Below, piece by piece: positions 1-64,000 of a stretch of 64,000 nucleotides of DNA. The stretch is taken from positions 32,645,001 through 32,709,000 of the forward strand of contig NC_092591.1 in assembly GCF_047663525.1 (NCBI RefSeq), written 5' to 3'. The stretch comes from Anas platyrhynchos (taxonomy: Eukaryota; Chordata; Aves; Anseriformes; Anatidae). The position numbers were made by a program, and so were the translations under genes. The notes beneath the pieces are model-generated. The model made no database searches, had not been told where the DNA came from, and worked only from the letters and a program-made list of their open reading frames with translations. Position 1 is the stretch's first letter. Each line of letters begins with the position of its first letter.

Positions 1-2295
1 TCGGCCAGCGAGGTGGAGAGCATGCTCATGAGCTCCCGCTCTGCCGTCAGCCGCCACATCTGCTCCCAGCCCAGGCGACGCAGGCGGTCCAGCAAGAGCA
101 GGATCACCCCTGGGTACCAGGACAGAGGGCAGTGGGTCACCAAGAGAGCACAGCAATCTGCGTGCCTCCAAGTTTTGGGGCATGCCGCTTCTGTGCATCC
201 ACCCACACAACCTCCAGGACACTGCAGCAGCTCCTTGTGCCCACACAGACTCTCCTGCCTCACCTCAGCCTTCCCCAGTCTCCCCACACCACATGCTGAC
301 CCATCAAGGTGCAGGGCCAACCCCAGCAGTCCATGCTCACCCGTGTTGAAGCCTCGTCCCAGGGCTGGCCATGGTCTGTGGTTCTTCCAGAGGTTGCCCA
401 AATACCAGTCGCTTTGGTTCTCCACCAGCCCGATCACCTGCTTATCTGAGGAAAAAGAGGGGCACACATGTGGCCTGCCCCGCTGCAAGTTTGGAGAGCC
501 CAAGCAAACCCATTGCACTGGTGCTGTGGCTGATGAGCGCCACCACACTGACGGGCAGTGGGCCAGAGCTCCAGCAGGTCCTGCGGGCACCCTGTCCTCA
601 CCAGAGAACTTCCCAAAGACGGCCCAGAGCTCAGCGATGTCGGTGGCGAAGGTGATGTCGGTGTCCAAGACGATGACTTTGGAGAGGTTGGAGGGCAGCG
701 CCTTGGTAAGCGTCAGCTTCATCAACCCATAGATGCCGGAGTAGTGCTTGTTGGGGATCCACGACACCTCTGGCTGCAAGGTGACACGGTCTCAGGGCCG
801 GGCATGGCCACGCCCTTCCTTTCCCGGGCACAATGGCTGTGTTCTCGTGCAGAGGAGGCCAGCAGAGGGGCAGAGCCTCTGAGCAACCAGCAGGGTTGTG
901 GGACCAGTAGAAAAAGAGTTAAGTACCCCCCTCCTCCCAGCCGCTCCTGCTGTTCCCCTGTGACCCTCCAAGTGCCTGGCTGGGAAAGAAAAGGGGGAGA
1001 GTGCAGAGGGGATCAAGTGCCTGCCTTCAAGTCATCGGCGTTGTAGAAGCTGACGTGGACAGAGGGCACCATCCAGGACTGGAAGAGCGTCTGCAGGATC
1101 TGGTGGGCCACCGAGTCCGTGATGAAGTGGAAGTGGAGGGGGTTTTTCCTGCCAAGGGCAATGCAGCGGCACTCAGCACCACAGCAGGAAGAAGCAGACG
1201 TGGTCCCCATCTCTCCCACCCCTGCCAAGGGACAGAAACCAGGGCCCATGGAGAAAAGCCACCCCTGGGGGGAAACAAACCACCCTTCTGTCCCTTTAAG
1301 CCCCAGCAATGACACGGGATGCAGAGGGAGGACTCTCCTCCAGAATTGCTCATCTGCAAACCCCAAACCAGCAGGCCTCTGGCCCAGCACACCCCCGTTA
1401 CCTGTGGAAGAGGATGGATTTCACCAGGGTGACCACATCCCGGCTGGCGTTGTGTCCGGCACACACAATGGCAACGTGCAGGAGCTGCCCAGAGACAAAC
1501 ACAGCGCTTTTCAGACCGACCCCCCCTGCACAGGACTTTCAGATCCTCCCGAGCTCAGCCAGGGCTCTGGCCTCCTGCCGGACATCCCCCATCTGCCGTG
1601 GCACCGTGCTGCCGCGGGCACCCACCTCACACTTGTGCACCACCCGCTGCTTGGGACAGGCTGTGCGGTTGCTCCTCTCACCCCCGAGGGGGGACCCATC
1701 CTCGGCAGAGGCCCCCCATGGTGGGCTGCCGTCGCTGCCGTCTGCCTGCACCCGTCCAAGCTGCTGGCGGAGCTGCTGGTTCTCCTCCTCCACCCGGCGC
1801 ACCTGCAAGGCCAGCGCCTCCCGCTCCACGTCGCGGCTCGGCTGCTCGCCCAGGCATGGCGACAGCAGGAGAAAGCGGCCATCTGTGTGGACACAGAGCG
1901 GGATGTGCGTTGGTCGTGGCAAGGGGAAGTCGATGAGGTGATGCTAAGCCAAGGAGGGACTGGGGGGAATGGCGGGACCAAGTCCCAACCTGAACAGAGA
2001 GGTCCTAGGACACACCACGTGTCCAGACAACGTCACAGCTCTGCTCCCCCAGACCCCAAGGATGTCCCTGGGAACCTAGAGGCCAGGTACACCCACAGCA
2101 ACTTGCAAGGCCACAGAGCGACCCGCCCAAGGCCTTGGCATCCCCTGCCCACCCTGTGCTTCCCTTGAGCTGAAGAAGGCAGAGAGCCCACTCACATTCG
2201 AGGCTGCCCATGAAGAGGTAGAGCCAGGAGAGGAGGACGGCCAGGATCACCGTGGCGAGCAGCAGCTTCAGCTTCACACGCCAGGAGCGCAACAT
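1..2295 (-). CDS. LARGE2: LARGE2 (GYLTL1B) xylosyl/glucuronyltransferase, N-terminal part, seven coding exons, cut by window edge
   Basis: Golgi type II membrane enzyme that extends the xylose-glucuronate repeat (matriglycan) on alpha-dystroglycan. Coding exons on the minus strand: 2295-2196, 1882-1626, 1484-1402, 1148-1025, 773-602, 445-341 and 109-1 (incomplete). Frame is kept across all junctions. The ATG at 2293-2295 opens a short basic tail, then a membrane anchor at about residues 9-29 ([18 protein letters not shown]) and a coiled-coil stem ([19 protein letters not shown]). The first glycosyltransferase domain (GT8 type) starts at [17 protein letters not shown]. The metal-binding DxD is seen in [11 protein letters not shown] (about residues 225-227), followed by [18 protein letters not shown]. 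About 316 residues are present, so the rest of GT8 and the second (GT49-like) domain lie off the left edge. LARGE1 is the alternative, but the PEX16/MAPK8IP1/CRY2 neighbourhood fits LARGE2. The donor after exon 4 reads GC rather than GT. Confidence 0.96.
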
Positions 2296-5200
2296 GGTGG
2301 GCTGGTGGGAGCAGGGCGCTGAGGATCAGGTGGGCAGGCCCAGCCCGGCTGGCCCCGGCATCCTAGAGCCTGTGAGGGGCAGGGAAGCAGAAAGAGGAGT
2401 CACTGACAGCCCCACAGCCCTCATGTGGGTGCCTCAGCGTCCCCCAGTCCTTATCCCGGACTGACTGCAGGGGCTGTGAGGGGACGGACGCCCCCCAGCT
2501 CTCCGGGGACACCCTCCCACAGCCAGCATCCTCCTCCCCATGCTGGGGAACCTGGACACCCCCAGACCTGCCCCACCACCCCCATGGCCGTCAGAGGGGG
2601 GAACTGCATGAAGGGGAGGAGGGAAGGAGTGATTTCACTCCTCACCATCCCACGGGCTGAGGGGAGAGCACGAGAGCTCCCAGGGGAGGAGACGCCGTCC
2701 TGCCCCGCTGCGCTGGGCCGGGGCTGGTTAATGCTGCCTGCCCTTGAGAGGGAGAGCAGAGCCCTCCCCCACCACCTCTGCAGGCTGAAGGGGCCGGGAC
2801 TGCTCTTGAGACACCGGCCTCAAGGACGTGGCCGGGCTGGGCGAGCCGTGCTGCCCGGCCCGTGAGGAGATAAGCGAGGAGACCGAGCTTGGGACGCTGG
2901 CTGCCTTCCCAGCCCTCCTGCCAGAGGGTGTAGGGGAACTCCGGCAGCGTCCCTTGTCCCTTCCCCAAGTCCCCAGTGGGTCAAACGCCTCCCCCTCTGC
3001 TCACCGGGCTGAGCACAGCTACCCGCCCTGGCTAAACTTTGGGGAAAATCCCGAGCAGTTTGGTGAAACTCATTTCCCAGAGTGCTGGCTTAAAGGGACA
3101 CAAGGCCCAGGGGCTGCAGGAGCTGTGGGGGCAGTGGGGACCTGGGCACAGTGCCCTCACCACACCGTGGGCATGGCCACCGGCCCTGCAGGAGTGACTG
3201 GAAACTGGGGCCTGCGTGGGGAGGAGGCCGCGGCAGTGAGGGTGTGAGACAGCCCACAAAAAACTCCATGTTTGAGAAGGGGGAAGCTCGAACACAGCCA
3301 GGAGCTGCAAAACAGGAGGGATCCCCCCGGGATCTGCTGCCCATGGGACCCCCAGCGCCCTGCCTGCCCCCTGCCCTGCTGGCCTCAGGATGGCACCGTG
3401 CTGCCTGCTTTGTCCCCACGTCCCAGCCCGCTGACTGGGCTGGGGGAAGCGCCACTGTCCCCACACACACAGCTGGAGCCACCTGTGCCCTGGCCACACA
3501 GGGCTCCCCGTCCTCCATGCCCAAGTTGTCCTTTTCATGTGGGGAGCAAGCGGTGGAAACCCACGTTGTCCGCCACCTCCTGAGGAGAAACAACCCAAAC
3601 ACGGGGGCAGATAGCCTCAGAAAGCCCTGCCTGACCCCAAGAGCCAGCTGTGCAGGGCACATGAGGGCCCCATGAAGCAAAAAACCCGTGGGTGAGCAGC
3701 CAGCCTCCCCTGCCTGCCCCAGCAGGAGCCCCAGCCCCTGCCCTTGGCCCCGCATCTGGCGGCGCCACAAAAGCCCCCACAAAAGCCCGCGCTGCCTCCC
3801 GATGAATGGGGCGGATTAGGGTCTGCTCCCCCTGGTGTAAACCCCATAGCCCATTGATGTGCAGATGGCTGAGGGGCCGCTGGGGCTTGGGGCCGAGGCA
3901 GGGCTGGGAGGGCACCACCACCCGGGCCAGCCTAGGCAGCCCCCGGACAAGAGGAAAAGGGCTGAGAAGCCGATCGATGGAAATACGACTTGAGTGCCAA
4001 CAAAGGAGGGACAGGCTGGGGGCACACAGCAACACCCCAGCTGCTCTTGCTGGCCCCTTTAGCCTCCCTGCCCCACTCGTCTGCAGCCCCATGGGCCCTC
4101 CCTGTAGGGAACTGCACCCCCTGCATGTGAGCACACTACTGGGACGGCAGCTTTAGGGGACAGAAGGAGACCAGGAGCAGCAGCAGGACCACTGGCAGAG
4201 ACCCCGGGGAGGCACCCAAGGACTCCATCCCCTCCGTAGCACCCCCAGCCCTCCTCACCTGGCCTCTCGCTTGCCCCCCAGGCAGCGATTTCCTTACCTG
4301 CCTTCCCCTTCTCCTCCTCCCAGCGCCTCCTGAGCCGGCTCACAGCCCGCTGCTGCAGCTCCCTCCTGGGTCTGCCTTTCCCAATCCTCTTTTTACTCCT
4401 CCCTTTCAGATCTGACACTTCCCCCCCTCCTCCCCGCTCTCAAACCCGAGCTCCCCCCCGCACGCCCTGCGCTGGCCCCCCTTTCGGAGGAAGAAAGAAC
4501 AAACAAGACGAGATTAAATTCGCTTGCTACTCAAGAGCCCCCAGCGCCAGGGGCACGGAGTTGCCCAAAGTGAGTCAGGACAAATCTGCCCTCAACTCCC
4601 AGCTCCGGGGCCTCACGTACCCCTCCTTTGCTGCGGTAAGGGCAGCGTTAGGATTAATTACCCCATGTCCAACACCTGCCTCCTGCCCTCCCAGGGCAGG
4701 TGCAGGAGGTTTTGTCCACACATAGGACACTGGGGGGGCTGGAAGACAGCAGGGCCTACCTTGGCTGGCAGAGATGGGGCGTGTGGCCAGCATGGCAAGG
4801 ATGGGGTGCTGCCCTGCACCTCTCCTAGCTACTGAGAGAGAGGAGATCCTACCTGTGGCCTGAATGATGAGGACGAGCTGTGAACACTGCTGTAGGTGCG
4901 CGAAGGATGGAAGAGCTGCCCACCTGCAGCCAGGAGCAGGGCAGGCTTGCTCCAGCCCCCCCCCCAGGCTGGGGAAGCGGGGCTCCCCAAGGAGCACAGA
5001 GTCCCACAGAAGGGATGGCAGCAGGAGGAGCGGGAGGCTGGGGCTGGGAATGCTAACTATGCAGAGATTGCCTCTACCTGCAGCTCCCCCGCGCCTGGCC
5101 CCAGGGCTGGGGAAAGCCAAGGGACAGAGCACAGGGAGGAGCCCCTGCCCTCCGCCTGCCCTGCCAGGAGCCCAGGAGGATGCCCGGAGCAGGCAGGGTG

Positions 5201-8200
5201 CAGCGGGAGGCAGCCCCCACCGCCAGCATGGAGGGATCGAGATGCAACCGCCTGCATAGCAGCGGAGATGAAACGCAAATTGCCCCCCACCCCGTCAGCA
5301 AAGGGCGAGCTGCAGCAGCAAGCACGGGCCTGCCTCATGGAGACAGAGCAGCCCCCGAGCTGCAGGGCTGGGGCGGGCTGGGTCTCCACCCAGGCAGCAG
5401 AAATCACTGCCCCAGGAGATGCGTTTACCTCCCGCTCGGGCGGCTCTTGCCTGTCCTTGCAGAGCCCCTGTCGGAACAGGCAGTCGCACCTTAACAGCGC
5501 CTTTCTGCCCTGCCCAGCCCCGCAGCGCGAGGAAACCCCCGGGCTGCCCCGCTCCGAGACAGTGGGGCCAAAAGCAGGCTGTCAGGGGGACCCGTCCTGT
5601 CCCTGCCTCGTGCTTTCCATCACGTCTGTACGGCCGTGGGGAGGAGATGGCCAGCAGGAAGGCAATTACACAGCCTCTCCTCCCCCGGGCAACATTAAAC
5701 ACGCAGCAAGGGGAGAGCAGGGCTGGATGAGGCTCCCACAGACCGGTGACTGTGGCACTGTGCAGGGGGCATTGCTCACAGCGTGGGACACGCGCTGGCC
5801 TCCCCACAGCACTCCTGCTTTCCCCATCCAGCTCTTCCCTCCCTCCAGCCCACGCGCTCAGCCCCCTGCCCTCCCTGCTGTCTCCTTGCTCGCGCCAGAC
5901 GAGCGCTGCCAGCGGTAAGATGAGAGGTTTCCCAATACCGCTGCTCTCCATTTCCAACCCCTGCACAAGGATGCGGGGCAGAAGTGCTGTCCGCAGCAGG
6001 TTGGCCTCCCTCCTTCCTTCCCTCCCCCATGCTTCTCCCAGCTGTGCTCTCCCCAGGAGCAGGGCAGCTCCTGCTTCTGCTTCAGCAGGGATGGGGACCG
6101 TGGCACATGGGATGAGAGGCTCCGTGTCCCTAAGGCCGGTCTCTTGCTGGAAGAGGCTGCCAGCAGGCACACTCCTCCCACCTGGACTCCCCCGTCTGCA
6201 GGGACTCCAGGGCAATATCTGGGTGATAGGGAGCTCCCACAGCATCCCCTCATTTTGGCTCGGCAGCTGCCCGCTGAGCTGTGAGAGCTTAGGGAGAGCT
6301 GGCACAGGTCACAGGGCAGCCCAAGGCTTGCTCCACCATCCCATTCCCCCCCAGGCACTACAAATGAAGAGGTGGCCAGGCTGGCCCCAGCAAGGAGCAG
6401 AGAAGAGGCACCACACTTCAAAGAGAGGCAACAGGGGATGATCTTTTGCTTTTCTGAGTAGATGGGAGGGGACAGGCTGGTCCCTCGTTCAGCATGTCAC
6501 CTGTAAGCTATGTGCAGCAGCACACAGCTGACACAGTGACATGCAGCTCGTGGTCATCTCCCTGCCCTGTCACCCAAGTGACTCTGCCCAAAGAGGGCTG
6601 CACCAGCCCGGGGATACCACACAAGCAGTTCAGAGCAGAGCAGCTGCAGGAATTTACAGAGGCGGAAAGGAATTTGGCTAGGAAAGCAGGATTAAAAACC
6701 CATGCTCCGGATTACCCCTCCACCCCTCCTTCCCCCAGTCTTATGATAAGCAACACTTCAGTGAGAATTTCACCTCCATTTTCACTGGAAAAGAGAAGCT
6801 GTGGCAAAGCAGCCCCCATACTCTAGAAATGGGATCAAGCCACGGAGTGAGACACCACAACACGGACTGTAAACCAAGAAAGTGTCGTCATCCCTCCGCC
6901 ACCACCGAGCTGCAGAGAAAATTGCAGCTAAGACCAACATTTCCCTGGGTCAGCAGCCAGCTGTGCCTCAGTTGTGGCTCACTCCTGTGCATCAAGTTCT
7001 TCCCAGGCCCACGAGATTATCATTACTCAGTTCTGCAGCTGCACGAGTTCAGCTTTTTACTCCACAAAGGTCACACAGAAAAAGCTACGCTCTCCTGAGA
7101 AAAGCATGCCACGCAGGGAACGGGAGCGGTCACTGAAGGGTGTTAATTGAAGCTCCCAGCTTGGTCAGAGCAGGGACCTTCATCACCAGACTGTTTCCTT
7201 TCCTCTCCCAGAGCACGAGGAAAACAGCAAGTCCAGACTGGGTCTGACACGGGCACACGCCTCACTGCTTACCTCTCTGCATCTGAAAGCCCAGGAAGGC
7301 ATCAGGGAGCGACTCCTCTTGGCAGAGATGCCGATCACGAGGCCCTGCGAGATGCAGCCCGCTCCAGCTAAGCACAATAGCCCTCAACCACGCTTGTGGG
7401 GACACCGGGGCAGCAGGGTGCTGCATTTGTCCATCACAGGACAAATTAATTTCCCCTCGCAGGGGAATCAGTGGGACAGAGCGGTCTGGATCACACTTCC
7501 ACGTGCTAGGCCTGGGTTCCCTGCAGGAGCACTACAAGGGACAGAAGGACCCTGCCTGCCTCTTGATACAGAAGAGGAGCAGCATTTGGGCTGGTCTCCA
7601 ACTTCCTTCCCTCTGTTGGGATTAGGTTTCTAGTATCTGCATTTCTGCTGACGACTGTGTTGCAGCTAATGGCCAGCTCTGAAGCCAGGAGGTTCACCGT
7701 GTCCTGGTCTCCGGACGTGCCCCAGGCACCGCAACCTGCTCACCCCGGCCATTTCCTGACACTTCTGCTGCTGCGGGCTTGCAGCAGACGCAGTTCCTGT
7801 GGTCAGAGCTGAGAGGTAACAGCAGGGTCAGCAGTCGGCAGCTCCTGCTTCTGTCCAAGTCTGCCTGCAGCAAGCCCCCTTCCAGCTCCTGCTCTGCCCT
7901 CAGCACAGCCGGAGCACACACCACTCACGTCCCACACAGCAAAGGGATGGGAACGTCACTGAGCCAAACAGCCATGCCTCAAGTTTCCAGCTCGCAGTGT
8001 CCGTGTGTGTGCAGCCCTCTCCCTGCTCACCAAGGTAGAGGCTGGCAGATTCCCCCCTACAAAATCTCCCTCTGCCCTGAAACACTCGAATAACCTGCAC
8101 CAGGAGCTGCTCCCCAGCAGGACAAGGGAGAGCATGAACAACATCTGACTAGATTTAACCCCTACAGATGTTTGTGGAGTCTGCGCCATCTCGTGCAAAA

Positions 8201-11200
8201 CACCAGGTTAATTACAGCAAAAAGGAGACAAAGTGACCCCAGCCACCCAGGACCAGCACGCTGCTTGGAAAAGCCCACAACAGGCACTATACTATCCTCC
8301 TCACAGCCCCAAGAAAATGCCAGGGGCAGGGCTCTGAGCCAGGCCCCCAGGTGCCTCCAGTGCCTCGTCACCCGCAGAGCAGGGTGAGTGTTTTCAGCTG
8401 AGTAGTTATTGATTGAAAACTGCCTTTTCCAGACAGCTCAGAGCTATCTGCTGCTTCACGACAAGTTTTGGACAAGAACAAAATGCTTTGTTTTCCAAGC
8501 AAAAAGTCTCATTTTGCATTGTTTTGCCTGAAATTGAGCTGTGCTACATTTAAAAGATAAAAAGGTACCTCAAACTGGGTTGTGTGTGTGTTTTTTTTCT
8601 TTTCCTCCAGCTTTTCATTTTGGGCACTAAATCAAGCAATTAATTACCTGCTCGGTTCTGCTCTCCAGACAAGCTGCGAGCATCACACGCCGAAGGGACG
8701 GAGTAGCTCTGCCCAGGCAGCAGTGCTGAGGTCGGTGCTGATGTTTCCTGCACTGCAGGCTCTGTTCAGAGCTCAGTTCGAGCCCTCCAGAGGGCACTTG
8801 CCTGGAGGAAGGACAGCAGGGCACAGCGCGAGCAAAGGGTGAGAAGCACAGACACAGCCTGGCCTCTTCAACTAGAGACTGGCCCAAACTGGGAGCTGCG
8901 TTCGAGCAGCCACTCGCATCTTCCTTGCCCAGAGCTATTCCTGGCATTGATGCCCTCAGTGTCCAAACAGGGCTGAAAGCAGAGCTCGTCCACAGAAGAA
9001 TGGAACAACTGCACTATAAATAGCAAATCGGGATGGCTCAGGGCAGGCTCTGCCCTGCCCTGAGGGAGGCTGTTAAGAAGTCCAAGCAGCAGTAGTACCA
9101 GTCAGAGCGCCCTGGGCACTTTATAGCCCTGGAGTGATACCTGAGCCACAGAGATGCTTACGCATTGCAAATGGGCTCTGACACTGGAGGCAGAGCTGTT
9201 GGTCAGGCTGAGACTGCTAACTTATCTGCAAAAAAGCACAGCCGGCATTTTGCAAACTGGCAACTGAGGAAGCAATGGATAGGAACAATAGGATGGGAAG
9301 GTGGTTCCCAGAGCCATGGGGAGAAGGAAAAATGCTCCCAGTAGCCAAACGCCGTGTTGAGCCTTTCCAGCACTCCTCCTCACCTCATCCTGGTGCTCAC
9401 TGTCTTTCCATCCCTTGTGTTCCTCACACTGCTGAGCCAAATCCTGAACCTCAACAGCAGGGGACAAAGGCAGGGAGGAAGCAACATGCCTTGACCCAAC
9501 CAAGTGACAGATAAACTCAGGATTAAAGCTCACATCTTCTGCAAACCGCTGGAACCTCTGCAATACCCAGCCCACACCAGGAGTGGGACAGATGAGAGCA
9601 CAGCCCACTCGGTGACCATCAGGGTCGAATTCCCCTCCTACCCTCAGGACATCTCATCCCTCCAAGCCATACCCCTGTCCTCCCTGCCAGTGCCTCCATG
9701 TGGAGCAGGAAGCACTCAGCCTTCCCCTTCACACTGACAGCATCTGTCCTATAAAGATGTCCTCATCCTCCACAGACGAGGAAGCCACTAACCTCACACA
9801 GCCCTGCCAGATACCAGCCTCCTGCTCCCAGCAGGTAGCCCTGAGCTTTCAGCAGCACAGGGATCACAGTGCTGCAGCACGGCTCACTCGGGTGTATGCG
9901 GGCAGTAAGAGTGCAGGACTGACAGCTGGGAACACAGGGAGAGGTGTACGCACACAGGGAAAGCACAAGACCCAGAACAAATCATCCAGCATATAAACAC
10001 ACACGTGCCGGGAAGGAGTTGCTTCCTCTGCCCGAAAGTGTTGCTTTTTTTTCCTGTCAGAAGAGGAAAACAGCACTCAAAAAAAACATTAAGGAAAGCT
10101 TTCTGCTGCCAACCATGAAAGCCTGGCGGAACTGCTTTGGAGGACAAACAGCAAGCAGGAAAATCACAACCCCTCGCTTTACTGCTCCTGCAACACCCAA
10201 GACAGCCAGGGCACAAGAAATGAAGACAGCCAGTGCTGCCTATAAGTCCACCTTGAGAAGTGCCAAAGCCCACAACTCACCTCCCTCCGCCTTCTCCCTG
10301 TCCCCCTTCTTCCTCTTGTGCCACAAGCAAGAAGAGCGGGAGAGGTCTCAAGCGTGGCCAAGTTTCCACTTCAGGGAAAGAAGGCTGATAACTGACCGGA
10401 CAGGATGCGAGCACCCATTGAGGAAAAGGATTAGTAACCCCCTAATCTGTACCTTTTAGAGTCTAAGCACTTTGCTTTGCTCTCTAATTAAACCACAGAG
10501 CGCAGAGTTTGCCAGAAGGGGTAGAACAAGGAGGAAGAAGGAAAGGGAACAGAGGCTGTGGCTTAAGATTCCTTGTGGCTTAAATGCAAGGCAGGGGGGT
10601 CACCGGTGGGGACGTATTTCACCTCAAGTGCAGGCAGGACTGCTTCACATCCTGCCTCCTCCCCGAGGCAGCATAGCGGGGCTGAGGGCAGGCTGCAGAG
10701 GAACCTGCACCATGTCCTGGGGGTAGCAGGGGAGGGAGCGAGGGGCTGTAAGACAGGATGAAGCTTTACCTGAGGCAGCCTCACAAGTTCATTTGCCTCC
10801 TGGGAAGCCACATGAGCTCCAAGCCACATTTATGTCTCCTCTTCCCAGACCCGGCCACACAGAAGTGCCTTGTTCCAGCGCTTATCTGGCCCCAGGCTGG
10901 GAGGGGCTGGTGCCTCACTGCCCTGGCACCCACACAGCACGTTCAGCTCTGTGCTGCGCCCATTAGGGGCTCCCTGGCAGGAGAAACCTTCCTGGCACAG
11001 GTAAAGAGGGAAGCCTTTTATCACAGCCCATGACAAACAAAGCAGCTCACATAACGTTTCCCTCGAGCTCTGCTGGGGCCCACGTGCCTACGCTGAGAGG
11101 AGGCAGCAGGCCCGAGCCCCGCTCCTCGCTGTGGCACGCAGCAGGGACAGCCTCAGCAGGAAAAACTACCCAGGCAGCGGGGTCAGAGGCTCTCTGGGCT

Positions 11201-14200
11201 GCCCCACATAACCACGAGCTGGTGGCACGGCTGGGAACGGGGAAGGTTTCGTCTCCAAAAACGCTCTGCCCCCCGCGCTGCCCCACCACACCAAGGGGGG
11301 TGCCGGGGCAGGCTGTCACTCCCGCGTTCCTCTCTTCCCTCGCTCCTATTCTTTGGAATTCCTCTCTTCTGTTTGCTTTGTTTCAGCCCTCAATGAACAG
11401 GAAGAAAAGGGAAGGAGCCTTGACAAATCCGATCAAGGCACAGACATGCTGAGGCCCCCTCCCGCTGGCATGCCAAGCCCTGCACTAATGAGGGGTGGAG
11501 GAGAGGCAGCCGCTGAGAACAGTGGCCCCACAGAAACCCCTGGTGTAAGGGACAGAGGGAAAAGGAGCTGCTGGAGCAGAACAACACTAGCACAAGCTCT
11601 CAGCCTTCAGAAGAGGGTCTTCACGTTTCCCTTGGCCCAGAGACCTTGCTCCTCAGCCCCAGTCCCAGTCACTGGCTGCCCACTAGACTAGAAACAAGCA
11701 CTAGACCACACTAGGGTTGGGTGAGAAGGATCCAGATGCACACATTCAAGGGAAGTTCAACTGAAACAAACAGCCACGGAGATGGGACCACGCTTTATTC
11801 CAATGATTCCTACAGGAATCTGGTATTTCCCCGCAAGAGCTGGCCCACAAGGGCTTACAAGCATCAGTGTTTCCTCCAGAGCCTCCCCACTGGTCCCAAA
11901 CACCACACATCCAGTAAGGAGGCAGCCCGCAGTGCCATGCAATTATCCCCAGTTTACCAATTTGGATACAGAAACACTAAGAAGGGAAGAGAGCACAAGT
12001 AACACGTCTACTCAGCAAGACAGATAACCAACCTTTGGAGGCTGCCAATGTTGCAGGGGTACCCAGGAATGGCTGGAGAAGCTGGCAGGGCCTGGCGGTG
12101 GCTGAGGATCACCCTCTAACTGGGGATTCTCAACCTGAGGGGCAGAGAGCACATCCCAGCTGTACTACTTGAGGGTTTTGCAGCTTGCTGTCGCCTGAAA
12201 CCTGAAAGACAAAGTCACATGAAGAGCTACTGGATAAGAGAGCTGGGGGCCAGGCCGTGGCACAGCCAAGAGGGATATAAATCATAAGTAGCACCACCCA
12301 GCACCTTGATCCTCTCCCTTTCCTCCAGCTTGCTCCAAAGCAGAGCTCAGCATCGCCTGAGGCTACCCAACCAGCCCATGGGAGAATATCTGAGTGCTGC
12401 AGATCAGTGCCCCATCCTGCAGCACGTCCCCACACACTCAGCACAGTGGCTGTGGCTTTGCCAGCACTTCTGGGATGCTCCATGGCAAGTCCTCACACCA
12501 ACTCTTGAGAAGGAGCCGGGTGAGGAAGACAAGTTCCCTGGCCCCCTCCCAGATGACAGCAGCAGCAAGTGTTGAGCTTGGAAGGCAGCGAGGGGATTAA
12601 CTATCACGTCCAGTAACCCGAGCCCCTGCAGCATACCCTGGGCAGTCCCAGGGGTGGGTCAAGAGCCTGTCCAGATAGACGCACAGCCCGGAGAGAGACA
12701 AGATAAAGGCAGAGAGAGAGCAGACAAAACCCACCAAGCCACTTGTACTGCTGGGAGCCAAGAAGCCTGCACACACCACTCCTCCCATGCTGGGATCACA
12801 CCCAGTGCACCTCTTCCCTCTGGCTCCCATGGGGCTGGGCACACGCACCCCATACCCGCCTGCTTGGATGGATAAGCATCTTCAAACCATGTGCCAAAAC
12901 AACTTTCTGGTCTGCTCCACCTGCTTTACAACCCTGAACAGAGCAGTGAGTGCGCAGTGAGCCCTCCACCACAGCACCCACTGCTCCTCTCTATCCATAG
13001 CAAACCCCAGGTCAGTCTGGCACAGCACAACACGAAACCAGGTAGGCATCATCAGTCCCAACAAGGGCTGGTAATAACAACAGCACAACAGCTTCCACCT
13101 GAGCAGTAAAACCCAGCAACTCCAGTGAAGAAATACAGCACCACTGCCCAGCAAAACCCTCCTGTAGCAGCAAAGCCTGATGCCTCTGCAGGTCTCCCGT
13201 GGTATCTGGCTACGAGGTGGCAGCCAGTGACAGAGGAGGGAACCCTGCACGTCAGTAATGAGACATCTCCTCCATCATCCCCACTCTGATCTGTCAGCTC
13301 ACACCTCAGACCTAAAGCGTCTGGAGGGGGGGACCTGGAACAGGGATATTTCTGGGATAGAGGGAAGGGGATAGGAGTCAGGATGCAGAAACAGCCTGGC
13401 CCAGGTCCCCTTGCAGTCACAGCCCTCCCTCAGGCGTTCCCAGAGCCCTGCGTTTACAGGGGTCAGCTCAGCAGGTAAGAGTCAAGCCTCTGGCACCCAC
13501 CTGGACTAGGAAGCAGAAGCTGCCCGGAGCACGGCCGTGGCGTTGCAACAGCTGAGGGCTGGATACCAAAGGCACCTTCAGCAGGGGTGGCACCGAGCGG
13601 GGAGAGCCGGGCACGTGTCTGCCACACAAGGCAGCACTGCCCGCCGGGATCCTCCCCAGCCCTGCCAACAGAAAGCAAACTCCCCGCGGAGACGTGGCGA
13701 GAGCCTGACCTCCAGGGCACAGCCCGCATCTGCTGCAGGCCACCAGCAGCTGCCCTGCTCACCCTACCGCAGCAGCACCGCCTCCCTCAGCGCCCGGGGA
13801 GCCGGCCGAATCTCTCCCTTGAAGTGTGTCCATTAACCCGGGCCGCCAGAGAACTGCGTGTCCAGAAGTTTTTTCCAGCTGCATCACATGGTTATTAAAA
13901 GATATCGCGTCCCAGCCTGGAGTGCAGGCAGATTTGGGATGTTACGGGAGAGGCTGCACGTTGCCAAGTGAATCAGAGAGGGGAGTTATCCGAGCAGCAG
14001 CCCAGAGCCCTAAACAGCTTGCTGGAAAAGGCAGGAGGCGGTCGGGATCTCACAGCAGGGCTCCACACACGTTGCCAGACATGCTGCTCCTCCTGGGAAG
14101 CCACAGAGCCTCTCTTGCGGCCTCAGCTAAGCTGGGGAGGGCAGTGGCACCATGACAGAACAGCAAGAAAATGCCCCCAAGTCAAAAGGCCCATTCAACC

Positions 14201-16740
14201 CCCTCTCCCCACACACATACTTCAGCTTGTTTGACCTGGGTTTCCCTTCCCCACAGACTACTGCTTCAAGCAATAGACCTGTCAGCAGCACTTCAGGAAC
14301 TCGAGGACGACAACTGCCAACATCCCCTGCTAGCTGCTGCCTTTCTGGGCCCCAAGGGGGCTGTAAAAGATCAGGGATGTGAGCAGCCACCCCCAGCAGT
14401 GCCACACTTGGAGCTTGGTGCGGTTCCCTGCCCTCGTCTCCTCATTTCGGCAGAGAATTGAGGCTCTCCTGAAAGGTGCTGGCCTCCAGTGAGACACCCT
14501 GAGTGCATCGGGCCTTCCATTCTAGGCAGGGCTCATGTGTCAGGGACTAAAATACTCTGTACATACATCAGCCCACAGGTCACAACTTAATTGGAGCTAG
14601 TCACAGTTTAACCCCAGCCATCCCAAAGGCTTGGCTGAGCTCACCCAGAAGCAAAGAAAACAGGCCAATACGCCACAGCATGGGGCTGACCAGGGCAGGA
14701 AGGTGGAGGCAGGCCCCCAGGCCTCATGCTGCCAAGCTCTTCCCCTGGCCCAGCACACTGCAAGGCCTGCACTAGGCACGGTTTGAGCAAGGTTTCTGTA
14801 GGATGAGCTGCCTTAGACCCACTGCAACTCCCTGCCTGGGGTCAGCCTGCCCACACACGGTGCAGTCTTTGCAGACCTGAGCCAAGAGCGAGATGCTGGC
14901 AGCCAGGCAAGCTGGACTTCAGCACGGCACCTGCTGCTGGGCTGGCAGAGCGTGTGCTGTTCTGGTGTGCTTCTTTTCCTGCTGTTACTGCTGAGCCCGC
15001 ATCCCTCATCAGAGCAGAGAGACCATTTGGCCTCACTTACAGCCAGGGGGCTTCCAGTAAGCACCAGCCTTTGTCACCCTGACCAGTAAGTGCTAGGAAA
15101 GGAGTGGCTCAGGGATCTTTCCAGGTACAGGCAGGAGAGAAACCAGCCCCTTCACCCAGCCTTTCACCTCCTACCCCTGCAATGGGCACCATGAGCCAAG
15201 GCAGTTGAAGTCTTGCCCAAGTTCATGGGCTCCCAGCAGCTTTGAGAAGCTGCCCCTCCTACAGTGCTCCCTTGCAGCTTATTTACCATAAAAAGGCACC
15301 GTGATGCTTCCCAAACTGTCCTCCAAACTTGCTCACTGCAGGAGGGACACCAGCAGAAAGGCGGACAGGCCAGCCAGCGGATGGGAGGGAGCCACGGGAC
15401 AGGGAGGGAAGAGGAGGAAAGAGGAATCGTCTGCCAAAAAGCTTCTCATTAGGGGAAAGAGCTGCACTATCTAGCGATGCTGTTCGGAGTAGCCCAAGGA
15501 CTTTGTGCATCAGGCTTCACCTCTGGCTGTGGACAAGGTGTCTCTGGCAGCCTCCTCAGCAGCCGGCTCTCAGATTGCTGTCTGGCAGGGCCAGCACTTC
15601 TCCTTGAAGGGCAGCAGCTCCGGCAGGCGGCACTGGATATGCCCCTAGAGTCATCGGCAGTGCGTATGCCTACTGTGAACAGGCTGCTCTGCCGGTCCCC
15701 ATCACGGGCTTCAGGTGCTGTCCCACCCCACTTTGACACACACACTAGCAGCTCCGCCACCATGAGTGTCAGAGCAGCTCACAGGTAGTAACATGACATG
15801 CGAATGGAAAGCTGGGTCTAACCCACGCAATTCTGACTACAAAGTTTTCTTTAGCACCAGACTGTTTGCCAGCAGTGCCTCGTGCCCTTCACGAACTCAG
15901 CCTGCCAGAAAACAAACCCTCTGGGGAAGGGGGGGGGAAAAAAGATCAGAAAGGATAAAGCGCCTGCCTGTGCAGCCGTAACCCTCGCGGTGGAAGCCGC
16001 AGGCAGACAGTGCGCCCATTGTGCGGAGGTAAGCGGCCAGGAGGAAGGAGGGGAAGCTTGGCGGAGCTCTGTTTGCACTCGGGAGGCTGCAGAACACCCT
16101 CCTTGCCCGCCCTGCGCTCCCTCAAAGGCGCCGTGCTCCAGCAGGGAGCCGTGCAGCTGCTGACCTTTGGACCATGAGGTTTGCCGTGGGGTGGCTCGGG
16201 GGCACTGACCACAGGCGTGCCATGGGCCAGGCGGGCTCGGCACAGGGTGTCCGGCCACGGCTGAGCCCAGCAGCACGGCTCGGGGAGGGTCTGAAGGACC
16301 GAGCAAAGGCGTGGGCCCTTCTTCTGCAACAGGCTGCAGCCAGGTGCATCCCACACCTACAAAGCGAGGGTTGGCGCTTAGGCACAGCAAAGGCGCAGCA
16401 CGCACAGGGCTGTGCGAGTCCCTCACACCCATAGCGTGCAGGAAGGAGCAGGGTGGCTCTGACCGCCTCCCTTCCTCCAGCCCCAGCAGCCCAGAGCAAG
16501 GACAGGGGCTAGAAGGGGAACAGGAGGCTGGCAGGCTCCCACCCCAACACCCCATTAATGTCTCCACCTGCTGCCCGCTGTAGGGACCCCACCTGCCGGC
16601 ACCCACCTGGGACACCTCCCCACGTCCCCCCCACCCCACGCTCCCTCCGTAACACCACCACCAGATACAACCACCCCCCAACCCCACCACCCCCTCCACA
16701 GCCCCGCACCTGCTGGGCCACCCCCGGGACCGGGGCCACC
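2296..16740. other. 14.4 kb spacer between divergent LARGE2 and PEX16; no protein-coding gene recognised
   Basis: The stretch separates two genes read away from each other. All open frames here are short or composition-driven, and none carries a protein family I recognise. It should contain the LARGE2 promoter and any untranslated first exons, because the first LARGE2 coding exon starts directly with the signal anchor and no core promoter stands out just upstream of 2295. GC content falls from about 2.3-6 kb to 6.5-12.5 kb and rises again near PEX16. One MIR-like remnant is visible near 11.9-12.0 kb. I see no RNA gene and no intact transposon. Confidence 0.6.
11936..12003 (+). repeat. MIR-like SINE remnant
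   Basis: The stretch starting at 11939 (attatccccagtttacc), followed by a purine-rich run with cagaaacactaagaagggaag and ending in acaagtaac, resembles the 3' half of the ancient MIR SINE. In my memory of the consensus this is attatccccattttacagatgaggaaactgaggc...gttaagtaact. The match is diverged, the ends are approximate, and chance similarity cannot be excluded. Confidence 0.35.
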
Positions 16741-16851
16741 ACCGCCGCCGCCTCCGTGCCTTTAAACCCCCGCCCCGGCACCCATGGGGCGGCCGGCGCT
16801 GGGCGGGCCGTGCATGCGCGGCGGCTGCGGGAGGCGGCGCGGAGCCGTGCC
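16741..16851 (+). promoter_or_regulatory. PEX16: PEX16 promoter region in a CpG island
   Basis: The 110 bases before the PEX16 ATG are CpG-rich. They contain a TTTAAA at 16761-16766 that could act as a weak TATA-like element, GC boxes at about 16769-16778 and 16799-16806, and a near-perfect NRF1-type site (CGTGCATGCGCG, 16809-16820, one mismatch to YGCGCAYGCGCR). The ATG context is gccgtgccATGg, a good Kozak match. The start of transcription itself cannot be read from sequence. An NRF1-like plus GC-box promoter is typical of a housekeeping gene. Confidence 0.5.
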
Positions 16852-19800
16852 ATGGCGGCCCCACTGCCGGCCCCGGCCCTGTCCCCGTCCCCATCCCCGT
16901 CCCCATCCCCGTCCCCATCGTCGCCCCGCGGCCCGGCCTGGCGGCTGCGGCAGCTGTGCCAGCGCTACCAGGACTACGTGAGGCGGCACCCGGCCGCCAC
17001 CGCCCAGCTGGAGGGCACCGTGCGCGGCCTCTCCTACCTGCTGCCAGGTGCGGATGGGACCCTCCCCCCCCCGGTGTCACCCCCCTGGTGTCACCCCCTC
17101 GCTGTCACCCCGCTGTCACCCTCTCTTCTCCCCCCGCAGGTCGCTTCGCGGATGCCCACGAGCTGTCGGAGCTCGGTAGGTATGAGGCTGGCCGGGTGCC
17201 CCCCCCCCTTGGCCATCCCTGGGTTGGAGGCTGGGGGGCTCCTCCTCGCCCCCCTCTCCTTCGCCCTGCGCCCCGTGACCCCGCTGTGCCCGCTCCCTCG
17301 CAGTGTACTCGGCCTCCAACCTGCTGGTGCTGCTGAACGACTGGATCCTGCGGAAGGAGCTGCAGCGCAGCCTGCCCGTGGTAAGGCCGGAGAGCGTGGC
17401 AGGAGCAATCGGGGCGTGGGTTTCTCTCCCGAGCAGGTGCTGTGCTCTCGGGGGGTGCCCACAGAAACCCCCAGGGCCCTGCCACGGACTGCTGTAGCTG
17501 CCAGGTGCACAGAGGCCAGAGGTAACTGCTGAATGCTCGGTAGCAGCAGCCCTGCACCGTAGCTGCTGGCCTGGAGGAGAGCGCTCCCAGAGCACAGAAA
17601 TCAGGCCCTGACTTGCTCCGGGAGCCCCACCGCTCGTTTTGAGGAGCACAGTCACTGAATAACCACTCCTGCTCTGATTCGGCTCCCCGGAGTCTTCCCT
17701 CGCGCGTGGTGTTGAGCAAAGCAAAGATAAAAGCACCTGGCTGCCATGTCTCTTTTGCAAGAGCCCCAGGTTGGCGTTCAGCACTCCTAAGACCCTGTGG
17801 GGGAAGGAGGAGGAGGGCTTTGCTTTTCCCAGACAGGCCTCGATGTCGCAAGCCTGCCTGCTGAGTGGGTTTGGATGTGGGTGGCTCAGTGCCAGCCCGC
17901 GCGGGCAGCTCTCTGGCTGGGACATCGGGTATGTAATGACCAAAAGTGCAGAAGACTCACTTCTCTGGGTGTTAAAGCCCAAATGTGGGGCAAAGTGGAT
18001 TTCAGCATTATTCTCCTTATTGATGCTTTTCAAGTAATACATGCCCTGCGCTCCAGGTGTGCCATGTCCTCAACTCTGACCAGGGAGGGGGCTCATCATG
18101 TGCCCCAGAACAAGGAGGAGGAAGGGGTTTTACCTTTGGAGTTCGGGTGCTGTGCCACAATCCAGGATACTTGTTAAGCTCTTTTAGTTGGTGCAGATAG
18201 CGGCCTCACATACAGCTGTGAAATTCTCCTTGTTTCTGAGGTAGCAGCTCCACTGAATATTGTGATGTGTTCTGCTCCTCCTTGAGGTAGAGAAAAGGGC
18301 TTCCCTGTAGCCTCTGGCTGTAGGGGAGGCACCACTTCTTGTTTCTGAGGCCGTGACTTCGAAGGCCATCACTTTCTTAGCTCTGAGAGTCCCCCCGGAC
18401 TGGGCTGTGTGTGTGTGCGCCACTTTTAACTCACAAGCAGAACCTGCATCCTGTCCCCCTTCCTTCCCTTCCTTCTGTGTTTTGCAGTCACTGCCCCAGC
18501 AGAAGCTGCGGACCTGGCTGAGCGTGCTAGAATGTGTGGAGGTCTTTGCAGAGATGGGGACAGCCAGGATGTGGGGGGAGATGGGCCGATGGACCATCAT
18601 CGTCCTCATCCAGCTGGCTAAGTAAGTGCTGCAGGCGGAGGGGAAGGGGCTGCGTGTGCTCGGAAAGGGGATCTGGAGGGGGCTTGGGGGCTTGGCATTA
18701 CCCCACAATAAAGGCCAAGCAGGACTGAGCTGCTGATCCTTGAGGCTGGGGGAGTTTGGAGCCCTGCAGTGTGTTGGATGCTGTGCTGGAAGGGAGCACT
18801 TACCCTCTGGACAGTTCCCTGAGCAGAACTGAATGTTCCCCTCTTCTGGGGACACCAGCTTTTGAGCGCAGAAAGAGCACAGCTCCCTAGCTTGGTATTG
18901 AAGTTTTCTGCGTGTCTGCCCACAGAGCCATCCTTCGCCTCCTGCTCCTGCTGTGGTACAAAGCTGGCATCCAGACGTCTCCTCCCATAGTGCCGCTGAA
19001 CAGGGAGCAGCAGCAGCCTTTCCATCCCGAAGGTGAGCCCTCCATGCTGTCACCAGCCTGGCATCTGCTGTGCCACATCTTGTCCTGCTAGGAGCTTCTA
19101 GGGAGCTGTTCAGAGTTCAACACTCAAAGCTGTGTCATGGTGTGCTTTCCTTTCCACCCTCTCCAGAGTGCGGGTTAGTTTAGAGACAGTGTAACCCTAC
19201 AGTCTGGAAGGAGGGGGCGGAAGGGTCAAAGCCTGGAACCACTGGCTGAATTGTGGATCAAGCTGTCCCCTGGTCTGATGGTGAGGAAAGAGATGCTAGG
19301 CCTGGACAATGTCAGGCAGGTTAACTTTTCACCCTGTGAGAACTCTGTGTAGTGTTAGTCCTTCAGTCTGGTCTGCCTGCTGCAATGTAGGGAAGGTGCT
19401 GCCAGCTCTGGGTTCAGATGTGTTCCTTTGGAGCCTCACCCTCTGGCATTTTTCTCCCACAGACATGGAAGGCAACTCCTCAGGGAAGGATCAGACCTAT
19501 GTTGGCAAGCGTTCTAGCCGTGTTGTGCGGTCTCTCCAGAACAGTAAGTAGCTGAGCCTGTTTTCCATCCTCGTCAGAGCTGTTTCTGCCCTGTGCCCTT
19601 TATGTGTGACCTGGGTGTGGGCAGCGAAGAGCAAAACCTGATCAACTTGTATGGGGGTATATCCTGCCAGGGATATCAAAGCAATGGAAATTCAGGCACG
19701 TGGTGCAAGACCAGCACTTAGAGTTGTCTCGTCCTAAGTGACCTGTGTGGTGGAGACAACCCTACAGCATGGTAATGATTTGAGGAGCACAAATCTTAGG

Positions 19801-22426
19801 AATATCTCTCCCTGCTGTGTCCCCTGTGGATGCAAGCTCAGAGGATTCCAGTCAGCTGCAGCAGCTGGAGAGGGGCAGCCCCAGCTTTGCTGTTTGTGCA
19901 TCTCTTCAAGCTCTCCCACGCCATACCTGATCTCGTTTCAGCTCCGTCCCTGGAGTCCAGGCACTGGGGGTCCCCCCAGCAGAGGGAGGAGACGCAGAAC
20001 CGAAGAGCAGAGGAGATGAACCAGCCTCCCACCCCCCTGGGTCTCCAAGAAACCATTGCAGAATCGATCTACGTTACCCGTCCTCTGCTTCACTGTATCC
20101 TGCCCTGGCTGCATGAGGGCACACTGTGCCTTGGGTGCCAGCAGAGGGTGCTAGGGGCTCGTCCAACGAGCCCTGGGGTAGGGTGGTACCACACCACGCT
20201 CCTGGTTTCCTGCTGCTGCCCTGCTTGTGCAGGGCTCCTGGGACTCCTCCCTCCTCTTACGTATTGATACCCAGTGTCACCTGCTTGAGCTGTGAGTGCA
20301 AGTCTTCCAACACCTTCCCTGGGGCCCTCCAGCACTGCCTTGGAGTGTGTTCTCCTGGGCTCTGCAGAGCTTTCCTGGTACCCAAGTAATTCACTTGCCC
20401 GCGTGCCTCTTGTTAGGCATCTTTGGTTCTTTCTATTCCTTGACTTTGCGTTCCTAGTATTGAGTTTAGGAGTGTGGGGCCAGAGATCATGGAAACCCTG
20501 GCTCCTCTCAGCAGTCCTGGACATCTCAAGGTCAGTCTAAGAAAGTAACTTTACAGATGGTTGAGGTTGGTGGAGGCTGAGCATCATGCTCCCCCTGCTC
20601 CTCAATCCAGGGCAGATTGGGCCCTACTGACATACGCACAGGGGCCAGACCTGGTTTTTAACTGGGAGATTTACACATTTAGGTATTTTCTACACCACTT
20701 ATAGTACTCCCTGTTCTGTACTGCCCATCAGAAAGCTGGTGCAGACTGCTCAGCATGGAGCTGCGAGCAGAGGGCGTTTAGAAACCCACTTTTTTTTTTT
20801 TTTTTTTCCCTGTTGGCTGCTGTTGCCTTGAGTTAGCTCTGTTCCCTTCTCCTTCCAGTCTGAGCTTGCTGAGTGATCTGAAAGACCTGAACAGGCGAGA
20901 GCGAGCGGAGCTGAGGCGACGAACCATCCTGCTGCTCTACTACCTGTTGAGATCTCCTTTCTATGACCGATACTCAGAGTAAGGGGCCCCTGCTGGGCTT
21001 TTGCTGAGAATTCCCCTTTTAACAGAAATAGCATCAGGGGACTGGGTGAGCAGATCTGAAGAGGTCTGGGTGCCTGTGACCAGGTTAATACAAGCCCTTG
21101 CCTAACAGCTGCCGTTGCTGTTAGTGCTCGCAGCAGCTGGGGCAGATGTCCCACTGGACTTGCTCATTCTCTCTCCCTTCCTAGGGGCAGGATCCTCTTC
21201 CTCCTGCGCTTGTTGGCTGATTACGTGCCTGGAGTTGGCTTTATCACACGTAAGTGGGCCCCATTGCTGTATCCCTGCTTCTGGGGGGTGGAGAAAAATC
21301 ACAGGAGCTGTGCAGAATGTTCGTCAAGGAATTTACCACCTGAGGAAGGAATTGAGAAGTCCCTGGGATGGTTAGCAGCAGTGCACCCTTGTTGGTACTG
21401 GTGTTGTTATAAACTGGAACAGAAGAAGATCACAGAAGCACAGAATTAATCATTTCTTGGCTATCAGGGACCTGTGCTTGACCACAGTGGTTCTGCACCC
21501 TAGCAGGCTGCAGAGCTTTGTCTCTGCCACCTAGGCCTGTTCCCCTGGGCTGCCTTTCCGTGGCTGCACCAGTGCACCACAGCCCTGTTTTGCAGCCAGT
21601 GCTTCTGCACTTTTCTTTGATCCCTGGTCTGCAATACAGATGCGAGGGGTAAACAGTTGCCTAGAGGTATTGACCCAGCCAGGGATGGATTGCAAACCAA
21701 AGGGCTGAACTAGGTTTGCCTTCTCCTAGTCCTTCACCTGAGGATCCCTTTATCATGGGCTAAAATTTCCACTTCCCCATCTTCCCTGCTGATACGAAGT
21801 GGTTCATGGCAGTGATAAGGCATTAGATGAGCCTGGCATTGTGGCTCTGTCCTTTCTCTGAGGAAGTCACAAAGCTGGCTAGCTCAGGAGCCACTCCTCC
21901 TGCTACTGATTTCAGAGGCTTTGGAGCCTGCATTAATCCTTGTGCCAGCATAAGCATTTTTGCTCTACAGCAGTTCCTTCTGTGTCTGCACCTGCCCATT
22001 ACTGCTGAGTTGTCTCCCTCTTCCCCGTACCATGGCTGTGTCCTCCTGACTCACCGTGCGCAGGTTTTCCCCTTGGGCACTGCAGAAGCCCTTTCCCTCC
22101 AGACCTTGGACACGTCAGCACAGAGGGAGTGATGTTCCACACTGTACCTGTGCTGATCATGTTTCACACACCTCCTGGTCCCGCTCTAATCTCTGGCACT
22201 ACAGCCCAGAGTTGCCTTCCCTCTTGGCAAAAGTACCTATTTTATTCTTGGGTTTCTCTGAGTTGTATAAGGGGAGATTTGGGATTGTTGGGTATCCTAA
22301 TGAGGAGGGGGTAGCTACCTCATACACATACAGCTTCAAATTCTTGCCTTGTGTTCTCTTGTTTCAGGGCCGCTGATGGATTACTTACCTGCCTGGCAGA
22401 AAATCTATTTCTACAACTGGGGCTGA
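16852..22426 (+). CDS. PEX16: PEX16 peroxisomal membrane biogenesis factor, 11 exons, 366 aa
   Basis: Integral peroxisomal membrane protein that acts with PEX3 and PEX19 to bring membrane proteins to peroxisomes; its loss causes Zellweger-type disease in humans. Exons: 16852-17047, 17140-17175, 17304-17380, 18488-18621, 18926-19032, 19463-19543, 19942-20094, 20458-20530, 20859-20978, 21185-21249 and 22368-22426. All have GT-AG borders and compatible phases, giving 1,101 nt. Landmarks in order: [66 protein letters not shown], a hydrophobic stretch ([20 protein letters not shown]), [62 protein letters not shown] and the C terminus [13 protein letters not shown]. It is about 30 residues longer than the human protein (336 aa), nearly all from an N-terminal Ser-Pro-rich extension. 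The human start position has no Met here, so the ATG at 16852 is the natural choice. Confidence 0.97.
16881..16918 (+). repeat. PEX16: Short 12-bp tandem repeat coding a Ser-Pro run in PEX16
   Basis: About three copies of a 12-base unit (tccccgtcccca, itself two near-identical 6-mers) lie in frame within PEX16 exon 1. They encode six Ser-Pro pairs at about residues 12-23. The tract precedes the first conserved PEX16 segment and is expected to be unstable in length between individuals or species. Confidence 0.85.
17381..18487 (+). other. PEX16: PEX16 intron 3
   Basis: This and intron 10 are the longest PEX16 introns. It opens with gtaagg and ends with a pyrimidine tract and ttttgcag. Apart from C/T-rich and GT-rich patches I see no repeat, RNA gene or alternative exon in it. 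Confidence 0.7.
20790..20807 (+). repeat. T(18) homopolymer in PEX16 intron 8
   Basis: An uninterrupted run of 18 T lies about 50 bases before the exon 9 acceptor at 20857-20858. It lengthens the pyrimidine-rich zone and may be length-variable. The regular acceptor tract (ttctccttccag) is intact and independent of it. Confidence 0.9.
21250..22367 (+). other. PEX16: PEX16 intron 10
   Basis: The 1.1 kb intron starts with gtaagt and ends with cttgtttcag before the last coding exon. No other gene, repeat family or alternative exon is recognisable. Confidence 0.7.
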
Positions 22427-22890
22427 TGAGGAAATGATGATTCTTATTTGCTAAGCTCATGGCTGGATGTTTCTAAGGAGGGCAAGCAGGCTGGGGGAAG
22501 GGGTGTTGATAACGATTAATTTTTAGTTAAACCATCAATGAGAAGCTCCTGATCTGCAGGGTGGGGAGGGGGGTGTATGTAATTTTTAAACAGATCTTAC
22601 TGAATGATGGACACTACATGTGCGGAGAGACCCTGGCCACCTCTTTCTGTGGACAGTGCTGTGGCTCCAGTGATGGTGACGGGACGACCTTTTTTAAGCA
22701 CTTGATTTTTTTTTTCCTCCTTTTGTACAGCTGCACTATCATAAAGCCAGGCAGTGTAGTGATTTTTGGAGAGCATTGTCTCCCACCTCACGGCGCTGAG
22801 GTTGACCTGCAGCCTGCTTGTGTTGGCCGTGCCTGGCCATTCTGCGTGGAGCGGGCTTGTCTGTCAAATAAACTGTCTGAACTGAAAGAG
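22427..22890 (+). other. PEX16: PEX16 3' untranslated region
   Basis: The region runs from the TGA at 22424-22426 to a canonical AATAAA at 22867-22872. Cleavage is expected 10-30 bases further on. The 3' UTR is therefore about 460 bases. The exact cleavage site is inferred. Confidence 0.7.
22867..22872 (+). terminator. PEX16: PEX16 polyadenylation signal AATAAA
   Basis: Canonical hexamer at the expected distance from the stop codon and the first AATAAA after it on this strand. Confidence 0.75.
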
Positions 22891-23606
22891 CTGAGCTGAA
22901 GGACCTCCTTTCCCTTTCAAGCTGGGGATTCCCCTGTGTCTTCTGAGTCTGGTTGCCAGCAGGCCTGTCCCTATCAGAAAGAGCAGCTTTCGCAGTTGTC
23001 TACTCAGGGATATGCTTCCTGTTTTGTCTCTTAGAGGCTTTTTGCTCTGGCCTGTATGCTCAGCTATGACTATCTCTAACTCCAGGTGCCTGCTTCAGCC
23101 CCCAGTTTCCTGCCACAGTTTGCGGGATGCTGTGCTAGCACCTAACGTGTGCTAAAAGGGTTTGCAGAATGGCTGCCAGCCAGTGCTCAGGGGGATTGGC
23201 CAAGGGCAAAGAGAACCGGAGAGATTAATTCAGCAAACGCTGCTGTGCAGCACTTAATAAAGGGTCCAGCTGAGGCTTGGGCAGCTACGGCCGTCTTCTG
23301 TATCTGCTCTGGTAGTTCAGGGACACGTGAGCCATCGGTTTGGTCTGTCAGCCAGCCTGTGGCACTGGGCTACCCCCGAGCAGCCCGCCTGCTGCCAGCT
23401 GGCCTCATGGGTGAGGGAAGCCTTCCTCCCTGGGCTATCCTGGGGGCTGGCAGGGTGCAGGGCTCGCAGCCTGGGCTTCTGACAAGGAGGATGCTGAAGA
23501 AGGTAAAGCCTGGAAGGCTGGGGAGGGGGAGAAGGGCTGGGGCCAGCCGGGTGGCTCCTCTGTGACCTCGCTGCGGAACCTGAGAGGGGTGGGTGACGGC
23601 TCAGCC
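22891..23606 (+). other. Spacer between PEX16 and FREY1
   Basis: About 0.7 kb between the PEX16 polyadenylation signal and the FREY1 ATG. It must hold the FREY1 promoter and 5' UTR. No TATA box or CpG island is obvious, in line with a tissue-restricted gene. No other feature is recognised. Confidence 0.55.
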
Positions 23607-24161
23607 ATGCGGTGCTGGCTGCTGCTGCTCACCCAGCTGCTGGCGGCTGCGCTCTCCCTGCCCCTGCGCCAGAGGTAAGGGCACTTCTCCTTCTCCTCTT
23701 CCTCTCCCCCCATCCCGGTACCTGCAGTGGTGCCACAGGGGCTGGCTGCCCCTTCTCCTGTAGCCCCAGTGCTCCTGCAGCACTTGGCTGCCGCTGGTGG
23801 TGCCGACGCAGGTGAGTGCAGGAAGGCTTCGGCTCGCTTCCACCTCGGGGTTTCTTCCACAGCTACTCAGTCCCTGAGGACTTCTCCGCCCTTCTGGAGC
23901 TCCCGCAGCAGCACTTTGGCCTGGTGGATGGTACAGCTCTTCCCCCAGCCCCGTCCCGTGCACTCACCCCTCCAGGGAAGGCATGGACAGCCCCCCCAGC
24001 CCTCACCCCGCTGTCTACCCCCAGATTATGGCATTAAACCAAAGCAGCCTCGCTTCAGGACCCGCTCAGCCCGGGAGCGGCCTGCAGGACTGCGCAGAGC
24101 TGGCAAAACCAAGCGTGATGAGCTTGATTTGTTGGAGTACTACGACGATGCCCACCTGTGA
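23607..24161 (+). CDS. FREY1: FREY1 (C11orf94), small ER membrane protein of the germ line, 3 exons, 90 aa
   Basis: In mouse, Frey1 is reported as a testis ER protein that supports IZUMO1 complex assembly for sperm-egg fusion; that role is family knowledge. Exons 23607-23674, 23863-23930 and 24025-24161 have GT-AG borders and matching phases (273 nt). The protein starts with a hydrophobic signal or anchor (MRCWLLLLTQLLAAALSLPL). A middle part SYSVPEDFSALLELPQQHFG follows, then a basic stretch rich in Arg and Lys, and the acidic, tyrosine-containing end KRDELDLLEYYDDAHL. The identification rests on that C terminus, the tiny three-exon structure, and its place between PEX16 and MAPK8IP1 in the same relative orientation as human C11orf94. 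The ATG at 23607 is the only one giving the hydrophobic N terminus. Confidence 0.9.
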
Positions 24162-24254
24162 GCCTGCCCTCTGCTCTGCCCCACGCTGCCGCAGGACAGC
24201 GGGGCACACAGGTAGGTGTGGGGGGCAGGAACGGGGGGCTCCAGCCATACCCTC

Positions 24255-24410
24255 AGGGTATGTGAGGCTAGAGGAGCTGGGGCTGCTCAGCCTGAAGCAG
24301 AGAAGGCCAAGATGGGATATTTTTGCTGTCCTCAACTACATAATGGCAACTACAGAGGTAACAGAGCCAGATTCCTCCTGGTACTGTAAATGGAAGGGCA
24401 TGAGGTAAGT
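24255..24410 (+). mobile_element. CR1-type LINE fragment (3' end of ORF2)
   Basis: A short stretch reads LEELGLLSLKQRRPRWDIF on the plus strand, closely resembling the end of the CR1 reverse transcriptase frame (RLRELGLFSLEKRRLRGDLI as I remember it). It includes the diagnostic DNA phrase gagctggggctgctcagcctg. Only about 150 bases are recognisable and the element is inactive. It lies just after FREY1, within the inferred 3' untranslated regions. Confidence 0.75.
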
Positions 24411-24559
24411 TACGCCACGATCTCTGGCTTTCAAGGTCTGCAGCTGGGTTTCTCAGAGGAAACCTGAGGTACTCCAGCACCTCCTGCACCCCCAAGGGCT
24501 GGGGAAATCCAGGGCCCAAACCTACGGCTGTGGGACACAAAGAGCACCGCAGCACTGCT

Positions 24560-25510
24560 CCATGAACCATCATATTTAATAGTTGTTGCCATCACAGCAG
24601 ATCCAGCTGAAGCACAGAGACCGCTGGCTGCAGGGACCAGGGAAGGTTTCTGGTGGTGTTTTGAACCTCCCTGGAGATGTGTGCGGCTCCCTGCAGGCTT
24701 TAGCCCTTCCCTGCTCCGCTTCTGGCAGGCACCCCGGTCTGCACGGGGCTGAGCCCCACCATGGTGGGGGTGGCTCAGCCCTGCCCCTGCCCCCTGCGGC
24801 TGGAGGGGAGAGGGGACAGGGGCAGAGAAACGCTTCCCTCCCCGTGGTGTGGTGGCTGTAGAGGTACGGGGGGATCTTCCTCACCCCAGGGCATGGATCT
24901 AAGAGGGGAGGGATGGGGGCAGAGGCAGGGGTGAGCTGTCTCAGCTCGTCCTCTCTCTGGCACTCCAAGCAGAGCCACTGGGCTCCATCCTCCCTGCCCG
25001 GCAGCCTTGTCCCCGGGGGCCTGGCAGGGAAGCGATGTCCCCTCCCCAGGCAGGAGCCCTCAGGCGGTTCTTGTTGGCTGTAGCTGCTGTGTCTTCATCC
25101 TGCAGGAGTCCGACTCTGCCACTGCGTTAAAAGTCACCCCCGAGGGATGTGACGGGGAGCTGGGCCACGGTCACAGGGAGGAGCTGCTGGCACCCCGGCC
25201 TGCGGCAGGGAAGGGCTGGAGCAACGCTGTGCTGCCCGCCCCTCCAGCACTCACAGGCAGGGCACCCCGTGGGCACTTCTCCAATAGAATAAACTAAATA
25301 TTTTGTACAATAAACACGATTTGTCCAGCCCTCCCCCCTCCCGTCCCCCCAGCCCCAGCCCGAGGAAGGGGAGCCACGAAAAGAGGCAGCTCGGTGCCCC
25401 GGGGAGCCCTTCCCTGGGCCCGCTCCTCCTCTGGTCTCAAAGCAGCTCTTGTCCATGCACGATGGGGAAGGGGCGAGCCTTGGCTGTGCAGCAGGCGCCC
25501 GTGCCAGCCC
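24560..25510 (-). other. MAPK8IP1: MAPK8IP1 3' untranslated region
   Basis: On the minus strand the sequence after the TAG at 25511-25513 runs to an ATTAAA (24575-24580, reverse strand), followed by a GT-rich stretch suitable as a downstream element. An AT-rich island at about 25283-25320 stands out in otherwise GC-rich sequence and may be a regulatory 3' UTR element. The end point is inferred. Confidence 0.55.
24575..24580 (-). terminator. MAPK8IP1: Candidate MAPK8IP1 polyadenylation signal ATTAAA
   Basis: Common variant hexamer on the minus strand about 930 bases after the stop. A G/T-rich segment (ggtgctctttgtgtccc) follows about 30 bases later in transcript sense. Confidence 0.5.
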
Positions 25511-28500
25511 CTACTCCAGGTAGATGTCCTCTGTGGGGCACGTGTACTCCACATACTCCTTGTAGAATTGCTGAAAAGCCCTCCTGCAACACAGCACGGA
25601 GCAGAGCTCAGCTGCGCCCTCCCCGAGGCATTTACCGAGCCTGTTTTGCTCCCCTTCTCGCCTTGCTGTCAGCTCAAACCCCTCCTGGCCCCGGGGAGCC
25701 TCATGCATTAGCACCCAGGGGCACCGCTGGAGCGAGATCTCCATCCCAGCTCCGAGCCTCCACACAGCGCGTGGCTTTCAGCCATCTGCCTGCAAAGCTT
25801 TGCAGCGGGATTTGTTCCAGCGCTGTCAGGAACACGCTGCCCGCAGCAGCGTCAGCCCTGGCCCTGGCCCCAGTCCCCTCGCTGCAGGGGAGAGGAGCCA
25901 GGTGCTGCTCCTCCTGTCCGTGGGGAGGGAGCACCTTCCTCCCGCCCCAGCCAGGACTCACCCTACGGACTCCGCGAGCGGCTTTGTGGACTCCTCCGAG
26001 ACAAAGACGTGGCAGGCAAATCTGTGGTCAGCAGGGTGCTTGGTGATGAACCCGAAATATCTGAGGGCAGAGAGAGCGGGTGAGAATGGAGTGTCAGGAA
26101 GGCAGGAACAAGCATCCCCAGTGCCCACCTTTGACAAAGGGGGTCCCAAACCCCAGTGGCCACCAGCTCGCATGGCCCAGGGATGTGAAACCCACCCAAA
26201 GGATGCTCCTCGCATGAAGCTGTGGCTTACAGGGGAAGGGGAGCCCTCAGGATGGGGATGCTGGAGGCAGGAAGGCAGCGAAGCCTCCGTGCATCAAGGC
26301 ACTGAGAGCTGCCCTGCACCTCCCGCTACTCACTTGTTGTTCTTTGGATGGTATCCACAAAAGGAAATGTTCTTCAGCTGGAAAAAATGGCTACACTTGT
26401 TTACCTGGGGGAAACAGAGAAAAAACTTGTCAACACGCCTCCCCACACGCCCTGCGGGGCAGCTGGTCTCCAGTCCTGGAAAGAGGAGCTCAGGCTGAGC
26501 CCAGCTCACCACCACAGCACCCGTGGCCATGGACTAATCCAGCACCCCTTCCAAAGACAAGGTTTCCAAAATGCTTGCTGTGAAGGCTTTGCTTGCCTCC
26601 ACACAGCATCTTGCTAGGCTACTTATGGAGACCACTTATCAGCAGCCTGCAATACCCAGCTAAAGAGATTACGGGGCAGATCTGGAGGACGCCACTCAAA
26701 ATAGTAGCAGGAAGGTTTAGGAGCAGCTGAGGGATTACGGGTGCAGCTCAGCTCGCAGCATCCCAGCACAACAACGCGTTTGGCAGCTGTGAGGGCACCA
26801 TCCTCTGGTATGGCCCAAAACTGGGCTCCCACCAGGCTTGGGGGACCCTGATGGTGGGCCTACAACCCTTTGGATGGTGTTTCTCATGGAACAAGGAGCA
26901 CGTTTGGGTGGAGACCCTTAATTCCCAAGCTAAGAGCAGCAAGTAGGGAAGGGATGAGACGAGTGGGTACTACCTTGCTGTGCTCCTTGGAGTCGTCAGA
27001 TTTCACGGCAATCTTGACCCCACGCACGCTGATCTCCAGGACGCAGCTGGAGGGTGGGTTAAAGTGCACAGTAAGGCGGCGCGTGGTGGCAATCTGCGGG
27101 GAGACAGAGACACAAAGCCCTGGCACTCGTGGGCAGCCCGTGAGGACAGCTCGCCCCTTCTCTTCTCCCCGCTCCCACGCAGGGGCTCAGCCCGGGCTGG
27201 GACACTACCTTCTGCATGGCTGCGCACAGCACGTCGTTGCCCTTGTGATAGGGAACCTGCACCGAGCCCAGGAACTTCACCCGAAACTGGTCCACCCAGT
27301 CGCTGTTCTTGGCCAGAGCTGGAAGACAGAGCACATTGCAGGGATCATCTCTGATGGCCATCACCATGCCCCTGCATCTGCACAATTCCCTGCCCAGCAT
27401 CAGGTACAAGCCCCCTCCACCACCAGCTGCAGCTACCCCCATCATTCTTTGCCTGACATCCTCCTTTCCCCCTCTCAGAGGAGGAAAACATCGCCGACCA
27501 TCACGGCAGCTTGGTACCTGTTATGTGGTCTGGGTCCTTGGTGACTTCGATAGCGTAGTAGGCAGGAAAAATGCCCCGGTCCCCTGTCCGCATGTTGTAG
27601 GCCTCGTACCAATAATCCTCCGCCTGCACCTCCACCAGCAAGGGGTCGTCCACCTCCAGCTCCAGCTCGTCCGCGTGGCGAGGCACAAACCTGGGCAGGG
27701 AGTCACTGGCACCCGGCCGCTCTGGCGGGCTGCTCGCCAACCCGCTGCTGGGTCAGGGGCAACGTGGGACCCGCGGCCAGCACGGGTGGGCAGCAGGTGC
27801 AATTAGCCAAAATCTGGGATGCTGAATGGAGATCTGAGCGGGTTTAGGCTCAAAGGGCAGTAGAAGCCCAGCACACACACATATCTATCACTTGCTGCAT
27901 CCCCTATGTGGCTGCACAGAGAGATCCTGGGTGCCCTGGGGGGTCTCTCACCCCTGAGCTAAGGACAACGGGTTGGTCCCCAGGCTGCCCATGTTGGAAG
28001 CAGCATGGTTTGGGTAGGGATGGCCTTGGGACGCTGCTTGTGCCCATACTCACCTGAAGACAGCGCGGTGGGTCTGCTCCTGCTCCTCGCCATTGATCAT
28101 GCAGGAGAACAACCCGAAGGACTCAGCACCTGGGGAAGAAGGCAGAGGGGCACACTGCAGCTCTGAGGGCCAGCACCACTGCAGGTAGGACACAGCCCTC
28201 GCTCATACCTCGTGGTTTTAGCTCAGACAAAAAAGCAGGTTGAAATGCCCCCAGCTGTGTGATGCGAGGCTTTTCCAGCCCCCCCATATCCCTCGGCCAC
28301 AAGGGAAGAAATCACAGGCTGTGGAGCCAGCACCTGCTGGAGCTTCTCTATCTCACTGGAGACCCTGCAGGGGTCATTTGGACCAGGCAAGCTCATACCA
28401 GGGACCTGCAGGGCTGCCTGGGGACACAGCCCCCCACCCACCTCCTCCCTCCGCCCAGCACTCACTAGAGGAGCGTGTCCGGCCACTCATGAAGACGTTG

Positions 28501-31500
28501 AGGAACTTCTTGGAGAAGTGGATGTCCGCCTCGGGCGTGGAGTCCTCGGAGAGGCAGACCGAGTCGCGTTTCAGCGCGTCCTCCTCGTACTCCTCGCCGA
28601 TGGCCGACTCGTAGGGCGAGGAGACGCAGTTGTCGTAGACGGTGGCCGAGTCGCTCTCGTCGCTGTAGCCCGAGTAGCACTGCTTGAGGCTGACCAGCTC
28701 CAGCTGCACGTTCTCATCCACCACCAGCGTGTACTTGACCGAGTCGTAGGACAAGGCGCTGGTGTCCGAACTCACCGACGCTCTCTGAAGGTTGTGGCCC
28801 GGCCGGTAGCCACTGCTCCCACCCACGCAGGAGGCCCGGGGCAGGCTCGTCTTGTCAGGGGAGGACATGTAGTCCAGCACCTCGTCCTCCTCGCTGATGG
28901 AGGGGTTGGTTTTCCCTGCCAGGGCCGAGTAGCTGGAGGTGTCGATGTCGGAGCTGATGGACATGCGGTTCTCGCTGGACTGGGACAGGAACGGCTTCTC
29001 GGTCTCCAGCGGGTCCGAGTTCTTCTGCACGGGCGTCAGGTAGATCTCCTCCGTGGCCTCCAGCCTCACGTCCGTCTGGTAGCGGATGCGGTCGCGGTGG
29101 GCCTCAGGGCCCCTCGTCGTCACCACCACCACGCTGGCTCCGTGGGGTGGGGGCCTGCTGGTGGCCTGGTGCTTCTCGGGGGGCCGGGACGAGGCAACAC
29201 AGGCGGGCGCCATCTGGGTGGCTGCTGTGCGCCGGCACGGGCTCTCCGTGGACGTGCCCCGGTCTTTGGTGGAGGTTGTGCTGTTTTGGTGATTGACCTC
29301 ATCACTCAGGCAAACGTGGTCATGGGGAGGGGTCTGCTCACCTGCGGGGAGGAGAGCAGCGTTGGTGTTCCCACCAGCGGGGATGCTCCAGGCTCAAGAT
29401 GGACATGTTCCCATCGGGGATGTTTTCCCCAACCTCCAGCACCGCTCACCCCATGCTGCAGGCTGGGGATTGACCCCCAGGAGCCACCCAAGGGTGCGAG
29501 GCCCCTGGCCACCAGCCCCCTGACTCACCCGTTTTCAGAGGGGACGACGACCGGGACACCCGCTCCTGCCAACTGTGCTTTTTCCCCAGGGAGTTGTTAT
29601 TCAGGGTGTCCTGGGGAGGAGAACAAAGCCGCCTTGTCACCCGGGCAGTAAACAGCACGTGGCAGCCATCCCTCCCCATCCCTCAGCCATGCACAGCGGC
29701 TGGGGCCGTCACGGTCCCTGGGCACTGCCTGGGACCGCCCGAGCGCTTCCCCGCGGTGCCCGTGCCCGTCCCGGGGTGCAGCCCACCCTCCTGGGCACGC
29801 TTTGCTCCCGGGCTTTGCAGACAGCTCTGGGGCACAGCGCGGGTATTTCTCCCCCAGCAGCAGTTTTTGCTCAAGCTTGGGACTCTTGGGGTTTTCTCCT
29901 GCAGCCGTCACCATCAGCGTGGGAGCTGCCCCTTGCTTTGCTTCCCCACCAACACGAAGCTCTCTGCCCTGAAGCCCACCAAGATCCGTGGGATCCCCAG
30001 CACCCTGTCCTGTCCTCGGGGCACACACACAGGCCCCATGTGCCCATCCCTGCTGGCTCCGGGCTCCCATTTCCAGCCACATCAGGCCCTGTGCCACAGA
30101 GCTCCTGTTCCCGATATCCTCAGCTTGGGTCGTGCCCGTGGTCCCCAGCGTGGCCCCGCAGCCTCCCCCTCCCCAGCCCACCATCTATGCACCCCCCACA
30201 CATACACGCCACCCCCCAAAAATACCTCTCCGCAGGTCTGGACACTGGTTGGGACCAACTGCCCGGGGGGTGCCTTTGCTGTCCCCGTCCCCCCAGCTGG
30301 ATGTGGCTCCCACGTGCCACCGGCTCCTCGGGGTCCCTGCGCAGGGTGGGACAAGGCTGCCTGCTGTCCCCTTGTCCATTATGCTCCAGCCAGCTCCCCC
30401 CCGCCTCCCCATGTCCCTGCTGCCTTTGTCCCCGGTGCCAGCTGCCCTGCGGGCATTGTCCTGGCTCCGTGCCTTCCTCCTCCTCCTCTTTCTCCTCCTC
30501 CTCCTCCCACCCATGGCCTCAGGCAGAGAGCTGGCATCAGCTGCCTGTGCCGGGCTGGTGACACCCAGCTCCGACTACTCCCCATCTGTCACCCACGGGG
30601 ACACCTGCCTCTCGCTCTGCGCTCCTCAGCTGCACGTCAGCGCCACGAAAATCCTCCTACTTGGCAAGGGAAGCCGCTGCCGAAGGCAGGAGGAAGGCAA
30701 AAAATAGCCCCGCGCGCAGCGGCACACCTTGTGCGGGTTTGGGAAGTTTGCGGGAGGGATGACGGGGCTCGGGGAGGCCAGCTCAAAGGGGCAGCATGCA
30801 GGGCACCTAAACACCACCCCTCACGGAGACAGCAGCGCCTGGGAACACCCTCCATGCAAAAGCAGGGGGGCAAAAGCTCAGGGGGGCAAAAGCCGGGGGG
30901 AAAAAAGCCCCTAAATCCCCTCCCACCCCTCCGGGCCGGTTCTCACCTGGCTGCGAGGCACCTGCGGGAAGAGGTTGAGTGTGGTGGGTCGCTTGGGCCG
31001 GTAGCTCTCGGTGCTGGGGGGCTGGGGGGCTTTCTGCAGCGCCTGGGACTCCGTCTGCTCCTCGGCCGGCGCATCCCCGGCGGCGTCGATGAGGTCGAGC
31101 TGCAGCATCTCGGCCTGCAGCCGGCTGCCCTCCCCGCCGCCCGCCGCCCGCGCCGCGCCGCCCGCCCGGCTCACACAGCCCTGCCGGGATTAGCGGCTCG
31201 GTCAGGAGACTGGGAGGGCCGGAGGATGGCCGTGCCAGTTGGCCTCAGCCTTTTAAAGCAGCAGGGGATGATGGCACGTCCCACCCCACGTGCCCATCGC
31301 CGTGGCTGCCGGCCTTCCCTCCCTCCCTCTGCCCCGCTACAGGCTGGGGGGACACGGTCCTGACCTGCCTCCCCGGCACCCCGCAGCAGCACTGACCCCA
31401 GCCCCAAAATAAAGGCAGATTTACAGCCTCAGCCCGGCCTGCTTGCCCCTCCAGACCACCAAAGCTTGTGGTGGTGGTCGCCTTGTTTTTTTACACTGGC

Positions 31501-34500
31501 CTAACACAAAGAGCTCCCCGGTTCTCGTGGCGGATGCCAGGGGTTGTGGCAAATCACCTGGATTTTCACAAGGAAACGGGAGCAGAGCTGGGGGAACCTG
31601 ACAGCTAAACTGGTGAGACCGAGCTGAGGGAGGCGTATTGGAGGCAGCTGCTGACATGCTGCCGAGACTGCTAATGATGCTGCCTCGGCAATCCTGGAGC
31701 TGTGGCAATCACTCGGGGAGCTCAGAGGAGGGAAAGTCCCAGAAGGACGCAGAAGAGCAAAACAGAGCCTGTTTCTGAGGAACGCAGGCACGAGGAGTGA
31801 CGCGCCATTCGGGGTTCGGTAGCTCAGAGGGAACTACAACCACTGCAGGTACGCGTTAAGGGGCTGGCACGGGGTGGATGCTGCTTGTTCCCCTCCCTTC
31901 TGGCACAGCCCGAAGGCTGGCGGTGGGGAAGAGGTCACACTGAGCCAGGGATGGGAACGAGAGGAAGCCCCGCATCTCCAGGAGCCTTACTGTGCTGTAA
32001 AATCACAGCGATTGTCTCCCCACGTCTCTATCTTCATAGCTGCTTCAAGCCTTTTCATGTGCCTGGATCAGGATCAGCCCATGCGGGTTTAATGCAGGCA
32101 CATCCCTGCTCTTTTCCCTCGGGCACTGCTTCTCTCACTCTCCCGTATTTCCAAGAAGAGGGTTTTTTTTTTCTATTTCTTGTTCCTGCATTAAACAGTT
32201 CCAGCAGCTCCCGGAACACGAATGATGCCACAAGCCTTCGCTAGCTGCAGCCTGCTTTCAGCAGGACCCACCTTGCTGAATTTGGGAATAAGCTGCCCTG
32301 TGTTCAAAAGCAAGCAAACCAAGGCCAAACCCAAAACCTGTGCCTTGTACTTGTGCCACCGTGCCCCACGTTGCTGCACCCAGCCTCCTTGCCGGAGCCA
32401 GCCACGTTTTGCAAGCTGTGTGCCTGAGCCACTATTTCTGGAGAGCTGCTAAAATAGCCCGTGATGAAGTCATCATTGTTTTCCCAGCACCAAAAAAAAA
32501 CACCACACACCCAAAAAAAACAACACCAACCCCCTCCTCTGTCGAGGTATCGCCCTTTGCAAAGGCATCTTGCTGCTGGGCATCTTTGCCCGCCCGGCCC
32601 CATCCAGCAGCCACCTTCTCCAGCCTCTCCCAGCGCCAGGGGGGAATTTCGGCACCCGCCCAGCCCTCAGGAGCCCGCTCTGCTCCGGGTTTCAGTTTGG
32701 CTCCTGCCCTCAGCCGGGGCCGCGTCCCCACGGGATGCAGCCGGCGCTCACGTGCCGGGGTTATTCCCGGTTTCCCAGCCTCCGCGCCGTGCACGTGGCC
32801 AGACCCAGCCAAAACACTCCCCCCGGGCCTGGCTGCTTCACCAGACGCATCCCGCAAGCTCTCGTCTCGCGGGAGCCATCGCCATCGGGCCCGCGAGCTC
32901 CCTGGCTCTCAGCGCTGACATTTCAGGCTGAAAAGCCCCCCTCGCAGCCGCCGCTTTCAGTTCTGCTCCTCGGGCAATCCTCCACATCCCGTCTAAACCA
33001 TTTGTGCGTATTTTTAGCAGCTGCTTTTTCTGAGCACGGTCGGCTCCCCTGTTTAGGAACAGCTCGCCTCCGCCTCGCGCCCCAGCAGGCTCAGTACGCC
33101 CAGCCTCAGGCACCGGGCTCAGTGCTGGTGCCCCAGCAGCCTCCTTCTGCCCCGGGAAGGTCCCAAATCAGAGGCTGCAGGAGGCCACCGGTGCCTCGCC
33201 GCCCACAGCCAGCACCAAACACGAGCACAACACGGAATATCCCCATCCCTGTCCCTGTCCCATGCGCCTACCCGGGCGGCCAGGCTCTCCTTGCAGTGCA
33301 GGCTGATGCCACACTCATCGGTGATCTCGGAGAGGTCTTCATCCTCAAACTCCTCGAGGCTGATGTCGTGGGTGAGCCTGGAGGGAGCGGAGACCACGGT
33401 CACACACTGCATGTGTGGGGGGCAGGAGGGCACACCCAGACGGGGCCACCAACACCACCTCTGGGACCAGCGGGGCAAACACTGGGATCACGGGGAGGGC
33501 AGGGCCCGGTGGGACACGGCAGGAGGATGGACCCGCTGGGGCATGTGATCACATCGAGACCTGCAGATCTTGCACACACCACAAACCGAGCCCATCGGCA
33601 TCGCTCACTGCCCCGATGAGCCCTTTATGGCTCCCTCATGGCTGTCAGCCCCACAGACACATTACTCCCCTTTGGAAAGTTTGCAGAGATTTCCTTGTAG
33701 CGGCTGGAAATGTGCTGACTACCCAGCTCCTCGCGTGCTCGCTTGCCTCCCCGGGGAGCCCCTGGCTCCTGTGCATTAAAACATTTCTATACGTGGTGCT
33801 AACGCAATGCTCCTCGTGTCTGTTCATTACTGGGGTGGGAAACACAAGAGCCCAGCCCAAAAGTCCTCTGCCAGACATGGGGTGGAGGTGTCCCTACATG
33901 AGACGAAGCAGGGCCACACTGGGAGGAGTCCCATGTGCCCCACGGCTGCTGCCTGCAGGAGGGGAGGAAACACAGAGCAGGATGCTCGCAGAGAAACCTT
34001 CAAAGCCCAGATCGATTTCTTCTCCGGTTACAGGGGTCGCCATGGCTGGGCACCATCAGCCCCTTCCCTCTGTCCGCCGAGGCGTGGAAGCACAGTGAGG
34101 AGCCACGGGCCCCAGCACCATCCCTGCCTGCACCCAGCAGCAGGAGAGGTGACCCCCCTGCACGCCAGCCCTTTTATCTCCACCACACCGCATGTTGGCA
34201 GCTCCTTTCTCTCGCCCTGCTGAAAAATCCTGCCGGACACGCACATTCCCGCGCCCACGGCGGCCCCATTTGCCGCATGTCTCCCTGCACAGCCAGGAAA
34301 ACTTCGGGCTCCGCTCGGTGCCAAGTTTGCTGCTGTCCTGCGGCAGCGCTGGTGCGAGAGGGCGATGTGCTGTCACCCGTCCCCATGCACACCCCTGGGG
34401 ACAGCCCCCCTGTCCCCATACCCAGCCGGTCCCCTACCATTTCTCCCACTGGTCTTCCAGCCAGCTCTCCTCTTCGGCGCTCGACTCCATGCCCAGGGGC

Positions 34501-37500
34501 AGCTGCATCGAGGAGGACCCCCCCGTTCCCTGGGGCACGCGCTCCCACCCCGAGGCAGACCCCGGCCCGGGGTCAGTTGTTGGTGGGGGGATGCTGAGCG
34601 CTGGGCACCCCCTGCCCCAGTGCAGCCCGTGGCTGCCGGTGCTGCTCCGTCTCCTCACTGCGCAACCCGGGCAAGCTCATTAAAAATAGATGGAATCAGC
34701 TGTCCTGGAGGGGGAGAAAAATAAAAAAATAGCCTCCCCAGCTGAGCCCGTGCCAAGTCCCTGCTCTCTGCCGGGGATGCTGACTGCCTCTGCCTGCCAG
34801 CCAGCCAGCCCGGCTCCTGGTAGCGCTCCAGCGGCCGGTCCCCAGCACCCGCAGCGGGGCATCTGGTTACCCCGGCTCCTTCTCCTGCCCTTGCAGCATC
34901 GCTGGCCGAGACAGGGAGGAACAGAAGAGTCCCCTTAGGGCCTTGTAACAGCAATGGGATGCCTTCCTGCAGGGCAGGGGGGCTTTCTTTTGGCTTCACG
35001 CTGCTGGAGAGGGGTCGGCTTTCTGCCCCCGTGGCCCTGCTGCCTCCTCAGCCAGCCCCAAGCCACGTGGGCCACTCTGCTGAGCTCCTCTGCCGCTGGC
35101 TGCTGCTCCCCTGGTTCAGTGCCACTGGTGGGTTTCACTCCCGACGCTGCATTTGGTGTCTCTCGGCTCCCTTACAACAGTATCCCAGGCTCCATCTTCC
35201 CTACCAGCTCTGCCTGGAGGCGTCTGCTCTGTTCAAAACCTTCTGGCTCGATGGAATGAATAAAGAAATCTATCTCTGCGTTGCTGCTGCCCTTTCCTCC
35301 TCTCGTGTGGATGCTCCAGGGGAGGCAAGGGTGGTTCTTCCTCACCCCCTGCTCCTCCATGCTGGGAACACCCCTGCCTTTCTCTCCTGCTCCTCAAAGA
35401 GGCTAAGAATACCAGCAACAAGCAGCAGCCCTTACTCCCATCAGCTCTATCATGGTCCACAAAAGCTCGAGCAGGCCCTACAGGGACATTTGGGCCAACT
35501 TTCCCCTGACTGCCAGCAGGAGAAGCGTGGGTACCACCTGTGTGCTGCTGCAGGAAGGTGTGGGGCTCTCCAGGGAGGCCGAGCAAAGCCCCGAGGCCAA
35601 CAAGGACAGCACCCCTGCCAGAGGACACTTCTCAACCCCCTGACAATGCTGGCATACCCCAGCTGCCACCCAAAAACTGCGAGTGCACAAGCAGGGGCAG
35701 TCCCTGCCTGCAGGGTTTGGCCATAGGAGCATGGGCCAGGCACAGGGCTCAGCTCCAGGGAGGGTTGGGGTCAGGGACTCCATCCTGGGGACAACACAGT
35801 CACAGTGGGGGATACAGAGAACCCGTCTGCTGGGGCTCCCTCAGAACCAGACCAACCTTTGGTCCCCCATCACAAAAAGCAGGGTTACCCGCCTTGCTCC
35901 CCAGCTCAAGGCTTCCCAGACCCAAAGGCCCACGTCAGACACACAGACCACCCGTAGCACTGAGGCTGGTCTCTGCCTCAGCCTGAAAACACCCCCTTGA
36001 GCTTGCCGAGGAGGTGGCGAGGTCTCCATCCCCCAGAGATGCTGACCCTCGTGGGACATCGTGGTTTCCTGCAGGCACCAGGCTCCCTGAGGAGCAACAC
36101 CACAGCTCCTGGCTCCCCTCCTGCAAGGCCCTGCCACCCAGGAGACCCGGCAGGCTGAACAGACGGACAGCTGATGTATTTTCCCCTTGGCCCCACTGCT
36201 GCCTGCCTCCACACCGTACTGGGGCCACCACCACCTCTCTGGATAGAGCTTGGGGACATGGGGACAACAGGACGGGTGGCCACGGGGCCTCCGCCCCTTC
36301 TCAGACCGCCCCAAACCACATCAGCCACGGAGACCTGCCAGGCCTCCCTCCCCAGCCTCCTCATGGCTTCAGGGCCAGCCCATGGTGTCACCTGCTGCCC
36401 GAGTCCCCTCAGGACCCGAGCCACCAGCTCGTCCCTGCTTAGGCCACGCAGCACCTTGTGGGGTGATGATGGCTGGAGGGGCAGGACCCCCACAAGGCGC
36501 CCACGGGACCGCGCTGCCGGCAAGCCCAACGCTCTCGGCTCCCATCCCCTTCTCAACACCCGAGCCCCGGCTCCGTGGCAGCTGTCTCCAAGAGGCAGCG
36601 TGAGGGCTGGGCGTGCAGGCTTCCCCCAGCCATGTTGCAGCAGCGCCCAGCGGCTCTGGCAGGCAGCGCTGCAATAGCAGGCGGCTGCAGGAGCCGCCCG
36701 GCAGAGGGGCTCCGGTGGCAGAGGTCTGCTGGGCCCCTTGGAGGTAAACGGGGGGAAAAAAACACACAGCTGGACACAGCTGGATGCTTCCTCACACGGC
36801 CCCGCTGGTCCCAGGGCTCAGGGGATGGTGATCACTCAGCCATGGCTCCACCGCTCCTCCCCACCTCCAAAATCTCACCACGTAGCCACCTGGTGCTGAT
36901 CCCCCCCTCACCCAGCTCCCACGCATCGCCGCCACAGCACCCCCGAGCGTAAATCGATGGCTGTAAAGATGTCACGGCCGCCAGAGGCACCCAGCTGCCC
37001 CGGATGGCCAGCAGGTGATGGCCCCTTCCCCACCAAGCCCCCGTACCCGCCGAGCACATCCTGTCCCAGAGCTGCTCACGGGAGGGACCAGCAGGTCCAA
37101 ACCCCCCGGTCCCTGCATGTTTGGCACCGTGGCCATCCCTGGCCTGGCCCTTGTCATCTCACGTCCCCACCAGCAGCTTTGCTGGGTACGGGAGGTGTCG
37201 TGTCCCCCCTCCCCGTCCCAAATCGATGGGAGCGCTTGGTGGAGCTGCGAGGATCAATCCTGGCACGCTCCCACCTGCTCGCCTGGGGCTCCTGCTCCAC
37301 GGCGCTGGGGAGGGCAAGGCAGCGCCCGGGATTTCGAGGAAAGGGCTAGAAAAAGGCTCCCCTGGGGGGCGGAGAGGGAGGCGAAGCGCTGCCATCAGCG
37401 AGAGGTGGCTGAGGAGGAGGCAAGGCAGGTGAGGAGGCTGATGGAGGGGCAGAGGGGGCAAAAGCTGGAGCCTGGAAGGGGCTGAAATGGCAAATGGGGG

Positions 37501-37880
37501 GGTATATGGGGCCAGCAGGGGTTGGGGGGGGCTGGAGGGGTGAGGTGGGGGTTCAGTGATGTATGGGGTGGGGGGGATGAGGGGGTGCATGGGGCGAGCT
37601 GTGGGGGCTGAAGGATGCTTGGGGAGGATGCAGAAGGGCTGGATGAGGAGGGGGCCGCAGCGGCAGTGCGGGGCTGGGGGTGGGGGGGCTGCGGCGGATG
37701 GGGAGCGGTGCCCGGGGCTTGGGGGGGGAGGATAAAAGGGGGGGGGCTGCGGCCCGGGCAGCCCCGTGGGGGTCCCGGGGGAGGCGTCCGGTACCTGAAA
37801 TTGGGGGGCGAGGCGAGGTGCAGCCCCAGGAAAGGGGAGGAGGCGGGCGGGGATGCGGCTCCTTTCTCTCGCTCCGCCAT
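25511..37880 (-). CDS. MAPK8IP1: MAPK8IP1 (JIP1/IB1) JNK scaffold protein, 12 coding exons, 701 aa
   Basis: Cytoplasmic scaffold that gathers MLK, MKK7 and JNK and links cargo to kinesin-1. Exons (minus): 37880-37795, 33377-33272, 31180-30947, 29610-29529, 29341-28466, 28129-28054, 27690-27518, 27318-27209, 27093-26974, 26404-26334, 26060-25962 and 25583-25511. The total is 2,106 nt with all phases matching. The start [12 protein letters not shown] fits the mammalian IB1 N terminus. [20 protein letters not shown] is in exon 2. The JNK-binding motif [18 protein letters not shown] closes exon 3 (about residues 125-142). Exon 5 is the long Ser-rich linker. The SH3 domain covers about 480-544 ([20 protein letters not shown]). 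The PTB domain covers about 550-690 ([20 protein letters not shown]). The C terminus [11 protein letters not shown] is the kinesin light chain-binding tail. Human JIP1 is 711 aa; the acidic region after exon 2 is shorter here. Confidence 0.97.
28466..29341 (-). CDS. MAPK8IP1: MAPK8IP1 exon 5, the large 876-nt linker exon
   Basis: This exon supplies residues about 170-461. It begins with the segment [15 protein letters not shown] and continues through [63 protein letters not shown] and [14 protein letters not shown]. The conserved blocks are separated by poorly conserved Ser-rich spacers, as in mammalian JIP1. Phase is 1 at entry and 1 at exit, so skipping the exon would keep the frame and join the JNK-binding region nearly directly to the SH3 domain. 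Confidence 0.95.
31181..33271 (-). other. MAPK8IP1: MAPK8IP1 intron 2
   Basis: The 2.1 kb intron contains a GC-rich stretch at about 32.6-33.1 kb, A-rich runs at 32492-32525 and no recognised gene. Exon 3 lies at its downstream end in transcript sense, in a strongly CpG-rich context (31040-31200). Confidence 0.65.
33378..37794 (-). other. MAPK8IP1: MAPK8IP1 intron 1
   Basis: This 4.4 kb intron separates the main first exon from exon 2 and contains the alternative first exon at 34438-34508. The part next to exon 1 (about 37.3-37.8 kb) is a continuation of the CpG island with long G runs on the plus strand. No repeat family is recognised. Confidence 0.7.
34438..34508 (-). CDS. MAPK8IP1: Alternative first coding exon of MAPK8IP1 (23 codons plus 2 nt)
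   Basis: Inside intron 1, an ATG at 34506-34508 (minus) opens a short frame ending in [10 protein letters not shown], cut by a GTAGGG donor after 34438. The two leftover bases (TG) join the first base of exon 2 (G) to make the Trp codon, then [10 protein letters not shown] follows in frame. I recall a mammalian JIP1 isoform with a near-identical short start (MQLVLKM...[10 protein letters not shown]) spliced to the same point. Sequence, phase and position all agree. It implies a second, internal promoter just upstream at about 34.5-34.8 kb, where I see no clear core element. Confidence 0.85.
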
Positions 37881-38130
37881 TCCGCGGCTCTCCCCATGCA
37901 GGCGGAGGGAGGGAGGGCGGGCGGCGGGGAAGGAGGCAGGGAGGGAGGCAGGAGGGAGGCAGGAGGGAGGGGATGCCGGCGGGGACGTACCTGCTGCCGG
38001 GGGGGGCTCCTCCTGTGTACCCCCCCCCCCGATCAGCAGGACAGATGTGCTGCGGCTGGACCCCCCCCCCTCACACACAGATGTGCCCGCAGCTGCAGGC
38101 AGAGCCCCCGGGGTAGGTAATGCCATGGGG
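37300..38130 (-). promoter_or_regulatory. MAPK8IP1: MAPK8IP1 main promoter and CpG island
   Basis: CpG-dense sequence surrounds the first coding exon, with a C/T-rich 5' UTR immediately upstream of the ATG (37878-37880). On the plus strand the same DNA is a series of G runs, many of five or more. There is no TATA box in the first 150 bases upstream. The transcription start cannot be fixed from sequence. Confidence 0.6.
37903..37978 (-). repeat. Purine/pyrimidine repeat in the MAPK8IP1 5' UTR
   Basis: On the plus strand the segment is built from ggagg, gaggcag and aggaggga units. In transcript sense it is a CCTCC/CTGCCTCC pyrimidine tract. It starts about 23 bases before the ATG. Tandem-like structure with imperfect 8-base units (aggcagga/gggaggca) suggests length variability. 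Confidence 0.75.
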
Positions 38131-41100
38131 CTCCTGCCTCAAGTGAGGGGCACACAGGGTCCCCTACAAGGGACAGGGCACCCCTGTCACCGCCACCTCC
38201 CCCAGGGTCTGCCCTGGGGGGCAGCACCACCCCGGCACCCTCGGGGGTCCGCCAGCGGGGTTGGCAGCCCCACAGCAAAGCCCGTGCCCACCAGGGCTGA
38301 ATGTGTGGCAAAGATAATTTAAGCAAGGTAATAAACAGATTATGCACAGGCTCCACTAGTGCAGGTGCAAAAAGCAAGCCCTGAGGCTGCGGGTCACTCC
38401 CCAGAACAGGCAGACCCACCCTTGATCCCAGCTATGGCCCAGGGCCCATCTTGGGTGAGCATTATTCAGTGCTCCCTTTCCCCAGCAGCAGGTTTCTGTG
38501 CCCGGCCTCTCCTCCCCGTGCACTGCAGGCTGCTTTAAAAACCACGCGGGTTGTGGTGTACACAGGAGCGGACAAACACCGGTATTTTTAGGTCCCGAGG
38601 CTACTACTGTAAGTGATCGGGAGAACTTCCCCCATTCCCTGCACGCCCATGGGCTGTACTCCTGGTTATCACTCACGGCTGTGACAGGCCCATGTGGATG
38701 CGTGGCGCTGCCTCAGCAGGTCAAACCTTACAGACAGAGCAGGTCCCACCAGCATCTCCAGCCACGGGGCTGGCTGCCTTCAAGGCAAAGGCATTGCATC
38801 TTGGCCAAGGCCCAGGCCGTCAGCTGCTCCTCCAGAGAAGAGCGAGCAGAGCCCTCCGAGGCACACAGCCCTGCGCTCAGCCGGGAGCCTGGGGCTCCTG
38901 CCAGCCCAGCTCAAAAGAGATGTCACTCCTGGGCCAGCGTGGACGCAGGCACACAGCCACCGGGTGACCGTGGTACCCCCACGGCAGCCTCCCAAAGGGC
39001 AGGTTGGCCCTGCCTAGCTCTGCTCCAGCCTTTCTGCCCACACTGCTGCCCTTCACATCCATCTGCTCATGCGCATTGCAGAGCCCAGTGTCACGGACCA
39101 GGACCTCTGGAAGCCCCTCTGCAGGTGGTGGGATGCAGCCACCAGCCCTGGCAGGCACTGCTTCTGCCATAAAGACTCTCAGAGCATTGGCTCCCTAGTA
39201 CAAAAGAGGATGATGCCCAGGACATGGTTTCACCCAAGTCCCATCGCCACAGCCACCAGCCACAGGATGGACACCTCAAGGGGCTGCAGGGTGCCCTGCC
39301 TGCAGCTGGATGGTGCAGGCTGGTCACCGCTCATCACTGCAGTGTCTGACTGCCATAAATAAAGGGCTTGGTAGAAAACAGTCGATTTAGTTACATCCTG
39401 ACTCTCCCTAGACCTTACATAAAACCCTCCATCATCCTCAGCATCATATATGCACGTACATGCCCTGCAAAATAGAGACCACGCTTCTACCACAGCCAGC
39501 ATCTCTGCTCACAAGGCATCTATTGTCTTATGCTTTCAAATTGTCTGACTGAACATCGGGTTCACTTCAGAGCAATTCAGCCTTAAATTAAGCCTGAGGA
39601 ATGGTTATGTGCTGAGAGGTCTGCCTGCTCCTCTCCCCAGCTGAACCAGCTGGTCTAACACAACCTATTCCCTCTCCCCCCCAGGTATGGTTGTGCTCAT
39701 TTCCACTCTGCCCCAATTCTCTGCCCCTGGCTCCCATTCCTTATACCCAGGCACAATTTCTATGCTCAGACCTTTCAGCCAGCCCTTCCTGAAGCCACTC
39801 CAGCTCCTTTTTTTGTGAAGACAGAAGAGACACTGGAGAATTTCCCCAACCACCAGCACAGGGCGCAGGCAATCACTTACTCTGCTAGAAATCCATGGTT
39901 AGCCACTTTACACCTCCAGCCACATCCCTGCAATTCCTTCTACAGGGAGAACAGATACTGTGGCCAGCATGGAGGAGCCTCAAAATTGACCTGTCCAAAT
40001 TTAATTTACATTATCACACTCTAAGCAGGGAAAGCTGGACAGTTTGCTGTCAGCCTGGCTCTTCTAATGCACAATCTGCAACTTCAGAGGGTTTTTGTCC
40101 ATAAGCCACTTTATGCATTGAAATGTTGCTCCCCCAAGCCCACTAGGTCCTCACTAGAGACAGAGAACAGGACAGCAACATCAAGCACCTCAACCACAGC
40201 TGCAATCAGGTAAGCAATGGGTTATACATATTGCCCTTCTGGTAGGTCACACATGGCCTTTTTTATCTCTGGCACCTCCGGTTCCACTAACTGGTTCTGG
40301 CGAGTTTGGGGATGATGGTGTCACGCACAAGCAAACTTCACTCCAACCTCATTCTAGCCAGCGACTAGACTGCAAAGTCATGGTGCATTTGGTGCCCATT
40401 CATGACTTAGCTAATTGCAAGAGAAAAGGCTCAGTCACTGACAGAAGGCCCGGTCTGAACAATGTTCACATTGTTCATAGCTCTGTAGCACTTCTCTGCC
40501 TCAGTGCCCACCCTCTGTGACAAGGAGCCTCCACACCACCCCGTGGAACATCCTAAAAGCCACTCTGACAGCACCAAATCCAGCTGCTCTGTCCCTATGC
40601 TCTATCTGGGGATGCTTGTGCCAGGACAGACAATACAGCCACCTAGCCCCGAGACGCAGAAAGCAGTCATTATCCCAGGAAATGGAAATCCCCTGACACG
40701 CATTTCACGATGCTTCCTTTGTTATCTGCTCCCTCCTGAAACAAAGATGGTATCTCCACTAATAGTTATTGATGGGTTTTCCTTCCTCCATGGACTGTCA
40801 GGCCTTTTTGAACTTAGCACCCACAACTGACAAAGCGCTTGACACGAAAACATCTGTGTAAGGAAGCTGCAGATGCACTGAATCTGCCATCTGGTAGTTT
40901 AATTGAATATGCCCAGTCCTAAACGCTACAGGAAACAGTGAACGATCATTTCCCATTCCACTCCTTTGGCATGCAGTTTCACACACCTTTTATCATTTCA
41001 ACTGTAAAAAGATATCAGAGTGGGTGAATCCCAGCCTCCTTAATGTTCCTTGCAAGAGTTTTTTCTTTACCTTGTGTTTCTCACTGTCCTTACCTGTTCT

Positions 41101-42540
41101 GCTCCAAGGACTGCAGCTCTTCCAGCTGCCACCATCCTCACCACAGATGACGACAAAAACCTTGCAAATGTGATTTCCCCCTCACCCAAAAACCTTGCAA
41201 AAAACCTCTTGGGAGATTTTGCACGCACTCCCTTTGGCTATTTACCCCCATGGACCCAGCCCCAAAATGCTACTTACCAAATTAAATAATTGGAACGACA
41301 GCATAGAGAGAGTTAATGACATTTATAAAAACAAAACGAGTAATATTTACAGACCATTGCCTAAGCAAGAGACTCTCCAAAAGACAGAAGTCACAATTTC
41401 TCTAGTCGAAATGTACAAAGTGCATGTCTTTCCCCTTTCTTCCATCTGCAGCAGAAGATGGTGGGAAGGCCCCCTTTCCCTCATACCTTACTGCCCTCAG
41501 TGGGGACAAGATCTGGGTCAGACTGGAGACAAAACCTGCTGATTACTGGGTTATCCCAGGGAGACTCTGGTGGACAGGAGCTTAGAAGAAAGGTAGGCCT
41601 GGAAAAGTGACTTACTTACTTGGACAGTCTGCCCAAAGGATTCCCTTGGGAAAGGAAATCTCGGATCAATGCCTCTGGGAGGTTAGTTGGAAGGAAAAGT
41701 TATTCAGCTATTCTATTAACTAACTTTTCGACACAATTCCACTTCTTCCACCACTCCAGGTTTCCCAGATACACTTGAGTCAGTTTCTACTTGCAGCCCC
41801 ATTGCTCTGGGTTCAAGCATGGGCTCCAAAAGTGCATCTTTTTATCCCAGTCAGAGTGGGACATGATGACTGTGCTCCCCAAGCTGCTAGTTGGCTAAGC
41901 TCACATCTAGCCCCACACTATTGGTGCCAGGGTGGGGATGAAAGGTTTTGGACAGCAAATGAGAACAGTGCCGACAGCAGAACATTGCACAGGATTAGCT
42001 ACCTGATACAATCCCTCTTGGAAACTGCCAAAACAGAGACTCTTCTGCAGTACTGCCATCCATTGCCCTCCTAGGTGTAAAGGCAAACAGAGGCGCTCTG
42101 CCAGTACTGCGCTGAAATGATATCCTGTAGCAGGACCAGGCCAAGAAGTGTATGGTTAAGAGGCAGAACAGATACATGGTTGTCCTGCTAGACTACAATG
42201 CACCAGCCTGAACGTGAATGGGAACAAGGAGCAGTGTGCAGGGTATGAGATACGGGGACTACGCTGCGCAGAAACTCAAAACCACAGATGTCAATACAGG
42301 AAAGAGCAAACATCCACACAGGACGGACAGCAAACTGAGCCCAAGGAAGACTCGCTTCAAGGAGCTGATGTGTGATACATCCTCTACCAGAATGATGCAC
42401 TCCACAGGCTACACACTAGACACTGGTCACTCCATTTGAGAGTGCCTCACTCAGGGAAGGAAAGGCTGTAAAGCCCTGAGCCCAGGACTGTTTCCCTACA
42501 GCTCACTCATTATGTGGATCAGCAAGCTTTTGGGAGGCTG
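38131..42540. other. Intergenic stretch between the MAPK8IP1 promoter and the CRY2 3' end
   Basis: Composition shifts from GC-rich to moderately AT-rich near 39.3 kb. No open frame in it resembles a known protein. There is no CR1 piece that I can recognise. Part of the AT-rich side may still belong to a long CRY2 3' UTR if the first polyadenylation signal is skipped. Confidence 0.55.
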
Positions 42541-43847
42541 CTTTAATCATATCAAAGTATGGTTTTATTCTCCAAAGAACTCCTACTTCTCTCACAGTCA
42601 TCTCCCTGAAACGGCAGGCTGCTCTGAAGCTGCCTGTTGGAGGCAACAGCACTACAGCTCACCTTGCACTAGTAAGATTCTTCTTCAAGGAAAGTTCTAA
42701 GTGCCTTTTAAAGGTACAGACAGTTTGTATCTCTTTGTTCTTCTACTACAGTTATCCTTCATTTCTTTTTCATCCCCACACGTGTACCACCTTGATTTAC
42801 TTGGAAAGTGTTTACATCCCCACCAGTCTAGCCTAGAGAAACAAATACAGAGATTTTCCTGTTTTCTTGTAGGATGGGTACTCAGCTTTTGATATTCCAG
42901 CAGCTTTCTTCTCCTTTGCAACTACTGAATTAATCTTAGCATACCTTGCTGCCTAGTACTAGCGATGAGAAAGGACATTCACTATTTCTGAGATATGCAG
43001 ATGCTGCTCCCTCTACCAATGCAGCAAGTCACATGTGCTGATCCATTGTCAGAAACGACAGATACACTTGGGAGTGAACAAGTTGAAAGAAAGCTTTTGC
43101 CCTCTTAAATGAGGGCAGATTTTGGGCATGGCTGAAAAGAAACATTTAGCTCTTTGGAGAGCAGAAAGCCAAATATTCCCAAGCACAAGTAACACAGTGA
43201 CCTTTTGTGGCAGCTATTGGAATTACACGTTTTTATGAGACGCCCCAGATTTTCTGTTGCAGATCACAAGTTGCAGTCCTTCTGTGGTTGCAGCAGCCTC
43301 TACTCTTCGGGTCACCTCCAGCACTCTCACTCTTCACTTGCAAGCTGCATATTGCTGGCTGCAGGAGAAAGCAGAAGAGAGAGATTGCCTTGAGCTCCCC
43401 CACATAGTGAAAAGTTGGCAAAACATGCAATCAGCTCCTTCCCTCCTGGAATATGGGACATCTCAGGCAGAAGACTGGGCCTGCTTGCTCCCCTCCTCCA
43501 CCCTGTGCCCTCACCACATGGGCAAACCTGGCTGCAAACTCACCCTGGAAGGGGAAGAAACCTCCCTAGAGCAAACCCAAACGTAACTGTGGTCTGTGCT
43601 TGTTCTAGTCATAGGGTACTGCTCTCTGCTGGACTACAGAGCTAACAGCTTGTCAAGCAAAAGCAAAAACAACCAGAAGGCAGGCCACTGCCAAATTACA
43701 TGGCTACGCAATTAAGAGTCAGGAGCCACCTTTCTCCCCAGGCAAGTCCATTTTGTTCATTAAACTGTAGGGAACAAATAGAATTGAGCCTTGCTTGCTG
43801 TCAGAACAACACAGTTTAGGCCAGATCATGCCAGGGACTACTCACAA
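42541..43847 (-). other. CRY2: Probable CRY2 3' untranslated region
   Basis: The sequence follows the CRY2 TGA (43848-43850). The first canonical AATAAA found in transcript sense is at 42564-42569, about 1.28 kb downstream. Mammalian CRY2 has a long 3' UTR, so longer forms are plausible. Confidence 0.5.
42564..42569 (-). terminator. CRY2: Candidate CRY2 polyadenylation signal AATAAA
   Basis: Canonical hexamer on the minus strand at a reasonable distance from the stop. Use is inferred. Confidence 0.45.
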
Positions 43848-46800
43848 TCATAAACTCTTGCCAGGGATCTCTGAAGCAGGGAGGCCTGTCACTTTGGCTC
43901 GTTTGTACAGTTCTTCAGTGCACAGCTCTTCTGCTCCCTCGTGTTTGCGCTTTGGCGAAGCCTGGTCAGATTGCGGCAGTCTCACTGCTGGAAAGGAAGA
44001 AGAGTCACTGCAACATTTCCTTTGGCTTTAGAGCTCCTCACACGTATACCCTAGTCTAATGTGCCACAGAGCTGGGAGCAAGGAGAACATGCAATGTACA
44101 AGCACAGAAAGATGTTGCCACAGCCTTCTTAGAAAGTTTTTGAAATACTTTTTTTAAAAGCAGAATAATTAAGTCCACCAGAACAAACATGAAAGTGTCC
44201 TCCTTTGATAGAGGAAAGCTTAATTACACCAGATTAGCCCTACAGTGATCTGCACTCCTCCCTTAAATGGCTGCATATGATCCCATATGAGCAGTAAGAG
44301 ATTCACTATTCTTCAGCCCTTTTAGGCACGAAGGCTCACTGGGGACCTCTGAAGAAAGCCTAAAGGAAGATGAATATGATCTGTAGTTTCCTAGCTACAT
44401 CCTCCTTTTATTAAGAAAAGAATCTCTCTCTCCTGCCCATGACGGTATGTCTTAAGTACCCAAATACTTCCAACTCACCTGTACTGGTGCTGCTGCCCTG
44501 CCCTGAGGCTGAGTCTGCTACGGGGCCACTGAGATCTTCCACACATGAAGGGACTGATGCCAGTAAACCTAGAGAAACGCAAGATCATCATAATAGAAAC
44601 AAGAAATATTTGGGCTGGGATAAGCCTTTCACATGCAAACACCTTTGCGATCACAAACAGCACATCATATTCTATGTCATATTAAAGACAAAATCTTTTG
44701 CTTTTTTTGTTACTTACAGAGCCCCCTGTAGCGTGACAGCTGCTGGTAGATCTGCTTCATGCGTTCGATGTTCAGCCGGCTGGTCTCAGCATGGTTCACC
44801 ATGGGTTTGGGGTAGTCCACCCCAATGATGCACTTGGCTGCCTTCTGCACAGACTCTGGGGCATTCCACGGTTCATAGATGTATCGTGCGGGGAAGCCCT
44901 TTAGTTTGGGCAGATACCTCCTGCAACAAGTTAAAAGATGCACACAAACCACTTAAAGTACAGCAAGATAGCACTCACGGTGCACAGGAAGTAACCATAT
45001 CAGCTACTGAATGACTCAGGCTGACAGATCAAGCAAGAAAGAAGCTCCAGACACTCTACTTACTTAACGTAGTCACCGCTGGGGTCTGTGCGACGTCCAA
45101 AGCCCACGGGGCAGTAACAGTGGAAGAACTGCTGGAAGAACGCGCTGCATGAAAGCCACATCCAGCTGCCTGCATTGACACTGAAATCTGCATCCAGCAA
45201 CAATTCATCAAATACCTGCAGCAATTGAAGGAGAATGCAGTGAGAGCTTCCCCAGCTAGGGCTTCTTGCCAGGAGAAACCAAGAGGCCAGTTCAAAGGGC
45301 AAGCACTGAACAGCTCTCAGAAACCAAAGCAGCAGCAAAGAGGCAATCTGCTGGCTCAAGCCAGGTGCCTGGTCAATATATCACACTTCCTGACACCTTC
45401 ACATAGGGAGGCACTGTCTGCTCACACTGATACAATGCTGGATAATCTCTCATGCAGCTACAAACTAAATCACTACCTAGTGTTACAGCAAGCCTTGGGT
45501 ATTGATTCTAACTGGGGAGGTGTAACAAGTGCAAAGCACCAACTGTGAGAAGCAGGCAGACGCTGCACAGAAGACCAAGCACCAAAGCAGGAAGAAAGAG
45601 CCCCTCTGAATGTCCCAGAACTCACTGCCACTCCAAAAAGCAGGCAGGTTGCAGCAGTAACTCGCTCACATCCATGCACAGATGCAGCACTTTCAGCACC
45701 TGACTCTGACACACTTTCAGCTACGCTGTGCTTTGACAGCCTTCTGACAAGATGCTGCTTCTGCCTCTACTTTCTGCATAGGGCAATATGTGCACCCAGT
45801 AAGTTCAAGCTGTTTGTCCATTCAGATGTCCCAAAAAGAGTGTCTTTTACCTCTTTTCTTGAGAGAATCTAGACTCAGATTTCACAGTCACGGAGCGTTC
45901 CCTGACTGGCACGGTGATGGATTACACAATGAGGAGAAAGGTCCAGTTACAAAGATACATTGAACTTGCAAAGGAAACAGATGGACTGATAGCATTTTAC
46001 CAAAATAGCTCCCCCAAACCCAAACCCAAATCCCAGTCCTTATTTACCAGTGGGTCCCACTAACAGTTAGCTGTGGTAACTGGAGACTCTTGATACTGTT
46101 TGAGCCCTCATGGTAGAAGGCAGACTGTTGGCAGGCCAGGAGCCTGCTAACAAATCCTGTCTTCCACGCAACTTTTACATGCCAAGCAAAAGCCATACCT
46201 GTGTGCCAATCCTTGCAGCAAGTGCCAGGGAGACTTTGCTTTCCTTATGGCCTCCTACAGGCCTCTGGAAATGCCAGACTCACCCTAACTCCTGACTCCC
46301 AGCTGATCCAGAGGTCGCCCCTGGTCAGGAAGCAGGCCACAGCGTGCCTGGCCAAATGGTGGATCCACCCTTCCTGCCTCAGTTGGGTCATGATTGCATC
46401 GATCCAAGGGAAACCTGTCTTGCCCTCTGCCCACTTTGCCAAGGCTTCAGGGTTCTTGTCCCAGGGGATCTGAATGCAGATGGGGTTCCCCTCCATGCGA
46501 TCGAACTTTGGGTTGTTTGTGGCTGCTGTGTAGAAAAATTCCCTCCATAGAAGCTGTCCGTACAGAGAGAGGGGAGGAGTGCTGTTCCGCTTCACCTGCA
46601 GAGGAAGGAACAAAGGCATTCACAAGCAGGGGAGGACTGCCTTCATTATGCTGAGCTGCAAGACACCCATGCATTTATACACAATTCTCAAGTCTGTTAC
46701 TGACAACTTCCATAAAGGAGCTCAATTCCAGATCATCCTTTAGCAGAAACCCCGGGTGGTGAAGTCAGAGCATGCTTTTAGCCCACTCGGTACGCTGGCA

Positions 46801-49800
46801 AGTGACTTGAGCCACCCATAACCAACAGTAAAAAGCCCGACGTGGCTCATGACAGGAGTCCAGGCTGAAGAACAGGGTACCAGCAGATATAAGGGCTGCT
46901 CAACTACATACAGGAAAATCACTTTTCCTTACCCAAGAGACTCTTCTGTACCAGCAACAAGCTTTACCCAACAGTCGGGAACAAGTGAAGCAATAGCTGT
47001 TTTTGCAGCTGTTCCATCACGCTGTCTTGGAACCAGAATCAAGCTATGCTCAAAACCAGACAACCTTTTGTCTTACCTTCTTATACAGCTCCCAGAGACG
47101 ATAGTAAAATAAGCGGCAGGACAAACAGCCAAAACGCAGGTAGGGACTGAGTCCTGTCGGGCTGGCCAGCAACGAATTGGCGTTCATCCTCGGTCGTTCA
47201 TAATTTGCAACCCATGCCTAAATATATTCAGGAGAAATTAGCCCCAAAAGAAAATAAATCCCAAACTGTCAGCCACTGCTAAAGGGCAGGCCTCTGTGCA
47301 GGTGGCACAGTCACTCAGGTGTGGCAGCACAACCTCTTTTATTCATTTCCAGCCACCACTGGGAGAAATCTCAGGTGAACAACTCCAGCCCCCACACCCC
47401 ATACATGTATTTCTGCAGCTGGGTCAGCTTCCGTGACTTTGACATTGTTTGCCTCATGCGTACTATAGTGAAGAACACAAGCCCCATAGAATAAATTTGG
47501 GTATTTCAGCTAGGGGCTAGAGGAATACCACTCAGTGAGATATGAAGAGACTGATGTACAACGGGAAGGTACTTTTTTATGAGCCTGTGCTCCTAGTAAC
47601 TCAGATAAAGACAAAAGGAGATGGTGCATAGCGTGCAGCACAGATGGAGCAACTTGCAGGAGGGTTTCCAAGTTTGCATTCCTCTAAAGGAAACAGTGGG
47701 AGGAAAACCAAGGAAAAGAATCCTATGTGCCTCTAACAGCAGTATAGTTAATATACAGCTCTTCTTCACGTCTGAAGAAGCCCAGGAACTCCCTGCTCCA
47801 CAAACAACCTAAGATGACAGGAGTACTCCAATAATATCAAATGCCCCTGCCACAGGGCAATGTAGTGACCATTTCTAGGATGTGCAGGAAAAGAGAGCAA
47901 TGGCTGATGCAACACATCTTTTGTTTGGACCCACAGCCTGCAGGAATGCCCACTTAAATATCAGGGGGTTACCTTTCTTTCCAAGTGTTTATCCAGCCTC
48001 GCCAATGCTTCTGTCTCCCCTCCCTGCCAAACTGCAGGGGCAAGACCCTCTGTGGGGAAGCCTGAAGGAAAGAACTTTGTAAGATTTGAAGCCAAGTCTA
48101 TGCAAACCATACAGATGTGAATACATGTAAGCAATGGCAAAACAAGTTAAATACTGCAGTTGCTTAACGGGGCTTATTTACTGCTCTAGTCCTTCTGCAG
48201 CAGGCCAGTCATTTGGAACATGAGGAAAACCTGTTTGTGACACAGACTGCCAGGTTCTCTCCCTGCAACGCTTCAGGCAGCTTTCTGGGGACCTTCCCCA
48301 CTGGCCACATCCCAATTATCCTGTGTGTTAGCAATATCCACAGGGCTCTCTGTACCTTGGGCCAGAGCAGCTGGCAAAGGAACGCATGCTTCACAGGTTT
48401 GCCTTATGAAATATCTTACCATGACCACCAGCTGCTCACTAGAGAGCCTGTTGCTCCTCAAAAGGCTCATTTTCTGTGGAAAGCTGGTGCTTTAGTGCTG
48501 AAGAACCAGCACAAAAGTGGAAGCAATAATGCATTTTCCTCGCAGTGCTCCTGGCTGACAAAGGAGCTTCCCCTGACAGTGAGTGGACCAATATAAGGTT
48601 GCAGAAGGTCTTGCACAAGGCCAGACACAAAGGAAGCAGATCTATCCAGGACTGCAGCCCTTAGGATAGTCTTGTTTGAGAAGTCCCCCTTTTCCGTAAC
48701 TCTTAAGGTACAAGGTGACACTCCTAAGAAACCAGCACGGAGCCTCCAGAGTCACACACACACAGACAGTATTCTGCATTAACCTTTCCTTCCCTTGCAT
48801 TTAAATTCACTTCCTTGACGTAGGACTCGCATTTCTCATGCCTCAGTTCTCTATTTATCCTCCTCCTCCCAAAAAAATACAGGTATATAAGGAAGAGGAG
48901 GCAAACACCAAGTTTCCAAGGACGAAAAAGCATAGCAGGATAAGTGAAAGAAGTTTCAGTAATATCTTTTGTCTTGCTAAGCTCTCAAGTAGGTGGTGCT
49001 TGGCAACAAGTGAATGACATGATGTGTGCCTGGTACACAGTTTACCTCTTCAGGTCTGTTACACAACCTGCCTAGGACAGCAGCTGGGAAGGACATGAGA
49101 CACTGATACAGTGGTTGTATGCTCAGAATAAAAGAGAGTGTAAGGACAGATGCAGAACGTTTCAGAGCAATGCTAAAGGGATGTTGTGCATCAATGGCAG
49201 TGCAAGAGGGAGCAGTCTGGTTTCATAGGGTCCAGCACTGGCTGAAAACATTACTTTGCTTCTGTGGCTAGCAGCAGCCCAGGTCAGAAGACAACACTGG
49301 ACCTGTCCTGGGCAGGTGGCAGCCACCAGAAACAGCTTCAGTAGGGTCATTTTGGGTGCCAGTTGACCCTTGACTTCACTCTCAACACATACCCAGCTCT
49401 TCCAGGGATGGGACCCCATACACATCGTCGTGGTTCTCCTGGATGTCCACTTTACATGTCTCCATCTGCTGGCTTGTTACGCTGCTCACTGGCTTCTTTG
49501 GGAGCTCCATACGGCTAATGATGGCCTGGAAGCGCTTGTAGGTGAGAGGTGGCTTGTTGCCATTCAGCTCGATTATCCTAGAAACAAAATAAGCAAGGTG
49601 AAACAGAAAATAAAAAACATTAAAAAAATTAGAAACAAAATAAACAGCCTCGCTACCACAGGAGGGACAAGGAAATGACAGCGAAACTGTATCCTGCTAT
49701 CTCTGCTCAGGATAGACTTTCCGTTTGTATAGAGAAATACTTACAGCCCCAGATTCCACTGGATGCATCCCTCAAAGGGATATTTAAAAACAAGATGCAA

Positions 49801-52800
49801 ACCAAAAAAAAAAAAAAAACAACACGGAAATCCATCTCTGTGGGAAAAAAAAAAATCACAGGAAGCTCCAGCTGAATCAGGCTTAGCCACACATCTTTCT
49901 CCCAGAGCTCTTCATCAAATCCCTGTATGAAATCTCAGTCTGAATACTCTGTCTCCCCAAGCTGACAAATCCCAGACCTGCATCTGTTTCCTAGCCTGAT
50001 TCTGACCTTACTTCCCCCCGTCCGACACAACAAGTCCCAGACTGATGGCAAACCCTCCTCCACCTCTCCCAGACCAGACAAATCCTATTTTGCGTCATTC
50101 CTCTCGATCCTGGCGATTACAGAAATCACCATCCTCCCTCACGCCATAAGGTCATGAGCAGACCTGTTCCGTGCTATTCTCCTGTGTCAGACCACACCAT
50201 GGAAAAGGCAGCTACGGCTTCCCCATTTCTCTACTTCTTTAAGCACCTAGGGCCTGCTAGGGCTGCGTGGACTCAATTTTTCTTGGGACAGAGAACACGG
50301 AGGCCTTTGGGAGCGTGCCTGGGCAAGAGAAAGGAAGGAGTTAACAGCAAAGCAGGCAGCAGGGGAAAGCCAGCATTACGTAAAGCGTAAAGCGGAGGCA
50401 GCCAGCCCCACAGCTCACACAGAGCCGCAGCAGCGCTGCCTTCCCCACCCAGCACGGTCAAACAGCTTATGCAAGGGGCTGGGCTTGGAGCCCGGCGCTT
50501 CAGCGGACGCCATGTGCCTTCCCTGCCCTTCCTGGCGGCCGCACGTGTGGCGAGGAGGAGCGACACGCCGGCCTGCCCCGGCCCTGAGCCCGGCCTCACG
50601 TGTGCTCCGCGTCCCCGCGCCACCACCATCCAGCAGAGACTCGGGGCAGAAGGGAGCTGTGGAAAGAGGCAGCGGGGTGGCAAAGATGGAGGAGATTTCA
50701 TAGGAAGCCTCCTGCCGTTTCTGCTCATTTTGATGTGTAGTAGGTGCTTGAAGAAAGACACCGGCCTATGGGATAGCGTAGGGAGGGCAATCAGGATGTG
50801 CACAGAGAGCAAAACAGGGTAAAGGTGTAGGGCAACACCATGAGCAGCGTGGCACAGCATCCTGCAACCAAAGGTACCGAGGGGAGCCTTACAAGCAGCA
50901 CTGCTGCTGGGAGAGAAACGAGGCCCTTCCAGTTACTGCAAGCACTCCAGAGAGCCTTACTCGATCCCCGAGGAGTTCAGCACTTGGAAGTGAAAACGTG
51001 ACAGCGCTGCACAATGTGTGCAGCGGTGCCTGGCACGGGGGCGGGGAAGCTGCTGCTGCTTTAGCACTGCCTCTTTTTGCAGTCCTCTTCCACCGACCTG
51101 CCAGTGCTGCAGCTCCGTCTGAGACCCACGCTGCCGGGCTGCATCTGCCATCCACAGCTTCTGCGAGCAGCTATTTGGAGCACAGCGCTGCGACTTGCAG
51201 GTGGATGCCTCCTAGCCCTGCCTGACGTCCTCGAGACTCTGGATGTGAGAGAAGTTACCTACTACGGCTTCCAAAGGAACCAGCTGCTGGATCTGGGACA
51301 CAGATCATTAAGAGACGGGACTAGGACAAACTGCACATTTTACAGCACCTGACGCTGCCATTATGCAACAAAATTTGCATCTTGCACAATACTGCCATGA
51401 AAAGAGATGTCAGATCCTGGGTTTTGTACAATATTGGGTATTATACAACGCACACCAAATATTTTAATGCAGTTCAACCTACTGCACAAAGCTTTTACAG
51501 GAAGCTCCATAAGCAGGAGCCCTTTCCCTCCTCATAGAGTCCTAACCGAGGCAGTACAGTCTTGCAGAACATTCCCCCGTGACAGACTGGGCCACAAATT
51601 AAAGAGAGGACTGTCCCCAAGATTTAATGCTCACACATCACCCTTCTTCCCCAGTCCAATTCAGCCTGCATGTGGCACAAACTGCATCATTTTAGTTCTC
51701 CTGGAGCAGACCACAGAACAGCAGAATTGCTGTATTCATCATACAAAACCCGACCTTCCTGGTGTTAGTGAGCACTCACGAAGATGGCTGTGCTACCAGA
51801 GCAGCAGTACGCTGCTCAGCACTATACGACAGAAATACTTGAATGTCAGGTATAAGGGTTTTTGACTGTCACACAGTCATTTATTTTACCAAGAGCTCAT
51901 GCAACCAAAACCTGACCGCAGTTCCAGCACTGCTAGGGTTACAAGGGATCCTACAGTCAGCCACCTGTGACAACTCAGCGCCTGCAGCCCTCCAACGCAC
52001 ACCCCCAGAGGTGTCAGCGTCTGACTCACATCTCCACAACAGTGCCCCAGTGGGATGGCTGCGGGGCGAGGAAAAGCTGCTCTCCTCAAAAACCTGACAG
52101 CTCGCACAGCTTGCCGATGGCAGGGCCCCATCCTGGCAAGGCAGTGGCTGTGCTCCCACCTGCGAGCCAGCTGCCAGCGCTCGGCAAGCAGGCTGCTCAA
52201 CGATGCGCCCCACTACCAGCTCACACATGCTATTTAGTGAGCCCCACAGCTTATGCAATTGCTCCGGTCTAAATCCTTGTGCTAGTGAGCCTGTGTAATA
52301 AATGCATAGATGAAAAGAGCTGTATTTCTCCTGATTCAAAGAGAAATACCTTGCAGAACCAGCATGGTATGCAAGCTTCCCCAGTGCTTGGTTCCTCCAA
52401 GTTAGTCAGCACTCCTATTAAAAGGCATTTAACTCCCGTTTCAGCCTGACACCAGAGTGTCTGAGGTGAAGCTGCTCCTGATGCGTGTTACAAACAAACA
52501 AACAAGTTCACGATGCTCCTTTCTGGCATAAACCACTCCCCCCAGCATGACCCCAGCCAGCTCGGGATTACAGACACCACAGTGCTGACCGTCAGCAAGC
52601 AGTTTACAGAGGATTTAGATCCTCAGGAGAAGAAAACAGGCAGATCCAGCGAAGGGACAACAGAGCCTATCGTCTGGAAGTCATCAGACAGAATAATTGC
52701 TAAGTAAAAGCTGTGAGCAGGCTAAGCTGATACCTAAGAGATTATCTTTGCTGACTTGTACACTCCGAACATTGCCAATCTTGATTGGGAATCCCCAGGT

Positions 52801-55800
52801 TTTTTAGGACTATTTTCTGGCATCAGTGTTCATTTTCTATGGCCCTCTCCTTGTTTTGGGGGAGAGGAGAGGAAAGAAGCTCTGACAACCACACAGCTAT
52901 GCTGGTAGTGCCGAGGACATTGCAACCTTCCTGCTACATAAAGCTGGTCAAATTCACAAGTTAGGAGAACAGGTTTGTTGTAGGCGTTAGAAAGGAGCTG
53001 CTGGTGGTGGTACCCAGAGGATGCTGCAGGGGAGAAGGGAAGGACTGCTGGAATCATTTATGTCCAAGTGAAGGACTAGACTGTGTTGTTTAAAAACAGG
53101 CCTGGCTATTTTGTAAAGAAACTTGATTAAAGAAAGATGAGAAGTAGGACACCACCCCCAGGTCATGAATTATGCAGGAAAAAAAGAGTAAGCTGAGCAA
53201 GGGACAACTCATACCATGAGTTTAAAGGCTGGGTAAGATGACTGGAGGGCAAGAGCCTCTGTCTGAGAGAGACTTCCAGAGAAATATAATATTAGAGCTG
53301 CATTACCACCTGCTGAGAAATCCCAGAGATGCCAAGAAGCAGGAAATGTCAGAGTAACTGGAGACTTCAACTGCCTCCACACAGGCTGGGTAGCTGCCAC
53401 AACCCACGGCCTGGTATGAACATAAATGCCACAAATGACTGCTCCATGGAACGATTCATCAGGAACCCTTAAGATGGAAAGGCAATTCATGATTTGTCTT
53501 AGGCAGCAGGTAAGGTATAGCTGAAAGTGCTATTTATCATGTCTACTGTAACCATGACTTCGGCATGCATCAATTTAGCATCCTTCCGGGATCAACAAAA
53601 CAATAATGGCTTCTATTTTGAGAAGAGAACAGAATAAAAATAGGAAGCACGCTGAGCAAAAAGAAGCTGAGAGGTAAAATGCTGACAGACAACACAGAGA
53701 TTATCTGAAGATGACATGTCAGGGGAAAAAAAATTCAATAAAGGCACATAAACCATTAAAAAGATTTCAGAAAGATCACTAGTCAAAATAATAAAAGAAT
53801 AGCATCATCAAAGATAATAGAAGGCAAAATCCTTCGGGAAACTGAAGACTAGAAAAAAAATGGTAGGTTAAACAAAAGCCACAAAAGCAGTTCCCCGTGC
53901 AGCTCCCAACCCAAAAGAAAGCTTGAGAAAAATTAAAAAGAAAAGTATAAACAGAAAAAAAAAATCCCTTTACAGACACTCCAGGATATCTGTAAGGCAA
54001 AGCAGCAGACGAGGCATTAAAGAAAAACTGCATTTATTTTTTGCACATGAATTCAGTACGGAGACATTCAGGGAGGTTTCCACACTGCATCTCTCTAAGG
54101 AAATTCATCAGGAGATGTTACTGACTGGGAGGTCAGCAGGAAATAGCACAAAACAAAGCTCTGCTGGAATAGCAACAGTTGCCAGGACCAGCCAGCACTC
54201 ACAAAAGACTTCTAAAGGACATGGAGAAATAGCTGCTGCATGTACCACTTGCCTTAAAACCGTCCAAACGCTACGAAGAAAAAAGGCAAGCATGATTCCA
54301 GAATTAAAAAGCATTTCAAGGCATCAGAGGGACTACAGAATAGAAAATCTGATATGGGTATTAGGCAAAGTGGTAGAAAATACTAATAGAATCAGTGAAT
54401 GCATGTGTATATGCAATACACTGGAGGGCTGATTTGACTTTGGTAATGGAAGTTGTGCCTCAAAATCTATTAGCCACATTTGAGCACAGATGCAAAGGAG
54501 ATTTGGTTGATTTATTCTACGTGAATTTTCAGAAGCCATCTGACAAGATCCCTAACTGCAATTATTTTTAAAGAAGCCAAGGATAAATTTAGATACGTGA
54601 CAAAGTCCCTGTAGACAGAAGATTCTTGCTGAGATGCATGATAAAGTAAGAATCCATTTTTTGCAACAGAAGGAGAAATCCTACACAGAGCTGAGCTAAG
54701 GCTTCTGCTGCTCAACATTATTCATAAATTATCTGGGAAAGGACAAAAAAAGAGCACGATGCCAAAGTTTACTGACGCAATAAGTTACCTGGGACAGCTG
54801 AAAATGAAAGGCAACCTAAACGTTTCCCTATACACCACATGTGTCTTCTAATGCAAAATGTAGACAGTGGTGTCTGTCTGCTCATGAGACAAGTGAAAAA
54901 TTCCCCTCACCCCAAAGGCAAACATTTCCACACAGTATGTCCTAAACTGCAATGCTGCCCACGGGAAATTATGTATGCTGAAGATTTATAGGAAGAAACT
55001 TCAGCATTACTGGTACAAGAAAAAGAATCCAAAGGAAAAAAAAAGAAAGCAACCTATATGAATGGTACTGAAACATGACTGAAGTCAAGCATACCTTAGA
55101 GTCTCTGCTGAAAGACTGTCTCCACTGTTTAAGACGATCATCTATACATATAAATAAATATATAAACCTCACCATAAAGGCAAGTCTTCCCCATAGCAAA
55201 TGCACAATACAGACAAGGCATCCAGATTTTAGAATAAGATTAGTTTGCCCCAATCTACCTTGTTCTACTTCTTCCAGCTGTCCTAGCACATCCATCAGTT
55301 AAAACCCTGCCTTCATAACCTGTTTGAGACAACAGCTCAGACACCTTTATTACAGTGAAGCAAAAAAAACCAACAGTCCACGCAGTGAGGACATGCTCAA
55401 GGAAAACAATCAATAAGGACGCAGCTAAGCAACTTAAATGACTGTGAAGTACAGAGATTAGTTAGCTTGAGGCAACACCTTTCCATGCATTCACGTCACT
55501 GCACTTTGACGCGCTCTAATAAAAAGCGTGAGTGCACAGAATAATCCTGTTGACACCTTCTAGGCTCACCCAGGATGACAGTGATCAACGCATAGAGATC
55601 AACGTAAAGGGGAGCCTGAAGTCATCCCAGACGCGACAATCCCACCCGAGCCCAAGCAGCACCTCTGCCCCTGCTCTGCCCGTACCTGTCCAGGTCATAC
55701 AGTGTGTGGGAGTTCTCGATCACCACCTCCACGCCAGCCTCCTTGGCCAGTTTGACAATAGCTGCATCTCTCTCCTTCCCAAACGGCTCCGAGTCGTATT

Positions 55801-58800
55801 CAAAGGTGAGACGAGTGACTCCCCATTCCTGCAGGAAACACAATACACAGAGGTGTCACACAGAAGACGTTTCTGACCAGTACGGTTACTAAATTGCAGA
55901 AATTGTAATTGCCACTGTCAAGTCCTGGGAACCTAGAGAGGGTGGTATTTTTATGTGGAGACTATGATCAATTAATAACAATACACACTATTTTTTTCCA
56001 ATATCTCTTTACAGCCGTCACTTAGTAGAAGACCAATGCCTAAGCCAAAGGCAACAAATGTGGTAGAGAGAAATCACAGGACAAAGGATGCCAACTGAGT
56101 AGACCTTTCTGCTCTGAACAGTAGACTATGATACTGCGATTCATATTTAAATGATCAGCTCTCCAAAGGGAGGACTTTAGTTCATCCTAGCAGAGCCATG
56201 AAACCCATTCCATATCTTCACACCTGTCAGAGATCCCTCACAGACCACACAGAACAGGCCTTATGAAATCGCATTCAGCCTCTTCCAGGTTTTTCCAGCA
56301 CACAGTTTGCTCTCAAAGACTATGGCCTAGTTTTCCTCAGAAACTGAATCCTATGAGAAGAGGTTTAATGGTTTCCACAGTGACCCTCCAGAGGCATCCA
56401 TCAAACAGGGCAGCAGCCCACAGATTTGTTTAGCAAACACTCCAGTCAAACACAGCCAGAAATCTGCAGAGACACTTAAAAAACCCCTCACACAACTAAG
56501 ACATGAACCAGTCTCCAAGTGAGACAGCGTGAGTCACTGCCGTGTGTACAGGACGGGCTCTTCCGCCTCAGAACCAGAGGCATCAGAAACACAAACAAAG
56601 CCAAGCAGCAGATGTTATTAGGTCACTGATGACCACTGAAAAATAAATACCAAAGGCAGGGATGGGAATCTAGAAGCAGAAAGCAGCCAGATGAGCATCC
56701 CTGCCTTTCTAAACTCTTAGAGATTGAATCCTAAAATTAATACTAGGAAGGACAGAAAACTACAACAGTTATGTACCACAATATACATTTCAGAGAGGCC
56801 CTCTATTCTTTTTTCAAAACATGAACACGACAGAACACATTACTCAGAGCAGGCGTTAAACAGACACATTCCAAGCCCTACAATGCTCCCCACAAAGAAA
56901 CTTGATTTAACACCTTCATTTTAAACTTTTCTTTTATAGGAAAGACCATACCAGCTAGAAGGCTTGGAAAAGATAGTGTTGGTCTTGAAGAAACATGTAT
57001 TACTATTTTGAAAGAAAGGAATGAAAAAAATGCAGTTAAAGTTAACAGAGATTTTAGGTAAGAGTATGAAACTTCAAATTCATATATTTTCTGCAGTTTT
57101 GAGAAGCCCAGCTTTGTACGTGCTACACAGGAAGCAGAGCACAACCGGGAAACAGCAAACTATATCGCAATAAATTGCTACATAACAACATACAAAACAC
57201 GCAAAATAAAAGTTGTGACTGACTTCTCTTAGTATTTGGCCCACAGCATAGCAAAACCTGCAGCAAAGTAGGAAAAAACCATGCACAAATGGGATCGTGA
57301 GCAAACTTCAGTGAACAAACTACGCACTTTTCTTTTGTAGAAGAGGTAGGTTTACAGATATTTGTTCAGAGGATAGGAGACCAAAAAACCTACACTACAA
57401 AGGTTAACGCAGAGCTAATGAGTACACTTCATCCGTCTGCCTCACTGGACCAGTGCACACAGTGCCTTTGCAGGAACTGTAACTGCTGAACATACTTCAG
57501 CCACTGGCAGCAAGAGCAGAAATTACATTGGACCTGAGTGTTGCATTACTGCACGTGATGGCTCCCCAGAACAGCTGAGAGCAAAGCATGAGCTGCTGCT
57601 GTTCTCTTGTCCAGCCTTTTCTGTTCAGTGCAGCAGCTCTTTCACATGAAAGCCAAACATTTACCCTTTAGTAGCATAAAAAACAACATTCTTTTCAGCT
57701 CTCTTACAGCACACGTAAGACATTCATTAACCCACCTGCCCAGTCAAAAAAGACTGTATTGAAACCAAGGTCTGGCTGATTCCACAACCATCTCTCCAAA
57801 CCCCAGATTCTGCCAACTACTTGTAGTTCTTTGATCAAAGTGGATATGTTTCTCCCACACAGCTTCAATTATCCTGTGAATACCTAGTCCTTGAACTAAA
57901 ATAAGGAGGGCATGGACTACGAATAGCCAGAACTTATTTGCAGATCAAAAGATAAAAATAACTCAGATTCTAAAAAGGCTAAAAGCAGCGCAGAAGTTGT
58001 GTCATGTGTTAACCTGCAGAAGCCAAAATAAATATCAGTGCACTTTGTGACCTGCATAGTCTGATTCTCCTCCCCAGCACCACCCTCCTCCCAAAAATAC
58101 ACATCAGGACCGTGTACAGCAGGAGGGTATTGACTAAAGTTTACCTCTCTTTCTCAGCATCTGGGCTACAGCAGGCTTTGGGGACACTGGTTCCTTCAAC
58201 CATAAGTAACGTACAGTCCTCATGACAAATACAACCCATAAGATGATTGGAAACCAAGCTTTTTTCCTTTAGTTTTGTCTCCCTAGCAAAGATACTCTCA
58301 GAAAGCTTCAAAGACAATGATAAATACAACTTTAGGGTAAGACAGAGAATAATGAGTCACATACTTTTACTGCTTGAGGAACCTTTATATTCAAGGAGAT
58401 CCTCTTGCCAGCCCTGCCTGTCTCATGATCTGCAGCTTTGACATATCACTTTAGAAACACATCCCACCAATCCATCATCCACCACTGAGGTCACTGCATG
58501 TTCCTCTGTCCTAAATGGTACATCAACAAGAAGCTCAGACCCGAGCTGTGTACTGCTGCTGTGCTGACTAACTGCAGCCTTGAACAGAAGCAGAGAAAAA
58601 AAAAAGGTCAGCTAATGTACAGGCTTCTGAGTTTTTGAAATTATAACACAAAGCCTTATTTGTATTTCACCTGTAGATCATTTTCTATTTGTCTCTAAAG
58701 GTGTATGGATATGGCACTTTTCCTGAGTAAAAGCAGCAGGAAAACAATGTCCAGAATGGAAGAAACTCTCAACCCAGAGGAGTGGGTGGATTACAGCACA

Positions 58801-61800
58801 GCCTTGTCAGGCTTGAGCTGCAGAAACAAAGGCAAAACCCACTAACTGCAAAGAGAAGCTCAAGCACCCTGGTAGTGGGTTACACAGTGGACAGTACTGA
58901 AGGTAAAGAGAAACCAGGGGATTGCCAACAATGAGCAGATAATTAGTGAGCAAAACCAAAGGTACCAGTGGGACATTAGTTTTTCCTCACTACACTTCAT
59001 AAAATTAGTGTATCCTCTTACTTTAAAGAGTCTTGGGAAGACATCTGTCGGCTGTCCTCGCACCACAAACAAGCGAGAATTGAGTTTCCTTAAACTGTTG
59101 TCCAGATCTTCCAGGGACTGGAGCAGAAATCTGCAGAGAAGAAACAAGAGCAGTTACTGTCAGTCAGACTGGCTACAGCCAAAAGACAAATGAGGAGGAT
59201 TTACACGGAACTCCAGCAAACCTGCATTAGCAATCAAACTGAAAGTTAGGACGAGAAATAGAAAAGAAGAATTATTATTCATTCCCAGTCTACCTACCAA
59301 TGTTACGAGATTGCCGTACCAGCCAGCTCTTGGCCATTCATATGCATGTTCTGCTTGGCCAGATGCAAGAGCTCTCAGTTTTTTCTTTTTTTTTCTTCTT
59401 GCAACCCCTACTCTTCCCATGTTCTCTCTCAGAGCTGTGAGTACCCCCTGACACCTGCTCCTTCCACATTACATCACCTGCATGGAGAAGAGCATAAACC
59501 ATACAATTCATATTCTTTCATGGGTTCTGTGGCACAAGGGATTTTGCATGAAGTAGAAAGATGTCCATACACTGTTTTCAGGAAAGCAATGAATTACCAC
59601 AAGTTTTAAAGTTCTGGCTCAGAGTAGGGAAGGGCATGGCAGAGAAATGTACACTCACAGCAGGGAGATGTACGCTCCTAGCTCATCAACAGCAAGATAC
59701 TGAGCACCAAAACCTCCCAAGGCAAGAATTATCCATACTTAGAATGGCTGCAAACAGAACAGCAATTTATCTTCCACCACCAAGACACAAAGATGAGAGC
59801 ACGTCAAGGCATTCAACTATTTCCATCCGTCCCCAAACCATTAAAAGGCATTTAAGTGCTTTCTGCATTACACATTTAAGCTCTTAATGTTGCATCTTGC
59901 TGGTCCCCCATTTTGCTATGAAACATCTCCAAGTGTATCACCTTTACTTTTGCATCCACACGTCATAACTTTGTCTACCTCTGTGAAAGACACCAGCTTA
60001 AAAACTTTAATCTCTGCGACAGCACGTGGCACTGCTGGCAAACTCACAACCATGAGTGAGCGACTGTCTGCCAGCCTCTGCCTTTCCCACACCGCTACGT
60101 GCCCGCTCTGCACTGTGACCTGCAAGACACGAGTGTGTCTGTATCAGCTCACTTAAGACCCTGCATAATTAAGAGGAAAGCAAAGCTACAACTGCTCTGC
60201 AAGCTGGGTGCTTCCTCCCCATGCACCTGCACTGCCCGTGATGGGAATTGCAAGCTTCGAGGCAGAACAAGCTCCCCCTGCACTTCTAGGAGAAAGGCCC
60301 TAAGGGTTCAAGGCACGAAGGAGCAAATATCCAAGTACAGAAGACCAAGAAGCAGGTCTGGGTAACCAGAACAAACTGCCCACCTTCTGGCTGTTAAATA
60401 GGAATATCACCTTTCCAAGGTGTTGTGAAAATTAAACACATGTCAGTCCTATATGGCTCCCACATGCTGTGCAATCACATGGTAAGGGATTTTCAGATTG
60501 ATAAATGTCTGGAGGCGAGGTAAAACACAAATGCTGGTGGAGCACAGACCACAAAACACAAATAAATGAAGAAAAAACAGCAAAACAAATCCCAGGCTCC
60601 CCTTGGGAAACAAGGGAACTCCAGTAACTGTGTGGAGCTTGCTAAGACATTTTTGCCTAGCAGCCAGCGGTGCTAATTTCTGACATTTTCAGTAGGTGCA
60701 CACCTTCCAGATAACATGATTTTGTATTTTAAATTCATACACTCATATATATTTCTATGACCAGAACGTAAATAAAACCACTGCCTGCTTCCCTCCCTCC
60801 ATAATGTGGGTGGAAACAAACAAGAATTACACGGATCAGGAATTACTCTTTTGGGGGCCCTGCTTGGGTTCTCCCAAACGAGGGCAGCTGGCAATACCAG
60901 CAGCACGTGAAAGGCATTTCTGCCTGCTGCAAGCGCGGTGTGTGGACAGATCAATTCAAGCTGCTAGTGAGCAGTGGCAGCACCCACGAACTCCTGCAAA
61001 TCAAACACCTGCATTGTGGTGATTTCTGCACGTTTATGGTTTTCTAGCCACCCTCCGAGGCGTGTTCTGGAAACGCTCGGCAAGCAGCCGCTCCTCTTGG
61101 ACGGAGCTGAGCTGGCAGCAGAGGCACTGGGGACACCCACAGCTTCCCCGGGCGGCCACGCGCTGCCACGTGAAGCTGTGAGGTGTGCTTCGAAGGGTTT
61201 CTGCCCAGGTGGCTGCCCTGTCTGCAGCCCCTGACGGCGGGATGTGCTTCACCTGTGTGCGGGGGAGCCTGGCGGAGGTGAATCCCTACCTGGGTTGGGT
61301 TTCCAGGCGCTTGGGCATCTGAGACCTGACCCAAGGGCGTTATGTAATAATGTCACTGTATGGACGGGCTGCGCAGAAATGACTCACCCTTTAAGTTTGC
61401 TTGTACCTGGGGGGGCTGACAGCTCCTGACAGCCACAGCCCCCGGGGGCGGGATGAGGGGGGAGCAGCACTCCCAAACCCACCGGCAGCCGCAGGGCAGA
61501 GGGGAGGCATCACGCAGCTCTACCTAACCCTAAATTAGGGGGGGAAAAGCCCTTCCCAAGGCGATGCTCGGGACCACCACCGGACCCCCACCTCCCCCTG
61601 GAGAGAGGCAGGCAGCCAAAAAAACACCCTTCCTCCCCCCCCCTCCCTCCTCGCAACCCCAACCCGTGCATCGCCCCGTGCATCGCCCCGCACTCACCGC
61701 CAGCGGTTGATGCCCACGGCGGAGGAGGCGGCGAACCAGGGGTCGAGGATGTAGATGCAGCGGAGGGAGGCGGCTCCCCGCAGCGCCTCCTGCAGCGCCG

Positions 61801-61873
61801 GGTTGTCGTGGAGCCGCAGCCCCCGGCGGAACCAGTGCACGGAGCGGGACGGGGCCGCAGCCGCCGCCGCCAT
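43848..61873 (-). CDS. CRY2: CRY2 cryptochrome circadian repressor, 11 exons, 579 aa
   Basis: Vertebrate clock protein that, with PER, represses CLOCK:BMAL1; a flavoprotein of the photolyase family. Exons (minus): 61873-61698, 59130-59022, 55828-55686, 49577-49393, 48061-47973, 47217-47077, 46595-46284, 45215-45064, 44920-44718, 44568-44479 and 43987-43848. All have GT-AG borders and phases match, totalling 1,740 nt. Markers in order: [17 protein letters not shown] (photolyase alpha/beta domain), [106 protein letters not shown] (FAD pocket, also the FBXL3 contact region in mammals), [17 protein letters not shown] and [19 protein letters not shown]. Exons 10-11 give a variable tail of about 75 residues with a nuclear-signal-like PKRKHEG and an end ...PGKSL. 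The tail's EDLSGPV and KRKHEG and the short Ala-rich N terminus point to CRY2 rather than CRY1. Confidence 0.97.
45216..46283 (-). other. CRY2: CRY2 intron 7
   Basis: 1.07 kb between exons 7 and 8 with normal GT and AG ends. No repeat, RNA gene or alternative exon recognised. Confidence 0.65.
48062..49392 (-). other. CRY2: CRY2 intron 4
   Basis: 1.3 kb between exons 4 and 5. It contains a short CA run near 48754 and otherwise nothing recognisable. Confidence 0.65.
50500..50660. promoter_or_regulatory. CpG-rich patch with two CACGTG E-boxes inside CRY2 intron 3
   Basis: About 150 bases of dense CpG sequence sit in an otherwise moderate-GC intron. Two canonical E-boxes lie at 50542-50547 and 50597-50602, both continuing as CACGTGTG on the plus strand. 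CLOCK:BMAL1 binds this motif in other clock genes, and function here is inferred. The patch could be an internal promoter or enhancer. No exon with a usable donor could be tied to it. Confidence 0.4.
53230..54830 (+). mobile_element. Decayed LINE retrotransposon (CR1/L2-type ORF2), antisense to CRY2
   Basis: Several frames on the plus strand preserve pieces of a non-LTR reverse transcriptase in the right order. [12 protein letters not shown] near 53.35 kb resembles the GDFN end of the endonuclease. [11 protein letters not shown] lies near 54.04 kb and [11 protein letters not shown] near 54.37 kb. [19 protein letters not shown] near 54.51 kb matches the RT motif usually seen as [21 protein letters not shown] followed by MPKFTDA near 54.73 kb fits LFNIFINDL...KFADD. 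Frameshifts and stops separate them, so the copy is old and inactive. The exact subfamily and ends cannot be set by eye. Confidence 0.7.
55829..59021 (-). other. CRY2: CRY2 intron 2
   Basis: 3.2 kb, AT-richer than its surroundings. It has a CACGTG at 57552-57557 and a ROR-element-like ttattaggtca at 56615-56625 (one mismatch to WAWNTRGGTCA). I recognise no repeat family or gene. Confidence 0.6.
59131..61697 (-). other. CRY2: CRY2 intron 1
   Basis: 2.6 kb. It holds CACGTG at 60023-60028, 60904-60909 and 61167-61172, and a perfect D-box TTATGTAA at 61340-61347. The part next to exon 1 (61.4-61.7 kb) continues the CpG island. No repeat family is recognised. Confidence 0.65.
61340..61347 (+). 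promoter_or_regulatory. CRY2: D-box (TTATGTAA) in CRY2 intron 1
   Basis: Exact match to the PAR-bZIP/NFIL3 site known from clock genes, about 350 bases inside the intron from exon 1. A CACGTG lies about 170 bases further in. Function is inferred from sequence alone. Confidence 0.45.
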
Positions 61874-62055
61874 CACGGGCGACCGCAGCCTCCGCGCCTC
61901 GCCCGCCCCCGGGACCGCCCCGCCGCGGTAGCGGCGGGGCGGTCCCGGGGGCGGGCGAGGCGCTGAGGCGCCGGGCTCCGGCTCCCTCCAGCGGCCACAG
62001 AAGGAGCCTTCCACCCCCCAGCCCTGTCACAACAAACACTTTATCGAGCGTTTTT
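61874..62055 (-). promoter_or_regulatory. CRY2: CRY2 promoter and 5' UTR, compressed against the SLC35C1 3' end
   Basis: The gap between the SLC35C1 polyadenylation signals (62076-62085) and the CRY2 ATG (61871-61873) is only about 200 bases. It must hold the CRY2 core promoter and 5' UTR unless they overlap the SLC35C1 3' UTR. It is a CpG island with Sp1-type GC boxes on both strands, mostly inside the inverted repeat. No TATA box is seen. Confidence 0.6.
61894..61963. repeat. Perfect 33-bp inverted repeat with 4-nt spacer, just upstream of CRY2
   Basis: Arm 61894-61926 is the exact reverse complement of arm 61931-61963, with ggta (61927-61930) between. I checked all 33 pairs, and the symmetry breaks at 61893/61964. 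Each arm is almost all G and C and contains two GC boxes (GGGGCGG at 61936-61942, GGGGGCGGG at 61947-61955, mirrored in the other arm). In transcript sense the repeat ends 20 bases before the CRY2 ATG. Confidence 0.93.
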
Positions 62056-63067
62056 GGGTGTTATATGGTTAAAAGTTTATTTATTTTTTTTCCTCAAGCG
62101 CTGAAATGGTGGTGACCGGCTAAAATGGCGGGGGGGTTGTGAGGGAACGAGCCCCGAGCAGTGAGGGGGGTACGAAGCTGGTGTGGTGTAAATCTTCTGG
62201 AAGGAGCTCAGGGCATGGAGGATGAGTGTTGTGAACCCCAGGAGATGTTGTGGGATCGCCCTGAGGGAGGAATCGCCTCAGAACAGCTTTTCCTCTCCCT
62301 TCTGTCACTGAGGGCAGAGGCACACTCACTCCTCATTAAGGCAGGCAGGCTGCTTCAGAGAGCACGCTTTCCCTCAGAGGAAAAGGTGCAGATGTATCAC
62401 ACCTGCTTTGAACATTGTTCCCAAATTAAGAACCCAGAAGGCAAGAAATACAGGCATTAGAAACCTCATCAGGATGAGTTACTGACCCACTGGAACATGG
62501 ATTTGAGGTACTGCTGCTTCTTAGGCTTACACACAGACAGGAAAAAGGAAAGAATTTCCAACCCTTCACATTGAACAAGGAAACAGGAATAAACTGTTAC
62601 TGTCAATTCCTTTGCAGCAGAACCATTTACTGAGGACTATCCCCAACAGCTTGGCTACCTGCCTCCCCCTCATGGAGGTTCAGGATTGTGCAACTTCACA
62701 CTCTGAATTCAATCAGATGTCATTCTAGATCCCTAAATACACAAAGCTCCCATCCCATTCTTTGACCACTATATGCCCACCCCACAGAGATGGGAATTGC
62801 TCAGATTAGGTCAGTCGCAATAGCCATTTTAGAAAGACATCCGTGAAAACTGATACTTCTCTAGAACACATGCTCTCACCCCGTCTCTGAGCTGGGGAGA
62901 TCCAGTGGACAAGACATAATTCATTTAGCTCTTTGGCTCTGGTTCCTGACACAGCTCCCCGTACCATTTGCAGGTGAATTTTTCCTGCTCCTTGCTCTTC
63001 TCCGCAGGAGGAAAGGAGCTCTGACAGTTAACTCCCAGGTACAGAAACAGGTGCAGGCTGAATCTGC
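62055..63067 (-). other. SLC35C1: SLC35C1 3' untranslated region
   Basis: The region runs from the stop at 63068-63070 to two overlapping AATAAA signals on the minus strand at 62080-62085 and 62076-62081, the first canonical signals found in transcript sense. It is about 1 kb long. It contains a ROR-element-like agattaggtca at 62803-62813. Confidence 0.6.
62076..62085 (-). terminator. SLC35C1: SLC35C1 polyadenylation signals (two overlapping AATAAA)
   Basis: AATAAATAAA-type doublet in transcript sense (plus tttatttatt, 62076-62085). It lies about 1 kb after the stop and about 205 bases before the CRY2 ATG. Confidence 0.65.
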
Positions 63068-63627
63068 CTACACACCAGTCTCATTTTTTTCACTGCTTTT
63101 GAGATTAGGATCCTCTTCCACTTTTCTCATCTCCAGCCCTTTTACCCATGTGTAGGCAAAGGAGCCCCCCAGCACCATCAAGTTACTTGTCCACCACAAG
63201 AAGCTCTTTGTCTCCTCAAAGTAAATAACAGCCAGCACCGTTTGGGCACAGGCCTTGGCTGTCCCGGACACATTGTGGGTGAGTGGGCTAGTGAACTTAA
63301 TCTGGAGTCCAGTCACATACCCAATGGCAAAGCCAAACACTCCTCCCAGGGTCATCATGCCCCAAAAAGTGGGGTTTCCCAGCTTGTCGAAGTGGTAGAG
63401 GGTGTGGAACTCGCCCAGCATCATCATGAGGGGGAAGAACAGGACACAGGCATTCAAGTTGTTGTAGAAGGTCAGGTGCCAGATGCTACCATCCACCACA
63501 GGCAGCACCTTCTTGGTGTAGATGGCATTGAGGGAGACACACAGGCTTGCTAAGATCCCAAAGAATATACCTGCCCATGACAGAGTGCCCTCTGCTCCTT
63601 CCTGGTCAACGCCCAGCCAGAAGCCAC
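63068..63627 (-). CDS. SLC35C1: SLC35C1 Golgi GDP-fucose transporter, last coding exon (C-terminal half)
   Basis: Multi-pass Golgi membrane carrier that brings GDP-fucose into the lumen for fucosylation; human defects cause LAD II/CDG-IIc. The exon starts after a cttctgttgcag acceptor at 63627 with two bases of a split Gly codon and ends at TAG 63068-63070, giving about 186 residues. Visible sequence: [97 protein letters not shown] and [20 protein letters not shown], alternating hydrophobic membrane helices with short loops. The lysine-containing tail ends in KNETGV. The human protein is 364 aa with the same two-exon division, so the N-terminal half lies beyond the right edge. Confidence 0.97.
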
Positions 63628-64000
63628 CTGCAACAGAAGAAATCAGGCATAATATGTACATCTGATGAAGGACTCAAAATACACAGTTGGTGATTCATCA
63701 TCTACCTAATATTGAACAACCACAGCCACAAGCAGAGACAGGCTAGAAGGCTTCCCCTTTCTATTATACTAACCCGCAAAGTGTCATGACTGCTGTCCTG
63801 GGAAGATTTATTTTAGGAGTGCAGGTAATTTGTGCTATCATTCAGTCTCATTCTCACACTGAGCAGGAAGCAGGAGTTTAGAAATTACAAAAGGACATGA
63901 ACTAAAGCTACTGTTTGTGTATAGGTCACTTCTAGAAGATCATATGATTTTTATTTTTATTTTTTTTGAAAAGATAGCAAACTGGACATGTACGTAGCAA
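63628..64000 (-). other. SLC35C1: Part of the SLC35C1 intron before the last coding exon
   Basis: Non-coding sequence with a normal acceptor at its low-coordinate end. It continues past the window. A T-rich run (about 63948-63968) is the only pattern seen. Confidence 0.75.

Follow-up and report, generated by a model that had tools for sequence, protein, structure and literature searches.

The duck CRY2 locus

In the 64,000-nucleotide stretch of duck (Anas platyrhynchos) DNA analysed here, hereafter the window, the minus strand carries the start of CRY2. A duck source agrees with a lysozyme exon whose 53 residues are all identical (53/53) to lysozyme isoform I (DEL-I; entries 5V8G and 5VJO), a protein of the Pekin duck. 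The first coding exon of CRY2 encodes 58 residues of a DNA photolyase domain whose best matches among solved structures are Cryptochrome-2 chains, and its ATG carries G at both -3 and +4. The last coding exon of the gene upstream belongs to the TPT transporter family; the only solved relative found is GDP-mannose transporter 1, a weak match (E 0.0008), and we take the gene to be SLC35C1, a name consistent with both matches. The transporter gene and CRY2 are arranged in tandem (62076-63070), the presumed poly(A) signal of the former lying about 200 bp from the start codon of the latter, and the 207 nt between these two points contain no ATG. In humans, the gap between SLC35C1 and CRY2 presumably spans tens of kilobases. 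Because the presumed poly(A) signals are so close, the duck CRY2 promoter should fall in or near the gap of about 200 bp, barring an unseen upstream exon. This gap holds a perfect inverted repeat, given below with its surroundings.

61698..61873, minus strand: CRY2 first coding exon, ATG at 61873-61871, 58 residues, structure matches
61878..61893, unstranded: left outer flank, complementary at 11/16 positions to its partner 61964-61979; perhaps a decayed outer extension of the repeat
61894..61926, unstranded: left, CRY2 promoter-proximal arm of the perfect inverted repeat; pairs with the right arm at 33/33 positions
61903..61909, minus strand: GC box GGGGCGG (motif scan)
61915..61921, minus strand: GC box GGGGCGG (motif scan)
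61927..61930, unstranded: loop of 4 nt, GGTA (TACC in the CRY2 sense)
61931..61963, unstranded: right arm of the perfect inverted repeat, 33/33 complementary to the left arm
61936..61942, plus strand: GC box GGGGCGG, mirror of 61915-61921 (motif scan)
61948..61954, plus strand: GC box GGGGCGG, mirror of 61903-61909 (motif scan)
61964..61979, unstranded: right outer flank, partner of 61878-61893
62076..62085, minus strand: two overlapping AATAAA, presumed poly(A) signals of the upstream gene (motif scan)
63068..63628, minus strand: last coding exon of the upstream gene, stop codon at 63068-63070, TPT family match

A first-pass annotation of this DNA had described a perfect 33-bp inverted repeat with a 4-nt loop, lying 20 nt from the CRY2 start codon and placing GC boxes symmetrically on both strands, and each of these points holds. 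Specifically, all 33 pairs of the two arms are reverse-complementary, giving a palindrome of 70 nt overall whose arms are 94% GC, and 20 nt separate it from the ATG. Its far edge lies 113 nt from the presumed upstream poly(A) signal (62076 minus 61963). The four copies of GGGGCGG, which we take to be the Sp1/KLF core, fall within 52 bp (61903-61954), two on each strand.

The surrounding sequence has the features of a GC-box, CpG-island promoter that adjoins a first coding exon: the observed/expected CpG ratio is 0.96 over 61700-62000, and a motif scan finds no TATAAA in 61000-62600. The canonical four-run G-quadruplex motif is absent from both strands of 61851-62000. The CRY2 region resembles CpG-island promoters with clustered GC boxes of the Sp1/KLF type in its box density, its lack of TATAAA and its position. 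It differs in that its boxes lie inside a perfect 33-bp inverted repeat, whereas the perfect stems at nine comparable sites in the genome measure 10-16 bp.

Rarity of the perfect repeat

A chance origin of the 33-bp stem is ruled out. Among 300 dinucleotide shuffles of 61700-62030, the longest stem was 13 bp and the mean 8.3 bp. In 290,315 sampled bases of the duck genome, the runner-up among perfect stems with loops of up to 60 nt measured 15 bp. This sample comprises the window and two stretches next to it, two further cryptochrome loci, and 20 segments of 10 kb from 20 contigs, with 2,001 bases counted twice where one neighbouring stretch overlaps the window; it amounts to about 0.02% of the genome and therefore serves as a background rather than a census. 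Similarly, across 42 CpG-island-like stretches (55,240 bases, that of CRY2 included), the next longest stem was 13 bp.

A whole-genome DNA search (1.26 Gb, 42 contigs), which skipped simple repeats and scored only the best candidates, found no second copy of 61850-62000. The CRY2 locus alone was matched, in its own two orientations, and for this reason a transposon, a MITE-like element or another dispersed repeat is disfavoured. Nor is the hairpin common to cryptochrome genes, since two other cryptochrome exon loci have no perfect stem of at least 12 bp (loop up to 60 nt) within about 1.5 kb on each side. Viral contigs, scanned for stray bird DNA, contained none, and a search of the titles and abstract openings of open-access papers returned no description of a CRY2 palindrome.

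The fairest background for the palindrome is provided by other inverted GC-box pairs. The pattern CCGCCCCGCC...GGCGGGGCGG at a spacing of 2-32 occurs at 11 places genome-wide, one of which is the CRY2 repeat; in the other ten matches (nine stretches, two of the matches being nested) the perfect stems measure 10-16 bp, and the best of the nine stretches reaches 19/20 pairs when a mismatch is allowed. With a looser pattern, the first 20 of the 207 listed sites have perfect stems of 8-14 bp. For a third pattern, 44 of the 430 matches, with pairs counted inside the matched stretch only, include one 17-bp stem, the rest being 12 bp or shorter. Counted on one strand with nested matches included, the GC-box pair patterns occur 207 (spacing 0-30), 430 (spacing 31-61), 174, 15 and 11 times genome-wide, and their 'backward' controls 289, 406, 322, 11 and 15 times. 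Because these controls are inverted GC-box pairs too, the counts are no evidence that hairpins are enriched or depleted.

The site with the 17-bp stem (G000:C1:28963705-28963767; L050:997-1059) extends to 27/28 pairs around a 7-nt loop. Since this second, imperfect fold-back lies on another contig, GC-box fold-backs form a rare class of which the CRY2 repeat is not the sole member. Among the sites examined, that repeat is the longest, and longer ones may exist elsewhere. The fold-back on the other contig sits at the edge of a GC-rich stretch, and its neighbour resembles what we take to be the end of a CR1 repeat. At a further site (G000:C35:10169690-10169731; L059:56-97), inverted GC boxes form a 16-bp perfect stem whose 10-nt loop holds a CCAAT/ATTGG box.

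Possible origin of the palindrome

Similarity between the two sides of the palindrome does not stop at the perfect core. Past one mismatch, five further pairs bring the match to 38/39, an extension that also appears in predicted folds, and a repeat finder extends the arms to 49 nt at 90% identity with the perfect core inside. In the adjoining outer 16 nt the flanks agree at 11 positions, a level reached or exceeded by 0.4% of 39,006 pairs of 16-mers from the same island; beyond these flanks the similarity ends (14/40 and 18/60 positions agree between the sides). All five mismatches of the 49-nt arms fall in the outer 16 positions (P about 0.002 under an even spread), in keeping with a core that has been homogenised or kept. 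These outer-flank statistics are biased, however, because the 49-nt extent was itself picked by the extension. The outer match hints that a longer repeat existed earlier and that its core was preserved or perfected. Alternatively, the match may be a chance similarity that was already there.

We estimate a probability of roughly 60% that the palindrome is a real, single-locus, GC-rich fold-back in the CRY2 core promoter, produced by template switching, that raised the number of GC boxes from two to four and acts only as duplex promoter DNA. Most likely it is a replication copying accident that doubled the GC boxes of a promoter and not a new kind of genetic element. In such an event, a replicating strand would fold back at a short internal repeat and copy its own arm (short-range template switching), turning two GC boxes into an inverted array of four that is symmetric on both strands. 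The core might have been re-copied later, or the event might have made the core alone, with the outer match pre-dating it. The palindrome would then act only as duplex DNA, offering extra candidate sites for Sp1/KLF-type factors before or across the transcription start.

Template switching fits the short loop, the perfect core, the single locus and the weaker outer homology, and the arms and spacer show the perfection and shortness, beyond chance, that mark inverted repeats of this origin. An origin by copying or by conversion between the arms, the latter already raised in the first-pass annotation, is plausible. The accessible portions of two papers describe template switching as generating perfect reverse-complement repeats in one step and as perfecting older stems (PMC8794818; PMC8604942). 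To the extent that such systems and quasi-palindrome correction are covered in the parts available of these papers and a third (PMC3820800), the CRY2 repeat shares with them perfect arms, a short loop, confinement to one locus and weaker outer homology, and differs in being much more GC-rich than typical inverted repeats of eukaryotes. If the proposed origin is correct, the repeat represents an extreme and clean example of a known mutation process, one that may have remodelled the core promoter here: a single copying step can duplicate a group of transcription-factor sites as mirror images.

Transcription through the palindrome and competing readings

The hairpin had been expected to be extremely stable if transcribed, and the prediction bears this out, with -91.7 kcal/mol for the RNA of the 70-nt core. 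Ribosome scanning is blocked by strong hairpins in the leader, and in Kozak's work the threshold for such a block reportedly lies near -50 kcal/mol. The predicted energy of the CRY2 leader depends on where transcription starts, with values of -101.8 kcal/mol for a start at 61963, -51.2 at 61940, -33.8 at 61930 and -8.4 at 61894. A hairpin transcribed in full would be expected to stop scanning ribosomes, and productive CRY2 transcripts should therefore begin no further upstream than the loop, at about 61930 or lower. This start-site prediction is the most useful product of the analysis, and it is testable in ducks. Reverse transcription or short-read assembly may fail to capture the first bases of hairpin-bearing mRNAs.

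The same energies bear on an unlikely alternative, in which the hairpin in the CRY2 5' leader is a translational brake on a clock protein, and start-site choice inside the palindrome decides whether the mRNA is blocked or can be translated. The predicted energy is -101.8 kcal/mol or lower for every leader that begins at 61963 or above, the hairpin is lost step by step as the start moves through the right arm, and it would sit just 20 nt from an ATG in a context with G at -3 and +4. However, so strong a structure should nearly abolish translation, and for that reason a constant hairpin would be a poor regulator. The mammalian CRY2 5' leader is short, and a leader of that kind in the duck would put the start inside or after the repeat.

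An assembly or library artefact, with a fold-back introduced where GC-rich DNA is hard to sequence, is unlikely. The locus comes from a single assembly, and short runs of N occur in three of the 25 sampled sources of this genome; the window itself contains no N. Perfect inverted repeats of eukaryotes are mostly GC-poor (PMC13155455), so that a palindrome with arms at 94% GC is much more GC-rich than the typical case, is unusual, and carries a slightly raised risk of artefact. Against this, the outer flanks differ from each other, one running into CRY2 and the other into the end of the upstream gene, whereas a fold-back read would stay mirror-symmetric. Because unrelated sequence thus continues on both sides, the simple version of the fold-back artefact raised in the first-pass annotation is weakened. 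In addition, the partly decayed outer homology would suit an evolved repeat, and a second, imperfect fold-back of like style exists elsewhere in the genome.

It is quite unlikely that the palindrome of this clock gene constitutes a start-site-gated translational switch and that GC-box fold-backs are a rare but recurring promoter feature arising via template switching. If such a switch existed, starts upstream of the palindrome would yield untranslatable CRY2 mRNA or a capped small hairpin RNA, and starts a few nucleotides further down would yield translatable CRY2 mRNA.

We consider it very unlikely that the palindrome extrudes as a cruciform or pauses polymerase and in this way shields CRY2 from transcription reading through from its tandem neighbour upstream. 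That gene's presumed poly(A) signal is only 113 nt away, and extrusion is calculated to pay off at a superhelical density of about -0.04 in a 2-kb domain. Nevertheless, a GC-rich palindrome centre slows the nucleation of cruciform extrusion, and a poly(A) signal needs no helper.

Finally, a start-site hairpin that yields a capped, Drosha-independent small RNA like miR-320a or miR-484 is highly improbable: a perfect stem of 94% GC is, to our knowledge, unlike known pre-miRNAs, and an Rfam search of 58000-64000 at E up to 1 matched no microRNA family and no known RNA family above chance, its only return being SCARNA6 at chance level (14.8 bits against a gathering threshold of 68) on the strand opposite CRY2. 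These TSS-miRNAs arise directly at Pol II start sites, according to the accessible portion of one report (PMC8675727); the 70-nt CRY2 hairpin shares with them a place at a presumed promoter and Pol II start, and differs in its perfect, very GC-rich stem without an Rfam match.

Outside the palindrome, the window also holds a motif that we take to be D-box-like (TTATGTAA, 61340-61347) and a presumed E-box (CACGTG, 61167-61172), candidate clock elements that lie downstream of the CRY2 first coding exon, presumably in intron 1. The available portions of two papers give no position for the mammalian CRY2 start site and report that clock factors bind the human CRY2 promoter (PMC7177918; PMC4090172).
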